DNA from: Actinopolymorpha sp. NPDC004070
Lineage (GTDB): Bacteria > Actinomycetota > Actinomycetes > Propionibacteriales > Actinopolymorphaceae
Assembly: GCF_040610475.1 (NCBI RefSeq)
Contig: NZ_JBEXMJ010000007.1
Coordinates: 186,001 to 250,000, forward strand
DNA: 64,000 nucleotides
Direction of reading: 5' to 3'
In this document: positions 1 through 64,000 of the stretch, in pieces
Numbering within the stretch: the first letter of the stretch is position 1
Layout: each line of letters starts with the position of its first letter
Made by a program: the position numbers and the translations under genes
Notes under the pieces: generated by a model
Databases searched by the model: none
What the model saw: the letters and a program-made list of their open reading frames with translations, nothing else
Told to the model about the DNA's origin: nothing

Positions 1-1
1 C

Positions 2-541
2 GTGGGCGACGAGGTCGACCTTCGCATCCTGCACCGCGGTGTGGGTGCGGTCACCGAGAACGACGTCAACCTCGCGACGATCGACAACGCGATCATCATC
101 GGCTTCAACGTCCGGGCCCAGGGCCGGTCGGTGGAGCGGTTGGCCGATCGCGAAGGCGTGGAGATCCGGTTCTACTCGGTGATCTACCAGGCCATCGACG
201 AGGTGGAGGCGGCCCTGAAGGGCATGCTGAAGCCGGAGTACGAAGAGGCGCGACTCGGCACCGCGGAGGTGCGGGACGTGTTCCGTTCCAGCAAGTTCGG
301 CACCATCGCCGGCTGTCTGGTCACCAGCGGGACCATCCGCCGCAACTCCAAGGCGCGGCTGCTCCGCGACGGCGCTGTCGTCGTGGAAAGCAGCGACATC
401 GCGTCCCTGCGCCGGTTCAAGGACGACGCCACCGAGGTCCGCGAGGGTTACGAGTGCGGCCTCACCCTGCACAACTACAACGACGTGCGGGTCGGTGACG
501 TGGTCGAGACGTACGAGATGCGGGAGAAGCCGCGCGGCTGA
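2..541 (+). CDS. infB: Translation initiation factor IF-2, C-terminal part (5' end outside window)
   Basis: The first 179 in-frame residues visible are the C-terminal part of IF-2: the end of domain III ([15 protein letters not shown]) and domain IV, the beta-barrel that binds initiator fMet-tRNA ([18 protein letters not shown], then the [13 protein letters not shown] ending). IF-2 is the GTPase that joins fMet-tRNA to the 30S subunit and promotes subunit joining. The GTPase domain and the true start lie upstream of base 1, so this is a partial gene whose first visible codon is not a start. It heads the conserved infB-ylxP-rbfA-truB-ribF block. Identity is very secure. Confidence 0.97.
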
Positions 542-555
542 CCCCGGCCACCTGT

Positions 556-584
556 CGGCCGACCTCGTGAACCCAGGTCGGCCG
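556..584 (+). terminator. Hairpin just after infB
   Basis: A perfect 10-bp inverted repeat (CGGCCGACCT at 556-565, AGGTCGGCCG at 575-584, 9-nt loop) lies 14 bases after the infB stop. There is no T-run, as is common for actinobacterial terminators. It may end or attenuate the nusA-infB transcript before ylxP. Confidence 0.5.
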
Positions 585-605
585 GCCGGTCGGGACCGAC
601 CGTTG

Positions 606-686
606 GACGAAGCCCCGGAGCGCTTCCGGAGAGGACCGAACAGCACGCCTGTGCGGACCCTCGCCGGGGAGCTTCGGGGCTTCGTC
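606..686 (+). ncRNA. Long-stem structured segment between infB and ylxP
   Basis: Bases 606-621 pair with 671-686: the outer 12 bp are perfect (GACGAAGCCCCG / CGGGGCTTCGTC) and four further pairs include one G-U. The enclosed 49 nt contain a small GCAC/GTGC hairpin (643-654). The segment lies in the 282-nt gap before ylxP and contains no convincing ORF. It could be a leader structure of the ylxP-rbfA transcript or a second terminator; no known family was recognised. Confidence 0.35.
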
Positions 687-823
687 TCGGTCCGGGCGAC
701 CCGGTCGCCACGGGGTCGGCGCGGGAGTGGTTGGCTGTGTGCTGCGGGCCCGATGGCGGTGACGCCGGCAGGCCCGGACCGGTAGCAGCCGTCGATGTCG
801 TACCCGCCGGAGGACGCGAGCCG

Positions 824-1120
824 ATGTTCACCGGAACGCTCTGCGCCGACCTGCGCCTCGGCGACGTGCGGTCGCTGAAGGACAAGCGTTCGGTGCTCCG
901 GCCGATCGTGGCGGAGATCGCGCGCCGCCATGCCGTGTCCGTCGCCGAGACAGGGCACCATGACCTCTACCGTCGGGCGGAGATCGGTGTTGCCGTGGTG
1001 AGTGGTGAGAGTGCGCACTGCCGCGACGTCCTGGACGCGGTGGAGCGGCTGATCGCCGAGCGCCCGGAGGTGGAGTTGTTGCAGGTACGCCGGCAGCTGT
1101 TCTCCGAGGAGGACGAGTAG
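824..1120 (+). CDS. YlxP-like DUF503 protein
   Basis: A 98-residue protein beginning MFTGTLCADLRLGDVRSLKD. The start, LKDKRSVLRPIVAEI segment and small size match the DUF503/YlxP family, which in many Gram-positive genomes sits between infB and rbfA, as here. Its biochemical role is poorly defined; a link with 30S ribosome assembly is inferred from position. The ATG at 824 was chosen because GGAGG at 809-813 is well spaced before it and the family begins at this point. The preceding in-frame codons code for low-complexity sequence and are not credible. Confidence 0.85.
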   Translation: MFTGTLCADLRLGDVRSLKDKRSVLRPIVAEIARRHAVSVAETGHHDLYRRAEIGVAVVSGESAHCRDVLDAVERLIAERPEVELLQVRRQLFSEEDE

Positions 1121-1249
1121 GACCAGCAGGACCAGTGCGACCAGCAGGACCGAGCAGGACCAGTGGGACAGTGAGCGGCGCGAAGCACGCGAACCCGGAC
1201 CGGTGGGGACGACCCCGGCCGGACCGCGTCGGCCGAGGAGAGGATGGCG

Positions 1250-1774
1250 ATGAACCAGACACGGGTGAACCAGCTCGCGGACCGGATCCAGGTGATCGTC
1301 GCGGAGATGCTGGAGCGCCGGGTGAAGGACCCCAGGCTCGGCTTCGTGACGGTCACCGAGGCCCGCCTGACCGGTGACCTGCGCGAAGCCACCGTGTTCT
1401 ACACCGTGCTCGGCGGCGACCAGGACCACGCCGGCACCGCCGTGGCGCTGGAGAGCGCGAAGGGCCTGATCCGCTCCGAGGTCGGCCGCCGGCTCGGGCT
1501 TCGGCACACGCCGAGCCTCGCCTTCGTCGCCGACGCCGTACCCGAGAACGCCAAGCACATCGAGGACCTGCTGCGCCGCGCCCGTGACTCCGACGCCGAG
1601 GTGGCCCGCCGGGCCGCCCAGGCGAGCCCGGCTGGCGAGGCCGACCCGTACCGCGTGCCCCGCACCGACGACGATCTCGACGACGAGGACGGCACCGACA
1701 GCACCGACACCACTGACGAGGCGGCCGGCTTCGCGGACGACCGGTCCGGCCCTGGCGGTCACGGCAGGAGCTGA
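1250..1774 (+). CDS. rbfA: 30S ribosome-binding factor RbfA
   Basis: A cold-shock-associated 16S rRNA maturation factor that binds the 5'-terminal helix of 16S rRNA in pre-30S particles. The N-terminal 110 residues show the single KH-like fold ([47 protein letters not shown]). The last roughly 50 residues form a very acidic Asp/Thr-rich tail, longer than in enteric RbfA but usual in actinobacteria. Two in-frame ATGs exist at 1244 and 1250; 1250 is preferred because GAGGAG (1235-1240) and GAGAGG (1238-1243) are then correctly spaced. truB follows after one base, so the two are translationally coupled. Confidence 0.93.
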
Positions 1775-1775
1775 C

Positions 1776-2699
1776 GTGACCCCACCCGACGCGACTCCAC
1801 CCGGCGCGGCGCGGCCCGACGTGACCCGAAGCGGCATCGTCGTCGTGGACAAGCCCTCCGGCTGGACCTCCCACGACGTCGTGGGCAAGGTCCGCCGGCT
1901 GGCGCACACCCGGCGGGTGGGCCACGCCGGCACCCTCGACCCGATGGCGACCGGCGTACTCGTCCTCGGCATCGAACGCGCCACCCGGCTGCTCGGCTAC
2001 CTCACCCTCACCGAGAAGGCCTACGACGCGACGATCCGGCTCGGGGTGACCACCCGGACCGACGACGCCGAGGGGGAGGTGCTCGCCCAGACGTCCGCCC
2101 GGGGGGTACGCCCCGAGGACATCCGGGCGGGGGTCGCCGCGCTGACCGGCGAGATCTCCCAGGTGCCGTCCTCGGTGTCGGCGGTGAAGGTGGGCGGCGA
2201 ACGCGCCTACCGCAAGGCGCACAAGGGCGAGGACGTCGAGCTGGCGCCGCGCCAGGTGGTGGTCCGCAGGTTCGAGGTGACCGACGTCCGGCCGGCGGGG
2301 GAGATCGTGGACGTCGACGTGGTGGTCGAGTGTTCCAGCGGGACCTACGTCCGGGCGCTGGCCCGTGACCTGGGTGCGGGGCTGGGCGTGGGCGGCCACC
2401 TGACGGCTCTGCGGCGTACCCGCGTCGGACCCTACGGGCTGGAGCAGGCCCGAACGATCGAGCAGCTCGAGGGTGCCTTCGAGGTGGTGCCGATCGCCGA
2501 CGTGGCGGCGCGGACGTTCGCCAGGTTCGACGTGGACGAGCACACGGCGCGGCTGGTCTCGTTCGGGCAGAAGCTGCCCGGCGTGCGGGTCGGCGGGGAC
2601 GGTCAGCCGGTGGGTGTCTTCGGCCCGGACGGCGCGTTCCTCGCGCTGTACGAGGACGTCGAGGAGGGCGCCCGGCCGGTCGCGGTGTTCGCGAGCTGA
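1776..2699 (+). CDS. truB: tRNA pseudouridine(55) synthase TruB
   Basis: Converts U55 of the T-loop of elongator tRNAs to pseudouridine. The catalytic Asp is D55 in GHAGTLDPMATGVLV. IVVVDKPSGWTSHDVV and the KVGGERAYRKAHKGE segment are family signatures, followed by a short C-terminal PUA-like region (GVRVGGDGQPVGVFGPDG). The GTG at 1776 is chosen: GGAG at 1767-1770 is 5 nt upstream and it lies one base after the rbfA stop. This gives 307 residues, normal for bacterial TruB. Upstream in-frame codons only translate the rbfA tail region out of frame. Confidence 0.95.
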   Translation: MTPPDATPPGAARPDVTRSGIVVVDKPSGWTSHDVVGKVRRLAHTRRVGHAGTLDPMATGVLVLGIERATRLLGYLTLTEKAYDATIRLGVTTRTDDAEGEVLAQTSARGVRPEDIRAGVAALTGEISQVPSSVSAVKVGGERAYRKAHKGEDVELAPRQVVVRRFEVTDVRPAGEIVDVDVVVECSSGTYVRALARDLGAGLGVGGHLTALRRTRVGPYGLEQARTIEQLEGAFEVVPIADVAARTFARFDVDEHTARLVSFGQKLPGVRVGGDGQPVGVFGPDGAFLALYEDVEEGARPVAVFAS

Positions 2700-2822
2700 C
2701 CGCCGGTCACACAACCGGTTGCCCGATGCCGGGACCGGACCGAGGGTCCGGAAGCGACCGTCTGGCACCCTTTGAGGCGGGCTTCTTGGCAGGTACCAGG
2801 ACGGAAGGGCGACGAGGACACG

Positions 2823-3851
2823 ATGCAGCGCTGGACAGACCTGACCGGGGTGGACCCGCGGTTCGGGCCGACGGTCGTCACGATCGGCGTCTTCGACGGC
2901 GTGCACCGCGGTCACCAGCGGGTTCTCGCCCGTACCCGTGAGCTGGCCCGCGAGCACGGCGCCCGCTCCGTCGTGGTGACGTTCGACCCGCACCCGGCCT
3001 CCGTGGTCCGCCCGGAGGCGGTGCCGCCGCTGCTGGCGACCGTGGAGCGGCGGCTGGAGTTGTTCGAGGCGTACGGCATGGACGGTGTGGTCGTCGTGCC
3101 GTTCGACAAGGAACGTTCCCGCGAGCCCGCCGAGGAGTTCGTCCGCGAACTCGTGCGCGCGCTGCGTCCGGTGGCGGTGGTGGTCGGCGACGACTTCCGC
3201 TTCGGGCACAAGGCGGCCGGCAACGTCGACCTGCTCCGCACGCTGGGCGCCGAACTCGGGTTCACCGTCGAGGGCCTGGCCCGGGCGGCGAAGGTCCCCT
3301 CGACCGCCGACCCGGCTCCCGACCCCGCGCCCGGAGACGCGGCGACCGCCGACGTACCCGTCGACGCCGTGTCCTCCACCGCGGTCCGGGACCGGCTCGC
3401 CGCCGGCGACGTGGCCGGCGCCCGGGCCCTGCTCGGGCACACGTTCCGGGTGGACGGCGTGGTCGTCGAGGGCGCCCACCGGGGTCGCGAGCTGGGGTTT
3501 CCCACCGCCAACGTGCCGTCGTCGACCGCCCTGGCGCTGCCCGCCGACGGCGTGTACGCCGGGTGGCTGCGGGTCGCCGACGTGGACGCCCCCGGCCCGC
3601 AGGTCTTCCCCGCGGCGATCTCGGTGGGGACCAACCCGCAGTTCGGCAACGAGCCGCGCCGGGTCGAGTCGTATGTCCTGGATCGGGACGATCTGGACCT
3701 GTACGGCCGGCCGGTCGCGGTGGAGTTCGTCGACCGGGTGCGCGGGCAGGAGACCTACGACTCCGTGGACGCCCTGGTCACCCAGATTCGTGCCGACGTG
3801 GAGCGCGTACGCCGCCTCCTCGCCGCGGACCAGGCTGACCGGCCCGTCTAG
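2823..3851 (+). CDS. ribF: Bifunctional riboflavin kinase / FAD synthetase RibF
   Basis: A cytoplasmic enzyme that phosphorylates riboflavin to FMN and adenylylates FMN to FAD. The N-terminal nucleotidyltransferase domain shows GVFDGVHRGH (residues 22-31) and VVTFDPHP. The C-terminal flavokinase domain shows GRELGFPTAN (221-230) and ISVGTNPQFG. A Pro/Ala/Asp-rich insertion at about 160-180 lies in the linker between the domains. ATG 2823 has a GACGAGGA ribosome-binding site and gives 342 residues, a normal length. The gene order truB-ribF-rpsO is the conserved bacterial one. Confidence 0.95.
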   Translation: MQRWTDLTGVDPRFGPTVVTIGVFDGVHRGHQRVLARTRELAREHGARSVVVTFDPHPASVVRPEAVPPLLATVERRLELFEAYGMDGVVVVPFDKERSREPAEEFVRELVRALRPVAVVVGDDFRFGHKAAGNVDLLRTLGAELGFTVEGLARAAKVPSTADPAPDPAPGDAATADVPVDAVSSTAVRDRLAAGDVAGARALLGHTFRVDGVVVEGAHRGRELGFPTANVPSSTALALPADGVYAGWLRVADVDAPGPQVFPAAISVGTNPQFGNEPRRVESYVLDRDDLDLYGRPVAVEFVDRVRGQETYDSVDALVTQIRADVERVRRLLAADQADRPV

Positions 3852-3951
3852 GAAAGGTCCTGGGTGAGGCCGGGAGCCGGCCACGCCGACGGGCGGGTGC
3901 CCCGGCCAGGGCTTCCGCCGCCCCGGCTGACCGGCCGGCCACCCGTGGGCT

Positions 3952-3959
3952 GGTAACCT
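3952..3959 (+). promoter_or_regulatory. Possible extended -10 promoter for rpsO
   Basis: TGGTAACCT contains a TGn extension followed by a TAACCT hexamer, about 90 bases before the rpsO start. No good -35 hexamer is seen at the right distance. Tentative. Confidence 0.3.
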
Positions 3960-4046
3960 GACCACTGCCGTACGCCGGCCGCGGACAAAGAGTGCCCAGG
4001 TGAACCCGCCCTGGCGCGCCGCGCAACGGATCCCGAAAGGAGCCTC

Positions 4047-4316
4047 GTGTCGCTAGACGCTGCGACCAAGAAGCAGATCATCTCCGAGTACGCGACCAAA
4101 GAGGGCGACACCGGTTCGCCCGAGGTCCAGGTGGCGCTGCTCACGCATCGGATCACTCATCTGACCGAGCACCAGAAGGCCCACAAGCACGACCACCACA
4201 GCCGTCGCGGCCTGCTACTCCTCGTGGGTCAGCGCCGCCGGCTGCTCAACTACGTCATGAAGGAAGACATCCAGCGCTACCGCTCGCTGATCGAGCGGCT
4301 CGGCCTGCGCCGATAG
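4047..4316 (+). CDS. rpsO: 30S ribosomal protein S15
   Basis: A primary 16S rRNA-binding protein of the 30S platform that also contacts 23S rRNA. The 89 residues match the universal length. Signature stretches are [34 protein letters not shown] and [14 protein letters not shown]. The start is GTG at 4047, preceded by GAAAGGAG (4035-4042). It lies directly before pnp, the ancestral rpsO-pnp arrangement, and a strong hairpin follows the stop. Confidence 0.97.
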
Positions 4317-4327
4317 CTGGAAAAGCT

Positions 4328-4361
4328 CCGGGAGCGGTCGCCTTCGTGGCGCCGCTCCCGG
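4328..4361 (+). terminator. rpsO-pnp intergenic hairpin
   Basis: A 10-bp perfect stem (CCGGGAGCGG / CCGCTCCCGG) is extended by four more pairs above one bulged T and closed by a TTCGT loop. It starts 12 bases after the rpsO stop, so it can serve as the rpsO terminator or as a processing hairpin of a read-through rpsO-pnp transcript. Confidence 0.7.
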
Positions 4362-4370
4362 TACACAACA

Positions 4371-4418
4371 AGGACCGGAGCGGTCCCCGCGCGAGGCGGT
4401 AGCCAGGCCGCCGGTCCT
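4371..4418 (+). promoter_or_regulatory. Structured segment of the pnp leader
   Basis: AGGACCGG (4371-4378) pairs with CCGGTCCT (4411-4418), enclosing a GC-rich segment that can fold further. It follows the rpsO hairpin and precedes pnp by 150 nt. In E. coli a double-stranded pnp leader is the site of RNase III/PNPase autoregulation; a similar role here is an inference. Confidence 0.3.
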
Positions 4419-4569
4419 CGGTAGTGGCTTCCGGGAGTCCTCCGGGCGAGATCACCAACGACGCGATCACCCCGAGACGTACCCGAGAGCCTCGATCGAA
4501 GACCGGCACATCCTGTACCCCACGCACCCCGCGGCAGATCGCTCCCCGATGTCATGAGGAGGGAGCCCC

Positions 4570-6773
4570 GTGGAGGGTCCCGGAATTCACACCGCCGAAG
4601 CCGTCATCGACAACGGCCGCTTCGGCACCCGAACGGTCCGGTTCGAGACCGGACGCCTGGCCCGCCAGGCAAACGGGTCCGTCGTCGCCTATCTCGACGA
4701 GGACACCATGGTGCTGTCGACCACGACGGCCGGCAAGCACCCGAAGGAACAGTTCGACTTCTTCCCGCTGACGGTCGACGTCGAGGAGCGGGCGTACGCC
4801 GCCGGCAAGATCCCCGGCTCGGTGTTCCGCCGCGAGGGCCGGCCCAGCGAGGACGCGATCCTCACCTGCCGGCTGATCGACCGCCCGCTGCGCCCGTCGT
4901 TCGTCAAGGGCCTGCGCAACGAGGTCCAGGTCGTCGTCACCGTTCTGTCGCTCAACCCCGACGTGCTGTACGACGTGCTCGCGATCAACGCCGCGGCCTC
5001 GTCGACGCAGATCGCCGGCCTGCCCTTCACGGGCCCGATCGGCGGCGTCCGCGTCGCGCTGATCGACGGCCAGTGGGTCGCCTTCCCGCGGCGCTCCGAG
5101 CTGGAGAACGCCGTGTTCGACATGGTGGTCGCCGGCCGCGCGCTCGACGACGGTGACGTGGCGATCATGATGGTCGAGGCGGAGTCCACCGACCAGACCT
5201 GGGACCTCGTCCAGGGCGGCGTCCAGGCGCCGACCGAGGAGGTCGTCGCCGAGGGGCTGGAGGCCGCCAAGGGCTTCATCCGCACCATGTGCCAGGCGCA
5301 GAACGAGCTCGCCGCGAAGGCCGCCAAGCCGACCGCCGAGTTCCCCGTCTTCCGCGACTACGAGGACGACGTGCTCGAGGCGCTGTCCAGCGCGGTGCGC
5401 GGTGAGCTGGCCGAGGCCCTCACCATCGCCGACAAGGCCACCCGCGAGTCCCGCCTGGACGAGGTGAAGAGACTCGCGCTGGAGCGGATCGGCGCCGACT
5501 TCGAGGGCCGCGAGAAGGAGATCAGCGCGGCGTTCCGGTCGCTGACCAAGACCCTGGTGCGCGAGCGGGTGCTCCGCGACAAGGTCCGCATCGACGGCCG
5601 CGGCCTCGCCGACATCCGTCCGCTGTCGGCGGAGATCGGTGTCGTCCCCCGCGTGCACGGCTCGGCGCTGTTCGAGCGCGGCGAGACGCAGATCCTCGGC
5701 GTCACCACGCTCAACATGCTGTCGCTGGAGCGGCGCATCGGTCTGACCCTCGCCGAGGACACGACCAAGCGCTACATGCACAACTACAACATGCCGCCGT
5801 ACTCCACCGGCGAGACCGGCCGCGTCGGCTCCCCGAAGCGGCGCGAGATCGGGCACGGCGCGCTCGCCGAGCGGGCGATCAACCCGGTGCTGCCCAGCCG
5901 CGAGGACTTCCCGTACGCCATCCGCCAGGTGTCGGAGGCGCTCGGCTCCAACGGCTCGACCTCGATGGGCTCGGTGTGTGCGTCGTCGCTGGCGCTGCTC
6001 AGCGCCGGTGTCCCGCTGCGCGCGCAGGTGGCCGGCATCGCGATGGGCCTGATCAGCGACGAGGTGGACGGCCAGACGCAGTTCGTCACGCTGACCGACA
6101 TCCTCGGCGCCGAGGACGCGTTCGGCGACATGGACTTCAAGGTCGCCGGCACCCGTGAGTTCGTCACCGCCCTGCAGCTGGACACCAAGCTGACCGGTAT
6201 CCCCGCGTCGGTGCTCGCGTCCGCCCTGCAGCAGGCGCGCGAGGCGCGGTTCACGATCCTCACCCTGATGGAGAAGACCATCGGAGCGCCCGGCGACATG
6301 TCGCCGTACGCCCCGCGGATCATCACCATGAAGATCCCGGTCGACAAGATCGGCGAGGTGATCGGGCCGAAGGGCAAGGTCATCAACCAGATCCAGGACG
6401 ACACCGGCGCCGACATCGCCATCGAGGACGACGGGACCATCTTCATCGGTGCCGCCGACGGTCCCTCCGCGGAGGCCGCTCGCGCGGTCATCGCCGGGAT
6501 CGCCACGCCGACGATGCCCGAGGTCGGCGAGCGCTACCTCGGCACGGTGGTGAAGACCACCAACTTCGGTGCGTTCATCTCGCTGGTTCCCGGCAAGGAC
6601 GGCCTGCTGCACATCTCCAAGCTGCGGGCACTGTCCGGCGGCAAGCGGGTCGAGAACGTCGAGGACGTCGTGAAGGTCGGCGACAAGCTCCAGGTGGAGA
6701 TCGGGGAGATCGACGACCGGGGCAAGCTGTCCCTGGTGCCGGTGGTCGAGGACGCCGAGAAGTCCGCCGACAA

Positions 6774-6777
<4 letters not shown>
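4570..6777 (+). CDS. pnp: Polyribonucleotide nucleotidyltransferase (PNPase)
   Basis: Phosphorolytic 3'-5' exoribonuclease; in actinobacteria it is bifunctional in RNA tailing and guanosine pentaphosphate synthesis (family knowledge). Domains in order: first RNase PH core, alpha-helical linker (about 240-320), second RNase PH core ([17 protein letters not shown] to the [18 protein letters not shown] segment), KH domain ([16 protein letters not shown], about 590-650) and S1 domain ([20 protein letters not shown], about 655-725). The start is GTG 4570 with GAGGAGGGAG upstream; the 735-residue length is typical. The stop overlaps the GTG of the next gene. Confidence 0.97.
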
Positions 6778-8964
<2,187 letters not shown>

Positions 8965-9014
8965 GCCGTCCCCCCGGGTGTCACGGCGTCACAAGCGTCG
9001 CCGCGGCACACGCG

Positions 9015-9908
9015 TCACCGGCGCGCGCTGAGCCGGCGTTCCTCCTCGGCCTTCATCCGCTCCTGCCGGCGCACCCGCTCGGGGACGACGGCCTCCCGCG
9101 GCGCGGTGGGGGTGAACTCGTACCGATCCACGCCCAGGCCGCGCAGCACCGCCCGCTCCACCAGGGAGAAGTCGGCGGGGTCCTCGCGGTCGAAGCGCAT
9201 CGGCTCGGCCAGGTGCACTGGCGGGTTGGTGATCAGCCGGGGCACGCGCAGCAGGTTCTGCGCCTTCGCGTGCAGGACGTACGGGTGGAGCAGGAACACG
9301 TCGCCGACCCGTCCGGTGGCCTCCACGAAGTTCTGGCACTGCCCGACCAGGCTCGGGGTGTCGAACTCCGTGGGCAGCACACCGCCCGGCCGCTCGGCGA
9401 GGTAGCGCGCCACCGGTCCCACCGAGTCCGCGGCCACGAACGTCGCACCGCCCCGGTGACGTACGTCCGACCACAACACCAGCGTCAGCAGGCCCTGCTC
9501 GGGTGAGTCGAGGAAGTGCCGGAAGAAGTCGCCGTCCTTGTGCCAGCCGGGAGCCGCGGCCGAGGCGGGCGTCCAGGGCCGGTCCTCGCCCTCCCACAGG
9601 TTGACGATGAAGCCGTCGCCCCAGGAGTACGGCTTGGCCACCCGGTCCTCGCCACCCAGCAGGTCGCAGGCGGCCTGCCAGGCCTTGGGGGCGAACTCGC
9701 GTACGTCGATCCGGCGGTGCGTCGGCATGTGGATCGAGGACTGTTCCCAGGTGGACTGGTCGTCCGGGTCGTACCCGAGCCGGGTCCACACCTGGTCGGT
9801 GTACTCCGCCGCGGCCTCGGGGGTGAAGCAGTCGTGGATGACCACGAAGCCCTGTTCGAGGAACGCCTGCGCCTGTTCGTCGGTGAGTACCTGATAGCCC
9901 GAAGCCAT
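9015..9908 (-). CDS. Phytanoyl-CoA dioxygenase (PhyH) family protein
   Basis: A non-haem Fe(II)/2-oxoglutarate-dependent oxygenase of the PhyH superfamily. The HxD iron motif is in GWHKDGDFFRHF (H123, D125). The distal histidine is in VFLLHPYVLHA (H208 or H213), followed by a likely 2-oxoglutarate-binding arginine in the LLRVPRLITNPPV segment. ATG 9908 gives 297 residues starting MASGYQVLTDEQAQAF, the normal beginning of the fold; the in-frame extension upstream looks non-coding. No signal peptide is seen. The substrate cannot be deduced. It is encoded alone, convergent with dapB. Confidence 0.85.
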   Translation of the reverse strand: MASGYQVLTDEQAQAFLEQGFVVIHDCFTPEAAAEYTDQVWTRLGYDPDDQSTWEQSSIHMPTHRRIDVREFAPKAWQAACDLLGGEDRVAKPYSWGDGFIVNLWEGEDRPWTPASAAAPGWHKDGDFFRHFLDSPEQGLLTLVLWSDVRHRGGATFVAADSVGPVARYLAERPGGVLPTEFDTPSLVGQCQNFVEATGRVGDVFLLHPYVLHAKAQNLLRVPRLITNPPVHLAEPMRFDREDPADFSLVERAVLRGLGVDRYEFTPTAPREAVVPERVRRQERMKAEEERRLSARR

Positions 9909-10064
9909 GAGAGTCCGTCCGTCGCGGTGATTCGTTCGTCTTGGTCCGCTTTCGACGCTAGGCGGGTGCGCGCCGGCCGGCTCGTACGTTCGCTCGCTGG
10001 TCTCGGTGCGCGAGACGGTTGTCCGCGCCTGGTCAGTGGGCGGCACCCGGCGGCGCGAACCCGG

Positions 10065-10370
10065 TCAGAACACCAGCCGCACCAGCGCCGCGGTGAGTGC
10101 CGCGAGCGCCACCACCACGATGAACGGCGCCCGCAGCAACAGCGCGACCACGGCGACCGCGACCCCGGCCAGCCGGGCGTCCACGACCAGCCGGGTGCCC
10201 GAGCTCAGGGTCTGCACACCGACCAGCGCGGCCAGCAGAGCGACCGGGAGCAGGGCCGCGGACCGTCGTACGGCCGGTTGGTCGAGCATCCGGCGGGGCA
10301 CCGACACCCCGGCCAGCTTGAGCAGGTAGCAGCCGAGCGCGGTGGCCGCGACCGCGACCCAGAGTGTCAC
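10065..10370 (-). CDS. azlD: AzlD-family branched-chain amino acid transport protein
   Basis: A small hydrophobic protein of 101 residues with about four membrane segments (LWVAVAATALGCYLL; AALLPVALLAALVGVQTL; RLAGVAVAVVALLLRAPF; VVVALAALTAALVRLVF). It is the AzlD/YgaH subunit that works with AzlC as an exporter of branched-chain amino acids. GTG 10370 overlaps the azlC stop (GTGA) and is preceded by GAGGAGGG. Last gene of the CGNR-GNAT-azlC-azlD operon. Confidence 0.8.
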   Translation of the reverse strand: MTLWVAVAATALGCYLLKLAGVSVPRRMLDQPAVRRSAALLPVALLAALVGVQTLSSGTRLVVDARLAGVAVAVVALLLRAPFIVVVALAALTAALVRLVF

Positions 10371-11152
10371 CGGCCCTCCTCGCCAGCCAGTCGCTCCGGC
10401 CAGGACTCCGGCGAGGACTCCGGCTCGGCCGGGGCGTCGGAGCGGCCCGGGCCGGCCGGCGTGGGCGACGCGGACCGCAGCCCGAAGGCGACCGCCACCG
10501 CACCCGCGGCGAGGACCGGAACCCCCGCGGGCACCAGTGGCACCAGCGCCACGGCGACCAGCGCACCGGCCGCCGCGACCGCCCGCGTCCGCGCGGTGGT
10601 CAGCTGCGGCCACAGCAGGGCGACGAACGCGGCCGGAGCGGCGGCGTCCAGCCCGTAGGTGCGCGGGTCACCGAGCGAGGCCCCGGCCACCGCGCCGAGC
10701 AGCGTCCCGGCGTTCCACAGCGTGAACAGGATCAGCGCGGTGTACCAGAAGCCGGCCCGGCCGAGCTCCGGCGAGCGCCGCCCGACCGCCATCGCGGTCG
10801 TTTCGTCGATGACGAAGTGCGCTCCGGCCAGCCGGCGGAGTCCGCGCAGCCGGAGCAGCTCGGTCAGCCGCAGGCCGTAGAACGTGTTCCGGGTGCCGAG
10901 CAGCAACGCCGCCAGCACGGCCGACAGACCTGCTCCGCCGGCGCCGACGATCCCGACGAACGCGAACTGCGACGCCCCGGTGAACGCGAGCAGGGACAGG
11001 GCGCAGGTCTGCCAGACGGACAGGCCACCGGCCACCCCGAGGGCGCCGAAGGAGATGCCGTACGCACCGGTGGCGATGCCGATGGCGGCCGCGTCGCGGA
11101 CGACGGCGCGCCGGGTCTCCGGGACCGCCGATGCGGATCGGGACGGGGGCAT
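10367..11152 (-). CDS. azlC: AzlC-family branched-chain amino acid permease
   Basis: An integral membrane protein of 261 residues. Family features include GISFGALGVAGGLSVWQTC, the FTGASQFAFVGIV element, LLLGTRNTFYGLRL and GAHFVIDETTAMA. AzlC with AzlD forms a two-component exporter of branched-chain amino acids or analogues. ATG 11152 lies two bases after the stop of the upstream GNAT gene. The last 30 residues are a charged Pro/Glu/Ser tail predicted to be cytoplasmic. Substrate specificity is inferred from the family only. Confidence 0.85.
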   Translation of the reverse strand: MPPSRSASAVPETRRAVVRDAAAIGIATGAYGISFGALGVAGGLSVWQTCALSLLAFTGASQFAFVGIVGAGGAGLSAVLAALLLGTRNTFYGLRLTELLRLRGLRRLAGAHFVIDETTAMAVGRRSPELGRAGFWYTALILFTLWNAGTLLGAVAGASLGDPRTYGLDAAAPAAFVALLWPQLTTARTRAVAAAGALVAVALVPLVPAGVPVLAAGAVAVAFGLRSASPTPAGPGRSDAPAEPESSPESWPERLAGEEGR

Positions 11153-11154
11153 CG

Positions 11155-11712
11155 TCAGTCGTCGACCAGGGCGGTGTGCAGGCGGACCTGCTTGGCGCGG
11201 ACACTCCCGTCGCCGTACAGGTCGAGCTCGCGGTGGGCGCCGTCGGGACCCCAGCCGGCCTCGGTGAGGAACGTCCGCAGCACGTCGTCGGTGGACTGCA
11301 GCCAGATCAGCGCCCGGCGGAAGTTGTCCGCGACCAGGGTGTCGACGCAGGCCTGCAGCAGCCGGGACCCGTGGCCGTGCCGGGTCTGGGCGGGATCGAC
11401 GTGGAACGCCGTGATCGTCCCGTCGGCGATCGGGTCGGCGTCGGGGTCCTCGGCCGGCCCGGTGGCGGCGAACCCGACCACCTGCTGGTGGTCGAGCGCG
11501 ACCAGCAGCCGGTTCCGGGCGTCCGGCGGCGACGCCAGGGACCGCCGCCACTGCTCGGCGAAGGCCTCCTCGTCGAGCTGGTCGAGGACCTCGGCCGGGA
11601 GAAGATCGGCGTACGCCTGCCGCCAGGCCGCCACCTGGACCCGGGCGACCTCGGGGGCGTCGGCGGCCCACGCGATACGGACACTGGTGTCGGCGCTGGG
11701 CTGCTGGCTCAT
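11155..11712 (-). CDS. GNAT family N-acetyltransferase
   Basis: A 185-residue acetyltransferase of the GNAT superfamily. The acetyl-CoA pyrophosphate-binding motif A is QTRHGHGSRLLQACVDTL, preceded by the ITAFHVDP strand. The end (TFLTEAGWGPDG then RELDLYG) matches motif B. The substrate is unknown. ATG 11712 overlaps the stop of the CGNR gene (ATGA), so it is translationally coupled to that gene and followed by azlC. Confidence 0.85.
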   Translation of the reverse strand: MSQQPSADTSVRIAWAADAPEVARVQVAAWRQAYADLLPAEVLDQLDEEAFAEQWRRSLASPPDARNRLLVALDHQQVVGFAATGPAEDPDADPIADGTITAFHVDPAQTRHGHGSRLLQACVDTLVADNFRRALIWLQSTDDVLRTFLTEAGWGPDGAHRELDLYGDGSVRAKQVRLHTALVDD

Positions 11713-12338
11713 CCGTCCATCCTGTCAGCCGCCTTCTGGCGGGCGCGGTAGGCCCGGGTCTTCTGCCGGTTGCCGCAGGACCCCATCGAGCACCAGTGGC
11801 GGGAGCGGTTCTTGGAGGAGTCCAGGAAGGCCCACTCGCAGTCCGGTGCTGCGCACAGCTTCAGCCGCTGCCAGCTGCCCTCGGCCTGGGCGGTGGCGAC
11901 CGCGGCGACCAGCGCGGCCAGGGCGGCGGGGACGCCCCGGCCGGCGGGGACGAGTGCCGGTGCGGTGCCGGTGAAGGTGACCCGCAGGGGGAGGCGGGCG
12001 GCGGCCCGGTCGAGCTCGGGTACGACGGCGGTGAGGTCGCCGTCGTGGTGCTGGCGCATCGCCTGCCGCAGCCCCGCGCGGAGCACGCGGGCCAGGGCGA
12101 GGTCGTCGTCCGTGGCTGCGACCGGGGAGGCCGTCGCGGCCGTCGAGGCCGTGGCAGCCGGGGAGGCCGGGGGCGGGGCGCCTTCCGCGGCGAGCAGGGC
12201 CTGGGAACGCAACCAGGCGGTGAGTGCCGCCGGGTCGGGCAGCCGCTCGGGTTCGGCGAGGTCGACGTCGTAGGTGTTGACGAACGCGGTCAGGAGCTCG
12301 GCGGGCGGCGGAACGCGGTCCGCGGGCGACTCGGTCAC
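11709..12338 (-). CDS. CGNR zinc finger protein (putative regulator)
   Basis: A 209-residue protein of the ABATE/CGNR family. The C-terminal zinc finger is LCAAPDCEWAFLDSSKN then HWCSMGSCGNRQKT (about 161-194), with the name-giving CGNR tetrapeptide. The N-terminal half (AELLTAFVNTYDVD) is the ABATE domain, and an Ala/Thr/Pro-rich linker lies at about 55-77. CGNR proteins are regarded as ligand-sensing transcription factors, so this is the probable regulator of the azlCD operon it heads. GTG 12338 was chosen because the family begins here; the ribosome-binding site is only G-rich. Confidence 0.85.
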   Translation of the reverse strand: MTESPADRVPPPAELLTAFVNTYDVDLAEPERLPDPAALTAWLRSQALLAAEGAPPPASPAATASTAATASPVAATDDDLALARVLRAGLRQAMRQHHDGDLTAVVPELDRAAARLPLRVTFTGTAPALVPAGRGVPAALAALVAAVATAQAEGSWQRLKLCAAPDCEWAFLDSSKNRSRHWCSMGSCGNRQKTRAYRARQKAADRMDG

Positions 12339-12538
12339 CGGCCCACCCCCTCGGCGCCCCTCGTGACGGGCCCGGCCCGGCTGCCGGACACCTCGACACC
12401 ACCATAATCCGCACGCCGGTGCAGGCATTCCGCCCGGACCGGCCCGGTGCCCGTGATCGGCCCGCCGAGCAGCCTGTACCGGGAGCCTCGATATGACACC
12501 TTCCCGCCGAATCTGTGGGAACCCGTCACATCCGGCGG

Positions 12539-12544
12539 TACGCT
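12539..12544 (+). promoter_or_regulatory. Putative -10 box for a leaderless paaA transcript
   Basis: TACGCT (TAnnnT consensus) ends 6 bases before the ATG at 12551 and no Shine-Dalgarno sequence is present. Transcription would start at or next to the start codon. Confidence 0.45.
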
Positions 12545-12550
12545 GACCGC

Positions 12551-13555
12551 ATGGTCGCCAGGGTCCGGACCGATGCCACCACGGGTGTCGACGCGACGGA
12601 GCGGCCCGACGGCGCGCCCGCGTTCGAGGCGCTGCTGGCCGCCGACGAGCGCATCGAGCCACGCGACGAGATGCCCGACGGCTACCGCCGTACCCTCGTC
12701 CGGCAGATCGCCCAGCACGCGCACTCGGAGATCATCGGCATGCAGCCGGAGGCCAACTGGATCTCCCGCGCGCCGAGCCTGCGCCGTAAGGCGATCCTGA
12801 TGGCCAAGGTCCAGGACGAGGCCGGTCACGGGTTGTACCTCTACGCCGCCGCCGAGACGCTCGGCGTCGACCGCGCCGACCTGCTCGACCAGTTGCACAC
12901 CGGACGGCAGAAGTACTCCTCGATCTTCAACTACCCCACCCTCACCTGGGCCGACGTCGGCGCCATCGGCTGGCTCGTGGACGGCGCGGCCATCACCAAC
13001 CAGGTGCCGTTGTGCCGCTGCTCCTACGGCCCCTACGCGCGGGCGATGGTGCGCATCTGCAAGGAGGAGTCCTTCCACCAGCGGCAGGGCTTCGACCTGC
13101 TGCTGGCGCTGACCGGGGGGACCGAGCGGCAGCGGGCGATGGCGCAGGACGCGGTGGACCGGTGGTGGTATCCCAGCCTGGCGATGTTCGGTCCGCCGGA
13201 CGCGGAGTCCACCCACGGCACGCAGTCGGCGGCCTGGGGGATCAAGCGGTTCTCCAACGACGAGTTACGGCAGCGGTTCGTCGACATGACGGTCCCGCAG
13301 GCGGAGGTGCTCGGCGTGCGGATTCCCGACCCGGACCTGCGGTGGAACGCCGAGCGCGGGCATCACGACTTCACCCAGCCCGACTACGCCGAACTCCTCC
13401 GGGTCATCAAGGGCGCCGGTCCCTGCAACGCTCAGCGGATGGCGCATCGGCGCCGGGCGCACGAGGACGGTGCGTGGGTACGCGAGGCGGCGAGCGCGTA
13501 CGCCGGCAAGCACGCCGGGCGTACGAACGAGACGAACGGCGGGCCGGCGGCATGA
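12551..13555 (+). CDS. paaA: 1,2-phenylacetyl-CoA epoxidase subunit PaaA
   Basis: The catalytic di-iron subunit of the PaaABCE monooxygenase, which epoxidises the ring of phenylacetyl-CoA. The four-helix di-iron residues are recognisable in [14 protein letters not shown] (DEAGH 89-93) and [11 protein letters not shown] (EESFH 172-176). The [12 protein letters not shown] and [11 protein letters not shown] segments are family specific. ATG 12551 (334 residues) is preferred over GTG 12515, which gives an Arg-rich extension overlapping the putative promoter. First gene of a tightly overlapping paaABCDE operon. Confidence 0.93.
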
Positions 13556-13878
13556 GCGAGCACGGCGCCAGTGAGCACGGCGCGAGTGAGCACGGCCGGG
13601 CCGACTGGCCGCTGTGGGAGGTGTTCGTCCGGGCGCGGCGCGGGCTGTCCCACGTGCACGCCGGCAGCCTGCACGCACCCGACGCGGTGATGGCGCTGCG
13701 CAACGCCCGCGACCTCTACACCCGTAGGCAGGAAGGCGTGTCGATCTGGGTCGTCCCGGCGGCCGCGATCAGCGCCAGCAGCCCGGACGAGAAGGACGCG
13801 TTCTTCGACCCGGCAGCGGACAAGGCCTACCGCCATCCGACGTTCTACGACGTGCCGGAAGGGGCGCCGCACCTGTGA
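13552..13878 (+). CDS. paaB: 1,2-phenylacetyl-CoA epoxidase subunit PaaB
   Basis: A small subunit (108 residues) needed for the active PaaABCE complex. The core [38 protein letters not shown] and the [13 protein letters not shown] stretch is diagnostic. ATG 13552 overlaps the paaA stop (ATGA). The first 15 residues are three tandem [10 protein letters not shown] pentapeptides encoded by a 15-nt repeat, absent from most PaaB proteins and probably a neutral N-terminal extension. Confidence 0.92.
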
Positions 13879-14693
13879 CGGCACAGGGGAAGGCGCACGG
13901 GAAGACGCCCGGTGCTCCCGGCCCGGCCGGCGCGGTGGTGGACCCGCCGGTCGCCGTGTACGCCACCCGGCTGGGCGACGACGCGCTGATCCTCGCCCAG
14001 CGCCTCGGCGGCTGGATCACCAACGCGCCGCAGTTGGAGGAGGACGTCGCGCTGGCCAACCTCGGGCTGGACCTGCTGGGCCAGGCGCGGATGCTGCTGA
14101 CCTACGCGGGGGAGCGGGAGGGGCTCGGCCGCGACGAGGACGACCTGGCCTACTCCCGGGACGAGCGCGGCTTCTGCAACGTCACGCTGGTGGAGCGGGC
14201 CGACGCCGACTTCGGTGAGGCGATGGCCCGGCTGCTGGTGTTCTCGGCGTACCAACTGCCGTTGTACCGCGGGCTGTCCGCGTCCACCGATCCCACGCTG
14301 GCCGCGATCGCGGGCAAGGCGGTCAAGGAGGTCGCCTACCACCGCGACCACGCCACCCAGTGGGTGTTGCGGCTCGGTGACGGGACGCCGGAGAGCCACC
14401 ACCGGATGCAAGCCGGGATTGACAGTTTGTGGCCGCACGTCGACGAGCTGTTCGAGACCGACGACCTCGAACGCGCCCTGGTGGCGGACGGTGTCGCGGT
14501 CGACCGCCCCGCGCTGCGGACGGAGTGGGAGACGTACGTACGTGACGTGCTGACGCGCGCGACCCTGTCCGTGCCGGACCCCGCGGTCGCACCGGCCACC
14601 GGCGGACGGGCCGGCGTGCACACCGAGGCGATGGGCTATCTCCTGGCGGAGATGCAGCACCTGGTGCGTTCGCATCCGGGGGCGACGTGGTGA
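13875..14693 (+). CDS. paaC: 1,2-phenylacetyl-CoA epoxidase subunit PaaC
   Basis: The structural partner of PaaA, with the same helical fold but a degenerate metal site. Diagnostic segments are GDDALILAQRLGGWI, LANLGLDLLGQARMLLTYAG and KAVKEVAYHRDHATQWVLRL. GTG 13875 overlaps the paaB stop (GTGA); 272 residues. The N-terminal 25 residues are a low-complexity Gly/Pro/Ala extension before the conserved domain begins at about residue 30. Confidence 0.93.
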   Translation: MTAQGKAHGKTPGAPGPAGAVVDPPVAVYATRLGDDALILAQRLGGWITNAPQLEEDVALANLGLDLLGQARMLLTYAGEREGLGRDEDDLAYSRDERGFCNVTLVERADADFGEAMARLLVFSAYQLPLYRGLSASTDPTLAAIAGKAVKEVAYHRDHATQWVLRLGDGTPESHHRMQAGIDSLWPHVDELFETDDLERALVADGVAVDRPALRTEWETYVRDVLTRATLSVPDPAVAPATGGRAGVHTEAMGYLLAEMQHLVRSHPGATW

Positions 14694-15202
14694 TGGCGAC
14701 CCGAGTGCTCGACCCGCAGACCGCCCGCGCCGCGGCCGCCGCCGTCGCCGACCCCGAGCTGCCGGTGCTGACCATCGCCGACCTCGGCATCCTGCGCGCG
14801 GTGAGGGTCGGGCAGGACGGTGTGGTGGAGGTGGAACTCACCCCGACGTACGCCGGATGCCCCGCCCTGGAAGCGATCGAGGCCGATGTCAAGGCCGCCT
14901 TGCATGCGGCCGGCGCCGGTGAGGTCCGCGTACGCCGGGTGCTGGCGCCGGCCTGGACCACCGACTGGATCACCGAAGGGGGGCGCGCCAAGCTCGCCAC
15001 GGCCGGTATGGCACCGCCGTCCCCGGCGGGTCCGGGCGGCGGGCGCGGTTCCGCCCCGGTCGACCTGACGCTCACGGTGCGCTGCCCGCGCTGCGGTTCG
15101 GCGGACACCCGCGAGCTCAGCCGGTTCGGGCCCACCGCGTGCACGGCGTTGCGTACCTGCGCGTCCTGCCGGGAACCCTTCGAACACGTGAAGACGCTGT
15201 GA
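14693..15202 (+). CDS. paaD: PaaD, MIP18/SufT-like maturation protein
   Basis: An accessory protein thought to help mature the Fe-S cluster of the epoxidase reductase. The N-terminal MIP18 (DUF59) domain shows VADPELPVLTIADLGILR and LTPTYAGCPALEAIEADV. The C-terminus carries a zinc-ribbon-like CPRCGS...CTALRTCASC pattern characteristic of PaaD. ATG 14693 overlaps the paaC stop; GTG codons at 14687 and 14690 are alternatives. About 169 residues. Confidence 0.9.
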   Translation: MATRVLDPQTARAAAAAVADPELPVLTIADLGILRAVRVGQDGVVEVELTPTYAGCPALEAIEADVKAALHAAGAGEVRVRRVLAPAWTTDWITEGGRAKLATAGMAPPSPAGPGGGRGSAPVDLTLTVRCPRCGSADTRELSRFGPTACTALRTCASCREPFEHVKTL

Positions 15203-16347
15203 GCGCCCCACCCACGGACCCCGCGAGGGACCCGGCCGAGCCGCGGACCCGGCGCGGAGGCGTCCGGCGGCACGCCGTCGTCCACCAGCTGCGGGTGGCC
15301 CGGGTGGACCCGCTGACCGACGACGCGGTCGCGGTGACGTTCGAGGTGCCGCCCGAGCTCGCCGAGGACTACCGGTTCGTGCCGGGCCAGCACCTGAACG
15401 TCTCCACACCGCGCGCGGGCGACGACCTGCGCCGCAGCTACTCGATCTGCTCGCCGTGGAGTCAGCGGCCGCCGGCCCACCTCCGGATCGGGGTGAAGCG
15501 GGTGGCCGGCGGCGGCTTCTCGTCGTACGCGCTGACCGACCTGGCGGCAGGCGACGAGGTGGGCGTGATGACGCCGACCGGCAGGTTCACGGTCGTACCC
15601 GATCCGGCGGCGGCCCGGCACCTGGCGTTCGTGGCCGCGGGCAGCGGCATCACGCCGATCCTGTCCATGGTGGCCAGCGTGCTGGCGGGCGAGCCGGCCA
15701 GCAGGGTGACGCTGCTGTACGGCAACCGGACCAGCTCCTCGGTGATGTTCGTGGAGGAGCTCGCCGACCTCAAGGACCGCTATCCCGACCGGTTCCACCT
15801 GGTGCACGTGCTGTCCCGCGAGCTGCCCGAGATCGCCCTGCTGGGCGGGCGGCTGGACGCGGCGAAGCTGGGCGGCTTCCTGGACACGCTGCTGCCGGTG
15901 GAGTCGGTGGAGCAGTGGTACCTCTGCGGCCCGCTGGCCATGGTCGAGGAGATCCGCGCGTTGCTGCGCGAGCGCGGCGTACCTCGCGCCCGGGTGCACA
16001 CCGAGCTGTTCCACGTCGGCGCACCGGTCACGGCCGAGCCGGTGGCCGCGGAGCCCGGCCCGGCGGGCGGCTGCGAGGTCGAGGTGGTGATGGACGGCCG
16101 GCGGTCGTCGTTCCGGCTGCCGACGCCGGGACCGCCGGTGCTGGAGGGCGTTCTGGGGGTACGCGGGGACGCGCCGTTCGCGTGCCGGGGCGGAGTCTGC
16201 GGCACCTGCCGAGCCCGCGTGCTCGAGGGCGGCGTACGGATGGACCGCTGCTACGCGCTCGAGCCGGAGGAGGTGGCCCGCGGGTACGTCCTCACCTGCC
16301 AGGCCCATCCGACCGGCGACCGCCTCGTGGTCGACTACGACGCCTGA
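15199..16347 (+). CDS. paaE: 1,2-phenylacetyl-CoA epoxidase reductase PaaE
   Basis: Passes electrons from NADPH through FAD and a [2Fe-2S] centre to PaaA. The N-terminal ferredoxin-reductase module has the FAD motif RRSYSICSPW (about 78-87), the NAD(P) element AAGSGITPILSM and YGNRTSSSVMF. The C-terminal plant-type ferredoxin domain has CRGGVCGTCRARV with the later cysteine in VLTCQAHP. GTG 15199 overlaps the paaD stop (GTGA), giving 382 residues. It ends the paa operon; no paaG/H/J/K genes are present in the window. Confidence 0.93.
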   Translation: MSAPPTDPARDPAEPRTRRGGVRRHAVVHQLRVARVDPLTDDAVAVTFEVPPELAEDYRFVPGQHLNVSTPRAGDDLRRSYSICSPWSQRPPAHLRIGVKRVAGGGFSSYALTDLAAGDEVGVMTPTGRFTVVPDPAAARHLAFVAAGSGITPILSMVASVLAGEPASRVTLLYGNRTSSSVMFVEELADLKDRYPDRFHLVHVLSRELPEIALLGGRLDAAKLGGFLDTLLPVESVEQWYLCGPLAMVEEIRALLRERGVPRARVHTELFHVGAPVTAEPVAAEPGPAGGCEVEVVMDGRRSSFRLPTPGPPVLEGVLGVRGDAPFACRGGVCGTCRARVLEGGVRMDRCYALEPEEVARGYVLTCQAHPTGDRLVVDYDA

Positions 16348-16428
16348 CGCCCGCGACCGGGTGAGGTCCCGGTGTGGAGCGGGTGCGGGAAATCGGGAGC
16401 GGGCGGGTCCGATCCGTCAGCACGCCGC

Positions 16429-16434
16429 TACGGT
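16429..16434 (+). promoter_or_regulatory. Putative -10 box for a leaderless transcript
   Basis: TACGGT ends 6 bases before the ATG at 16441; the bases between (GGGTAG) are not a good ribosome-binding site at that distance. Confidence 0.45.
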
Positions 16435-16440
16435 GGGTAG

Positions 16441-17664
16441 ATGGCTTACGGCGCTCACGACGGCTACGACATCGACGGCATCCGCGCGGCCTACCCCGCG
16501 CTCGCGGACGGGCACGCCTTCCTCGACGGCGCGGGCGGCACCCAGGTGCCGCAGCCGGTGATCGACGCGATCGCCGACGCCTACCGCCAGGGGATCAGCA
16601 ACGTCGGCGGGGCGTCGGTGACCAGCCGGCGGTCGGACGGCATCGTCGCCGAGTGCCGGCGCGCGGTGGCCGACCTCGTCGGCGGCGAACCCGACGGCGT
16701 TGTCCTCGGCCCGAGCATGACCGCGCTGACCTACCGGCTGGCCGACGCGCTGGCCCGGCAGTGGGGGCCGGGTGAGGAAGTGGTGGTGTCCCGGCTGGAC
16801 CACGACGCCAACGTCCGGCCCTGGGTCCAGGCCGCCGAACGCGCCGGGGCCACGGTGCGCTGGGCGGACGTCGACGCGGCCACGGGTGAGCTGCCGGTCG
16901 AGCAGTACGACGACCTGCTCGGTGCCCGCACCCGCCTGGTGGCGGTCACCGGTGCGAGCAACCTCGTCGGCACCCGTCCCGACGTCGCCGCCATCGCGGC
17001 CCGGGCCCATGCGGTCGGGGCGCTGGTCTACGTCGACGGCGTGCACTCCACGCCGCACGCCGCCGTCGACGTCCGCGCGCTCGGCGCCGACTTCTACGCC
17101 ACCAGCGCCTACAAGTGGTCCGGGCCGCACCTGGCCGCCGTGGTCGCCGACCCGGTTGCGCTGGACGGCGTGCGCCCGGACCGGCTGCTGCCCGCGCCGG
17201 AGGAGGCGCCCGGACGGTTCGAGCGGGGCACGCTGCCGTTCGCCGACCTGGCAGGTGCCGTCGCCGCCGTCGACCACCTGGCCTGCCTGGACGCCGGCGC
17301 CGCGGGTTCGCGGCGGGCGCGGCTGCTGGCGTCGATGGCCGCGGTCGAGGCGTACGAAACGGACCTGTTCGCCCACCTCCTCGGCTCCCTCGACGCGATG
17401 CCGCACGTGACGACCTACGGCAAGGCAGCCCGGCGTACTCCCACCGCCTACTTCACCGTCGCCGGCCACACACCGCGCGAGGTCGCCGAACACCTCGCGG
17501 ACCTTCGGGTCAACGTCTCCAACGGCTCCAACTACGCCTGGGAGCTCGCCGCCGTGCTCGGCCTGCGCGACGACGGCGGCGCCGTCCGGGCCAGCCTGGC
17601 GCACTACACCGACCGGTCCGACGTCGACCGACTGCTCGAAGGCGTGGCCGGCATCCGGGCCTGA
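16441..17664 (+). CDS. Cysteine desulfurase-like PLP enzyme (class V aminotransferase)
   Basis: A 407-residue fold-type I PLP enzyme of the VC1184-like 'cysteine desulfurase-like' subgroup. The Schiff-base lysine is K225 in YATSAYKWSGPH; D199 and H202 in YVDGVHSTPH contact the cofactor ring. AFLDGAGGTQVPQPV near the N-terminus is typical. The catalytic cysteine loop of true IscS/SufS is not recognisable, and no isc or suf genes are adjacent, so the physiological substrate is uncertain. Separated from paaE by 93 bases with its own promoter. Confidence 0.85.
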   Translation: MAYGAHDGYDIDGIRAAYPALADGHAFLDGAGGTQVPQPVIDAIADAYRQGISNVGGASVTSRRSDGIVAECRRAVADLVGGEPDGVVLGPSMTALTYRLADALARQWGPGEEVVVSRLDHDANVRPWVQAAERAGATVRWADVDAATGELPVEQYDDLLGARTRLVAVTGASNLVGTRPDVAAIAARAHAVGALVYVDGVHSTPHAAVDVRALGADFYATSAYKWSGPHLAAVVADPVALDGVRPDRLLPAPEEAPGRFERGTLPFADLAGAVAAVDHLACLDAGAAGSRRARLLASMAAVEAYETDLFAHLLGSLDAMPHVTTYGKAARRTPTAYFTVAGHTPREVAEHLADLRVNVSNGSNYAWELAAVLGLRDDGGAVRASLAHYTDRSDVDRLLEGVAGIRA

Positions 17665-17865
17665 CGGGAGACGAGTCGGGCATGATCCGTCCCTGATCAG
17701 GATCCGACCGAACGAGCCTGTTGATAACCCCCGCGCACGCCTGGCCAAGCACTATGGTGAGCGGCCAAAGGAACCAATTGACGTGTGCAGTTCGACGGCA
17801 CCCGGCCGATCTGTGGCGTGGGCCAGCACCTGCCGAGCTGACTCATCCGACCTCGCAGTCAGGGG

Positions 17866-18207
17866 GTGGGCGCCATCGCCGAGATCGTGGTCACGAAGAC
17901 CGGGACGTCGACCGTCGCGGCCGTCGGCGACGAGATCCTCGTGCAGTTGCCGGAGAACGCCACCACGGGCTACCAGTGGAGCGTCGAACGCGTGTCCGGG
18001 CCGTTGGAGGTGGTGTCGTCGGAGCTGGCGCTTCCCGGCGCAGGCCCCGGTGTGGCACCGGTCGGCGCGGGCGGGCAGCGGCTGGTCCGGCTCGCCGTCG
18101 TCGCCCCCGGACTGGGCGCGGCCGAGCTCGTCCTCAGCCGCTCGTGGGAGACGAGTTCGCTGGAACGCTTCGAGGTCGAGGTACGCGCCGAGCCCGCGAG
18201 CTCCTGA
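17866..18207 (+). CDS. Chagasin-like cysteine protease inhibitor (I42 family)
   Basis: A 113-residue beta-rich protein. All three inhibitory loop signatures of the chagasin/ICP family (MEROPS I42) are recognisable: ENATTGYQW (30-38, family NPTTGY), GAGG (67-70, family GxGG) and SRSW (91-94, family RPW). These loops plug the active site of papain-family proteases. No signal peptide is visible, so it probably acts in the cytoplasm. It is convergent with a papain-like protease gene, which strongly suggests a protease/inhibitor pair. The GTG at 17866 is the first in-frame start, but its SD-like AGGGG lies too close; GTG 17887 is an alternative. Confidence 0.8.
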   Translation: MGAIAEIVVTKTGTSTVAAVGDEILVQLPENATTGYQWSVERVSGPLEVVSSELALPGAGPGVAPVGAGGQRLVRLAVVAPGLGAAELVLSRSWETSSLERFEVEVRAEPASS

Positions 18208-18264
18208 CGCGGTCCACGACAGCACTGTGCCCCGGCCCTGTCCACCTGCGGCGTCCACGTGGCC

Positions 18265-18323
18265 TGAGCACCCGCCCGCCGTACGGCCCGACCACCGGGA
18301 CCGGCCGGCGCGGCGGGTGCTCA
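18265..18323. terminator. Bidirectional hairpin between convergent inhibitor and protease operon
   Basis: A 12-bp perfect stem (TGAGCACCCGCC at 18265-18276, GGCGGGTGCTCA at 18312-18323) lies between the ends of the convergent genes at 18207 and 18344. It encloses a GC-rich loop that can fold internally. Confidence 0.6.
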
Positions 18324-18343
18324 CCAGGGCATGTCCTGGCCGT

Positions 18344-18784
18344 TCACCACAGGTAGATCTGCCGGATCACTCCCTCCGCGTCCTCGCAGACGCTGACCGG
18401 CCGGCCGGTGCGGTGCGCCTGCGCGCCCAGGAACGCCAGCACCGTGCCGGCGTGCTCGTGCGCGCGGGGGAGCCGCCGCCAGCCGGGCCCGCGCAGGAAC
18501 AGCCACGGCGTGCCCGGCCCCTCCGCCGGCCGGTACGCCTCGACGCGGACGTTCGCGTGCCAGTGCCCGCCCCGCCCGCCGGCCGGGGCGCCGGTCTGGG
18601 CGCCCCCGGTCGCGGCGGCCAGGTCGGCCTCGGTGACGTCGCCCGCCCGGCGCCGCGGCGGCGGCACCAGCGGGGGAGTGAACGACGGCTCGGGGCGGGT
18701 GCCCGGGGCGCTGACCGCCGAGGTCGCCGCCGTCCGTGGAACGGGAGCCCGTGCGGAGCTTCCTTCGGTGAAAGTGGTCGCCAT
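18344..18784 (-). CDS. Hypothetical protein sharing the C-terminal domain of the adjacent protease
   Basis: 146 residues, not assigned to a family. Residues 1-75 are Ala/Pro/Thr-rich and probably disordered. Residues 78-146 resemble the last 70 residues of the upstream papain-like protease: both have a W-rich strand (TPWLFLRGPGWRRL against THVWVYGADRGWLSL), a helix with LAFLGAQ against LAELATSQ, and an ending TGRPVSVCEDAEGVIRQIYL against LGRPVRLFEDDGRITSLH. The ATG at 18784 is 10 nt after the protease stop, with TGAGGATC as ribosome-binding site, so the two are co-transcribed. It may be a partner, adaptor or decoy of the protease. No catalytic residues are seen. Confidence 0.75.
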   Translation of the reverse strand: MATTFTEGSSARAPVPRTAATSAVSAPGTRPEPSFTPPLVPPPRRRAGDVTEADLAAATGGAQTGAPAGGRGGHWHANVRVEAYRPAEGPGTPWLFLRGPGWRRLPRAHEHAGTVLAFLGAQAHRTGRPVSVCEDAEGVIRQIYLW

Positions 18785-18794
18785 GTGCAGATCC

Positions 18795-19958
18795 TCACGA
18801 AGGATGGAGCGAGGTGATGCGTCCGTCGTCCTCGAACAACCGGACCGGCCGCCCGAGGGCCTGGGACGTCGCGAGCTCCGCCAGCAGCGGGTGCTCCGAC
18901 GCCATGTCGGCTCCGTCGAGGCTGAGCCAGCCGCGGTCGGCGCCGTACACCCACACGTGGGTGTCGTCCTCGCCCGCCCACAGGGCGAGGACCGTCATCT
19001 CCGGTAGCAGGGCGCGCAGGGTGACGCCGGTGATGCCGTAGACCTCGGCACCACCGGGACCGGGGTAGGACTCGATGTCGCACTCGCCGTAGCCGATCCG
19101 GAAGAATCCCTGCTCGCCCCAGCCGGTTCCCCAGCTGTTCTTGGCGATCCAGCACTGTTGGGCGTCGTCGTAGCCGACCAGTACGACGCAGTGACCGCCG
19201 GTCGCCGCACCGGACAGGTGCCGGTAGACACCCGACCGGTAGCTGAAGAAGTCCTGGTACACCACGAGGCACGCGATGACGGCGCCGTAGGTGCGCAGAT
19301 GCTCCTTGATCGCACCCGGGCCGGCGCCGATCCGGGTGAAGCCGGTGACCCGCACCCGCCGGTCGAGCCAGCCGGGGTCCAGGCCCGCGTCGTCGGCGTC
19401 GTTCGGGGAGTACGGAAAGCAGTCCTCGAACGCCACGCCGTACTCCGTCACCGACGGCAGCAGCCGGCCCGGCCACCATCCGGTGTCCGCGCCCGCGCCG
19501 TCGGACCGGCCGTAACCGTGGAACGCGTGTGCCTCGGACAGATCCAGCGGCAGGTCGGGCATCCGCCTGGTGAACCGCGCGACGTGCTCGACGGCCGCGA
19601 GCGTCGCGAACGCCGCACAGCTGCCGCAGGGTCCCTGGTCCTTGACCGGAGTGGTGTAGTCGACGCCGCCCACGTCACGTAGGTCGAAGTGGCCCGCGTC
19701 GTCGGCGTCGCCGCCCGCTCCGGTCGGCCCGTCCCCGGAGCGCGGAGCCGGAGGGACGCGCGTCGCCGGCACGGTGCCCCGGCGCCCGCCCGGCCCGGCC
19801 CCGGCCGCACGGGGCCTCGGCAGCGGGACGCGAACCCGACCGGCGCGCTCGCTCTCCGACAGTGCCGTCATCGGGTTGCGCGCCATCTCCCAGGACGTGC
19901 CGGCTCCGGTCAGCATCCGATCGAGGTCGGTCAGGTCGAGGGGCTGGTGAACAGGCAT
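18795..19958 (-). CDS. Papain-like cysteine protease (C1 family) with extra C-terminal domain
   Basis: 387 residues. The papain core has the oxyanion glutamine and catalytic cysteine in KDQGPCGSCAAFATL (Q108, C114), the histidine in GGHCVVLVGYDD (H256) and the asparagine in IAKNSWGTGWGEQGFF (N274). The core begins with FDLRDVGGVDYTTPV (91-105). Residues 1-90 form a propeptide-like, Pro/Gly/Arg-rich region with no signal peptide or Tat motif, so secretion is not evident. Residues 320-387 form an additional domain shared with the downstream protein. ATG 19958 has a GGGGGAA ribosome-binding site; in-frame sequence further upstream is non-coding in character. A chagasin-like inhibitor gene is convergent. 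Confidence 0.88.
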   Translation of the reverse strand: MPVHQPLDLTDLDRMLTGAGTSWEMARNPMTALSESERAGRVRVPLPRPRAAGAGPGGRRGTVPATRVPPAPRSGDGPTGAGGDADDAGHFDLRDVGGVDYTTPVKDQGPCGSCAAFATLAAVEHVARFTRRMPDLPLDLSEAHAFHGYGRSDGAGADTGWWPGRLLPSVTEYGVAFEDCFPYSPNDADDAGLDPGWLDRRVRVTGFTRIGAGPGAIKEHLRTYGAVIACLVVYQDFFSYRSGVYRHLSGAATGGHCVVLVGYDDAQQCWIAKNSWGTGWGEQGFFRIGYGECDIESYPGPGGAEVYGITGVTLRALLPEMTVLALWAGEDDTHVWVYGADRGWLSLDGADMASEHPLLAELATSQALGRPVRLFEDDGRITSLHPS

Positions 19959-20469
19959 GGTTCCCCCGTGGGCGTTTCCGTGGGCGGTCCGGTGGATCGG
20001 GGATTCCGGTCGCCTGCGGGTACGCCGGTGCGGGCCCGGCGGCCGGTCTGGGTGGGGCTGGGGGTGGAACGAACTGGTGAGACGAGCACGGGGCCGTGGC
20101 GCGGGTCGACGGCGCCGTTCGGTGGGCCGCCGAAGCGTGCGGGCCCGGTGCTCTGCGACGTCTCCATGGACGCCCTCCAAGGGGTCCCGGGGGTGTTGAC
20201 TTCCGGGGCCTTGGGTTCTGGGTACTCCTATGTGAGAAGAGTGACAAGTGATAACCGGAAAGTAGTCGTTACAGTTCGATGAAAGTTCAGATATGCGGAA
20301 ACGCCTGGTCAGCGAGGGGTTCGGGTGGGTTCGCGAGGTCTGGCGGGCGCCGGTGGCCGACCCGGCGCGGGTCCCCGCCCTGTCGGAGCGGCACCCTAAG
20401 CTGACGCGGGTCGGGCGTGAACGGGACAGTTCACGACATCCGGCACACGACTTCCCGGGAGGAACAGGC
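19959..20469. promoter_or_regulatory. Divergent promoter region, protease operon / thyX
   Basis: 511 bases without a credible gene. The stretch 20196-20310 is clearly AT-richer than its surroundings. On the minus strand TTATCA followed 18 bases later by TAGGAG (about 20252 down to 20223) is a possible promoter for the protease operon. On the plus strand TTGACT at 20196 has no well-spaced partner. Nothing else is recognised. Confidence 0.3.
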
Positions 20470-21282
20470 ATGGGTGGTGCGACGGCGGCGACCGACGTGG
20501 ACGCACGGACGGATGACCAGGCCGTGACGGGGGAGAGGAGCGAGCCGGTGGCCGCAGAAGCCGACGGCGCGGAGGCGGAGTTCCGCGACGACGTGTCGGT
20601 CGAGCTGGTCCGGTCGGCCGCCCGCGACGCCGACGTGCTCTTCGCGGCCCGGGTGTCGACCAAGGGCGAGCAGTCCCTGGACGACGTGGAGGCCGACGCC
20701 GAGCGGTCCCGCGGCCTGATCAACTACCTCATGCGGTCCCGGCACGGCAGCCCCTTCGAGCACAACTCGATGACCTTCTACGTGCACGCGCCGATCTTCG
20801 TCTTCCGCGAGCTGATGCGGCACCGGATCGCCTCCTATAACGAGGAGTCCGGGCGTTACCGCGAGCTGCGGCCGGTGTTCTACGTCCCCGGTCCCGAGCG
20901 CAGGCTGGTGCAGGAGGGCAAGCCCGGCCACTACCAGTTCGTGTCCGGCACTCCGGAGCAGCACGCGCTGGTCGAACGCGAGACCCGCGAGCAGTGCACC
21001 CGGGCCTACGCGTCCTACCAGCGCATGCTCGCGGCGGGCGTCGCCCGCGAGGTGGCCAGGATCGTGTTGCCGCTCACGATCTACTCCTCGGCCTACGTCA
21101 CCGTCAACGCCCGCTCGCTGATGAACATCCTGTCGCTGCGCACCAACCGGGAGGAGTCCGCGGTCCCGTCCTACCCGCAGCGCGAGATCGAGATGGTGGC
21201 GGAGCGGATGGAGGCGGCCTGGGCGGGGTTGATGCCACTCAGCCACGCGGCCTTCGTCCGCAACGGCCGGGTGTCCCCCTGA
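20470..21282 (+). CDS. thyX: FAD-dependent thymidylate synthase ThyX
   Basis: Makes dTMP from dUMP using methylene-tetrahydrofolate, FAD and NADPH. The ThyX signature RHRxxSxNxxSxR is exact as RHRIASYNEESGR (117-129), and the SLMNILSLRTN stretch supplies dUMP/FAD contacts. ATG 20470 follows GGGAGGAAC; 270 residues. The first 40 residues are an acidic Asp/Glu/Ala extension before the conserved SVELVRSAARDADVLFAAR start. Synteny with dapA and rnj is the standard actinobacterial order. Confidence 0.96.
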   Translation: MGGATAATDVDARTDDQAVTGERSEPVAAEADGAEAEFRDDVSVELVRSAARDADVLFAARVSTKGEQSLDDVEADAERSRGLINYLMRSRHGSPFEHNSMTFYVHAPIFVFRELMRHRIASYNEESGRYRELRPVFYVPGPERRLVQEGKPGHYQFVSGTPEQHALVERETREQCTRAYASYQRMLAAGVAREVARIVLPLTIYSSAYVTVNARSLMNILSLRTNREESAVPSYPQREIEMVAERMEAAWAGLMPLSHAAFVRNGRVSP

Positions 21283-21359
21283 GCGGGCCCCCGCATCCCG
21301 CCCGGCCGCGTCGTCGTCGCGCATAGAACACCGCTACGCGACTTCTCCTCCGGCTTGCC

Positions 21360-21382
21360 GAGCGGGCGCGGATGACCCGCTC
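21360..21382. terminator. Bidirectional hairpin between thyX and the thrS-like gene
   Basis: GAGCGGG (21360-21366) pairs with CCCGCTC (21376-21382) across a 9-nt loop, between the convergent stops; the right arm reaches the stop codon of the minus-strand gene. Confidence 0.45.
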
Positions 21383-22733
21383 AGTCGGTGAGCCCGAGGT
21401 CGAGGCGCCGGTCGGCGACGACCGACGCCACGGCGTCGACGAAGGCGTCGACCGGCATCGCCGGTAGCCGGCGGTCGTCCCGCAGCCGGACCGCCACGGT
21501 GCCTGCCTCGGCCTCCCGCCCGCCGACCACCGCGAGGTAAGGCACCCGGCGCGGGCGAGCGGCCCGCACCCGCGCGCCCAGGCTCTCGTCGCGGTCGTCC
21601 ACGTCCACCCGCAGGCCCGCCCCCTCGGCCCGCTGCGCCACCGCCCGGGCCGCCTCCGCCTGTTCCGGGCTCACCGGGAGGACGAGCACCTGCACCGGCG
21701 CGAGCCACGGCGGGAGTGCACCGGCGTGCGCCTCCAGCAGGTAGGCCATCATGCGTTCCATCGACGCCAGCACGCTCCGGTGCACCATCGCCGGCCGGCG
21801 CCGGCTGCCGTCGGGAGCGACGTACTCCAGGTCGAACCGCTCCGGCTGGAAGAGGTCCACCTGCACGGTCGACAAGGTGAACTCCCGCCCGTGCGCGTCG
21901 TACACCTGGACGTCGATCTTCGGGCCGTAGAACGCCGCCTCGCCCCGCACCTCGCGCACCCGCACGCCGTGCTGGTCCAGCGCGTCCCGCAGGATCGCCT
22001 CGGCCCGCTCCCACATCGACGGCTCGCCCGCGTAGGACTTGCCCTCCTCGGGCGGGCCGGGCAGGGACAGCCGGTGGTACGCCGCGCGGATGCCGAGCAC
22101 GTCGTACGCTTCGTCGATCATCGCCAGCGCCCGCACCGCCTCCCGCGCGGCCTCCTCCGGCGGGCAGAAGATGTGCGCGTCGTTCAGGGTGATGCCCCGC
22201 ACCCTGGTGAGGCCGCCCACCACCCCGGACCGCTCCATCCGGTACATCGACCCGACCTCGCCGATCCGCAGCGGCAGCTCCCGGTGGCTGCGCAGCCGGG
22301 AGCGGTAGACCAGGGCGTGGTGCGGGCACAACACGGGCCGCAGGACGAGGTCCTCACCGCCCACCCGGAAGGGCGGGAACATGTCCGGCCCGAAGTGCTG
22401 CCAGTGTCCGGAGCGTTCGTACAGCGCGCGCTTGCCCACGGCGGGGGTACGCACGTGCCGGTAGCCCTGGCGGCGTTCCAGGTCGAGGACGTAGCGCTCG
22501 AGTTCGGCGACGACGGCGGCGCCGTCGGGCAGCCAGAGCGGGAAGCCGGCGCCGACGAGTTCGTCGCCGGTGAAGATGTCGAGGTCGCGGCCGAGCCGGC
22601 GGTGGTCGACCGGTTCGTCCTGCCGGGACTCACCGGGCGCGCCGGGTTGTCCGGGTTCGAACGGTTCGACCGGTTCGCCGGGAACGTCGTGAACCTGGTC
22701 GAGTGACTTCGGCCGGGACTGGGATTCGTACAT
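21381..22733 (-). CDS. Short threonyl-tRNA synthetase-like protein without editing domain
   Basis: 450 residues: a class II aaRS catalytic core plus the anticodon-binding domain of ThrRS. The TGS and editing (N1/N2) domains that bring normal ThrRS to about 650 residues are missing. Class II motif 2 is RMERSG...LTRVRGITLNDAHIF and motif 3 is PAMVHRSVLASMERMMAYL. The three zinc ligands are conserved (C in LRPVLCPHH, H in NDAHIF, H in MVHRS), so catalysis is likely. The C-terminal VQVLVLPVSPEQAEAA starts the anticodon-binding domain. ATG 22733 has a GAAGGAG site. It could be an accessory, stress or antibiotic-resistant ThrRS, or a homologue with a non-translational role. Confidence 0.85.
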   Translation of the reverse strand: MYESQSRPKSLDQVHDVPGEPVEPFEPGQPGAPGESRQDEPVDHRRLGRDLDIFTGDELVGAGFPLWLPDGAAVVAELERYVLDLERRQGYRHVRTPAVGKRALYERSGHWQHFGPDMFPPFRVGGEDLVLRPVLCPHHALVYRSRLRSHRELPLRIGEVGSMYRMERSGVVGGLTRVRGITLNDAHIFCPPEEAAREAVRALAMIDEAYDVLGIRAAYHRLSLPGPPEEGKSYAGEPSMWERAEAILRDALDQHGVRVREVRGEAAFYGPKIDVQVYDAHGREFTLSTVQVDLFQPERFDLEYVAPDGSRRRPAMVHRSVLASMERMMAYLLEAHAGALPPWLAPVQVLVLPVSPEQAEAARAVAQRAEGAGLRVDVDDRDESLGARVRAARPRRVPYLAVVGGREAEAGTVAVRLRDDRRLPAMPVDAFVDAVASVVADRRLDLGLTD

Positions 22734-22763
22734 CGGGGTTCGTCTCCTTCGGGTGAGGGAGGG

Positions 22764-22803
22764 AGCACCCCGAGTGCTGGACGGCCCGGGAAGTGCTCCC
22801 GGG
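22764..22803 (-). promoter_or_regulatory. Two hairpins in the leader of the thrS-like gene
   Basis: CCCGGGA/TCCCGGG (22785-22803, 7 bp) and AGCAC/GTGCT (22764-22778, 5 bp) lie 30-70 bases upstream of the ATG on the minus strand. No T-box consensus is recognised in this leader. Confidence 0.3.
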
Positions 22804-22991
22804 CGGTCCGCGTGGGCCGTGTTACCGACTGATCGTCGAGAAAAGATCGTCGGGACGAGGCCGCCGCGTCGCGGGAAGCGACTGCGGCGTCGTCGTGCTG
22901 AACAGGACCGGCGCGATGTTCACACGCCGAGAGTAGCGGAGATCGCGGCTGTTCGTGCCGCCACCGGCTCCGCCGGTCAACCCCCGACCGG

Positions 22992-22997
22992 TAGCGT
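22992..22997 (+). promoter_or_regulatory. Putative -10 box for dapA
   Basis: TAGCGT ends 8 bases before the dapA ATG. A GAGG (22998-23001) could serve as ribosome-binding site only if transcription began further upstream; a leaderless or near-leaderless transcript is plausible. Confidence 0.4.
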
Positions 22998-23005
22998 GAG
23001 GTCTC

Positions 23006-23923
23006 ATGGCTCCCAGCTCAACGCCAGCCGAGGCGCCCCGCGCCCCCCTCGGCCGCGTCCTCACCGCGATGGTCACGCCGTTCACCGCCGGTGGCGACCT
23101 CGACCTTCCCGCCGCGCAGCGCCTGGCCTCCCACCTGGTCGACTCCGGCAACGACGGCCTGGTGGTCAGTGGCACCACCGGAGAGTCGCCCACCACCAGC
23201 GAAGCCGAGAAGGACGCGCTGCTGCGGGCGGTCGTGGAGGCGGTCGGCGACCGGGCGACCGTCCTCGCCGGTACCGGCACCAACGACACCCGGCACGCGG
23301 TCGAGCTGTCGGTCCAGGCCGAGAAGGCCGGCGCGCACGGCCTGCTCGTGGTGACGCCGTACTACAACAAGCCCCCGCAGGAAGGCCTGCTGGCGCACTT
23401 CAGCACCGTCGCCGACTCCACCGGCCTGCCGGTGATGCTGTACGACATCCCGGGCCGCACCGGCACCGCGATCGCGACCGAGACGCTGATCCGGCTCGCC
23501 GAGCACGACCGGATCGTCGCGGTGAAGGACGCGAAGGGCGACATCGCCGGCACCACCGCCGTGCTGGCGCGCTCCGATCTCGCCTACTACAGCGGGTCCG
23601 ACGAGTGGAACCTCGCCCTGCTGGCGACCGGCGCCGTCGGCGTGGTGAGCGTCGTCGCGCACGTCGCGGCCAGGGAGTACGCCGACATGCTTGCCGCCGT
23701 CGACGCGGGTGATCTCGCGTCGGCCCGGGCGATCGACCGCCGCCTGGTCCCGGCGTTCCAGGCGATCATGACCCGAACCCAAGGAGCGATCATGGCCAAG
23801 GCCGCGCTCGAAGTGCTGGGCGTCCTGCCCGGCCGTACTGTCCGACCTCCGCTGGTTCCCGCCACGGAGGACCAGATCCGGGGTCTGGAAGCCGACCTGC
23901 GGGCGGCTGGACTCACCTCATGA
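23006..23923 (+). CDS. dapA: 4-hydroxy-tetrahydrodipicolinate synthase
   Basis: Condenses pyruvate with aspartate semialdehyde, the first committed step to diaminopimelate and lysine. The pyruvate-binding GTTGES (56-61), catalytic Tyr in LPVMLYDIPGRTG (Y146) and Schiff-base Lys in VAVKDAKGD (K174) are all present; TPYYNKPPQEGL is typical. 305 residues. It overlaps rnj by ATGA, the usual dapA-rnj pair of actinobacteria. The intact motifs contrast with the two DHDPS-like proteins at 25652 and 28094. Confidence 0.96.
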   Translation: MAPSSTPAEAPRAPLGRVLTAMVTPFTAGGDLDLPAAQRLASHLVDSGNDGLVVSGTTGESPTTSEAEKDALLRAVVEAVGDRATVLAGTGTNDTRHAVELSVQAEKAGAHGLLVVTPYYNKPPQEGLLAHFSTVADSTGLPVMLYDIPGRTGTAIATETLIRLAEHDRIVAVKDAKGDIAGTTAVLARSDLAYYSGSDEWNLALLATGAVGVVSVVAHVAAREYADMLAAVDAGDLASARAIDRRLVPAFQAIMTRTQGAIMAKAALEVLGVLPGRTVRPPLVPATEDQIRGLEADLRAAGLTS

Positions 23924-25611
23924 GCCACCCGCACCCCGATCTCGGCGCCCCTGCCCAGCTTCCTCCCGGCGCGCTCCGCGTCACCCCTCTCGGCGGTCTC
24001 GGCGAGATCGGCCGCAACATGACGGTCTTCGAGCACGACGGCCGGCTGCTGATCGTCGACTGCGGCGTGCTCTTCCCCGAGGACAAGCACCCCGGCGTCG
24101 ACCTGATCCTGCCCGACTTCGAGCCGATCCGGCACCGCCTGGACGACATCGAGGCGCTCGTCCTCACCCACGGGCACGAGGACCACATCGGCGCCGTGCC
24201 GTACCTCCTGCGCGAGCGTCCCGACATCCCGGTCGTCGGTTCCCAGCTCACCCTGGCGCTGCTGGACGGCAAGCTGCGCGAGCACCGGCTGAAGGACGTA
24301 CCGCACCACGTCGTCCGCGAACGCCAGCGGACCCGGTTCGGCCCGTTCGACCTGGAGTTCGTGTCGGTCAACCACTCGATCCCGGACGCGCTGGCGGTGG
24401 CCATCCGCACCGGCGCGGGGACCGTCCTGCACACCGGTGACTTCAAGATGGACCAGCTTCCGCTGGACCGCAGGCTCACCGACCTGCGGGCGTTCGCCCG
24501 GCTCGGCGAGGAGGGCGTCGACCTCTTCCTGGTCGACTCCACCAACGCCGAGATGCCCGGCTTCACTGTCTCCGAGCGCGACATCACCCCCACGATCGAC
24601 CGGGTGTTCGCCCGGGCCGACCGCCGGATCATCGTCGCCTGCTTCGCCTCGCACGTGCACCGCGTCCAGCAGGTGATGGACGCCGCCGTCGAGCACGGCC
24701 GCAAGGTGGCCTACGTCGGGCGGTCGATGGTCCGCAACATGGGTATCGCCAGCGACCTGGGGTTCCTGCGGGTGCCGCCGAACACCGTGATCGACGTACG
24801 CGAGGTGGACAAGTACGAGCCCAACGAGGTTGTACTGATCTCCACCGGTTCGCAGGGCGAGCCGCTGTCGGCGCTGTCCCGCATCGCCGCCCGCGACCAC
24901 CCGCAGATCCGGATCGAGGTCGGCGACACGGTCGTACTGGCGTCGTCGCTGATCCCCGGCAACGAGAACGCCGTCTACCGCGTGATCAACGGGCTGTCGC
25001 GGTGGGGCGCCAACGTGGTGCACAAGGGGAACGCGCTCGTGCACGTGTCCGGTCACGCGTCCGCAGGTGAGCTGCTGTACTGCTACAACATCATCCGCCC
25101 CCGCAACGTCATGCCGGTGCACGGCGAGATCCGGCACATGCGCGCCAACGCCGACCTCGCGGTGTCCACCGGGGTGCCGCGCGAACGCGTCGTGCTCGCC
25201 GAGGACGGAGTGGTGGTCGACCTGATCGACGGTGTCGCCAGGATCGCCGGGAAGGTCGACTGCGGCTACGTCTACGTCGACGGCTCGACCGTGGGCGACA
25301 TCACCGAGACGTCTCTGAAGGACCGCCGCATCCTCGGCGAGGAGGGCTTCATCTCCGTCATCGTGGTGGTCGACTCGGTGACCGGGAAGGTGACCGGGGG
25401 ACCGGAGATCAAGGCCCGTGGCTTCGCCGAGGACGACTCGGTCTTCGATCCGGTGCTGGAGAAGATCTCCGACGCGCTGGACCGGGCCGGCCGCGACGGC
25501 GTGGACGACACCTATCAGCTGCAGCAGCTGATCCGGCGCACCATCGGCAAGTGGGTGAGTGACACCCACCGCCGCCGGCCGATGATCATTCCGGTGGTCG
25601 TGGAGGTCTGA
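23920..25611 (+). CDS. rnj: Ribonuclease J
   Basis: Zinc-dependent 5'-3' exo- and endoribonuclease of the beta-CASP metallo-beta-lactamase family, active in rRNA and mRNA maturation. The metal motif is LTHGHEDHIGAVPYLL (H84, H86, D88, H89), with further ligands in the VNHSIPDA and LHTGDFKMD segments. The beta-CASP motifs include CFASHVHRVQQV and STGSQGEPLSAL. A C-terminal domain follows (to residue 563). ATG 23920 overlaps the dapA stop. Confidence 0.96.
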   Translation: MSHPHPDLGAPAQLPPGALRVTPLGGLGEIGRNMTVFEHDGRLLIVDCGVLFPEDKHPGVDLILPDFEPIRHRLDDIEALVLTHGHEDHIGAVPYLLRERPDIPVVGSQLTLALLDGKLREHRLKDVPHHVVRERQRTRFGPFDLEFVSVNHSIPDALAVAIRTGAGTVLHTGDFKMDQLPLDRRLTDLRAFARLGEEGVDLFLVDSTNAEMPGFTVSERDITPTIDRVFARADRRIIVACFASHVHRVQQVMDAAVEHGRKVAYVGRSMVRNMGIASDLGFLRVPPNTVIDVREVDKYEPNEVVLISTGSQGEPLSALSRIAARDHPQIRIEVGDTVVLASSLIPGNENAVYRVINGLSRWGANVVHKGNALVHVSGHASAGELLYCYNIIRPRNVMPVHGEIRHMRANADLAVSTGVPRERVVLAEDGVVVDLIDGVARIAGKVDCGYVYVDGSTVGDITETSLKDRRILGEEGFISVIVVVDSVTGKVTGGPEIKARGFAEDDSVFDPVLEKISDALDRAGRDGVDDTYQLQQLIRRTIGKWVSDTHRRRPMIIPVVVEV

Positions 25612-25627
25612 GGCTCCGAGCGCCCGC

Positions 25628-25653
25628 GAGCGCCCGCGCGTGTGCGGGCGCTC
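25628..25653. terminator. Bidirectional terminator after rnj
   Basis: A perfect 10-bp stem GAGCGCCCGC / GCGGGCGCTC with a 6-nt loop, between rnj and the convergent minus-strand gene whose stop it touches. Confidence 0.65.
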
Positions 25654-26629
25654 AGCCGGCGAGGGCTTCCAGCTGCTTGAGCAGGGAGGCGCGTTCACCG
25701 GCGGGCAGCACCGGGGCGTACGGGTCGAACGCGACGTCGGCGGGCAGCAGGCCCTGCCATGCCGCCACCCAGGCCATCCGCTGGACGTAGCCCTCCATCG
25801 GTTCCCGGAACGTCAACCGGGCAAGGGCGTCCAGCCTCTCGGAAGCGCGGACGAACTCCGCGAGGTCGCCGCGCGTCCAGGTGTCCAGGACGGCGGCCGA
25901 CCACGCGGGCAGCGCGGCGGCGATCCCGAGCAGCGCGGCCTGGGCTCCCCACATCAGCGACGGGCCGTACATCCGGTCCTCGCCGGTGAACACCAGCGCG
26001 TCCGGGGCCGTGGCGGTGGTCACCTCGAGCAGGTCCTGACAGGCCATCGCGTCGTCCAGCAAGGCCAGCTTGACACCGCACACCCACGGCAGCGCGAGGA
26101 GCTCAGCGAGCGTACCCACGTCGTACTGCAGGCGGCTCGCGCGCTCGTACAACACGAACGCCACCAGCGGGAGACCGACCTCCTCGCCGAGCCGGACGTG
26201 CAGGTCGACGGTCGCGGCCCGGTCGGCGTACGGCACGGGGGACACCAGCAGCGCCCGGGCGCCGGCGTCACGCAGCCGGGCGCCGAGGGCGACGAGTTCG
26301 TCCGGGTTGCCGGCGCCGGTCGGCAACGACAGACCGGCCACGACGGGCGCCCCGGTGGCCTGTGCGCTCTCGCGGACCAGGTAGGTCAGGTCGTCGGCGG
26401 GGAGGTGGACACCGCGGCCGGTGTGCGCGCCGACCGCGAGGCCACGCGCGCCTCCGTCGGTGAGCGCGGCGGCGTACGGCGCGACGGCCGAGCGGGCCAC
26501 GGTGCCGTCGGGGTGGAACGGCGTGAGTGTCGCGGCGACGAGCCCGCCGCGCAGCAGGTCGCGCACCTGTGCGACGGCCGTGGCCGCGCCGGGCGCCGGG
26601 TTTCCGGGCGATCTCGGACTGCTGGTCAT
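25652..26629 (-). CDS. DHDPS/NAL-family aldolase-like protein (atypical)
   Basis: 325 residues with the TIM-barrel fold of the dihydrodipicolinate synthase/N-acetylneuraminate lyase superfamily (GGLVAATLTPFHPDGTV start). The Schiff-base lysine is in VCGVKLALLDD and a Tyr in VAFVLYERASR matches the catalytic tyrosine. The pyruvate-carboxylate motif GTTGE is replaced by AVGAHTGRGVHL, so it is not a canonical DapA. Likely substrates are 2-keto-3-deoxy sugar acids, inferred from the neighbouring sugar-acid genes. ATG 26629. A divergent regulator gene starts 125 bases away. Confidence 0.8.
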   Translation of the reverse strand: MTSSPRSPGNPAPGAATAVAQVRDLLRGGLVAATLTPFHPDGTVARSAVAPYAAALTDGGARGLAVGAHTGRGVHLPADDLTYLVRESAQATGAPVVAGLSLPTGAGNPDELVALGARLRDAGARALLVSPVPYADRAATVDLHVRLGEEVGLPLVAFVLYERASRLQYDVGTLAELLALPWVCGVKLALLDDAMACQDLLEVTTATAPDALVFTGEDRMYGPSLMWGAQAALLGIAAALPAWSAAVLDTWTRGDLAEFVRASERLDALARLTFREPMEGYVQRMAWVAAWQGLLPADVAFDPYAPVLPAGERASLLKQLEALAG

Positions 26630-26740
26630 GGTCCCGAGTCTGCCCTGTCCGGGGCCGGATGCCGATGGGCGTGCCGTCTTCGAAAATAGCCGGCACCGGC
26701 CCACCGGCCGGGAGTGCGGGCGGGGTTCCGGCGCAGGCCG

Positions 26741-26746
26741 TAACGT
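26741..26746 (+). promoter_or_regulatory. Putative -10 box, leaderless regulator gene
   Basis: TAACGT ends 7 bases before the ATG at 26754 and no Shine-Dalgarno sequence is present. Confidence 0.45.
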
Positions 26747-26753
26747 ACGCGCC

Positions 26754-28049
26754 ATGAAGACACCCCAGCGGCCGTCCACGGCACGCCCCGACCAGGGCCG
26801 GAGGGTGGCACCGCGCCCGGATCGGACCCTGGTCTTCGGGATCGTGGGCCCGGCCGACCTGGTGCCCCGGGTGGCGGCGGTGGCCGAGGCGACACCGGCC
26901 CTGCGGGCGGTGCGGCTGCCGTACCGGCAGGAACAGGAGACCGCCCGGATCCTGCGCGAGCACGCCGACGAGGTGGACGCCTGGCTGTTCACCGGCGTTG
27001 TGCCGCACGCGATCGCCGACGCCGAGCACGCGGCCGGTGCGCCGGCCGGTCACGTGTCCTACAGCGGCCTCACCCTGCTGGCGGCGTTGTTCCGGCTCGG
27101 CCGGGAGGGCCGCGACCTGACCAGGATCAGCATCGACACCCTCGACCCGCTGGAGGTACGCGAGACACTGGCCGAGGCGGGCCTGGCCGCGGACGCCGCC
27201 CGCACGATGGTCTACGCGCCGGAGGTCCGGTCCCGCGACGTGGTGGCGTTCCACCGGCAGGCGCGGGAGGAGGAAGGCGCCACGGTCGCGGTGACCTGCC
27301 TGCGATCGGCGTACGACGTGCTCCGCAAGGAGATGCCGGTGGTACGCCTCGCGCCCTCACCGCGCGACATCCGCGACGCGGTGGACGACCTCGTTCTGCA
27401 GACCCGGAACGCGCACCACTCCGACGCGCAGGTGGCGTTGGGGTTCGTGGAGCTGGCCGAGGCCGACCCGGCGCTCGAACGCGACCTCGGCGAACTCGGC
27501 GGCGCGGTGGTGCGGATCGACGCCGAACGCTATCTGCTGGTGACCACGCGCGGCCCGCTGGAACGGGTCACCGACGGGTTCCGCGCCGCGCCGTTCCTCG
27601 GCCGGCTGGCCGAGCGCCACGACCACGTGCACGTCGGACTCGGCATCGGGCGTTCGGCGGGGGAGGCGGCCGCCCACGCCTCGCGCGCACTGGCCCGGGC
27701 CCGCGCACAGGGTGACGTCGCCGCCGTCCTCGCCGCGCCCCACGACGCCGACATCATCCTCGCCGTCGGCGAACCCGCCGAGGGCGCCGGCCCGACCGAC
27801 CTCGGCCGGCTCGCCCAGCGGCTGGGCATGAGCCGGGCGACGCTGCAGTCGCTGCGGCAGTTCCTGGAGGGCGTGGAGGAGGGCCGGGTCACCGCGACCG
27901 AACTCGCCCTGGCGTTCGAGATCCAGGAGCGCAGCGCGCGCCGGCTGCTCAAGCGGCTGGAGCGCGCCGGCGCGGCGGTACCCGTCGGCACCCTGAACGA
28001 GGGCCAGATGGGCCGCCCGCCGGTCGTCTACCACGTTGAGCTGGGCTGA
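26754..28049 (+). CDS. Putative transcriptional regulator with sensor, PucR/CdaR-like and wHTH segments
   Basis: 431 residues, not assigned with certainty. Residues 20-200 look like an alpha/beta sensor domain (LVFGIVGPADLVPRVAAVAE; AWLFTGVVPHAIADAE). Residues about 290-330 (HVGLGIGRSAGEAAAHASRA) resemble the GGDEF-like middle domain of PucR/CdaR regulators. The C-terminal 70 residues form a winged helix-turn-helix (LGMSRATLQSLRQFL; AFEIQERSARRLLKRL). It is transcribed divergently from the DHDPS-like gene at 25652, suggesting it regulates that gene and possibly the next operon. The start fits a leaderless transcript. Confidence 0.65.
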   Translation: MKTPQRPSTARPDQGRRVAPRPDRTLVFGIVGPADLVPRVAAVAEATPALRAVRLPYRQEQETARILREHADEVDAWLFTGVVPHAIADAEHAAGAPAGHVSYSGLTLLAALFRLGREGRDLTRISIDTLDPLEVRETLAEAGLAADAARTMVYAPEVRSRDVVAFHRQAREEEGATVAVTCLRSAYDVLRKEMPVVRLAPSPRDIRDAVDDLVLQTRNAHHSDAQVALGFVELAEADPALERDLGELGGAVVRIDAERYLLVTTRGPLERVTDGFRAAPFLGRLAERHDHVHVGLGIGRSAGEAAAHASRALARARAQGDVAAVLAAPHDADIILAVGEPAEGAGPTDLGRLAQRLGMSRATLQSLRQFLEGVEEGRVTATELALAFEIQERSARRLLKRLERAGAAVPVGTLNEGQMGRPPVVYHVELG

Positions 28050-28093
28050 CCGGCAGATCTGTGCCGGCAGGCCGCACCGGCCGCGCCGAAAAC

Positions 28094-29149
28094 TCAGCGC
28101 AACCAGTCGTCCAGGTGCTCGGCGACGAACTCGTCGTCGGTGAGCTCGGGGTAGGCGGCGCAGACCCGGGCGATCTCCTCGGCCTGGCCGGGGGAGAGGC
28201 GTTCGTGCGGATCGAGGCACCAGGTCCCGGCCAGCAGACCCTGTCGCCGAAGCACCTCGTGCACGCCCGCGATGCAGCCGGCGAAGCCGCCGGTGGCGTC
28301 GAACACCGCGGCGTTGGCCTCGGTCAGCCGGGTGCTTTCCGCCAGTAGCGCCCGCAGCTCGCCGTCGTCGCCGGCCCAGGCCCGGCGTACCTGCTCCAGC
28401 ATCCGCACCGCCCGCTGGGTCCACACCGCCCACTGCCCGAGCAGCCCGCCGACGATGCGGCGCTGCACCACCTGGCCACCGACCTGTGCCGAGATCGGCG
28501 CCAGCAGGTCGGTGACGATGGTGTCGTCGTTGCCGGTGTAGAGCGCGACCTCGCCGCCCCGGTCGGCCTCGGCGATCCCGCGTACGGCCTCCATCGTGCG
28601 GTAGCGGTCGAACGGCGCGAGCTTGGCGGCCACCACGCACGGCAGGTCGGCGAGCTCCCGCCAGAACTGCCGGGAGAGGTACCTCCCACCCACGGCCTCC
28701 TGCAGGTAGAACCCGAACACCGGCAGCACCTCGCCGACGGCCTTGGCCCGCAGCAGGAGGTCCTGTTCGTCCAGGTCGGGACCGGCCGGGCCGAGGAGGA
28801 CGGCGTGGTAGCCGAGCCGGGCGGCGAGCTCGGCCTCGCGCACCGCCTGGCGTACGTCGCCGACGGCGCCGGCGACGCGCAGGAACGGCCGGCCGGCGAC
28901 CGCCTCGTCGAGTGTCTCCCGGGTCAGGTCGAGGACGGGTTCGAGCAGGCCGGCGGACCTGATCGTGAACTGCGTGGTGTGGACGCCGACCGCCACCCCG
29001 CCCGCGCCCGCCGCGGCGTAGTAGCGGGTGAGGGCGCGCTGGCGGCGTTCGTCGAAGGTCCGGTCGGCGGTGAGGGCCAGCGGGTGCGCCGGAATCACGC
29101 AGCCGTCGGCGATCAACCGCGCCTGCGCGGCCGGGAGAGTTGCTGCCAT
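28094..29149 (-). CDS. DHDPS-family aldolase-like protein (atypical, second copy)
   Basis: 351 residues of the DHDPS/NAL superfamily. The Schiff-base lysine is in CVVAAKLAPFDRY and the Tyr region is LPVFGFYLQEAVGG. The usual GTTGE motif is replaced by GVAVGVHTTQFTI, similar to the replacement in the protein at 25652. It is longer than DapA because of a C-terminal helical extension. ATG 29149 overlaps the stop of the upstream NAD-epimerase gene (ATGA), so both enzymes are co-translated and probably act in one sugar pathway. The substrate is unknown. Confidence 0.8.
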   Translation of the reverse strand: MAATLPAAQARLIADGCVIPAHPLALTADRTFDERRQRALTRYYAAAGAGGVAVGVHTTQFTIRSAGLLEPVLDLTRETLDEAVAGRPFLRVAGAVGDVRQAVREAELAARLGYHAVLLGPAGPDLDEQDLLLRAKAVGEVLPVFGFYLQEAVGGRYLSRQFWRELADLPCVVAAKLAPFDRYRTMEAVRGIAEADRGGEVALYTGNDDTIVTDLLAPISAQVGGQVVQRRIVGGLLGQWAVWTQRAVRMLEQVRRAWAGDDGELRALLAESTRLTEANAAVFDATGGFAGCIAGVHEVLRRQGLLAGTWCLDPHERLSPGQAEEIARVCAAYPELTDDEFVAEHLDDWLR

Positions 29150-30171
29150 CAGAACCGTCCGTCCCGTCGCTGGAACTTCGTCGGCTTGTCCCACAGCGTG
29201 CCGCCCGCGGCGACCCACGCCGCCTGCGCCTCGACCAGCGCGCCGGCGGAGATCTCGGGGTAGCCGAACAGCGCGTGGCAGCGGGACGCGTCCGACAGCA
29301 GCGCGGTGGGCGCCTCGGTGCCGGAGTAGTGCGGCTCGACGCCGAACAGTTCGCCGAACCTCGCCGCGACCCGGCGTACGGACAGGGTTTCCGGCCCGGT
29401 CAGGTTGAGGGTGAGTGCGGGGCTGGACGCGTGGAGCAGCGACCGGAGGGCGACCTCGTTGGCGTACGCCTGCCAGACGACGTTGACGTGCCCGGTGGTG
29501 ACGTCGACCGGCTCACCGGCCCGCACCGAGCGGGCGATGTCGGCGAGGACGCCGTAGCGCAGGTCGACCGCGTAGTTGAGCCGGAGCAGGGCCACCCTGG
29601 TGCCGTGCCGGGAACTGGCGTAGGCGAACGCGCGCTCGCGGCCCAGGCACGACATGGCGTACTCGCCCACCGGGTCAGGCGGGTCGGACTCGGTGCACCC
29701 GCCGGCGGTGACCGGGACCAGCGGATAGACGTTGCCGGTGGAGAACGCCGCGATCCGCGCATCCGCGTAGCGGCGGGCGACCGCCACCGGCAGGAACGCG
29801 TTGACCGCCCACGTCTGCGCGGGATCGGCGGAGGAGCCGAACTTCGCGCCCACCATGTAGACGACGTTGCCCGCGTCGGGCAGGTCGGTGAGGTCGGCGT
29901 CGGGGGACAGGTCGAAGGAGACCGTACGGACACCGCGGTCGCGCAGCCGCTTCTCGACCTCGCGGTCGCTCCAGCGGGACACCGCGATCACGTCGACGTC
30001 GGTGCGTCCCGCGGCGTCCAGGCCGCGCCGGGCGAGGTGGCACAGGCTCGGGCCCATCTTGCCGCCGGCGCCGAGCACCACCAGGTCGCCGGTCAGCTCG
30101 GCGAGGTCGGTGACCAACCGCGGTGGGGGTTCGGCCAACCGCCGTTCCAGGTCGTCGTCGGACTCGAACAC
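29149..30171 (-). CDS. NAD-dependent epimerase/dehydratase (extended SDR)
   Basis: 340 residues. The Rossmann NAD-binding element LVVLGAGGKMGPSLCHLAR occupies about 30-48; the later FSTGNVYPLVPVT and EYAMSCLGRERAF segments occupy the SDR active-site positions (YxxxK is degenerate as YAMSC). C-terminal WAAG/TKFQRRDGRF is ordinary. GTG 30171 is preceded by GAGGAAAGGAAG. It heads a two-gene operon with the DHDPS-like gene, and a perfect 7-2-7 palindrome lies 40 bases upstream. Probably a sugar or sugar-acid dehydrogenase/epimerase. Confidence 0.8.
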   Translation of the reverse strand: MFESDDDLERRLAEPPPRLVTDLAELTGDLVVLGAGGKMGPSLCHLARRGLDAAGRTDVDVIAVSRWSDREVEKRLRDRGVRTVSFDLSPDADLTDLPDAGNVVYMVGAKFGSSADPAQTWAVNAFLPVAVARRYADARIAAFSTGNVYPLVPVTAGGCTESDPPDPVGEYAMSCLGRERAFAYASSRHGTRVALLRLNYAVDLRYGVLADIARSVRAGEPVDVTTGHVNVVWQAYANEVALRSLLHASSPALTLNLTGPETLSVRRVAARFGELFGVEPHYSGTEAPTALLSDASRCHALFGYPEISAGALVEAQAAWVAAGGTLWDKPTKFQRRDGRF

Positions 30172-30210
30172 CGTTGTCTTCCTTTCCTCACCGCCGGCCT
30201 GCACCGGCAT

Positions 30211-30226
30211 TACGGTCGAGACCGTA
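30211..30226. promoter_or_regulatory. Operator-like palindrome 1
   Basis: TACGGTCGAGACCGTA is an inverted repeat with 7-bp perfect arms and a 2-bp centre, 40 bases upstream of the minus-strand epimerase start. Related sites lie at 30400 and 45356. Confidence 0.6.
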
Positions 30227-30375
30227 TCTAGCGGGCGTTCCCGCGTCAACGTCCGGTCCGGAACGACGCGCCGAGGCTCCCTTCGTACGGCATTCCCGCA
30301 CCAGTTGCCGGACGCCGTCGTCGACGTTCACCTCGACCTGCTCGCGACAGTTGCGTTACGTCCGAGGATCCGCCA

Positions 30376-30405
30376 TTGACAGCGGCGGAGAGGGGGTCCT
30401 ACGGT
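30376..30405 (+). promoter_or_regulatory. Promoter of the ABC-transporter operon
   Basis: TTGACA (30376-30381) and TACGGT (30400-30405) are separated by 18 bases, a near-consensus sigma-A-type promoter about 50 bases before the lipoprotein start. The -10 box overlaps operator-like site 2. Confidence 0.6.
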
Positions 30406-30415
30406 CAGGACCGGA
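30400..30415. promoter_or_regulatory. Operator-like site 2
   Basis: TACGGTCAGGACCGGA matches site 1 at 13 of 16 positions and overlaps the -10 box of the plus-strand promoter, a position expected for repression. Confidence 0.5.
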
Positions 30416-30456
30416 ATTCTCCAAGATCGCTGAATCCCTTCCCCCTGGGGGCACCC

Positions 30457-32292
30457 ATGTTCGAGCGTTTTCGCTCCCCCGGCGCGCCGGTGTCCGGTCC
30501 CACCCGGCGCGACCTGTTGCGCGGCGCCAGCTTCCTCACCCTCGCCGCCGGTGCGGGTGCCCTGACCGGCTGCTCGGTCTTCTCCGACAGCTCCGACCCC
30601 GGACCCGCCGACGCCGCCGACGCGGGCAACGCCGGCGGCGGCAAGCCCAAGCAGGTGCTGCGGCTGGGCTTCAACAACTTCGCCGTCCTCGACCCGCAGG
30701 TCATCACCGACGGCATGTGGCTGTCCCTGCGCGGCATCTTCGAGGGCCTGGTCTCCCAGAACGACCAGGGCACCGACGTCGTCCCTGCGGTGGCCGAGAA
30801 GTGGTCGATGTCCCCTGACGGCCTCACTTACACCTTCACGCTGCGCACGAACGCCAAGTGGTCCAACGGCGACCCGGTGGTTGCGTCGGACTTCGAGCGC
30901 ACGCTCAAGCGGTTGTTCACCCCGAGCCAGGCCTCGGCCGGCGGCACCACGATGGGCGCCAACTCCTACCAGGCGGCCACCGGCATCAAGGGAGCCGCGG
31001 AGTTCCTCGCCGGCACGCTGACCGACTGGTCGAAGGTCGGGGTGAAGGCCAGTGGGGACCACGAGCTCGTCATCACCCTGGAGAACCCCAACGCGGGCTT
31101 CCTCCTCGGGCTCACCCACCCGTCGATGCTCCCGCTGCACATGGACAGCGTGGAGAAGGACCCCAAGGGCTGGCAGAACGCCGGCAACCTCGTCTCCAAC
31201 GGCCCGTTCAAGCTGTCGAAGTGGACGCAGAACGCCTCGATGGTCCTCGTGCCCAACGAGCACTACTGGGACAAGGGCAAGGTGTTCCTGTCCCGGATCG
31301 AGATCAACCTGCAGGAGGCGGTGGCCACCGGGACCGCGACCGTGCCGTACGAGAACGGCGAGGTCGACATGGTGGGCATCGCCGACGCCGACGCGATCCG
31401 CTTCCAGAAGGACCCCACGCTCGCCAAGCAGGTGCACGCGGTGGAGAAGTACTCCATCGTCTATCTCGCCAAGCTGCGCAGCAAGAATCCCGCCCTGGAC
31501 GACGTACGCGTACGCAAGGCGCTGTCGCTGGCGGCCGGGCGCGCGGACCTGACCAAGATCGGCCCGGGCATGGCGCAGGGCACCTCGCTGGTCGTCGACA
31601 ACGTGCCCGGCTGGGACTCGAGCCTGGCCATCAAGGACGACGTCGCGCAGGCGAAGAAGCTGCTCGCCGACGCGGGCTACCCCGGCGGCAAGGGCCTGCC
31701 GACCGTCCGCATCCTCGCCGGTGTCCAGTCGCCGATCATCGACGCGCTCGTGCAGGCCTGGCAGAAGAACCTCGGCATCAAGGCCAAGGCCGACATCGTG
31801 GAGGCCGGCGTCTACGTCGAGCGCCGGTGGGCGGTGCAGGCCGACGACTACATCGGCTTCTACTTCGGCACGTTCGCCGGCCTGCACACCTGGCCGGTGA
31901 TGGTCGGCGTCCTGTGGGGACCCAAGGACGTGCAGAAGATCAGCCTGCCCGCCGCCGACTGGGCTGCGTACCAGCAGGTGGAGAGCGACACCAAGCTCAG
32001 CCCGGCCAAGCGCAACGCCGAGCTCGACGCGATGCTGGCGGACAAGGCCAGCCCCGAGTCCAAGCGGCTCGGCCAGCTCGTCGAGCAGGCCTCGGCCACC
32101 CGCGACGAGGACGAGCAGCTGAAGCTGTTCAAGGAGGCCGCGAAGCTACGCGACCAGCAGTTCCTCTACGTTCCCTTGTTGTGGAACTCCGCGATGTTCG
32201 CCGTCGCGCCGAAGGTGCATGACCTGCACCTGCGGGCGGCGCCGGACTTCTTCTACTTCAAGGGAATCAGCATCGGGAAGGGCAGTGCATGA
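30457..32292 (+). CDS. ABC transporter substrate-binding lipoprotein (SBP family 5)
   Basis: 611 residues, peptide/nickel/oligosaccharide-type binding protein. The N-terminus has a twin-arginine-like TRRDLLRG followed by a hydrophobic stretch and lipobox LTGC, predicting an exported lipoprotein. LRLGFNNFAVLDPQ, VPAVAEKWSMSPDGLTYTF and KWSNGDPVVASDFERTLKR are SBP_bac_5 signatures. ATG 30457 has a G-rich ribosome-binding site. It is first gene of the operon with a Gfo/Idh/MocA enzyme, two permeases and two ATPases. Given the neighbours, oligosaccharides or uronides are the likely ligand rather than peptides. Confidence 0.88.
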   Translation: MFERFRSPGAPVSGPTRRDLLRGASFLTLAAGAGALTGCSVFSDSSDPGPADAADAGNAGGGKPKQVLRLGFNNFAVLDPQVITDGMWLSLRGIFEGLVSQNDQGTDVVPAVAEKWSMSPDGLTYTFTLRTNAKWSNGDPVVASDFERTLKRLFTPSQASAGGTTMGANSYQAATGIKGAAEFLAGTLTDWSKVGVKASGDHELVITLENPNAGFLLGLTHPSMLPLHMDSVEKDPKGWQNAGNLVSNGPFKLSKWTQNASMVLVPNEHYWDKGKVFLSRIEINLQEAVATGTATVPYENGEVDMVGIADADAIRFQKDPTLAKQVHAVEKYSIVYLAKLRSKNPALDDVRVRKALSLAAGRADLTKIGPGMAQGTSLVVDNVPGWDSSLAIKDDVAQAKKLLADAGYPGGKGLPTVRILAGVQSPIIDALVQAWQKNLGIKAKADIVEAGVYVERRWAVQADDYIGFYFGTFAGLHTWPVMVGVLWGPKDVQKISLPAADWAAYQQVESDTKLSPAKRNAELDAMLADKASPESKRLGQLVEQASATRDEDEQLKLFKEAAKLRDQQFLYVPLLWNSAMFAVAPKVHDLHLRAAPDFFYFKGISIGKGSA

Positions 32293-33176
32293 GTGACCTG
32301 CGAGTTGGTCTGGTCGGCGTCAACACCTCCCATGCGAGCGCGTTCGCGCGCCTGCTGAACGAGCGCGAGGTCGCACCGGGCGCCCGGGTGACCTGGGTCT
32401 GGGGCGGTGAGCTGCGTGCGGACCAGCCGGACGCGCCGACGCTGGCCGCGAAGTACGACATCCCCGAGGTGGTGAACGACCCCACCGACCGGATCGGCGA
32501 CACCGACCTGGTGCTGGTCGTCGACGACACCGGCGGCGGCGCCAACCACGTGCCGCTGGCCCGGCCGTTCGTCGAGGCGGGCGTACCGGCCTTCCTGGAC
32601 AAGCCGATGGCGGTCGACCTCGGCGCGGCGAAGGAGCTGTTCGACCTGGCCGCGGCGAAGGGGACCCCGGTGACCAGCTCCTCGGCGTTGCGCTACGCCG
32701 TCGAGCTCGCCGCGGAGAAGGACCGGATCGCCGAGCTCGGCGCACTGTCGTCGGTGGTGAGCGTGGGCCCGGGCGAGTGGTACTACTACGGCGTCCACGC
32801 GGTCGAGCAGCTCTTCGCTGCTGTCGGTGGCGGTGTGGAGTGGGTGCAGCGGTTCACCTGGCCCGACCGGGACGTCGCGGTGATGTCCTACGCCGACGGC
32901 GGTCCCACCGCGGTGGTGCAGACCCTGCGCGACGCGGCGTACCGCTTCCACCTCACGATGTACGGCGCGCAGGACATGCACGCGGTCCGGATCGCCGACT
33001 TCGACGGGTTCTACGCCGGCCAGGCACGGGCCGCGGTGGAGATGGCCCGCACCGGCACGCCGCCGGTCCGGCCGGAGGAGACCCTCGAACTCCTCGCGGT
33101 GCTGCGGGCCGGCGTCCTGTCGGCCGAACGCGACGGCGCCAAGGTGAGCGTGGCGTCCGTCCTCGCCGGGGACTGA
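32289..33176 (+). CDS. Gfo/Idh/MocA family oxidoreductase
   Basis: 295 residues. The N-terminal Rossmann fold begins LRVGLVGVNTSHASAFA, with the dinucleotide glycine pattern less regular than usual. The family EKP motif appears as FLDKPMAVDL (K in NAD and substrate binding). The C-terminal alpha/beta dimerisation domain is short. It is likely to oxidise or dehydrate a sugar or inositol-like substrate with NAD(P). The ATG overlaps the lipoprotein stop (ATGA), inside a transporter operon, which points to the imported compound as substrate. Confidence 0.8.
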   Translation: MSDLRVGLVGVNTSHASAFARLLNEREVAPGARVTWVWGGELRADQPDAPTLAAKYDIPEVVNDPTDRIGDTDLVLVVDDTGGGANHVPLARPFVEAGVPAFLDKPMAVDLGAAKELFDLAAAKGTPVTSSSALRYAVELAAEKDRIAELGALSSVVSVGPGEWYYYGVHAVEQLFAAVGGGVEWVQRFTWPDRDVAVMSYADGGPTAVVQTLRDAAYRFHLTMYGAQDMHAVRIADFDGFYAGQARAAVEMARTGTPPVRPEETLELLAVLRAGVLSAERDGAKVSVASVLAGD

Positions 33177-33178
33177 GC

Positions 33179-34198
33179 GTGTTCGGGTTCGCGGCGTACC
33201 TCGGCCGCCGGTTGCTGCGGCTGGTGGCGTCGCTGGTCGCGGTGTCGCTGATCACGTTCGTCCTGCTGCAGCTGGCGCCGGGCAACTTCGCCGACATCCA
33301 GCGGATCAGCAGCGGCGCCAGCACCATCGGGTCGGCCGGCACCGAGGACGTCGCGAACGCGTTCAAGGCCCGCTACGGCGCCGACGTCCCGGTCTGGAAG
33401 CAGTACCTCATCTTCATGAAGGGCGCGGTCACCTGGGACTTCGGCCCGTCGTACAAGTACCCCACGCTGGACGTCCAGGAGATCATCGCCAAGGCGTTCC
33501 CGGTGTCGGCCACGCTGGCGTTGCTGTCGGTGCTGCTGGCGCTGCTGATCGCCCTGCCGGTCGGTGTCTTCGCCGCGCTGCGGCAGAACTCCCCGGCCGA
33601 CCACGGGACGATGTTCCTGGTCACGTTGGGGCACGCGCTGCCGGGCTTCCTCAGCGCGGCGTTCCTGGTGCTGTTGTTCACCGCCACGCTGCACGTGCTG
33701 CCCTCCAGCGGGTTCTCCGGGCCGCGCAACCTGATCATGCCGGTGCTCGCGCTGGCCGTCGGGCCGGCCGCGGTGCTCGCCCGCTACGTCCGGTCGAGCA
33801 TGCTGGAGACGCTGCGGGAGGAGTACGTCACCGCGGCCTACGCCAAGGGTGGCCCGCGCCGCACGGTCATCGTCCGGCACGCGCTGCGCAACTCCCTCAT
33901 CCCGCTGGTGACGGTGGTCGGCCCGTTGCTGGCGGGGCTGATGACCGGGACGGTGTTCATCGAGGCGCTGTTCCGCATCCCCGGGCTGGGCCTCTACTTC
34001 GCCGCCGCGGCGGCCAGCCGGGACATGCCGCTGCTGATGGGCAGCACGTTGTTCTTCGCGGTCATCCTGATGGTCACCAACCTTCTGGTCGACCTGGTGT
34101 ACGGCGTACTCGATCCACGGATCCGGGCCGAAGGGGGGTGGGGACGATCGCGCTCTCGGAAGGCGTCGCAGCGGATCTCACCGCAGGAAACACTGTGA
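33179..34198 (+). CDS. ABC transporter permease (DppB type)
   Basis: 339 residues with an N-terminal membrane helix (LLRLVASLVAVSLITFVLLQL) and five more segments. The typical LAPGNF start of DppB/OppB, and the EAA loop (EEYVTAAYAKGGPRRTVIVRHALRNSL) that contacts the ATPase are present. GTG 33179 lies two bases after the stop of the preceding gene. The C-terminal 20 residues (from about RAEGGWGRSRS) overlap the sequence upstream of the next permease and are probably disordered. Confidence 0.88.
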   Translation: MFGFAAYLGRRLLRLVASLVAVSLITFVLLQLAPGNFADIQRISSGASTIGSAGTEDVANAFKARYGADVPVWKQYLIFMKGAVTWDFGPSYKYPTLDVQEIIAKAFPVSATLALLSVLLALLIALPVGVFAALRQNSPADHGTMFLVTLGHALPGFLSAAFLVLLFTATLHVLPSSGFSGPRNLIMPVLALAVGPAAVLARYVRSSMLETLREEYVTAAYAKGGPRRTVIVRHALRNSLIPLVTVVGPLLAGLMTGTVFIEALFRIPGLGLYFAAAAASRDMPLLMGSTLFFAVILMVTNLLVDLVYGVLDPRIRAEGGWGRSRSRKASQRISPQETL

Positions 34199-35061
34199 CC
34201 GAACAGGAGCGGCCCAGGGGACAGTGGGCCCGGGCGTGGGACCGGTTCCGGGCGAACCGGCTCGCCCTCGGCAGCCTGGTGTTCTGTGCCCTGCTGGTGC
34301 TGGCCGCGATCGCGGCACCCCTGGTCGCGCCGCACCATTACGCCGAGGTCGACTACACCGCCCGACTCGCACCGATCGGCGCGCCCGGCCACCCTCTCGG
34401 CACCGACCTGCTCGGCCGCGACATCGCCGGCCGGCTCGTCTACGGCCTGCGGACGGCGCTGGTCGTGGCGTTCGGCGCGGAGATCACCGCGCTGGTGCTC
34501 GCGCTGCTCGTCGGCCTGGTCGCGGGCTACCGCGGCGGCCGGGTCGAGCAGGCCCTGATGGGTCTCACGGACGTCATGTACGCGTTCCCCAGCTACCTGT
34601 TCGCGGTGGTGCTGGTGACCGTGCTGGGCCGCAGCCTGTTCGCGCTGATCCTGGCCATCGGCATCGCCTCGTGGGTGACCCAGGCCCGGCTGGTCCGGGC
34701 GCAGGTGCTGACCCTGAAACAGCGGGAGTACGTCGAGGCCGCCAGCGCGATGGGGGCGCGTGGCACCACGATCGCGGTGAAGTACATCCTGCCGAACGCG
34801 ATCGGGCCCATCCTGGTCACCACCAGCTTCGCCATCCCGGCGGCGATCTCGGCCGAGGCGGGTCTCGCCCTGCTCGGGCTGGGCGTCCAGCCGCCGACGC
34901 CCTCGTGGGGCGCGATGATCACCGACGGAATGCGCTACCTCCTGGCCGCACCGCACGTGATGGTCTTCCCGGCAACCCTGTTCGCGTTGACGCTGCTGGC
35001 GTTCACCTGGGTGGGCGACGGGCTGCGGGACGCCTTCGACCCGACGGCGGAGCAACGATGA
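34195..35061 (+). CDS. ABC transporter permease (DppC type)
   Basis: 288 residues with an N-terminal OppC-like helix (ALGSLVFCALLVLAAIAAPLV), the HPLGTDLLGRDIAGRLVYG signature and the EAA loop (REYVEAASAMGARGTTIAVKY). GTG 34195 overlaps the stop of the previous permease and has AGGAAA 6 bases upstream; an in-frame GTG at 34138 is less likely. It pairs with the DppB-type permease. Confidence 0.9.
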   Translation: MTEQERPRGQWARAWDRFRANRLALGSLVFCALLVLAAIAAPLVAPHHYAEVDYTARLAPIGAPGHPLGTDLLGRDIAGRLVYGLRTALVVAFGAEITALVLALLVGLVAGYRGGRVEQALMGLTDVMYAFPSYLFAVVLVTVLGRSLFALILAIGIASWVTQARLVRAQVLTLKQREYVEAASAMGARGTTIAVKYILPNAIGPILVTTSFAIPAAISAEAGLALLGLGVQPPTPSWGAMITDGMRYLLAAPHVMVFPATLFALTLLAFTWVGDGLRDAFDPTAEQR

Positions 35062-36266
35062 GCACACCGACCCGGTCCCGCGCGGACGACCGCCGGCGCC
35101 GCCCCGGCCACGACGCCGGCGCGGGCTCTGGTTCCGATCCCGGTCCGGACGCGCCGCTGCTGTCGGTCCGCGACCTGCACGTGCACTTCCGCCGGGGCAA
35201 GGAGACCTTGCGCGCGGTGGACGGCGTGAGCTTCGACCTGCGCGCCGGCCGGGCGCTGGCGATCGTGGGAGAGAGCGGCAGCGGCAAGACGGTGACCGCG
35301 CGCAGCCTGTTGCGGTTGTTGCCGCGCACCGCGCGGATCGCGGACGGTCAGGTGTGGTTCAACCACGCCGCCGGAGGCCGGGACGGCGATCCGGCCGTGG
35401 CCGGAGGAGACCGACCGGGTGGCCGTGGCCGGCGCGAGCGGGGTGCCGCCGGCCCCCGCGACCTGCTCCGGCTCGGTGAGCGGGAGATGCGGAGGGTACG
35501 CGGGCGGGACATCGGCATGGTGTTCCAGAACGCCATGGAGGCGATGAACCCCACCCTCACCCTCGAACGCCAGTTGACCGAACACCTGCTCTGGCACGGG
35601 ATCTGTGGAAAGGCCGAGGCCCGTGACCGGGCGGTGCGGGCGCTCGGCGACGTCGGCATCCCCGACCCCGAACGCCGGATCCGTACGTACCCCTTCCAGC
35701 TGTCCGGCGGGATGCGCCAGCGGGCGATGATCGCGATGGCGATGCTCACCCAGCCGGCCCTGCTGATCGCCGACGAACCCACCACCGCCGTGGACGTGAC
35801 CGTGCAGCGGCAGATCCTCGACCTGCTGGTGGAGGTGAAGAACCGCGGCACCGGGATCGTGATGATCACCCACGACCTCGGCGTAGCGCGGTACTTCTGC
35901 GACGACGTGGTGGTGATGTACGCCGGCCGGGTGGTGGAGCGGGCGACCACGCCGGAGCTGCTGGACTCACCGCGCCACCCGTACTCCGTCGGCCTGCTCG
36001 GCTCGTGCGTGGAGATCGGCGACCGCGGCCGGGCGCTGGCACCGATCCAGGGCGCTCCGCCGGACCTGGCCCGCCGGCCGCAGGGGTGCGCGTTCCATCC
36101 CCGGTGCGGACTGGCCGAGGCGCCGCGCTGCCTGACCGACCAGCCGCTGCTTCCGCTCGGTGGCGGTGGTCCCGGCGTCAGTGGTTCCGGCGGCAGCGGT
36201 GCCGGTGGTTCCGGGGGTACGGGTGGCCGGGAGGCCGCGTGCTGGAAGGTGGTGCCGGATGCCTGA
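35058..36266 (+). CDS. ABC transporter ATP-binding protein (DppD type)
   Basis: 402 residues. Walker A GESGSGKTVT, ABC signature LSGGMRQRAMIAMAM, Walker B LLIADEPTTAVDVTVQ and H-loop ITHDLGVARYF are intact. The C-terminal oligopeptide-transporter motif with cysteines (QGCAFHPRCGLAEAPRCL) is present; in this family it can bind an Fe-S cluster. An insertion of about 35 Gly/Arg/Pro-rich residues lies between Walker A and the Q-loop (VWFNHAAGGRDGD onward). ATG 35058 overlaps the permease stop. Confidence 0.9.
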   Translation: MSTPTRSRADDRRRRPGHDAGAGSGSDPGPDAPLLSVRDLHVHFRRGKETLRAVDGVSFDLRAGRALAIVGESGSGKTVTARSLLRLLPRTARIADGQVWFNHAAGGRDGDPAVAGGDRPGGRGRRERGAAGPRDLLRLGEREMRRVRGRDIGMVFQNAMEAMNPTLTLERQLTEHLLWHGICGKAEARDRAVRALGDVGIPDPERRIRTYPFQLSGGMRQRAMIAMAMLTQPALLIADEPTTAVDVTVQRQILDLLVEVKNRGTGIVMITHDLGVARYFCDDVVVMYAGRVVERATTPELLDSPRHPYSVGLLGSCVEIGDRGRALAPIQGAPPDLARRPQGCAFHPRCGLAEAPRCLTDQPLLPLGGGGPGVSGSGGSGAGGSGGTGGREAACWKVVPDA

Positions 36267-37035
36267 GGACGTGCTCGTGCGTGCGGAGAACCTCGGCAAG
36301 ACGTTCTCCACCCCGGCCGGCGACGTGGTCGCGGTCGACGACGTGTCGTTCGACGTCGTGCGCGGCGAGACGCTCGGCCTGGTGGGGGAGAGCGGCAGCG
36401 GCAAGTCGACCGTGGCCAGGCTGCTGATGTGGCTGCAGGAGCCGACGTCGGGCCGGGTGCTGTTCGACGGCACCGACCTGGCTGCCGTCCCCGGCCGGGA
36501 TCTGCGTACCGTCCGGCGGCGGATGCAGATGGTGTTCCAGAACCCCTACGGTTCGCTGCTCCCGCACTACACCGCGGCCGGCAACGTCGCCGAGCCGCTG
36601 CGACTGCACCGCATCGGCGACAAGGAGAGCCGGCGGGCGCGGGCACTGGAGCTGCTGGACCTGGTGGGCGTCAACCCGCGCTTTGCGGACCTGTATCCCC
36701 GGCAGTTCTCCGGCGGCCAGCAGCAGCGCATCGCGATCGCCCGCGCCCTGGCACTCGAACCCGACCTGCTGGTGTGCGACGAACCCACGTCGGCGCTGGA
36801 CGTCTCCATCCAGGCGCAGATCCTCAACCTGCTCGACGATCTGCGCGAACGCCTCGGCCTGACCTGCCTGTTCATCTCGCACAACCTCGCCGTGGTGGAA
36901 CGCCTCGCCAACCGGGTCGCGGTGATGCGCCAGGGACACATCGTCGAACTGGCGCCGACGGAGGAACTTTTCCGTACGCCGCAAGACCCCTACACCCGCG
37001 CCCTGCTGGGCGCGGTCCTGCCCGTCCGCGGATAA
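36259..37035 (+). CDS. ABC transporter ATP-binding protein (DppF type)
   Basis: 258 residues. Walker A GESGSGKSTVARLL, signature FSGGQQQRIAIARAL, Walker B LLVCDEPTSALDVSIQ and switch H in FISHNLAVVERL. It forms the heterodimeric ATPase with the preceding protein. ATG 36259 overlaps the previous stop. It ends before the typical oligopeptide C-terminal extension, so it is shorter than many DppF proteins. Confidence 0.9.
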   Translation: MPEDVLVRAENLGKTFSTPAGDVVAVDDVSFDVVRGETLGLVGESGSGKSTVARLLMWLQEPTSGRVLFDGTDLAAVPGRDLRTVRRRMQMVFQNPYGSLLPHYTAAGNVAEPLRLHRIGDKESRRARALELLDLVGVNPRFADLYPRQFSGGQQQRIAIARALALEPDLLVCDEPTSALDVSIQAQILNLLDDLRERLGLTCLFISHNLAVVERLANRVAVMRQGHIVELAPTEELFRTPQDPYTRALLGAVLPVRG

Positions 37036-37102
37036 CCCGTTCTGTCCGGTCGTACGGAAGGTCCGCCGGGATCTTTCACGCCGGCCCCAAGGAGGAAGTC
37101 AC

Positions 37103-38647
37103 GTGAGTGGCACCAGTCCCGTCGCGGTAGTGCTCGATCCGGACCTTCGAGCCGCCGCGCATGCCCGGAACGAGAACGCGTGGTGGCTTTACTCCACGGA
37201 GGTCCTCGACCACCTACGGGTGCCGTACGACGTCATCCGCCCGGACGAGGCGGCCGCCCGGCTGGCCGCGGGCGGCTCCGTGGTGGTGCACCCGGCGGAG
37301 GGCCGGATCGTGAGCCCGGCCGGTGAGACAGCGTTCCCGGCCGACCTGTGGGAGCGCATCGTCACCATCCAGCAGGGCACCCCGGTGCACGAGGACGGCC
37401 CGCCTGCACCGGACGGGTCGTGCCCGGTCGACGACGGCATCCTCAAGTGTGACGACGGGCTTGCGCTGTCGTACGAGGAGGACCGGATGGTGCCGCCCGG
37501 AGAGCCCGCGCTGGAGGGCGCGTTCTCCCACACCTACCCGCCGCCGGCCGCCGCGCCGATGTTCCACCGGGCGAAGGCCGACCGGCTCCGGCTGGACTTC
37601 CTCCACCTGCTGTTCGACGCGGCCGAGGCGGCCGGGATCGCCGTACCGTGGCTGTACTACTGGCCGGCCGGTGTCCCCGCCGTGGCACACATGTCCCACG
37701 ACTCCGACGGCAACGACTCCGAGGCCGCGCTCAGCGCGCTCGACGTCTTCGACCAGGCCGGCGTCCACGTGACGTGGTGCCACTGCTTCCCCGGCGGCTA
37801 CCGGCCGGAGGTGGTGGCCGAGATCGCCGCCCGCGGCCACGAACAGGCGCTGCACTACAACGCGATGGGCGACGCCGACATCGCCTCCTGGGGCTGGCCG
37901 CAGCTCCGCGCGCAGTACGCCTGGGCGCAGGCCTTGACCGGGCGCGAGGACATCGTTTCGAACAAGAACCACTACACCCGCTGGGAGGGCTGGGACGAGT
38001 TCTTCTTGTGGTGTGAGCGGATCGGCATCCGGATCGACGAGTCGCGCGGTCCGAGCAAGCAGGGCAACGTCGGGTTCCCGTTCGGGTCGTGCCACCTGAG
38101 CTTCCCGATCGCCGGCGTGGGCGAGCACAACCGCCGGATCGACGTCCTCGAGCTCCCGCTGCACACCCAGGACCTCGCCTGGGCCGGGCACACCGCCATC
38201 CGGGACGTCATCTTGTCGGAGGCGCTGGAGGTACACGGCGTCGCACACTTCCTGTTCCACGCCGCGCACCTGCACACCAAGCCCGACGTCGCGCAGGCCT
38301 GCCGGGAGGTGGCCGAGGAAGCCCGGCGGCTCGGCATGCAGTGGTGGACCGCCGAACAGCTCAACGACTGGGAGCGTGCCCGGCGCGGCGTCCGCGTCGC
38401 CGTGGAGCCCGGTGCCGGCAGCGGTGAACTGCGGGTCGAGGTGACCGCGACCACCGCAGTGAAGGGTGCGGGTGTGCTGGTTGCCGTGCCAGGACGGGCC
38501 GGCCCCGGGACCGCTCCGCGGGTGCTGACCGGTGACGCGACCTGTGCCGTGGTGACCCGCCACGGGCGCCGCCTGCTCGAGCTCGCCGCCGACCTGCCGG
38601 CCGGTACGTCGGTGTTCACCGTCACCACCGCGGGACAGCCCGGCTGA
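37103..38647 (+). CDS. Polysaccharide-deacetylase-like protein with N-terminal domain
   Basis: 514 residues, no signal peptide. Residues 185-370 show a degenerate NodB/CE4 barrel: AHMSHDSDGNDSEAAL (HDSD at 199-202) at the metal/base position, LHYNAM (251-255) at the HxxxH position, and NKNHYTRWEGW and FGSCHLSFP later. Residues 1-130 form an unassigned alpha/beta domain and the last 110 a beta-rich region. It may deacetylate or hydrolyse an imported glycan fragment, but the divergent motifs leave the reaction open. GTG 37103 follows AAGGAGGAAG. It lies 67 bases after the ABC ATPase and is probably in the same operon. Confidence 0.65.
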   Translation: MSGTSPVAVVLDPDLRAAAHARNENAWWLYSTEVLDHLRVPYDVIRPDEAAARLAAGGSVVVHPAEGRIVSPAGETAFPADLWERIVTIQQGTPVHEDGPPAPDGSCPVDDGILKCDDGLALSYEEDRMVPPGEPALEGAFSHTYPPPAAAPMFHRAKADRLRLDFLHLLFDAAEAAGIAVPWLYYWPAGVPAVAHMSHDSDGNDSEAALSALDVFDQAGVHVTWCHCFPGGYRPEVVAEIAARGHEQALHYNAMGDADIASWGWPQLRAQYAWAQALTGREDIVSNKNHYTRWEGWDEFFLWCERIGIRIDESRGPSKQGNVGFPFGSCHLSFPIAGVGEHNRRIDVLELPLHTQDLAWAGHTAIRDVILSEALEVHGVAHFLFHAAHLHTKPDVAQACREVAEEARRLGMQWWTAEQLNDWERARRGVRVAVEPGAGSGELRVEVTATTAVKGAGVLVAVPGRAGPGTAPRVLTGDATCAVVTRHGRRLLELAADLPAGTSVFTVTTAGQPG

Positions 38648-38698
38648 CGCGGCGGGCCGCGCGGCCGGTTCGACTCAGCCTCGAACGAGGGAGGATCC

Positions 38699-40324
38699 AT
38701 GAGCAGTGGGCAACTCGGCCGCCGGGCGTTCCTGCGCCGGTGCGGCTCCTCGGCGATCGTGCTCGGCGCGGCCGGGGCCGGTGTGACGGGCGGGGGCCTG
38801 CCCGTTCTCGCACCGACCCGCCACGCGCTGGCCGCGGCGTCATCGGCGTCATCGGCGTACGACTACACCGCGCGGGAGACGTACGACGTCTTCGACCGCA
38901 CCTTCCACGAGAGCGGGAGTTCCGGGCAGCCGGACGAGCCGAACGAGGCCGGCGGCCTGGCCTGGGGTCAGTCGTACGTGCTGGCGAGCTTCCTGCGTAT
39001 GTACGACGCCTACCGCGACAGCTACTACCTCGACAGGTTCGTCCACAACGCCGACCTGGTACTCGCCAACCGGGACAGCGAGCGCGGCGTCACCGACTAC
39101 GCCGGGCGCTCCCGGCCGGCGTGGCGGGCGATGAACCCCTACACCGTGGGGATCGCGCGGCTGGCCGACTCGGCCGGCACACCAGTGCTGGAGGTGCGGA
39201 GCGCACTCGCCTACGCCGACCGGGCGACCGCGACTGTGCAGGCGGAAGGGGGCGGGCGGTTCACCCTCGCGGTGACCAACGCGCAGTACGCCCGGACCGA
39301 CACCTTCGCCGACGTGACCATGGACCCGGGCAGTCCCGACTACGTGGTCACCCGGGTGTACGACGCGTACCCCACCGGCACGATGGTGACCGTGCGCGAC
39401 CTGCGTCCTTCACCCACGGCGGGTGATCCCCCGGCGCCGGGTGACACCGCCCTCGTGTCCGCGCCGGTCGTGTTCGCCGTGCACACGGGGATGATCAGCT
39501 ACCCGCTCGCCTGGTTCGCCGCCACGGTGCTCACCGACGCGCGGCTGCGCCGCGACCCGCGCTATTGCCGCAAGGCCGAGGAGTACGCCGCGGCCGCACG
39601 GGACGCGGCCGCCGTGCACGACGAGGAGTGGCGGGACGGATCCGACGGCACCGGATGGTTCCAGTGGCCCAGGGGCATGCCGCTCCCGTACGACGGTAAC
39701 GTCCAGCCCATCAACCAGAGTGTCGCTCTCGGCCGCACCTATCTCGCGCTCGCGGAGATCGGCCGGGACCGCACCTACCGCGACCGGGCGAGCCGGCTGG
39801 CCCGGATGTTCGCCACGCAACTCGAGGTTGACAGCGGCGGTGCGGCCACCTGGCACTACTGGCCCACCACCAGCCGGATGTACGACGGCTACGCCAAGAC
39901 CGGCGACCCGGCCACGGACGTGTCGATCTACACCCCGGCGTACGGGTCGGGCGGGCGCGGCGCCCAGCAGTACGAGGACGTGAGCCACGGCGCGATCGAG
40001 GTGGACTTCGCGGTCCGGGCGTTCCGGTCCGGAGTGGTCTTCCGCGGTGCGGACATGGCGGCGCTGGCCGCGACGTACACCCGCAACCTCGCCACCACCA
40101 CACCCGAGGGCATCGCCACCACCAACACCCGCGTCGACGGTGGCGGTGGGTTGGCGGCATCCGGGCAGTACCTCCAGGCGCCCCGGTGGATGGCGGTCGC
40201 GTGGTGGGACGAGCGGGTGTTCACCCACGCTCGGGCGATCTACGACGACCACCAGGTCCAGCCGGGCTTCGGCTCGAGCCTGCTGAACGTCGCCAACCTC
40301 AACTGGTACGCCCGCCGCGGTTGA
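38699..40324 (+). CDS. Tat-exported hypothetical protein, possible alpha/alpha-barrel sugar enzyme
   Basis: 541 residues beginning with a twin-arginine signal (LGRRAFLRRCGSSAIVLGAA; probable cleavage after HALA near 45). The mature protein contains helices with aromatic-rich turns (WGQSYVLASFLRMYDAYRDS; NQSVALGRTYLALAEIGRDR) reminiscent of an (alpha/alpha)-barrel, such as glucuronyl C5-epimerase or lyase-related proteins, with beta-rich sequence in between. No catalytic motif is certain. It is co-oriented with the deacetylase-like gene; the opposite-strand lyase at 41949 suggests a role outside the cell on uronic-acid polysaccharides. Confidence 0.6.
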   Translation: MSSGQLGRRAFLRRCGSSAIVLGAAGAGVTGGGLPVLAPTRHALAAASSASSAYDYTARETYDVFDRTFHESGSSGQPDEPNEAGGLAWGQSYVLASFLRMYDAYRDSYYLDRFVHNADLVLANRDSERGVTDYAGRSRPAWRAMNPYTVGIARLADSAGTPVLEVRSALAYADRATATVQAEGGGRFTLAVTNAQYARTDTFADVTMDPGSPDYVVTRVYDAYPTGTMVTVRDLRPSPTAGDPPAPGDTALVSAPVVFAVHTGMISYPLAWFAATVLTDARLRRDPRYCRKAEEYAAAARDAAAVHDEEWRDGSDGTGWFQWPRGMPLPYDGNVQPINQSVALGRTYLALAEIGRDRTYRDRASRLARMFATQLEVDSGGAATWHYWPTTSRMYDGYAKTGDPATDVSIYTPAYGSGGRGAQQYEDVSHGAIEVDFAVRAFRSGVVFRGADMAALAATYTRNLATTTPEGIATTNTRVDGGGGLAASGQYLQAPRWMAVAWWDERVFTHARAIYDDHQVQPGFGSSLLNVANLNWYARRG

Positions 40325-40499
40325 ATGGCAGCGAGGACCGCCGACCGCAGTCGGCTCTTGAACGGTTGAAGACAGTAGGACCGCCGACCGCAGTTGGACT
40401 GCGACGCTGCAGAAGACAGTAGGACCGCCGACCGCAGTTGACTTACGGGGCCGCAGAAGACAGTAGGACCGCCGACCCACCCCGCGGAGGTCGGCGGCC
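40324..40499 (+). repeat. Four tandem 44-bp units
   Basis: Units start at 40324, 40368, 40412 and 40456. Each has a conserved left part of 29 bases (core GACCGCCGACCGCAGT in units 1-3) and a variable right part of 15 bases. Unit 1 diverges at its start, unit 4 at its right end. Spacers are too short and repeats too few for a CRISPR array, and no cas genes are near. Together with the terminators it fills the 318-base gene-free stretch. Confidence 0.75.
40469..40497. terminator. Hairpin in the last 44-bp unit
   Basis: CCGCCGACC (40469-40477) pairs perfectly with GGTCGGCGG (40489-40497) across an 11-nt loop; the left arm is made from the repeat core. Confidence 0.55.
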
Positions 40500-40539
40500 C
40501 TGCTGCGTCCCCGAGCCTAGACGCTGTCCCTGGGGAGCT

Positions 40540-40579
40540 GTGGAGACTTACGGGGCCTACAGCACCCGTAAGTCTCCAC
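40540..40579. terminator. Strong bidirectional hairpin between convergent genes
   Basis: A 15-bp perfect stem (GTGGAGACTTACGGG at 40540-40554, CCCGTAAGTCTCCAC at 40565-40579) with a 10-nt loop lies between the convergent genes ending at 40324 and 40643. Confidence 0.7.
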
Positions 40580-40642
40580 GTCCCCACGTGTCCGAGGGGT
40601 GGACGGCACTCCCGCCACCGGCGCGGGACACCCTTCGAGCAG

Positions 40643-41851
40643 TCAGAGCGTGTGCGCCTGGCTCAGCACCTTGCGAACCGCCGCGGCGATGTCGAGTACG
40701 TCGCCCTCGGTTCCGAGCAGTGCGTGCTGCGGCAGCCACACGGTGTCGGCGGCGACCTGATCGGCGCCCGGGACCCGCGGCTCGGCGTACGGCTGGTCCA
40801 GTCGCTTGGTGAGCGCCGCGATCTCCTCCCGCAGGGCGTTGTTGCGGTGCAGTCCGACGTAACCGCCGGAGCAGGGGATGCCCTCGGCGGCCAGCGCCTG
40901 CACGAACGCGTCCCGCCTCCCGGCCGCACCCAGCTCGGGCAGGCGCATCAGGAACAGATGCCGGCCGTGGGCGGTGACGTTCGGGTCGTCGGCCGGCACC
41001 CACACGCCCTCCACCTCGCCCAGCAACGACCCGAGCAACCGGGAGTTGACGTCCCGGGTCGCCTGGGTCGCCGGGTGGTCGCGCAGCTGTCCTGCAAGGA
41101 TCGCCGCCTGGAACTCCGTCAGCCGCAGGTTGTAGCCCAGGTGCTCGTGCTGGTACCACCCGCCGCCGCGTACCCGGCCGACGTTGGCGAGCGCGTACAG
41201 GTGCTCGGCCAGCCGGTCGTCGTTGGTGACCACCGCGCCACCCTCGCCGGCGCTGATGTTCTTCGACGTCTGGAAGCTGAACGTCCCGAGGTCCCCGAGC
41301 GCGCCGACGCGACGGCCCCGCCACTCCGCGCCGTGGGCCTGGGCGGCGTCCTCGACGATCGCCACCCCGTGCTCGCGCCCGAGTGCCGCGAACGCGTCCA
41401 GGTCACACGGCCGGCCGGCGATGTGCACCGGCATCACCGCCCGGGTGCGCGGGGTGATCGCGGCCGCCGCCGCTGCCGGGTCGAGCAGGTGGGTGGCCGG
41501 GTCGACGTCGGCGAACACCGGAACCGCACCGACGAGGACCACCGCCGCCGCGCTGGCGATGAAGGTGTACGGCGGAACGACCACTTCGTCGCCGATCCCC
41601 ACCCCGGCCGCACGCAGCGCGGCGACCAGGGCGAGGGTTCCGTTGCTCACGCAGACGCAGTGCGCCGCCTGCTGGTACGCCGCGAAGTCGCGTTCGAACG
41701 CGGCCACCCGGTCGCCGTGCGTGCTGCCCCACCTGCCCGAGTCCAGGACGTCGAGCAGTTCGGCGCCCACCTGCCGGTCGGCTCGCGGCCAGGCGGGGAA
41801 GGGCTGGGTGCGGACGGGAGTGCCGCCCCGGAGGGCGAGCGTGCTGGCCAT
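40643..41851 (-). CDS. DegT/DnrJ/EryC1/StrS family aminotransferase
   Basis: 402 residues. A PLP-dependent sugar aminotransferase/dehydratase fold starting ALRGGTPVRTQPFPAWP. The PLP lysine is in FQTSKNISAGEGGAVV; the cofactor aspartate is in IVEDAAQAHGAE. The SGRWGST element and FADVDPATHLLD are typical. ATG 41851 follows GAGGTGA. It makes or consumes an amino sugar, probably on a keto intermediate from the same island. The gene at 45459 is a second family member with similar N-terminal features (IDGGTPVRTAAFPS), suggesting duplication. Confidence 0.85.
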   Translation of the reverse strand: MASTLALRGGTPVRTQPFPAWPRADRQVGAELLDVLDSGRWGSTHGDRVAAFERDFAAYQQAAHCVCVSNGTLALVAALRAAGVGIGDEVVVPPYTFIASAAAVVLVGAVPVFADVDPATHLLDPAAAAAAITPRTRAVMPVHIAGRPCDLDAFAALGREHGVAIVEDAAQAHGAEWRGRRVGALGDLGTFSFQTSKNISAGEGGAVVTNDDRLAEHLYALANVGRVRGGGWYQHEHLGYNLRLTEFQAAILAGQLRDHPATQATRDVNSRLLGSLLGEVEGVWVPADDPNVTAHGRHLFLMRLPELGAAGRRDAFVQALAAEGIPCSGGYVGLHRNNALREEIAALTKRLDQPYAEPRVPGADQVAADTVWLPQHALLGTEGDVLDIAAAVRKVLSQAHTL

Positions 41852-41948
41852 GAGTGCGGTCACCTCGTGTGGTTCGTCGGGTCGTACGGCTGGTGGTCGT
41901 GAGGCTGGGACGGATGTGGCTCGGCGGGTGGTACGCCGCGGCGGAAGG

Positions 41949-44900
41949 TCATGCCGTCCACTCCCGGGTGAGCGGGATGCGGGCGGCCGCGCCCTCGGCC
42001 ACGTCGTAGACGTACCCCTTGTCGAAGTCCTCCGGGTCGGCGTACCCACGGATCGTGGTGACGTCACCGATGTCCAGGACGAGGGTGCGGGTGTCCGGGC
42101 GGGTGGCGCCCAGGATCCGGTAGACCGCGTTGCGTACGCCGTCGTTGTCGACGTACACGTAGCTGCCCGCGACCGACTCCGGTGCGGGGGCGGCGCCGGC
42201 GAGCCGGAGGGTGAGGGAGTTGACGGTGCTGAGGTCGCGGGTGAACCCGGTGACCGTGCCGGTGAGCGCGGCCGGTCCGCGCACCTGGTTGACCGCGGCC
42301 ACCATCGAGGCGTCGTGGCCGAACGCGTACATCGGGCGTCCGCCCGACAGCGAGTAGACCCCGAACGAGCCGCGGAAGACGAAGCGCCCGTCCACCCGGA
42401 GCACCACGTCGGTGCGCAAGGAGCTCACCACGTAGTCGATCCGGCCATTTGTCAAGGTCACCTTGACGGCGGTTGCCTCGTGCGGCGCGATGGTGCCGTC
42501 GGTGGCCTCCACGCGTACCGACTCCACCGACTTCACCAGGCGGTCGCCGACGTACGGCTCGACCACCGACACGAACTGGCTGGCGAGGTCGGTGCCGGTC
42601 CGCCTGGCGAGGAGGTAGCGCAGCTTCGCAGGGTTGCCGGGCTTGTTGCGCGGCGGGACGCCGTCGCACAGCGCCACCTCGTCGACGTCGCCCAGCATGG
42701 TGAGCCGCACGTGCAGGTCCGGGTCGGGATCCAGCACGTTCCAGGTGTCCTTCACCGCCCAGTCCACGCTGTACGCGGGATCGGGGTCGGCGTCGCGGGA
42801 CACGTGGGACAGCCAGTCGAAACCGCTCGCGGTCGCGCGCGGCTTGGCGTTGTCGGCCGGCGGCTCGACGTTCGGACCGGCGTAGCTTCCGGTCGGCTGG
42901 TCGGTGAGTGTGAGACCGGTGGTGGTGACCGGGCCCTCGGCGGCGTGGAAGGAGAAGTGGTGCTGGCTGCCGCCCATCACCCGGAAGACGTCCACGGCGT
43001 AGGAGTTGTCGCCGTCGATGTCGACCAGCGCGGTCACCCGGCGGTAGAGGCTGGTCTTGGGGTAGGCCTTCGGTGCGGCGATGTCGAACACCCGCACCCG
43101 CTCGCCCGCGGCGAACCCGTACGGCAGGCCGACCCACTCCACCGCCTGCCGGGTCGCGTCGACCACCACGGTGTTGTGCGCGACCGTGTTGGACGTCCAC
43201 TCCACCCGGCGGGCGTTGCTGTCGGCGAACTCCGGGTAGCCGAGGTCGGGCAGCAGGTCGACACCGAAGCCGAACAGCCCGAGGTTGAGCGCGTCGGCGT
43301 GCCCGTGCCCGGTGGTACGGCCGTACGACGTCCACAGCTCCCGGCGGGTGGCGCCCTGCCCGACCCGCAACGCCGCGAACCCGAAGCCGGTGTGGTTCTC
43401 CGAGCCGAGGTTCAGCGGGCCGTGCTCCTTGATCAGCGCGGCGACCCTGTCCCGGGTCCCCTCCACGTCGGCGGACCAGATGCTGCCGTACAGCCCGTCG
43501 ACCTTGTTGCCGTTGAGGAGGTACGCCGACTGCGCGAGCTCCAGCCAGCCGGTCCGCTCGAACTGCCCGGTGTAGACCGTCGCGCTGCCGTACAGCTCCG
43601 GCCCGCCGGTCGTGCCGGTGTCACCGATGCTCGGCGTGTAGCGGTTGAGCATCGTCACCATCGGCGCGGCCCTGACCATGCGGAGGTACTTCGGGTGCTT
43701 CCACAGGTCGGCAGCGGCGTACTTCGGGTAGCCCTCGAGCGCGTCCACCACACCGGCGATCGCCACCGGCCAGATGAAGTCGTAGTGCGGCGCGCCCTCG
43801 TCACCCATGCCGTCGCGGTCCACGTCGTCGACGAGCGTGGCGCTCAGGTTTCCACCGGTGATGTGCAGCTTGGGGTCGCTGACCCGGCCGCCGGTCTTGA
43901 AGACGAAGTCGATCTGCTCCTTGGTCTCGGTGTCGGAGTCGAGGATCACCGCCGCGGTGGCCAGGGTGGCCTGGTGGGTGCCGAAGTTGCCGGCGATCTG
44001 GCTGGCCTTCACCGCCGGGTAGACCTGGCGGACGAGGCCGTCCTCGAGGTTCTGCTTGACCGCGGCCACGGAGTCCTTTGCCGGAAGGGAGTACTTCTGC
44101 GCCTTGGCGGACAGGAACCCCAGCACGTCGGCGTCGTCGGCGGTCGCGATCGCCGGGAAGAACGCGTCGTAGGCGGTCACGAAGTCCTTGGCGAGGGGCA
44201 CCTCCCAGATGCAGCCGAGGATCTTTCCCTGCCCGGACAGGCCGTCGGACTGCAGGTAGCCGTCCGCGCGCTTGTAGGCCGCCGCGTCCATCGCGGGATA
44301 GACGTCGGCGATCCGGTCCAGCAGGATCAGGCCGGCGTGGGCGTACCTCGTCTCACCGGTGTAGATGTAGGCGTCCCGCAGGGTCCGTAGCGCGTTCTGG
44401 ATGACACCTCTGGCGGTCTCCACCGCGGCGTACCACAGGTGCCAGTGGTGGTAGTAGGCGACGAACGTCCACTTGTCGCCGTTGCCGTCGACCCAGCCGA
44501 ACCCGTCGTCGACACCCCACGTCGGGCCCTTCTCGGGGTAGAGCTCGTTGACCAGCAGGGAGCGGTCCGCGCGGGCGGGATCGAACTCGCCGTGCTCGTC
44601 CAGGCCGCTGGCGTAGTAGGCGCCGAAGTCGTTGGTGGGAAAGACGTAGTCGCAGGAGGGGTCCACGATCTTCCACGGGCGGTTCATCGGGTCGGCGGTG
44701 AAGGGGTAGTTGCCGAACCGGAAGATGTCCTTGCCGGTGACGGGGGAGCCGAGCGCCTGGTTGACGGCGTAGCTGCGGGGAAGCCGCTGGGTGGTGACCA
44801 GGCTCCACAGCCACTCGTCACCCTTGTCGAGGTATGGCTTCGCGGCCGCCACGGTGCTGTCGCGCAGCCGCGCGCCCCAGTCGTAGGCGGCGATGTTGCG

Positions 44901-45182
44901 CCGGACCGCGGCCACCTTCTCCGGGGTGTAGTACGTCGAGCCGGACTTCGTCGAGGGCGTCAGCGTGGAAGCGGTCAGGACCGAGGAGGCCGTCGCCTGG
45001 GTGCGCGCTGCCGCGGAGGTGGCGGCGTCGGCGCGGGCCGGCCTGGCGAGAGGTGAGAGTACGCCTGCGGCACCGACCGCCCCGAAGGCGGCGAGGCGAA
45101 GGACGTCCCGCCGGCGTGGGCCGCGAGCAGGGCCGGTGGCGGTGCCGTACGCGGTGCTGTCGGCGGGGCCGGAACTGGTCAT
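41949..45182 (-). CDS. Heparinase II/III family lyase, Tat-exported
   Basis: 1077 residues. A twin-arginine signal (GPRRRDVLRLAAFGAVGAAG, residues 21-40; cleavage probably after ARADA) predicts export. An alpha/alpha-toroid with the tyrosine/histidine-rich YYHHWHLWYAAVETARG (243-259) is followed by the Hepar_II_III beta-sandwich signature GHGHADALNLGLFGFG (625-640) and VAHNTVVVD (667-675). The family cleaves uronic-acid-containing polysaccharides (heparin, alginate, oligo-alginate) by beta-elimination; the exact substrate cannot be read. GGAGGAGA precedes ATG 45182. It is probably the entry enzyme for the uronate pathway encoded around it. Confidence 0.85.
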   Translation of the reverse strand: MTSSGPADSTAYGTATGPARGPRRRDVLRLAAFGAVGAAGVLSPLARPARADAATSAAARTQATASSVLTASTLTPSTKSGSTYYTPEKVAAVRRNIAAYDWGARLRDSTVAAAKPYLDKGDEWLWSLVTTQRLPRSYAVNQALGSPVTGKDIFRFGNYPFTADPMNRPWKIVDPSCDYVFPTNDFGAYYASGLDEHGEFDPARADRSLLVNELYPEKGPTWGVDDGFGWVDGNGDKWTFVAYYHHWHLWYAAVETARGVIQNALRTLRDAYIYTGETRYAHAGLILLDRIADVYPAMDAAAYKRADGYLQSDGLSGQGKILGCIWEVPLAKDFVTAYDAFFPAIATADDADVLGFLSAKAQKYSLPAKDSVAAVKQNLEDGLVRQVYPAVKASQIAGNFGTHQATLATAAVILDSDTETKEQIDFVFKTGGRVSDPKLHITGGNLSATLVDDVDRDGMGDEGAPHYDFIWPVAIAGVVDALEGYPKYAAADLWKHPKYLRMVRAAPMVTMLNRYTPSIGDTGTTGGPELYGSATVYTGQFERTGWLELAQSAYLLNGNKVDGLYGSIWSADVEGTRDRVAALIKEHGPLNLGSENHTGFGFAALRVGQGATRRELWTSYGRTTGHGHADALNLGLFGFGVDLLPDLGYPEFADSNARRVEWTSNTVAHNTVVVDATRQAVEWVGLPYGFAAGERVRVFDIAAPKAYPKTSLYRRVTALVDIDGDNSYAVDVFRVMGGSQHHFSFHAAEGPVTTTGLTLTDQPTGSYAGPNVEPPADNAKPRATASGFDWLSHVSRDADPDPAYSVDWAVKDTWNVLDPDPDLHVRLTMLGDVDEVALCDGVPPRNKPGNPAKLRYLLARRTGTDLASQFVSVVEPYVGDRLVKSVESVRVEATDGTIAPHEATAVKVTLTNGRIDYVVSSLRTDVVLRVDGRFVFRGSFGVYSLSGGRPMYAFGHDASMVAAVNQVRGPAALTGTVTGFTRDLSTVNSLTLRLAGAAPAPESVAGSYVYVDNDGVRNAVYRILGATRPDTRTLVLDIGDVTTIRGYADPEDFDKGYVYDVAEGAAARIPLTREWTA

Positions 45183-45214
45183 TGCTGTCTCCTCCGGGCG
45201 GGGGACATGCGGGA

Positions 45215-45247
45215 ACGTGCTTCGGACGTGCTTCGGACGTGCTTCGG
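45215..45247 (-). repeat. Three 11-bp direct repeats upstream of the lyase gene
   Basis: ACGTGCTTCGG is repeated at 45215, 45226 and 45237 with no spacer, then a partial copy (ACGTGCGG). They lie 33-66 bases upstream of the lyase start in its 5' untranslated or promoter region. Confidence 0.6.
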
Positions 45248-45355
45248 ACGTGCGGTGACATGCGGGGAAGCGCGGACCCGGCCCGCGGTGGGCGTACGGG
45301 TGAGTGGCTCCGGCCGGTGCCGAGGCGTTCCAAGGAGCTTGCCGCGTACTGGACT

Positions 45356-45371
45356 TTAGGTCAAGACCGTA
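45356..45371. promoter_or_regulatory. Operator-like site 3
   Basis: TTAGGTCAAGACCGTA shares GGTC-N-A-GACCGTA with site 1. It sits between the divergent lyase and DegT genes; TATAGAT (45370-45376) overlaps its right end and is a candidate -10 box for the plus-strand gene. Confidence 0.5.
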
Positions 45372-45430
45372 TAGATTGTGGTTCGGCCACTGCAGTACGC
45401 ACGCGGGACGGATCCCCTTCTCCGACACGC

Positions 45431-45458
45431 ATGGTGAGGTAGGCATGGTGAGGTACGC
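45431..45458 (+). repeat. Tandem 14-bp repeat carrying two mini-ORFs ahead of DegT
   Basis: ATGGTGAGGTAGGC (45431) and ATGGTGAGGTACGC (45445) are adjacent near-identical copies. The first encodes Met-Val-Arg-stop. The second encodes five residues whose stop overlaps the real DegT start (ATGA at 45459). The GAGG of each copy can act as a ribosome-binding site for the next ATG. Confidence 0.55.
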
Positions 45459-46721
45459 ATGAGCCGGCCGGGCGAGGAGCCCCTCGCGATCGACGGCGGC
45501 ACCCCGGTACGCACGGCTGCGTTCCCGAGCGTCGGCAACGCGGCCGGCCGCACCCTCGGCGCGGAGGAGATCGAGGCGGTCACCCGCGTGGTCGCCTCCG
45601 GCCGGCTGAACAGCACGGTCGGCGACGAGACCCGGCAGCTGGAACGCGAGTTCGCCGACTACTACGGGCTCCCGCACGCGGTCGCGTCGAGTTCGGGCAC
45701 CGCCGCCCTTCACCTCGCGGTGGCCGCGGTCGACCCCGAGCCCGGCGACGAGGTCATCACCACGTCGATCACCGACGCGGGCACCGTGCTGCCGATCCTG
45801 ATGCAGAACGCCGTTCCGGTCTTCGCCGACGTGGATCCGCGCACCGGCAACCTGGACGTGGAGTCGGTGCGTTCGCGGATCACCTCCTGCACCCGGGCGA
45901 TCATCGCGGTGCACCTGTTCGGCGCGCCGGCCCCGGTGGTGGAGCTACGGGCGCTGGCCGACGAGCACGGCCTGATCCTGGTCGAGGACTGCGCCCAGGC
46001 GTACCTCACCCGCTGCTCCGACGGGCGGCTGGCCGGCACCGTCGGCCAGATCGGCTGCTTCAGCCTGCAGCAGTCCAAGCACATCACCGCGGGCGACGGC
46101 GGTCTGTGCATCTCCGGCGACGACGACCTGGCCCGGCGGATGCGGTTGTTCGCCGACAAGGGCTGGCCGCGCGACACCGACGAGCGCACGCACCTGTTCC
46201 TGTCCACGAACTACCGCATGACGGAGCTGCAGGCGGCGGTTGCCCGCGCCCAGTTGCCCAAGCTGGCCGGCGTGGTGGCCGACCGGAGGGCCGGTGCGCA
46301 ACGGCTGAGCACCGCGCTGTCCGGCCTGGCCGGGCTGGCAACTCCGCCGGACGAGGGCGGCGTGAGCTACTGGCAGTACCCCCTCGTCGTCGACCCCGGC
46401 CAGGCCGGCGGCACCTGCCACGACTACGGCAAGGCGCTGGCCGCCGAGGGCATCCCCGCCAACGGCGGCTACCTGACCCGGCCGGTCTACCGCACGCCGG
46501 TGCTCACCGAACGCCGCACCTACGGCCGGTCCGGCTTTCCGCTGCACTCTCCGCCTGCGCGGGTGGAGCCGACGTACGACGTCGGGTTGTGCCCGCAGGC
46601 CGAACTCCTGATCGGCGAGCGGCTGCTGGTGGTGTCCTGGAACGAGCGCTACACCGACGCCGACGTGGACGACATCGCCCGCGCGGTCCGCAAGGTGCAC
46701 CGCGCGTTCACGGCCGGGTAG
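45459..46721 (+). CDS. DegT/DnrJ/EryC1/StrS family aminotransferase (second copy)
   Basis: 420 residues. The PLP lysine is in LQQSKHITAGDGGLC; the cofactor aspartate in LILVEDCAQAYL. The SGRLNSTVGDETRQLE and SSSGTAALHLAVAA segments are family signatures. ATG 45459 follows GAGG with 5-base spacing and overlaps a five-codon upstream ORF. It is divergent from the lyase gene and shares the operator-like site with it. A sugar aminotransferase role is likely, and the keto-sugar substrate is unknown. Confidence 0.85.
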   Translation: MSRPGEEPLAIDGGTPVRTAAFPSVGNAAGRTLGAEEIEAVTRVVASGRLNSTVGDETRQLEREFADYYGLPHAVASSSGTAALHLAVAAVDPEPGDEVITTSITDAGTVLPILMQNAVPVFADVDPRTGNLDVESVRSRITSCTRAIIAVHLFGAPAPVVELRALADEHGLILVEDCAQAYLTRCSDGRLAGTVGQIGCFSLQQSKHITAGDGGLCISGDDDLARRMRLFADKGWPRDTDERTHLFLSTNYRMTELQAAVARAQLPKLAGVVADRRAGAQRLSTALSGLAGLATPPDEGGVSYWQYPLVVDPGQAGGTCHDYGKALAAEGIPANGGYLTRPVYRTPVLTERRTYGRSGFPLHSPPARVEPTYDVGLCPQAELLIGERLLVVSWNERYTDADVDDIARAVRKVHRAFTAG

Positions 46722-46747
46722 CGCCGGCGCGCGATGCCTGACCGACC

Positions 46748-46803
46748 GGGCCTGACCGCCCGGGCCTGACCGCCCGGGCCTGACCGCCCGGGCCTGAGTG
46801 CCC
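46748..46803. repeat. Four 14-bp tandem repeats between convergent genes
   Basis: GGGCCTGACCGCCC is repeated three times and followed by GGGCCTGAGTGCCC. Each unit can form a GGGC/GCCC stem, so the array may act as a terminator. Confidence 0.6.
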
Positions 46804-46807
46804 GGGG

Positions 46808-48418
46808 TCAGGTGGTGGCGAACGCGGCCATCATCGCCATGTCCTCGTGCTCGAGGTTGTGGCAGTGCAGGAGGTACGGGCCGCGGTAGTCGGTGAAGCG
46901 CACCGCGACGTCGACGTACTCCGTGGGCCGCAGGTCGACGGTGTCCTTCCAGCCTCCGTCGAAGCGCCCGGGACCGCGGTTGCCCCGGCGGACCACCTGG
47001 AACGGGTCGAGGTGGATGTGCACCGGATGGTGCAGGTCGGCCTGGAACCGCCAGATCTCGATGTCGCCGAGCCGGGGCCGGGCGTCCATCCGGCGGGGGT
47101 CGAACGGCCGGCCGTTGATGGTCCAGCCCCTCTCGCCGTGCACGTCTCCCTTCGCGAACCGCCACACCCGGGTGCGCACCGCCTTGGCGGGGTCGAGCCT
47201 GTCGATCCGGGTGAGCCTGGCCGGGATCGCACTGTCGTCCTTCACCTGGTGGGTCACCTGGAAGCGCATCACCCGCGCGGTCGGTCCGCTGCCCAGCTGG
47301 TTGAGCATCGTCACCACCGTTCCGGGCTTGTACGCCGAGAAGTCCACCACCACGTCGAAGCGTTCGGCCGGCGCGGCGAGGATGGTGTCCTGGTCCACCG
47401 GGCGTTCCAGCAGGCCGCCGTCCCCGCCGATCTGGACGAACGGCGCGCCCTCACCGGGCACCGGGTCGAGCGCGAGCCGGTAGCGGCGGGCGTTGGAGGC
47501 GTTCAGGATCCGGAAGCGGTAGCGCGCGGCGGCCACCTCCATCACCGGCCACGCCGCGCCGTTGACCAGGATGACGTCGCCCAGAACACCCTCCATGTAG
47601 GCGGAGGTGACACCGGGCGTGGACCGCAGCTCGCGGTCCAGCGCGGGATAGCGGAACGCGCCGCTCTCCTCGAACGCCCGGTCGCAGATCATCAGCGGCA
47701 CGTCCCGCTCACCCCTCGGCAGCGGGAGGGCCTGCTCCTCGTCGTCGTGCACCAGGTGGAAGCCGGCCAGGCCGCGGTAGACCTGCGCGCCGGTGAAGTC
47801 CATCCGGTGGTCGTGGTACCACAACGTCGCCGCGCGCTGGTGGAACGGATACGCGTAGTCGCGCTCGCCTCTGCGGACGTCGCCGGCCATGGAGCTCGCC
47901 GTCGAGCCGGCCATCGAGCCGGTCCGGTGGCCACCGGAGCCGTGCCCGGCGCCCGGGTTCCAGCCGCCGACCGGCAGCAGCAGGTCGACGGGATAGCCGT
48001 CGTGGTCGGGCGGTGTGTGCCCGCCGTGCAGGTGCACCACGGTCGGCACGGGGAGGGTGTTGCGGTGACGTACGACGGTCCGCCGGCCGCTGCGGCTCAC
48101 CAGCGTCGGCCCGGGGAACGTGCCGTCGTACCCGAGGATCGGTGTGCGCAGACCGGGCAGGATCTCCGCGTCGGCGACCCGCTGGACGATCTCGTAGTAG
48201 TCGGTGGTCGCGTCGCTGCGCAAGGGCTTCTTGACAGTGGGCACCGGCAACGGTACGGCGTAGGGCCGTGGTCTCGGAGCGAGGGTGGTGAGCAGCTGGG
48301 CCGTCTGCCCGGTGGTGTCCCGGCCACAGCCGGCCAGGCCGAACGGCCCGGCGACCCCGGCGGCTCCGGCCGCGCCGACCAGTCCGAGGAAACCTCGCCT
48401 TGACAGCGGCGTACTCAT
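46808..48418 (-). CDS. Multicopper oxidase
   Basis: 536 residues, a three-cupredoxin enzyme of the SufI/CotA/bilirubin-oxidase type. Copper motifs in order: VHLHGGH, WYHDHRMD, HPVHIHLDPF and LHCHNLEHEDMAMM (T1 copper with axial Met). The N-terminus has a Tat motif (SRRGFLGLVG) and a lipobox-like GLAGC, predicting an exported, lipid-anchored enzyme. It may oxidise copper, phenolics or lignin-like compounds. ATG 48418 overlaps the stop of the upstream membrane protein; it ends a three-gene operon. Confidence 0.92.
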   Translation of the reverse strand: MSTPLSRRGFLGLVGAAGAAGVAGPFGLAGCGRDTTGQTAQLLTTLAPRPRPYAVPLPVPTVKKPLRSDATTDYYEIVQRVADAEILPGLRTPILGYDGTFPGPTLVSRSGRRTVVRHRNTLPVPTVVHLHGGHTPPDHDGYPVDLLLPVGGWNPGAGHGSGGHRTGSMAGSTASSMAGDVRRGERDYAYPFHQRAATLWYHDHRMDFTGAQVYRGLAGFHLVHDDEEQALPLPRGERDVPLMICDRAFEESGAFRYPALDRELRSTPGVTSAYMEGVLGDVILVNGAAWPVMEVAAARYRFRILNASNARRYRLALDPVPGEGAPFVQIGGDGGLLERPVDQDTILAAPAERFDVVVDFSAYKPGTVVTMLNQLGSGPTARVMRFQVTHQVKDDSAIPARLTRIDRLDPAKAVRTRVWRFAKGDVHGERGWTINGRPFDPRRMDARPRLGDIEIWRFQADLHHPVHIHLDPFQVVRRGNRGPGRFDGGWKDTVDLRPTEYVDVAVRFTDYRGPYLLHCHNLEHEDMAMMAAFATT

Positions 48419-48855
48419 CGGTGGTTCTCCCTACGCAGTCGGGCCCGGCGTGCGTGCGAACCCAGCAGCCACCAGGTGAAGAGAATCTGGGTGAGGACGA
48501 GGCCCACTCCGAGGGGGACGTGCACGAGGAGGGTCTGGGCGTAGCCGAGGAACACCTGCGTCTCCGCGGCCACCAGCAGCGCCGCTGACAGCGCCGCCGG
48601 CCACCAGCGCCCGCGGCCCCGCCACGCGTAGACCAGTGCGGCCACCAACTGCACGAACGTCGTCGAGGTGACCACGTGTGCGTTCGTCTCGTGCGTGCCC
48701 AGTGCGCCCACGTCCCCGGAGAGATAGCTTCCGGCCAGGACAGGCTGGAGAAAGAACACCGCGGCCGTGACCAGTGCGGTGATCCGCAGCACCAGCAGGG
48801 ATCGGCGCGGCCGGGTGCCGGGTGGTGTCTGGAGAAGATCGGTCGTCGCGGTCAT
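48415..48855 (-). CDS. Four-helix membrane protein, MCO partner 1
   Basis: 146 residues with four predicted membrane segments and conserved QPVLAGSYLSGD, THETNAH, ALVYAWRGRG and VHVPLGVGLV. No family was recognised. It is clearly paralogous to the next gene. Histidines in the THETNAH and VHVPLGV segments, shared by both paralogues, could bind haem or metal. Both overlap their neighbours by ATGA, so the two proteins and the multicopper oxidase are made together. Confidence 0.75.
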   Translation of the reverse strand: MTATTDLLQTPPGTRPRRSLLVLRITALVTAAVFFLQPVLAGSYLSGDVGALGTHETNAHVVTSTTFVQLVAALVYAWRGRGRWWPAALSAALLVAAETQVFLGYAQTLLVHVPLGVGLVLTQILFTWWLLGSHARRARLRRENHR

Positions 48856-49328
48856 GCCTGCTCACCCGCCTTCGGCTGCCTCTGCAGGGTGCGCCGGGGG
48901 CGGCGGGCGCCCGGTCGGAACAGCCAGACCACGAACACCACCTGGGTGGTGACGACGGTGACGCCGAGGGGTACGTGCACGGCGAGCTTGCCGGCGTACC
49001 CCATGCCTGTCTGGATTCCCTCGGCGAAGAACAGCAGCGCGCTCACCAGGACGGGCCAGCCGCGTCCCCGGCCGGGCCAGACGTAGACGAGCGCGGCGCC
49101 GACCTGCCACAGGCAGGCGAGGATCACCAGGCCGGCGTTGAGGGAGTGGGTGGCGAGCGCGTCGAAGCGGCCGCTGAGGTAGATCCCGGCGAGCACGGGC
49201 TGGCCGACCACCAGACCGGCGTGGACGAGCGCGACGAGCCGCAGCAGCCACAGCGTGGCCCGGGGCCCGCCCGCGGGGACGCCCGGCGGACTGGGCCGGG
49301 GGCTGGCGGTGAGGACGGCGGACGGCAA
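48852..49328 (-). CDS. Four-helix membrane protein, MCO partner 2
   Basis: 158 residues, four membrane segments. QPVLAGIYLSGR, THSLNAG, ALVYVWPGRGRGW and VHVPLGVTVVTTQ match the neighbouring paralogue closely. The start is TTG 49328, with GGGAGGT just upstream, an unusual start codon here. It heads the three-gene operon ending with the multicopper oxidase and is divergent from a PadR gene. Function unknown. Confidence 0.72.
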   Translation of the reverse strand: MPSAVLTASPRPSPPGVPAGGPRATLWLLRLVALVHAGLVVGQPVLAGIYLSGRFDALATHSLNAGLVILACLWQVGAALVYVWPGRGRGWPVLVSALLFFAEGIQTGMGYAGKLAVHVPLGVTVVTTQVVFVVWLFRPGARRPRRTLQRQPKAGEQA

Positions 49329-49365
49329 CGGACCTCCCGGGTTCGGATGTGGACGCGACCCAGGC

Positions 49366-49386
49366 TATGTGCTGGCAGCCTACATA
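49366..49386. promoter_or_regulatory. PadR-box-like inverted repeat
   Basis: TATGT (49366-49370) and ACATA (49382-49386) form an inverted repeat with 11-bp spacing in the gap between the MCO operon and padR. PadR sites are typically ATGT/ACAT with an 8-bp gap, so this is only suggestive. Confidence 0.3.
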
Positions 49387-49506
49387 TGAATCGGGTTGTT
49401 CCCTGGTCTTCGCTGCCCGCGTCCACCCCGAAGTCCACTCAGGGGAATACCGGAGATCGTCCCTGAGGGCCGTGCCGCGGACCTGTCCGGCAGCCGGGAG
49501 GATGAG

Positions 49507-49512
49507 TAGGCT
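49507..49512 (+). promoter_or_regulatory. Putative -10 box for a leaderless padR transcript
   Basis: TAGGCT ends 8 bases before the GTG at 49521 and no Shine-Dalgarno sequence is seen. Confidence 0.4.
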
Positions 49513-49520
49513 GCATACTT

Positions 49521-49844
49521 GTGAAGGCCGACATCGTACGCGGGCACCTGGACGCGCTGCTGCTCGCGACGCTCTCCGACGGACCCCTGCACGGCTACGC
49601 GATCATCGAGGCCCTGCAGGCCCGCAGCGGCGGCGTCCTCGATCTGCCCACCGGCAGCGTCTATCCGGCGCTGCGCCGCCTCGAGCGTGCGCGGTACATC
49701 TCCGGCCATTGGAGCGTCGTCGGCGGCCGCCGGCGACGCACCTACCAGCTCACCCGCGCCGGGCGGCAGGAGCTGGCCCGTGAGCGGGCCGACTGGAGCC
49801 GCTTCACCACGGCGATCGGTGGCATCCTGGGGGAGCCGGGATGA
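49521..49844 (+). CDS. PadR family transcriptional regulator
   Basis: 107 residues. A winged helix-turn-helix with the PadR signatures LLATLSDGPLHGYAIIEAL, TGSVYPALRRLERARYI and GGRRRRTYQLTRAGRQEL. It is followed with ATGA overlap by two paralogous membrane proteins, a common PadR-effector arrangement. It probably represses its own operon, and possibly the divergent multicopper oxidase operon. Confidence 0.9.
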   Translation: MKADIVRGHLDALLLATLSDGPLHGYAIIEALQARSGGVLDLPTGSVYPALRRLERARYISGHWSVVGGRRRRTYQLTRAGRQELARERADWSRFTTAIGGILGEPG

Positions 49845-50578
49845 GCGGGCCGATCGACGGGTACGTCCGGCGGGTGCGTCAGCTGCTGCCCGGCCCCGCG
49901 TCGGCCCGGGCGGAGATGTTGTGCGAGCTGTCCGACGGTCTGTACGACGCCGCGCGGGCCCACGTCCGAGCCGGTCTGCCGGCGGGGGAGGCGCAGGTCC
50001 GGGCGGTCGCCGAGTGCGGGCCGGCCGAGGACACCGCGGCCGCGTACCGCCCCGAGCTCACCGCGGTCCAGGGCCGGCACACCGCGATGCTCGTCGCGGT
50101 GCTGATGCCCGGCCTCAACCTGCTGTGGGACGTGCCGTGGATGATCTCCGGCCCGTGGAACGCCCCGCCGAATCCCGTGGTGTCGGCGTTGTCCAGGGTC
50201 GTCACCGGTTCGGATCTGCTGGCCGGCGGATCCGCCGTGGCGCTGGTCCTGCTGATGGTGCTCGCGGCCCGGCGCGGCCGGCCGGCCGCCTCGCTGACGG
50301 GCGCCGTGGGAGTGGTCGGCGTCCTCGCGTTCACCGTCACGCTGAGCTGTTCGGTGGCGCTGATGGTCGTCAACGCCGACGGCCCGAGCCAGGCGTTCGC
50401 GAGTTCGTGGATCGGGCTGCTGGTGGGTTCGGTCACCATCGCCTGTGCGTGCCTGCTGGTCCGGTCACTGGCCCGGTCGCTGCGCGCGGCGTTCGCCTGT
50501 GCCCGTACGCCGTCGGGTCTCGTGCCGGCCAGTGCCGCCGCCCAGCCCCCGGGACGAGCCGACCGGGTGGGGCGGTGA
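49841..50578 (+). CDS. Permease-prefix-domain membrane protein, copy 1
   Basis: 245 residues. The N-terminal helical segment SARAEMLCELSDGLYDAA...GPAEDTAAAYRPEL is the HAAS/permease-prefix-like domain often encoded beside padR genes; about four membrane segments follow. ATG 49841 overlaps the padR stop. It is paralogous to the next gene. Confidence 0.7.
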   Translation: MSGPIDGYVRRVRQLLPGPASARAEMLCELSDGLYDAARAHVRAGLPAGEAQVRAVAECGPAEDTAAAYRPELTAVQGRHTAMLVAVLMPGLNLLWDVPWMISGPWNAPPNPVVSALSRVVTGSDLLAGGSAVALVLLMVLAARRGRPAASLTGAVGVVGVLAFTVTLSCSVALMVVNADGPSQAFASSWIGLLVGSVTIACACLLVRSLARSLRAAFACARTPSGLVPASAAAQPPGRADRVGR

Positions 50579-51336
50579 CGACCGTGACCACCCTGAACCC
50601 GAGGACGCCGAGGACGCCGAGGACGCCGAGGACGCCGAGGACGCCGGCACACGGAAGCCGCGGTGACGACGGACCCGTCACCGCGTACGTCACGGCGCTC
50701 GGCCGGGCGCTTCGTGGTCCGCGCGGCGCCCGGCGTGACATCGCCACCGAACTCGCCGACGGGCTGCGCGACGCCGCCGACGCCTACGTCGAGGCCGGGA
50801 TGACAGCGCGGGAGGCACAGCTGCGGGCAGTCCGGGAGTGCGGGCCGGTCGAGGACGTCGCGGCGGCGTACGCCCCCGAACTCGCGGCGGTGCAGGGACG
50901 GCGGACGGCCGCGGTGTGCGCGGTGTCCATGCCGGCGACGGTGCTCGCCTGGGCACTCACGTGGAGTGCGGAGGTGCCGAGTGCGCCGGGGCCACACCAC
51001 CAGTGGCGGCTGGGCGTTCTGTCCGACCTCACCGACTGGGCGGGCATCGCCGGCGGGATCGCCGGCTGCGTCCTCGCCGCGCTGTTGATGGTGTCGGCGC
51101 GCAGGACGGTGCCGGTCCGGCTCGTTCTCGCCCTGCTGGTCGTGCTGTGCGGCGGCGCGGTGCTGGTGTCCACCGTCTCCTCGGCGGTGATGAACGTCGC
51201 CAACGCCGAACAGATCGAGTGGATGCTGGCCGCCTCCACCCCGGCCGTCGCGCTCTCCCTGGCCACCGGCGTGGTCTCCGCCTGGCAGCTGGGGTCGTTG
51301 TTCCGTACCGCCAACCTCGCGTTTCGCCGCGGTTGA
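50575..51336 (+). CDS. Permease-prefix-domain membrane protein, copy 2
   Basis: 253 residues. GTG 50575 overlaps the stop of copy 1 (GTGA). Residues 9-24 are Pro-Arg-Thr triplets encoded by five 9-bp repeats (50601-50645). The ARRDIATELADGLRDAADAY...CGPVEDVAAAYAPEL segment matches copy 1, then four membrane segments. A tandem duplicate whose N-terminus acquired an expanding repeat. Confidence 0.7.
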   Translation: MTTVTTLNPRTPRTPRTPRTPRTPAHGSRGDDGPVTAYVTALGRALRGPRGARRDIATELADGLRDAADAYVEAGMTAREAQLRAVRECGPVEDVAAAYAPELAAVQGRRTAAVCAVSMPATVLAWALTWSAEVPSAPGPHHQWRLGVLSDLTDWAGIAGGIAGCVLAALLMVSARRTVPVRLVLALLVVLCGGAVLVSTVSSAVMNVANAEQIEWMLAASTPAVALSLATGVVSAWQLGSLFRTANLAFRRG

Positions 51337-51348
51337 TCCCGCTCGGCC

Positions 51349-52416
51349 TCACGCGCCGAGGACGGCCGTCACCGCGAGGTTGTGGAAGCGCGGCCGCAGC
51401 CGGGGCATCGTGCTGGGGTCACGCTCGGGGTGGACGCGGTTGGTGAGCAGTGTGACGTAGAGCCCGAGTTCGGGGTCGACCCACAGGCTGGTGCCGGTGA
51501 ACCCCGCGTGCCCGTACGCCGATCCGCTCATCAGGTCGCCGGGCAGTGTCGACAGCAGCTCGTTTCCCTGCCAGGCAAGGGATCTGCGGAGGTTCAGGTG
51601 GTCGGTGGCCGGCCTGGTCATCACCGCGAGCGTACGAGGCGCCAGCAGCCGGCCGTGCTCGCCGCGGCCGCCGCGGACGAGCGCCAGCGCGAGGCGTTCG
51701 ACGTCTGCGAGGGTGGCGAACAGCCCCGCATGTGCGGACACCCCGCCGAGCACCTCGGCGTTCTCGTCGTGCACCGTGCCCTGGATCAGCCGGCCGCGCC
51801 AGGCGCACTCCTCGGTGGCGGCGGTACGGCTCCAGCGTTCCCGCGGCGGGTTGAAGGTGAGGTCGGTGGCGCCGAGCGGCTCCGCGACGTACTCGCGTAC
51901 CAGCGTGTCCAGCGGTCGTCCCGCGGCCGCCTCGGCGACCAGGCCGAGCACGATGAAGCCCTGGGAGCTGTACTCCACCCGGGTGCCCGGCCGGCCGTCG
52001 CGCAGCGGAAGGTCGCGGACGGCGGCCAGCAGGCCGTCCCGGTCGGGGTGGTCGCGGTAGAGACGCTGCCCGCCCGGGATGCCGGAGGTGTGCGTCAGCA
52101 GATGCCAGACGGTGAGGTCGGCCTTGTCCGTTCCGGCGTACTCGGGCAGGTGCATGGCCACCGGGTCGGTGAGCCCGAGCAGGCCGCGTTCGACCAGCGC
52201 CATCACCACCAGTCCGACTACGGGTTTGGTGAGCGAGGCGAGGTCCCAGCCGGTGTCGTCGGTGACCGGATCGCCGCCCCAGGCGAGTGTGCCGAGCCGC
52301 CCGCGTCGGACGGGGCCCTCGGCGGTGCCGGCCGACCACGCCGCCCCGGAGAACACCCGGTCGGTGCGGGCCTGTTCCAGCAGAGCGGTCAGCGGGTCGG
52401 TCGGCGGCGGGGTCAC
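51349..52416 (-). CDS. Serine hydrolase (class C beta-lactamase/DD-peptidase-like)
   Basis: 355 residues. The active-site SxxK is SLTK in LASLTKPVVGL, the YxN/YSS box is VEYSSQGFIVLG, and the third box is HAGFTG. No signal peptide is visible. Typical of esterase/beta-lactamase-like EstB family proteins with unknown physiological substrates. GTG 52416 has GGAG 8 bases upstream. It follows the enolase gene in the same direction, 76 bases away. Confidence 0.82.
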   Translation of the reverse strand: MTPPPTDPLTALLEQARTDRVFSGAAWSAGTAEGPVRRGRLGTLAWGGDPVTDDTGWDLASLTKPVVGLVVMALVERGLLGLTDPVAMHLPEYAGTDKADLTVWHLLTHTSGIPGGQRLYRDHPDRDGLLAAVRDLPLRDGRPGTRVEYSSQGFIVLGLVAEAAAGRPLDTLVREYVAEPLGATDLTFNPPRERWSRTAATEECAWRGRLIQGTVHDENAEVLGGVSAHAGLFATLADVERLALALVRGGRGEHGRLLAPRTLAVMTRPATDHLNLRRSLAWQGNELLSTLPGDLMSGSAYGHAGFTGTSLWVDPELGLYVTLLTNRVHPERDPSTMPRLRPRFHNLAVTAVLGA

Positions 52417-52492
52417 GGCGTCGGCTCCGGATCGTGGGCGAGGTGCGGATCGTGGGGGAGGTACGGATGGAGGGACGGCGAAGTGTGCGACC

Positions 52493-53623
52493 TCACGGCG
52501 TGTGGTCGCCCTCCTTCTCGTTGCGGCGGGCGTAGTGGAGGAGCCGGTCGAGGTCGACGTCGACGCCGAGGCCGGCACCCTGGGGTACCGGCAGGCTTCC
52601 GTCGGACAGTTCGATGCGCTCGGTCAGCACGTCGCCGTCGGCGAGGTAGTACATCGCGTCCACGGCATGGTCCAGCCGGTCGAGTGCCGCGGCGACCTGG
52701 AGATGGCATGCGGTGGAGATACCCAGTTCGCCGCCGCTGTGGAAGTTCAGGCCGAGGCCGAACGCCCGGCAGGTGGCGGCGAGGTTCATCGTCGGGCCCA
52801 CGCCGCCCCATTTGTGCACGTCGGCGTGGATGATGTCGACCGCACCCATCCGCACCGCGGGGGCGAGGTCCTCCTCGCGTACGACACACATGTTGGTGCA
52901 GAGGGGAGTGGCGATCTGCGCGCGGACCTGCGCCATCCCCTCCAGGCCCGCGCACGGGTCCTCGAGGTACTCAAGGTCGAGGGCGTCGAGGCGCCGGCCC
53001 GCCCACACCGACTCCGGAACCGACCACACGGCGTTGGGGTCCACCCGCAGCGCGGTGCCGGGCAGTTTCGCTCGCAGCGCCTCCATCACCGACACGTCGA
53101 ACCGCGCGTCGGTGGATCCCTTGAACTTCAGCGCGGTGAACCCGTGCGCCGCCACGATCTCGGCCGCCTTGTCGGCGAGCACCGCGGGCTGGTCGGCGCG
53201 GGCCACGTCACCGGCGGCGCCGCGGGTGAGCAGCCCGGTGAGGGGTACGACGTCGCGGACCGCGCCGCCGAGGTGCAGGTGCAGTGGCACCCCGGCGGCC
53301 TTGCCGGCGAGATCGAGGAACGCCATCTCCAGCCCGGCCAGCGCGCAGTAACCGATGTAGCCGTAGAAGAACGGCACCATCGCGCACGTACGCCGGATGG
53401 TCGCGCTCGCCCGCGGGTCGGCACCCACGAACTGGTCCTTGATCCGGTCGACCAGCGCCGCCGTCGGCCGGCCGTGCATGGTCTCGCCCCAGCCCTCCAG
53501 CCCGTCGTCGTCGCGGACGCGGACCACCGTGCGGGTGGTGCCGGCCTTCGACTCGAAGCTGCTGGCGAACGTGGTTGTCAAGGGGACGTTGACAACCCAG
53601 ACGTCGATGCCGGCGACGCGCAT
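52493..53623 (-). CDS. Glucarate-dehydratase-like enolase superfamily protein
   Basis: 376 residues. KFK (166-168) is the base motif, DPN (195-197) the first metal site, LEDP (220-223) the second, TNM (243-245) the third; H270 in ADVHKW and H295 in NFHSGGELG fit the remaining catalytic positions. Together they match the glucarate/galactarate dehydratase subgroup rather than mandelate racemase. A role in dehydrating an aldarate to a 2-keto-3-deoxy acid is consistent with the SDR at 59796 and the DHDPS-like proteins. ATG 53623. Confidence 0.82.
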   Translation of the reverse strand: MRVAGIDVWVVNVPLTTTFASSFESKAGTTRTVVRVRDDDGLEGWGETMHGRPTAALVDRIKDQFVGADPRASATIRRTCAMVPFFYGYIGYCALAGLEMAFLDLAGKAAGVPLHLHLGGAVRDVVPLTGLLTRGAAGDVARADQPAVLADKAAEIVAAHGFTALKFKGSTDARFDVSVMEALRAKLPGTALRVDPNAVWSVPESVWAGRRLDALDLEYLEDPCAGLEGMAQVRAQIATPLCTNMCVVREEDLAPAVRMGAVDIIHADVHKWGGVGPTMNLAATCRAFGLGLNFHSGGELGISTACHLQVAAALDRLDHAVDAMYYLADGDVLTERIELSDGSLPVPQGAGLGVDVDLDRLLHYARRNEKEGDHTP

Positions 53624-53724
53624 GGATCTCCGTTCCGTAGCTACCAGGGCGCGCGCCGACCCTACCCAAGATCACCGACAACCAGCGCGGTCGTGCGGAA
53701 ACCGGCCATGCCCGGCCGCCGCGG

Positions 53725-55023
53725 TCAGGACAGGCGTACGGGAAGGCTTTCCACGCCATGGATGAGGCTGCTATGCCGCCACCGCACCTCGTCGGAATCG
53801 ATTCCGAGCGACAGGTCGGGGAAGCGGTCGAGCATCCGGCGGAACGCCACCTCCGCCTCCAGCCGGGCCAGCGGCGCGCCCACGCAGTAGTGGATCCCGT
53901 GGCCGAACGCCAGGTGCCCGCCGCCCCGTCGGGTGACGTCGAGCTGCCCGCCCCCGGGGAACCTGCTCTCGTCGTGGTTGGCCGAGGCCAGTGACACCAG
54001 CACGAACTGTCCGCGCGGGATCTCCACGTCACCCAGCTGCACCGGTTCGGAGGTGAACCGCATGGTGGCGAGGTTGATCGGCCCGTCGTAGCGCAGGAAC
54101 TCCTCGACCGCCCCGCCCACCAGGGACGGGTCTGCACGCAGCCGGTCGAGCTGGTCGGGGTTGCGCAGCAGGGCGAGGACGCCGTTGCCGATCAGGTTGA
54201 CGGTCGTCTCGTGCCCGGCGACGAGGAGCAGGAACGCCATCGCGATCAGCTCGTACTCGTCCAGCCGGTCGTTGTCGTCGCGGGCCTGCACCAGGCCGGT
54301 GAGCAGGTCCTCCCCGGGGTTGGCGCGCTTGGCCGCGATCAGCTGGCTGAGGTAGGCGGCCATGGCGTGGGACGCGGTGCGCACCTCGTCGTCGGTCGGG
54401 TCGTCGGCGAGCACGACCGCCGACCAGGTACGGAAGTCCTCGCGGTCCTCGAAGGGAACGCCGAGCAGCTCGCAGATCACCGTCATCGGCAGCGGGAACG
54501 CGAACGCGTCGATCAGGTCCACCGGCTCGCCGTCCGCTCCGCGCGCGGCCATGGCGTCCAGGAGCTCCTCGGTGATCGCCTCGATCCGGGGGCGGAGTGC
54601 CTCGACCCGGCGGGAGGTGAACGCCTTGTTGACGAGCTTGCGAAGCCGGGTGTGGTCGGGCGGGTCCGAGCTCAGCATGTGCGCCCGCAGCGCCTCGGCG
54701 AAGACCATCTCGTCACCGAGCTGCTCGGGGTCCATGTACTGGTCCAGCACCCGGCCGTTCTTCAGCAGCCGGGGGTCGGCGAGCGCGGCCCGGGCCTCGT
54801 CGTACCTGGTCACGATCCAGGTCTCCCAGCCGTGGGGGAGTACGACCTTGCGGGCCGGGCCCTGTTCGCGCAGGGCCGCGTGCACCGCCTCCGGGTCCTG
54901 GAAGTACTCGGTGCCCAGAGCCGGCACCTCGCCGTCGGGGTCCGCCGTGGTGAGCCTGGTGAATCTGGTGGACTCCGTGGCGGGTGCGGCCTGCGTCGAA
55001 CCGACCACTCCTGGCTTGGTCAT
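53725..55023 (-). CDS. Cytochrome P450 (CYP107-like)
   Basis: 432 residues. The I-helix oxygen-activation motif is AGHETT (269-274), the K-helix ExxR is EEFLR (307-311) and the haem loop is FGHGIHYCVG with cysteine 380. Class I bacterial P450, soluble. ATG 55023 follows GGGAGGACG. No ferredoxin or reductase gene lies nearby, so it must use partners from elsewhere. The substrate is unknown. Confidence 0.9.
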   Translation of the reverse strand: MTKPGVVGSTQAAPATESTRFTRLTTADPDGEVPALGTEYFQDPEAVHAALREQGPARKVVLPHGWETWIVTRYDEARAALADPRLLKNGRVLDQYMDPEQLGDEMVFAEALRAHMLSSDPPDHTRLRKLVNKAFTSRRVEALRPRIEAITEELLDAMAARGADGEPVDLIDAFAFPLPMTVICELLGVPFEDREDFRTWSAVVLADDPTDDEVRTASHAMAAYLSQLIAAKRANPGEDLLTGLVQARDDNDRLDEYELIAMAFLLLVAGHETTVNLIGNGVLALLRNPDQLDRLRADPSLVGGAVEEFLRYDGPINLATMRFTSEPVQLGDVEIPRGQFVLVSLASANHDESRFPGGGQLDVTRRGGGHLAFGHGIHYCVGAPLARLEAEVAFRRMLDRFPDLSLGIDSDEVRWRHSSLIHGVESLPVRLS

Positions 55024-55306
55024 CTGTCGTCCTCCCTCGTGTCCCCGGCCTCGTCTGGGCACCGGACCGACCGGTCCGGGCGGCTGCCGGGCCCCCGCAC
55101 AGGATGAACGTCCGAGGGTCGGCCCGTGATCCTGCGTGAGGAGGAAATCTCGCTCCGCCCGGGCCGGCCCGCCGAGGGCGGCAGATCCGGATGCGACCGA
55201 GGGGTCGGAGCGCTATCCTCGCGCTGCCCGGGCGGTCCGGTTCCCAGCCGTCCCGCGACGTACCGCCGCTGCCCGCGGCGCCCGGCCGAGCGAGAGGACT
55301 CAGCGC

Positions 55307-55375
55307 ATGCGAGCCAGCACCACGTCTCCGACCTCCGGTGCCGTGACGAAGGGTATGTCGGCGACCCCTCGCTGA
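55307..55375 (+). CDS. Possible leader peptide of the MFS transporter
   Basis: 22 residues, Ser/Thr/Pro-rich (MRASTTSPTSGAVTKGMSA, then TPR), with GAGAGGA well placed upstream. It ends 20 bases before the hairpin at 55395. Such a leader can couple translation to transcription of an efflux gene. Expression is not shown by sequence alone. Confidence 0.4.
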   Translation: MRASTTSPTSGAVTKGMSATPR

Positions 55376-55394
55376 CCTGCCGGCTCCGTCCTGA

Positions 55395-55421
55395 CCGGCG
55401 GCGAGATCTCTCGCCCGCCGG
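55395..55421 (+). terminator. Hairpin between leader ORF and MFS gene
   Basis: CCGGCGG-CGAG pairs with CTCG-C-CCGCCGG (11 bp with one bulged C) around an ATCT loop. Its place after the small ORF suggests an attenuator. Confidence 0.5.
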
Positions 55422-55556
55422 TGCCCGACCGCGTTCTCACGTTCGGCGTCCGCACGCTGGTTCGCCGGCTGCGTTCGCCCGCGCCCGCGCCATGTCGACT
55501 CACTCGACGCCGGAGGGCTGTTCGCCCGTCCCTTCCTCGCGTCCGGAGTTCCACGT

Positions 55557-56831
55557 ATGCGCGCGTACGCCGTCTACCTCCTGATCCGCGGGCTCGGTTC
55601 CTTCGCCGGTGCCTGCGCGTTCACCCTCAACCTCGTCTACCAGATCCAGACCGTCGGCCTCGGTCCCCTCGAGCTCGTCCTCGTGGGCACCGTCCTGGAG
55701 GTCACCTGCTTCCTCGCGCAGGTGCCCACCGGGGTGATCGCCGACCTGTACAGCCGCCGGCTCTCGGTGATCGTCGGCTACCTGCTCATCGGGACCGGCA
55801 CCCTCCTCGAGGGGATCGTCCCCGCCTTTCTCGCCATCGTGATCGGCAACGTCGTGTGGGGCATCGGCTCCACCTGTGTCGACGGCGCCGAGGAGGCCTG
55901 GGTGAGCGGTGAGCTCGGCGAGGACCGGGCGCCGGGGGTGTTCACCCGGGGTGCCCAGGTCGGCCAGGTGGCCACCGTCGCGGGCATCGGTGCCGGCGTC
56001 CTGCTCGCCGGGGTCGGCCTGAACGTCCCGATCGTCGCCGGCGCCGCGGTGTGGCTGCTGCTGGGCGTCACGCTGGTATTCGTGATGCCGGAGCGTTCCT
56101 TCGAGCCGGCCGCACCCGCCGAGCGGGGGTCGTTCGTCGCGATGCGCGGGCAGTTCGTCGCCGGTGCGCGGGTGGTGCGCGGCCGGCCGGTCCTGGTGTG
56201 CCTGCTCGCCGCCGGGCTGTTCCTCGGCCTCGGCGGGGAGGGCTGGGACCGGTTGCAGCAGGCGCACTTCCTGGAGAACCTGCGGTTCCCGTCGCTGTTC
56301 ACGCCGGTGGTGTGGTTCGGCGTGTTCAGCGTCGTCGGCCTGCTCGGCTCGGTCGCGGTCACCGAGGTCGTTCGGCGCCGGCTCGACCCGTCGCGTCCCA
56401 GGCGGCTCGGCACGATGCTGGTGGTCGCTCAGCTCGGCGTGGTCGCGGGGGTGCTGGTGTTCGCGGCGGCCGGTGAGTTCTGGCTCGCCGCGACGGCGAG
56501 CGTCCTGGTGGGCCTGCTGCGGTCGGTGTGCCACCCGCTGGTGGCGAGCTGGCTGGTGGCGAACACCGAGCAGCGCACCCGGGCGACGGTGTTCTCGATG
56601 TCGGGCCAGGTCGACGCGGCCGGTCAGATCCTCGGCGGCCCGCCGGTCGGGCTGGTCGGCGAGCGGGTCGGCATCCGTGCCGCGCTGGCGGTGACCGGTC
56701 TGCTCGTACTCCCGGCGGTCGGCCTGTACGCCCGAGCGGTCGCGATCGGCCGGTCGCGGAGCGGGCCGGAGGGCGGTTCGGAGGGCCGCTCGCGGCGTGT
56801 GAGGCGTGAGGGAGCCGACGTGATCCCGTAG
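55557..56831 (+). CDS. MFS transporter
   Basis: 424 residues with about ten to twelve hydrophobic segments. The MFS signature between helices 2 and 3 is recognisable as GVIADLYSRRLSVIVGYLLI. It resembles actinobacterial drug or metabolite exporters, but no drug can be named. ATG 55557 has CCGGAG 9 bases upstream. The C-terminal 30 residues are a Gly/Arg/Ser-rich tail. The stop codon lies within the predicted ftsK promoter box. Confidence 0.85.
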   Translation: MRAYAVYLLIRGLGSFAGACAFTLNLVYQIQTVGLGPLELVLVGTVLEVTCFLAQVPTGVIADLYSRRLSVIVGYLLIGTGTLLEGIVPAFLAIVIGNVVWGIGSTCVDGAEEAWVSGELGEDRAPGVFTRGAQVGQVATVAGIGAGVLLAGVGLNVPIVAGAAVWLLLGVTLVFVMPERSFEPAAPAERGSFVAMRGQFVAGARVVRGRPVLVCLLAAGLFLGLGGEGWDRLQQAHFLENLRFPSLFTPVVWFGVFSVVGLLGSVAVTEVVRRRLDPSRPRRLGTMLVVAQLGVVAGVLVFAAAGEFWLAATASVLVGLLRSVCHPLVASWLVANTEQRTRATVFSMSGQVDAAGQILGGPPVGLVGERVGIRAALAVTGLLVLPAVGLYARAVAIGRSRSGPEGGSEGRSRRVRREGADVIP

Positions 56832-56834
56832 TCT
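56829..56834 (+). promoter_or_regulatory. Putative -10 box for ftsK
   Basis: TAGTCT overlaps the MFS stop codon and ends 8 bases before ATG 56843, consistent with a leaderless ftsK transcript. Confidence 0.4.
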
Positions 56835-56842
56835 CGTTGACC

Positions 56843-59560
56843 ATGGCCCGGACGTCTTCCCCCGTACGCCGGGGACAATCCCGCACGGCGGGCCCGGCAC
56901 GTTCGGACACGCGCACCGGCACCCGCACCCGTTCGGCGTCCCCGGCGCCGGCGCGGTCGGGCCGTTCCGGCGGGTCCGGTAAGAAGCCTCCGGCCAAGAA
57001 GGCTCCGGCGAAGAAGGCCCAGGCCAGACGCCCGCCACCCCGGGGGAAGAGCTCGGGTTCGGTGGGCAGCGTCCTCGGTCAGCTGCTGACCGGGATCGTC
57101 CGGCTGGTCGCCGGGATCTGGCTCGGCATCGCGCACCTGTTCGGCGGGATCGTCCGGCGGATGGGGTCGAGCGCGCGTGAGCTCGACCCCGAGCTCCGCC
57201 GCGACGGCGTCGGTCTGGCGTTCGTCGGCCTGGCGATCGTGGTCGCGGCCGCGGTCTGGTGGCGGATGCCCAACGACGTCGGCAGGGCGGTCCGCGGGGT
57301 GGTCGCCGGCACCGTCGGCGTGCTCGACTGGTCGATCCCGATCCTGCTCGCTCTGGTCGCCTGGCGGACGCTGCGCCACCCCGACCGCAACGGCCCCGGC
57401 GGCCGGCAGGCGATCGGGTGGGCGGCGATCCTGGGCGGCGGCCTCGGCCTGGTCCACATCAAGGACGGCCTGCCCCGTCCCACCAACGGCATCCAGAGCC
57501 TGGAACACGCCGGCGGCGCCATCGGCTTCGTGATGTCGTCGCTCCCGGCTGATCTGCTCACCGTGTACGTCGCCGTTCCGCTGTTGATCCTGCTGACGCT
57601 GTTCGGTGTGGTCGTGGTGGGCGGCACGCCGCTGCACGCGCTGCCCGAGCGGCTCCGGGACGTCTGGAACCATCACATCCTCCGTAAGGACACCGGCGAG
57701 GACGCCGACGGGGCCGACGGCGAGACCGACGTGAAGGGGGACGCGCCGACCCAGCCGCTGCGCCGGTCGCGGTCCCGGCGGCGGGTCGGTGCGTCCGCCA
57801 AGGGCGAGGACGGCGACGAGTCCGGCTTCACCGGCGACCACCCGTACGACAGCCCGGTGCTGGAGGGCCGCGAGCTCGGCAAACGCGGTAAGGGCAAGCC
57901 CGCCGGCGACGCCAAGTCCTCCGGTGCCGGCGCCGCTGCGGCCACCGGAGCTGGCGCGGCCGCGGCGGCCGCCGCCGGGGCCGCGTCCGGAAAGGACGAC
58001 GGCGACGGCAAGCAGAGCGAGCCGCCGCCGCACAGCCCGCTGCCGCAGCGGGTCGAGCAGCTCGCCCTGTCCGGCGACGTGACGTACACCCTGCCGGCCA
58101 ACGAGGTACTCGCCCCGGGTTCGGCCCACAAGGCGCGCACCAAGGCTTCCGACGCGATCGTCGACCGGCTGACCGAGGTGCTGGAGCAGTTCGAGATCGA
58201 CGCCCAGGTGACCGGCTACACCCGCGGGCCGACGGTGACGAGGTACGAGGTCGAGCTCGGCCCCGCCGTCAAGGTGGAGAAGGTCACCGCGCTCAGCAAG
58301 AACATCGCCTACGCGGTGGCCAGCACCGACGTGCGGATCCTGTCGCCGATCCCGGGCAAGTCCGCGATCGGGGTGGAGATCCCCAACACCGACAAGGAGA
58401 CCGTCAGCCTCGGCGACGTGCTCCGCTCGAACGTCGCGCGCGGAGACCACCATCCGATGCTGGCCGGGCTCGGCAAGGACGTCGAGGGTGGCTTCGTCGT
58501 CGCCAACCTGGCGAAGATGCCGCACCTGCTCGTCGCGGGCGCCACCGGATCCGGCAAGTCGGTCTTCATCAACTCGATGATCACCTCGATCCTGATGCGG
58601 TCCACGCCGGACGAGGTACGCGCGATCCTGGTCGACCCGAAACGGGTCGAGCTGAGCGTCTACGAGGGCATCCCGCACCTCATCACCCCGATCATCACCA
58701 ACCCGAAGAAGGCCGCCGAGGCCCTGCAGTGGGTGGTGTCGGAGATGGACCGCCGCTACGACGACCTGGCGGCCTTCGGGTTCCGGCACCTGGACGACTT
58801 CAACAAGGCCGTCCGCACGGGCAAGGTCACCCCGCCTCCGGGCAGCGAACGCGTCCTCGCGCCGTACCCCTATCTCCTCGTCATCGTCGACGAGCTGGCC
58901 GACCTGATGATGGTCGCCCCGCGCGACGTGGAGGACTCGGTCGTCCGGATCACCCAGCTGGCCCGGGCCGCGGGAATCCACCTGGTGCTGGCCACCCAGC
59001 GGCCGTCGGTCGACGTGGTGACCGGACTGATCAAGGCCAACGTGCCGTCCCGGCTGGCGTTCGCGACGTCCAGCATGGCCGACAGCCGGGTCATCCTCGA
59101 CCAGCCCGGCGCGGAGAAGCTGGTCGGTCAGGGCGACGGGCTGTTCCTGCCGATGGGAGCCAGCAAACCGATAAGGATCCAGGGCGCGTGGGTCAGCGAG
59201 AGCGAGATCCACAAGGTCGTCGAGCACTGCAAGACCCAGCTGCAGCCGACGTACCGCGAGGACGTCACCGCCGCGCCGGGCGCCAAGAAGGACCTCGACG
59301 ACGACATCGGCGACGACATGGACCTCGTGGTGCAGGCCGCCGAGCTGATCGTGTCGACGCAGTTCGGGTCCACGTCGATGTTGCAGCGCAAGCTGCGGGT
59401 CGGGTTCGCCAAGGCCGGCCGGCTGATGGACATCCTGGAAAGCCGCGGCGTGGTCGGTCCGAGCGAGGGGTCGAAGGCGCGCGACGTGCTGGTCAAGCCG
59501 GAGGACCTCGAGGGCTTCCTGATCATCCTTCGCGGCGAGGGCGAGCCCGGGTCGGAGTAG
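56843..59560 (+). CDS. ftsK: DNA translocase FtsK/SpoIIIE
   Basis: 905 residues. N-terminal Arg/Lys-rich cytoplasmic region (with KKAPAKKA repeats), then four membrane segments (about 75-250), an Ala/Gly-rich linker with AAAATGAGAAAAAAAGAAS, and the motor domain. Walker A is GATGSGKSVFINS, Walker B LLVIVDELADLMM, and the C-terminal gamma winged helix (LIVSTQFGSTSMLQRKLRV) binds KOPS/SRS DNA. Clears the chromosome terminus at septation and sporulation. A TTG at 56837 could be used, but ATG 56843 fits the leaderless pattern. Confidence 0.95.
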   Translation: MARTSSPVRRGQSRTAGPARSDTRTGTRTRSASPAPARSGRSGGSGKKPPAKKAPAKKAQARRPPPRGKSSGSVGSVLGQLLTGIVRLVAGIWLGIAHLFGGIVRRMGSSARELDPELRRDGVGLAFVGLAIVVAAAVWWRMPNDVGRAVRGVVAGTVGVLDWSIPILLALVAWRTLRHPDRNGPGGRQAIGWAAILGGGLGLVHIKDGLPRPTNGIQSLEHAGGAIGFVMSSLPADLLTVYVAVPLLILLTLFGVVVVGGTPLHALPERLRDVWNHHILRKDTGEDADGADGETDVKGDAPTQPLRRSRSRRRVGASAKGEDGDESGFTGDHPYDSPVLEGRELGKRGKGKPAGDAKSSGAGAAAATGAGAAAAAAAGAASGKDDGDGKQSEPPPHSPLPQRVEQLALSGDVTYTLPANEVLAPGSAHKARTKASDAIVDRLTEVLEQFEIDAQVTGYTRGPTVTRYEVELGPAVKVEKVTALSKNIAYAVASTDVRILSPIPGKSAIGVEIPNTDKETVSLGDVLRSNVARGDHHPMLAGLGKDVEGGFVVANLAKMPHLLVAGATGSGKSVFINSMITSILMRSTPDEVRAILVDPKRVELSVYEGIPHLITPIITNPKKAAEALQWVVSEMDRRYDDLAAFGFRHLDDFNKAVRTGKVTPPPGSERVLAPYPYLLVIVDELADLMMVAPRDVEDSVVRITQLARAAGIHLVLATQRPSVDVVTGLIKANVPSRLAFATSSMADSRVILDQPGAEKLVGQGDGLFLPMGASKPIRIQGAWVSESEIHKVVEHCKTQLQPTYREDVTAAPGAKKDLDDDIGDDMDLVVQAAELIVSTQFGSTSMLQRKLRVGFAKAGRLMDILESRGVVGPSEGSKARDVLVKPEDLEGFLIILRGEGEPGSE

Positions 59561-59570
59561 GTCCGCTCAC

Positions 59571-59622
59571 GAGAATCCGGGCCGTAGATTCTTCCGCGGA
59601 AGAATCTACGGCCCGGATTCTC
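59571..59622. terminator. 52-bp perfect palindrome after ftsK
   Basis: Every base from 59571 to 59622 pairs with its mirror partner (26-bp arms, centre CCGCGG at 59594-59599). It lies 11 bases after the ftsK stop, so a terminator role is likely. A 14-base segment of the right half (TCCGCGGAAGAATC, 59593-59606) is repeated at 59621-59634. Confidence 0.75.
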
Positions 59623-59795
59623 CGCGGAAGAATCCGCGGGCTCGGTCTCGGGCGGCGCTCTTGCCAGGCAGAGGTGCCGATCCCGGCCGACCGGCGTGGG
59701 GCCCCGGCGTACCCCCGAGAGACCAGGCCCGCGATCATGTCGCCAGGGACAACCGACGAGGGTCGTCCCACAGCGAGAACGCGAGGAGTGGTGGC

Positions 59796-60653
59796 GTGCG
59801 CATTGCGGTGACCGGGGCGAACGGCCGGCTGGGCAGGGGAGTGGTGGCCGCCGCGCTCAAGGAGGGGCACGAGGTCGTCGCGCTGGACCGCGTCACCGAG
59901 CAACCCGCGGATGAGCCCGACGTCCGGGCCGCGTTCGGGACGCTGACGGTTCCTGTCGTGGACGTCGACGTCACCCGCTACGACAACCTGCTCGAACGCC
60001 TGACGGCCGCCCAGGCCGACGCGCTCGTGCACCTTGCCGCGATCCCCGGCCCGGGCGGCACGCCGGACCACCTCGTCCACGCCACGAACGTGCTCGGCAA
60101 CTACCACGCGCTGCGCGCGGCGGTAGAGCTCGGCATCCGCCGGGTCGTGTGCGCCTCCAGCATCAACGCGATCGGCGGCATCTACAGCAAGCAGGCCCAC
60201 TACGACTACCTGCCGGTCGACGAGGCGCATCCGACGTACGCCGAGGACGCCTACAGCCTGTCGAAGTGGCTCGGTGAGCAGCAGGCGGACGCGCTCGTAC
60301 GCCTGGAGCCCGGCCTCACGGTCGCCAGTCTCCGCTTCCACGGCATCACCCCGCAGCCGCCAGCGCTGGAGCCCCGGGACGAGGAGCGGCTCGCCTTCGA
60401 GGCCAAGCACCTGTGGGGCTGGGTCGGACTGGAGGCGGCCTCGCGGGCCTGCCTGCTCGGGCTGACCGCCGACTTCACCGGGCACGAGGCGTTCTTCGTG
60501 GTCGCGCCGACCACCACCAGCGCGCTGGACTCCGCCGACCTGCGGCAGCGCTTCTACCCCGACGCGGAGGTCCGGACAGAGCTGTCCGGGCAGCAGGGTT
60601 TCTACGACTGCGGCAAGGCCGCGAGGGTGCTCGGCTGGTCCCACGACGGGTAG
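59796..60653 (+). CDS. NAD-dependent epimerase / uronate-dehydrogenase-like SDR
   Basis: 285 residues. An extended SDR with the NAD motif VTGANGRLGRGVV (near residues 5-17), VCASSINAIGG at the catalytic serine strand and YSLSKWLGEQ (YxxxK). The short length and lack of a large C-terminal domain fit hexuronate dehydrogenase-like SDRs, which oxidise glucuronate or galacturonate to the aldarolactone. That would feed the enolase-type dehydratase at 52493. GTG 59796 follows GAGGAG. Transcribed with uxuA (79-base gap). Confidence 0.75.
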   Translation: MRIAVTGANGRLGRGVVAAALKEGHEVVALDRVTEQPADEPDVRAAFGTLTVPVVDVDVTRYDNLLERLTAAQADALVHLAAIPGPGGTPDHLVHATNVLGNYHALRAAVELGIRRVVCASSINAIGGIYSKQAHYDYLPVDEAHPTYAEDAYSLSKWLGEQQADALVRLEPGLTVASLRFHGITPQPPALEPRDEERLAFEAKHLWGWVGLEAASRACLLGLTADFTGHEAFFVVAPTTTSALDSADLRQRFYPDAEVRTELSGQQGFYDCGKAARVLGWSHDG

Positions 60654-60732
60654 CACGCCGGCGCGGGGGACCAGTACCCATCACGGATCGCAAGATCTGC
60701 CAGGACGCCGGCGTACGACCGGAAGGGTTGGC

Positions 60733-61821
60733 ATGAAGCTCGCAGAAATGGTTCCGTCCGCACCCGAGGCCGCACCGTTGGCCCGGCTCGTGGTCCAGGC
60801 CGGCGTCGGGTGGGCGGTCGGTGGACTTCCGCAGACCATCGGCGCGGACCGGCGCGGCACCGACGCGCCCTGGGACTACCTCCCGCTGCTGTCGATGAAG
60901 AAGCGGTACGAGAACGCCGGTCTGCGGCTGGCCGTCATCGAGGCCCGGCCGCCACTGGCGAACGCCAAGCGCGGGCTGCCCGGACGGGACGCCGAGATCG
61001 ACGCGGTGTGCACGCTGCTTTCGAACATGGGCCGGCTCGGCATCCCGGTGTGGTGCTACGAGTGGATGAGCGACTTCAACTGGCTGCGTACCGACACCGC
61101 CGTACCCTCCCGCGGCGGTTCGCTGGTGAGCGGGTACGACCACGCGCTGATGCAGCAGGCGCCGCCGGTGGAGGCGGGACCGATCAGCGAGGACGAGCTC
61201 TGGGAGAACCTCGAGTACTTCCTGCGCCGGGTGGTTCCGGTCGCGGAGAAGGCGGGCGTCAAGCTGGCCATGCATCCGGACGACCCGCCGATCTCCCCGG
61301 TCCGCGGCGTGGGCCGGATCATGCGCAGCGTGGACAACTTCCAGCGGCTGCTCGACCTGGTGCCGAGCCCGGTGAACGGCGTCACGCTGTGCCAGGGCAA
61401 CTTCCGGCTTATGACCGACGACATCCCGGCCGCCATCCGGAAGTTCGGAGAGCAGGGGAAGATCTTCTTCGTCCACTTCCGCGACGTCCGCGGCACCGTG
61501 GAGAACTTCGTCGAGACCTGGCACGACGACGGCCCGACCGACCTGTACGAATGCCTGCGCACCTACCGCGAGGTGGGCTTCGACGGGCCGATGCGGCCCG
61601 ACCACGTGCCGACGGTGGAGGGGGACAGCAACGTCAACCCCGGTTACTCGCTGTACGGACGGCTGTTCGCGCTCGGCTACATCCGCGGGCTGATGGAGGG
61701 CGTGGGGCGCGAGGGCCGGGCCGGTCGGAACGGCTCCGCGTCGGCCCGGGCGGGTCAGGACGGGGCCGCGTGGGCTCAGGCGGATCAGTCGGATCAGGGC
61801 GAGGCCCTGCCGGCGGGCTGA
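60733..61821 (+). CDS. uxuA: Mannonate dehydratase UxuA
   Basis: 362 residues. Dehydrates D-mannonate to 2-keto-3-deoxygluconate in the hexuronate pathway. Metal and substrate motifs: KLAMHPDDPP, CQGNFRLM, FVHFRDVRG and MRPDHVPTVEGD. The end is an Ala/Gly/Gln-rich tail of about 30 residues not seen in other UxuA. It overlaps the convergent HTH gene by 28 bases. The adjacent SDR and the lyase island support a uronate catabolic role. Confidence 0.92.
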   Translation: MKLAEMVPSAPEAAPLARLVVQAGVGWAVGGLPQTIGADRRGTDAPWDYLPLLSMKKRYENAGLRLAVIEARPPLANAKRGLPGRDAEIDAVCTLLSNMGRLGIPVWCYEWMSDFNWLRTDTAVPSRGGSLVSGYDHALMQQAPPVEAGPISEDELWENLEYFLRRVVPVAEKAGVKLAMHPDDPPISPVRGVGRIMRSVDNFQRLLDLVPSPVNGVTLCQGNFRLMTDDIPAAIRKFGEQGKIFFVHFRDVRGTVENFVETWHDDGPTDLYECLRTYREVGFDGPMRPDHVPTVEGDSNVNPGYSLYGRLFALGYIRGLMEGVGREGRAGRNGSASARAGQDGAAWAQADQSDQGEALPAG

Positions 61822-62087
61822 TCCGGCCGGTCGGGCACGACCCGGAACAGGTCACCGGGCTGGCAGTCGAGCGCGTCGCACAGGGCGGTGAGCGTGGAGA
61901 AGCGCACCGCCCTGGCCCGGTTGTTCTTCAGTACGGACAGGTTGACGACGGTGACGCCGACCCGGCGGGCAAGCTGGGTGACGGTCATTCCGCGCCGGGC
62001 GAGGGGTTCGTCCAGCCGGCACTCCACCCGGTGACCCTCGCCGGCGTCACCGTCACCGTCGTCAGGTCCGCCACGGGCCGCCCTCAC
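61794..62087 (-). CDS. Cro/C1-type HTH regulator (YozG-like)
   Basis: 97 residues, with a helix-turn-helix (MTVTQLARRVGVTVVNLSVL) and the ALDCQPGDLFRVV ending typical of small regulators paired with DUF2975 membrane proteins. No such partner is seen upstream. The start GTG 62087 overlaps the stop of a tiny ORF; GTG 62027, with GGCGAGGG before it, would give a more usual-length protein. Its 3' end overlaps uxuA on the opposite strand. Confidence 0.8.
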   Translation of the reverse strand: MRAARGGPDDGDGDAGEGHRVECRLDEPLARRGMTVTQLARRVGVTVVNLSVLKNNRARAVRFSTLTALCDALDCQPGDLFRVVPDRPDQPAGRASP

Positions 62088-62112
62088 ACCAGCCCCTCCA
62101 CGTCCCGGCTCA

Positions 62113-62265
62113 TCAGGCGTCCCCGCCGGAACACCTCGGCAAGGGAGGCAGTCCAGGCGCCGCGGCGGCCCCTCGTACCGCGACCGTGATGGTGGCGCCG
62201 GTCTCGCTGGGACGTTGGTCCGGTTCGGCGCTTGTGTCGCGGACGTCGCGAACGCGCCCGGTCAT
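62113..62265 (-). CDS. Small ORF upstream of the HTH gene
   Basis: 50 residues (MTGRVRDVRDTSAEPDQRPS start), unrecognised, rich in Ala/Pro/Arg. Its stop overlaps an ATG of a 9-codon ORF (62113 down to 62084), whose stop in turn overlaps the HTH start. It might be the remnant of a lost partner gene. Weakly supported. Confidence 0.25.
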   Translation of the reverse strand: MTGRVRDVRDTSAEPDQRPSETGATITVAVRGAAAAPGLPPLPRCSGGDA

Positions 62266-62362
62266 GCTGATCCCCCGTCGTTAGAGCACGGCGTACCAAA
62301 ACCTGGCTGGGGCGTGGCTGGTCGAACCGTCGTCGAGACGGCCGGATTTGCCGGGAACGACG

Positions 62363-62377
62363 TATCGACAATCGATA
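62363..62377. promoter_or_regulatory. TATCGA-CAA-TCGATA inverted repeat
   Basis: Perfect 6-bp arms with a 3-bp centre in an AT-rich patch between the small HTH gene and rimO. A likely operator, perhaps for the HTH protein. Confidence 0.45.
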
Positions 62378-62518
62378 AGGTACGCCTACGAGGACCCCCG
62401 CCAGATCGATCTGAACCCCGCCCGGAACCCGCCCGGAACCCGCGTACGGATGGCGGGACCGGCGCGCGAGGGACGCCGGGATCGCAGGTCGAGCTCCGGT
62501 AAGCGAGGATGGGCCGCG

Positions 62519-64000
62519 ATGACTGCGCCTTCCCATGCCCACCCGACCGCCGACGTGGCCCCCGAAACGACCACCACCGTGGCCGTCGTCACGCTCGGCT
62601 GCGCCCGCAACGAGGTCGACTCCGAAGAGCTCGCCGGCCGACTGGCCGAGGGCGGCTTCACCCTCGTCGAGGACGCCGAGTCCGCCGACGCCGTTCTGGT
62701 CAACACCTGCGGCTTCATCGAGACCGCGAAGAAGGACTCGGTGGACCAGCTGCTCGGTGCCGCCGACCTGAAGTCCGAGGGCGGGCGTACGCAGGCGGTG
62801 GTCGCCGTGGGCTGCCTGGCCGAGCGCTACGGCGAGGAGCTGGCGCGGGAGCTGCCCGAGGCGGACGCCGTGCTGAGCTTCGACGACTACCCCGACATCG
62901 CCGACCGCGTACGCACGATCCTCACCGGCGCCCCGCACGTGCCGCACGCCCCGCGCGACCGGCGCAAGCTGCTCCCCATCTCACCGGCCGCGCGCGGTTC
63001 GGCCGCCGCGGACTCCGCCGGTGCCGGCGGCGCGGTGGTTCCCGGCCACCGGGTGGTGACGCCGGACTCTCGCCCGGCGGCGGCCGACCTGACGCCGGAC
63101 CTGCCGGCCGGCATCGCCCCGGCCTCGGGTCCCCGCGTACACCGGCGGCGGCTCGGCGGCGGACCCGTCGCGCCACTGAAACTCGCGTCCGGCTGCGACC
63201 GGCGCTGCGCGTTCTGTGCGATCCCGCGGTTCCGGGGCGCGTTCATCTCCCGTCCGCCGGAGGACGTTCTCGCCGAGGCGGAATGGCTCGCCGGGCACGG
63301 CGTCCGCGAGCTGTTCCTGGTCAGCGAGAATTCCACGTCGTACGGCAAGGACCTCGGCGACCTGCGGCTGCTGGAGACGAGCCTGCTGCCCGCCCTGGCC
63401 GCCGTCGACGGGATCGAGCGGGTCCGGGTGTCCTACCTCCAGCCGGCCGAGATGCGCCCCGGCCTGGTCGAGGCGATGGCCACCGTGCCGGGCGTCGCGG
63501 CGTACTTCGACCTGTCGTTCCAGCACGCGAGCCCCACCGTCCTGCGCCGGATGCGGCGGTTCGGCGACACCGAACGTTTCCTCGGCCTGATCGAGCAGAT
63601 CCGCGCCGTCGCGCCGGAGGCCGGCATCCGCAGCAACGTCATCGTCGGCTTCCCGGGCGAGACCGAGGCGGACGTCGAGGAGCTGTGCGGGTTCCTGGAG
63701 GCCGCCCGGCTGGACGTGGTGGGCGTGTTCGGCTACTCCGACGAGGACGGTACGGAGGCGCTCGGCTACGACGGCAAGCTGGACGAGGACGAGATAGCCG
63801 CGCGGGCCGCCCGGGTCGGTGAGCTGGCCGAGGAGCTCACCGCGCAGCGGGCCGAGGACCGGATCGGGGAGGTCGTCGACGTGCTGGTCGAGTCCGTCGA
63901 CCCAGACGACTCGGACGACTCGGACGACTCGGACGACCGGAGGGGCGGCTCGGTCGAGGGCCGCGCCGCGCACCAGGGGCCCGAGGTCGACGGCACCATC
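62519..64000 (+). CDS. rimO: Ribosomal protein S12 methylthiotransferase RimO (3' end outside window)
   Basis: 494 residues visible. A radical-SAM enzyme that methylthiolates Asp of S12. The UPF0004 N-domain starts [20 protein letters not shown], with [14 protein letters not shown] and [10 protein letters not shown]. The radical-SAM cluster is [15 protein letters not shown]. The TRAM domain begins near EVVDVLVES and has an Asp/Ser repeat insertion (63905-63937). ATG 62519 follows GAGGATGG. The stop is beyond base 64000. Confidence 0.93.
63905..63937 (+). repeat. 9-bp repeats inside rimO
   Basis: GACGACTCG is repeated about 3.7 times in frame, coding Asp-Asp-Ser units in the TRAM domain. Confidence 0.7.

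Follow-up and report, generated by a model that had tools for sequence, protein, structure and literature searches.

A protease, a companion, and an inhibitor at one locus

The window, by which we mean the whole 64,000-nucleotide stretch of Actinopolymorpha DNA analyzed here, contains neighboring genes for a papain-like protease, a companion protein, and a chagasin-family inhibitor (Table 1). The companion gene starts 10 bp past the stop of the protease gene on the same strand, so co-transcription of the two is plausible from the layout; no site resembling a promoter or terminator appeared in a consensus scan of positions 17600-20400. The inhibitor gene is convergent with the companion gene and lies 136 bp from its stop. 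In the window, the module is flanked by genes for a cysteine-desulfurase-like protein and ThyX, whose functions are unrelated to it.

Table 1. Genes and protein features of the module, with their positions in the window
Feature	Position	Strand	Details
I42 (chagasin-family) inhibitor	17866..18207	+	113 aa; Pfam PF09394; phmmer match to chagasin
Inhibitor loop NATTGY	17956..17973	+	aligned to chagasin NPTTGF
Inhibitor loop GAGG	18064..18075	+	aligned to chagasin GAGG
Inhibitor loop RSW	18139..18147	+	aligned to chagasin RPW
Companion	18344..18784	-	146 aa; without described family; homologues adjoin protease
Companion C-terminal OB-fold domain (modeled), residues 73-146	18347..18568	-	
Companion N-terminal arm, residues 1-72	18569..18784	-	low confidence, mostly unstructured in model
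C1 protease	18795..19958	-	387 aa; Pfam PF00112; AlphaFold2 pTM 0.83
Protease C-terminal OB-like tail, residues 311-387	18798..19028	-	paralogue of the companion's domain; hhalign
Protease catalytic domain, residues 90-298	19065..19691	-	Q108, C114, H256, N274
Protease prosegment-like stretch, residues 1-45	19824..19958	-	invariant residues; model compared with procathepsins

All three genes are under purifying selection: Against three congeners, dN/dS stays below 1, at 0.22-0.32 for the protease, 0.44-0.51 for the companion, and 0.18-0.25 for the inhibitor. The locus of Actinopolymorpha rutila encodes a protease 92% identical to that of the window; there (L013/L095) the protease frame is split into two overlapping frames, while the companion and I42 genes are intact.

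The protease and its N and C termini

The Pfam Peptidase_C1 profile (positions 4-215 of 220) matches the protease over the span given in Table 1 with an E-value of 4.7e-34. The active-site residues Q108, C114, H256, and N274 are all present, as the preliminary description of this DNA had claimed, and are identical in all 51 aligned proteases from three-gene loci, the window's included (the alignment omits the frame-broken A. rutila copy, L013). By domain and active-site residues, the protein therefore appears to be a member of peptidase family C1 (papain), and proteolytic activity is predicted. At the N terminus, residues L9, L16, W23, L33, E35, R38, and V44 are invariant among 23 aligned homologues. 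From residue 5 onward, the AlphaFold2 model of the protease can be aligned with procathepsins, which rank above mature cathepsins in this comparison; it is the position of the stretch in the model that suggests a prosegment, which we do not assign to the ERFNIN type. The last ∼77 residues form a tail outside the catalytic domain that is conserved in the 23 aligned homologues.

A simple hydrophobicity test (not SignalP), which scored the most hydrophobic possible start, gave no evident signal peptide for the window protease. Its threshold was passed by six of 86 proteases: L088, the pairs L010/L101 and L011/L100, each from the same genome, and L035, the only one of the six with a clear tail and one whose N terminus does not resemble a signal peptide.

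The chagasin-type inhibitor

The inhibitor matches Pfam Inhibitor_I42 with an E-value of 1.8e-16 (60.6 bits against a cut-off of 27.2) and the solved chagasin structure 2fo8 with a phmmer E-value of 4e-7; it is the sole I42 match in the window genome. The convergent I42 gene with three loops that had been claimed for this locus is indeed present: The segments NATTGY, GAGG, and RSW align with chagasin, and we take them to be the three inhibitory loops. Membership in the I42 family and the three loop positions are shared with the chagasin/ICP proteins that act on trypanosomatid cysteine proteases. Strict NATTGY-, GAGG-, and RSW-type patterns were matched in 30, 29, and 43 of 52 relatives, respectively, so the loops vary within the family. 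We infer that the window chagasin inhibits the window protease.

No signal peptide is evident in the inhibitor by the simple hydrophobicity test, and the earlier statement that neither protease nor inhibitor has a visible one thus holds for both proteins under this test. Three of 66 inhibitor relatives (L052, L053, and L080) have signal- or lipoprotein-like N termini and may be exported. In each of these three loci, the I42 gene stands beside a protease without an evident signal peptide.

Conservation of the gene neighborhood

We fetched loci by the protease profile alone, leaving the neighbors unselected (the best 80 of 130 relatives); regions taken from relatives were included as well. This gave 87 non-redundant loci, comprising 79 of the best 80, seven from the genome set, and the window; L086, with its protease in two frames, is excluded from the locus count. 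Setting aside six loci with <1 kb downstream (L050, L051, L054, L064, L074, and L088) left 81 counted loci, in which I42 was scored as present when it lay within 2 kb. The companion and I42 HMMs were iterated on the same ORFs, and each of the three HMMs had no match among 15,327 ORFs in a reversed-ORF control.

Among these 81 loci, drawn mostly from the best 80 of 130 relatives, 52 have tail, companion, and I42 together, and a further 13 have tail and companion with no I42 within 2 kb. The tail occurs alone in three (L079, L091, and L101, the last with a weak tail call), a tail-less protease is joined by I42 and no companion in nine, and a tail-less protease has neither partner in four. The companion lies beside 65 of the 68 tail-bearing proteases and beside none of the 13 tail-less ones in this set (Fisher P = 1.5e-12, a value that ignores kinship and overstates independence, since most loci are actinobacterial and related). 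I42 is found near the protease in 61 of the 81 loci, in 42 on the same strand and in 19 on the opposite strand, so that in the latter there is no shared transcript. The distance matrices correlate with r = 0.83, 0.77, and 0.73, values that include shared descent and that none of 999 permutations reached.

The arrangement is conserved across phyla, as our neighborhood search in other bacteria confirms for the module first proposed from the window sequence. Three-gene loci occur in Streptomyces, Kribbella, Amycolatopsis, Paractinoplanes, and Kineosporia, in Rhodobacteraceae (L040, L045, L058, L062), in the cyanobacterium Elainella (L055), and in the Bacteroidota isolate Kaistella (L080), as well as on metagenome-assembled (MAG) contigs labeled Syntrophobacteraceae, Deltaproteobacteria, and Methanosaeta, labels that may be wrong. 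L047 is named Rhodococcus rhodnii NRRL B-16535, and its neighborhood matches Kibdelosporangium loci; this name too may be wrong. In Kaistella a second, different C1-like peptidase gene lies directly upstream of the protease. Thirteen plasmid records matched, of which one is a full-length relative, and phage records gave one weak match. On the Deinococcus aetherius plasmid pDAETH-2 (L102), genes for a C1 peptidase, a hypothetical protein, an I42 protein, and a caspase-family protein stand in a row; the hypothetical protein is a companion (HMM E = 3e-28), and the gene order is kept in another phylum. A plasmid of Streptomyces canus (L103) encodes a 1023-aa C1 peptidase directly followed by an I42 protein, with no companion annotated.

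The pairing was also seen genome-wide. In a sample of 57 genomes covering the organism's own genome, genus, family, and order, seven have I42, always with a C1 peptidase no more than 5 kb away. Six have the companion, in each case beside the protease and together with I42; eight other C1 peptidases in these genomes (E below 1e-11) have no I42 nearby. Among 20 genomes from which the loci come, 18 contain I42, and coordinates place 18 of the 20 I42 matches at the protease locus. In G007, I42 is about 4 kb away. Two genomes with tail and companion (G065 and G070) have no I42 match anywhere, and these, together with the 13 of 81 loci, indicate that some members of the family can do without the inhibitor. 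In a class-wide sample of 216 genomes, at least two contain the companion (the scan scored at most 18 candidates per genome and had limited sensitivity), in both cases beside the protease and with I42 adjacent. I42 occurs in 36 of the 216 and lies near a protease-profile match in eight, the two companion genomes included; C1-I42 pairing therefore reaches beyond the tail-bearing type. In the same sample, G188, G147, G080, G100, G090, and G139 have I42 genes near other C1-type peptidases.

That the three genes might be neighbors by chance, for which the unrelated flanking genes of the window could speak, is refuted by the 81 loci, the 57 and 216 genomes, and the Deinococcus plasmid, and we give this explanation next to no weight. 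By their shared neighborhoods, the three genes are evidently one old, conserved unit.

The companion is a paralogue of the protease tail

No Pfam or NCBIfam family matches the companion of the window, and among 47 relatives three different Pfam families touch one member each, with E-values above 0.07. A sequence search of PDB chains with the companion profile gave no match at E-values up to 5, and a search of viral structures gave none at up to 0.001. In the AlphaFold2 model, the C-terminal domain forms a small OB fold and the arm has pLDDT under 50 over residues 1-14, 16-29, and 60-70. None of 69 companions passed the hydrophobicity threshold for a signal peptide. A loose P-x-hydrophobic-x-P pattern is found, by raw count, in the arms of 45 of the 69, and tandem proline-rich repeats in 20. 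These repeats, such as GAWDPNTPPPT or GWDPYAPPP, number three to 12 copies by a rough pattern (L044, L048-L050, L056, L057, L059-L061, L065-L068, L070-L072, L075, L077, L078, and L082). The idea, taken from the window sequence, of a GG-type leader cleavage of the arm was dropped, as other companions have no GG-type site.

Protease residues 311-387 align with companion residues 69-146 (hhalign probability 98.4, E = 7.3e-15), and positions about 290-370 of a protease-only HMM match companions of other loci. Direct BLAST of protease against companion is weak (E = 0.032); the profile comparison settled the homology. When 70 tails and 68 companions are placed on one tree, a single branch splits the two sets completely (FastTree support 0.924). 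On this evidence tail and companion evidently arose by a single duplication that predates the split of the sampled lineages, with both copies kept. The companion is thus, by profile and tree, a paralogue of the protease's own tail, a relationship absent from the preliminary description that gives the third component its meaning.

The protease and inhibitor could still be functional as a pair, with the companion a passenger left over from the tail duplication; nine of the 13 tail-less protease loci indeed have I42 and no companion. However, this is very improbable given that a single old duplication has been kept in every sampled tail-bearing lineage (65 of 68 loci), with the companion dN/dS of 0.44-0.51 within the genus.

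In the model comparison, the companion fold matches toxin B subunits, SilF, and pro-protein-glutaminase equally well. All three (AB5 B subunits, SilF, and the pro-domain) are small OB folds, and at the sequence level no PDB chain matches the companion significantly. The modeled fold would be of the AB5 B-subunit type, whereas the signal peptide of such subunits is lacking in all 69 companions tested. An OB fold by itself does not mean assembly. Protein-glutaminase has an OB pro-domain that covers its own papain-like active site, and by analogy the companion might be a trans-acting inhibitor or the main substrate of the protease, its OB domain docked on the protease or its tail and its arm in the active-site cleft. 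We consider this doubtful: The domain match that suggests it is tied with those to toxin B subunits and SilF, and the arm is Pro-rich, with the pattern counted above, and proline-rich sequence is a poor papain substrate.

Lineage-specific neighbors

In 21 loci, which by their names form a clade around Amycolatopsis, a TPR-CHAT protein (CHAT assignment E = 1e-24 in one representative) is encoded 1.7-2.8 kb downstream of the module, with an ECF sigma factor (sigma-70 assignment E = 3e-12, again in one representative) between the two. These loci belong to the Amycolatopsis-Prauserella-Saccharomonospora group (for example L077:9938-13932), and a protein of ∼196 aa is also present in the representatives checked. 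On the Deinococcus plasmid, a C14 caspase (L102:5904-8255, E = 9e-13) is encoded after the three genes of the module, on their strand. A convergent STAS-like gene lies directly after I42 in nine loci (L021, L026, L027, L029-L032, L035, and L036); a STAS HMM built from three of these loci matches all nine, and the Pfam STAS matches are below curated cut-offs. Antisense shadows of the protease disturbed our coarse clustering of the flanks, which overlooked the STAS-like gene; this gene was noticed on visual inspection, and further shared neighbors are possible. The TPR-CHAT, ECF sigma, and STAS-like neighbors suggest that expression is regulated and that some of these loci involve a second, caspase-like protease; together with the C14 caspase, they hint at stress-signaled proteolysis.

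Changing neighbors and a patchy distribution are also what an effector-immunity system might show, in which the protease would be exported without a signal peptide and attack competitors, with the I42 protein conferring immunity and the companion serving in delivery or receptor binding. The companion's resemblance to toxin B subunits, the copy on a plasmid, and the signal- or lipoprotein-like N termini of three inhibitors, all from diderm or MAG sources, would fit. We nevertheless find it unlikely, though worth weighing, since no secretion-system or toxin-delivery gene was recognized next to the module (in a non-exhaustive annotation), neither protease nor companion has an evident signal peptide, PADLOC, which covers anti-phage defense systems, assigned no family to six proteins at E-values up to 0.01, and the companion fold matches pro-protein-glutaminase and SilF as well as it does toxins.

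Discussion

That papain-like proteases can be genetically linked to their inhibitors is well established, as described for SpeB-Spi, staphopain-staphostatin, and Bacteroides C10 proteases (PMC3462683), and the module resembles these pairs in linking a papain-fold protease to a small dedicated inhibitor. It differs in that those proteases belong to families C10 and C47 and are secreted, whereas the window protease is of the C1 type and has no evident signal peptide by the hydrophobicity heuristic; their inhibitors are not of the I42 fold; and the accessible part of the same source (PMC3462683) reports no third, tail-paralogous subunit. Procathepsins B, H, and L and cathepsin C (C1A) likewise differ: The window protease has a C-terminal OB tail, a separate OB companion, and no evident signal peptide. 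With a chagasin as inhibitor and a paralogous OB subunit, the module is thus, as its genes indicate, distinct from the known linked pairs.

Known I42 proteins in the available part of one review come from parasites (PMC7863939). In bacteria, Cip1 of Pseudomonas syringae is an I42 protein like the window inhibitor, but it is secreted, carrying a signal peptide of 21 residues, and it inhibits plant proteases (PMC5014320). In the open-access literature, as far as its accessible text goes (including PMC3901451, PMC3482391, PMC7159879, and PMC10380794), we found no account of a unit that joins a C1 protease, an I42 inhibitor, and an OB companion. The original suggestion that the three-gene unit is undescribed agrees with this open-access literature.

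We hold with moderate confidence that a zymogen-like papain-type protease, a dedicated chagasin, and an OB companion make up one functional unit, in which inhibition, zymogen control, OB-OB assembly, and an intracellular location would be its working features. The papain-type protease would carry a short prosegment at its N terminus and an OB-fold tail at its C terminus, and the chagasin would be its dedicated inhibitor, blocking the active site of any enzyme molecule that becomes active prematurely or at an inappropriate site. By analogy with the SpeB-Spi, staphopain-staphostatin, and Bacteroides C10 pairs, the chagasin may keep the protease capped until required, or in places where it should not act. 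The intracellular switch proposed in the preliminary description is a candidate role, in line with the lack of evident signal peptides on protease and companion. The 13 loci without I42 within 2 kb and the two genomes without any argue against a strict lock, and the three inhibitor relatives that look exported argue against a purely internal role. The companion, a separate copy of the tail domain preceded by a flexible arm, would join the protease by OB-OB contacts and control or assemble the enzyme, and its arm could carry substrate, partner, or cleft contacts. A bolder version, to which we give little credence, would have the protease OB tail and several companions form a mixed ring, an AB5-like holoenzyme with the chagasin as safety lock. 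In some lineages this holoenzyme would act upstream of a second, caspase-like protease (the TPR-CHAT protein of 21 loci, the C14 caspase of Deinococcus), forming a bacterial proteolytic cascade.

A 2009 analysis reports a single bacterial chagasin with verified inhibition, and solely on a eukaryotic protease (PMC2784779). The targets of bacterial chagasins in their own cells were open, and the module offers a candidate natural target, linked across several phyla. Since the chagasin is linked to one protease type, a single protein pair suffices to put the target question directly to the test. The companion, as an unnamed OB domain kept together with the tail, suggests a mode of protease control or assembly that we did not find described. 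The recurrence of the three-gene unit in only remotely related bacteria suggests a genuine protease-control system.
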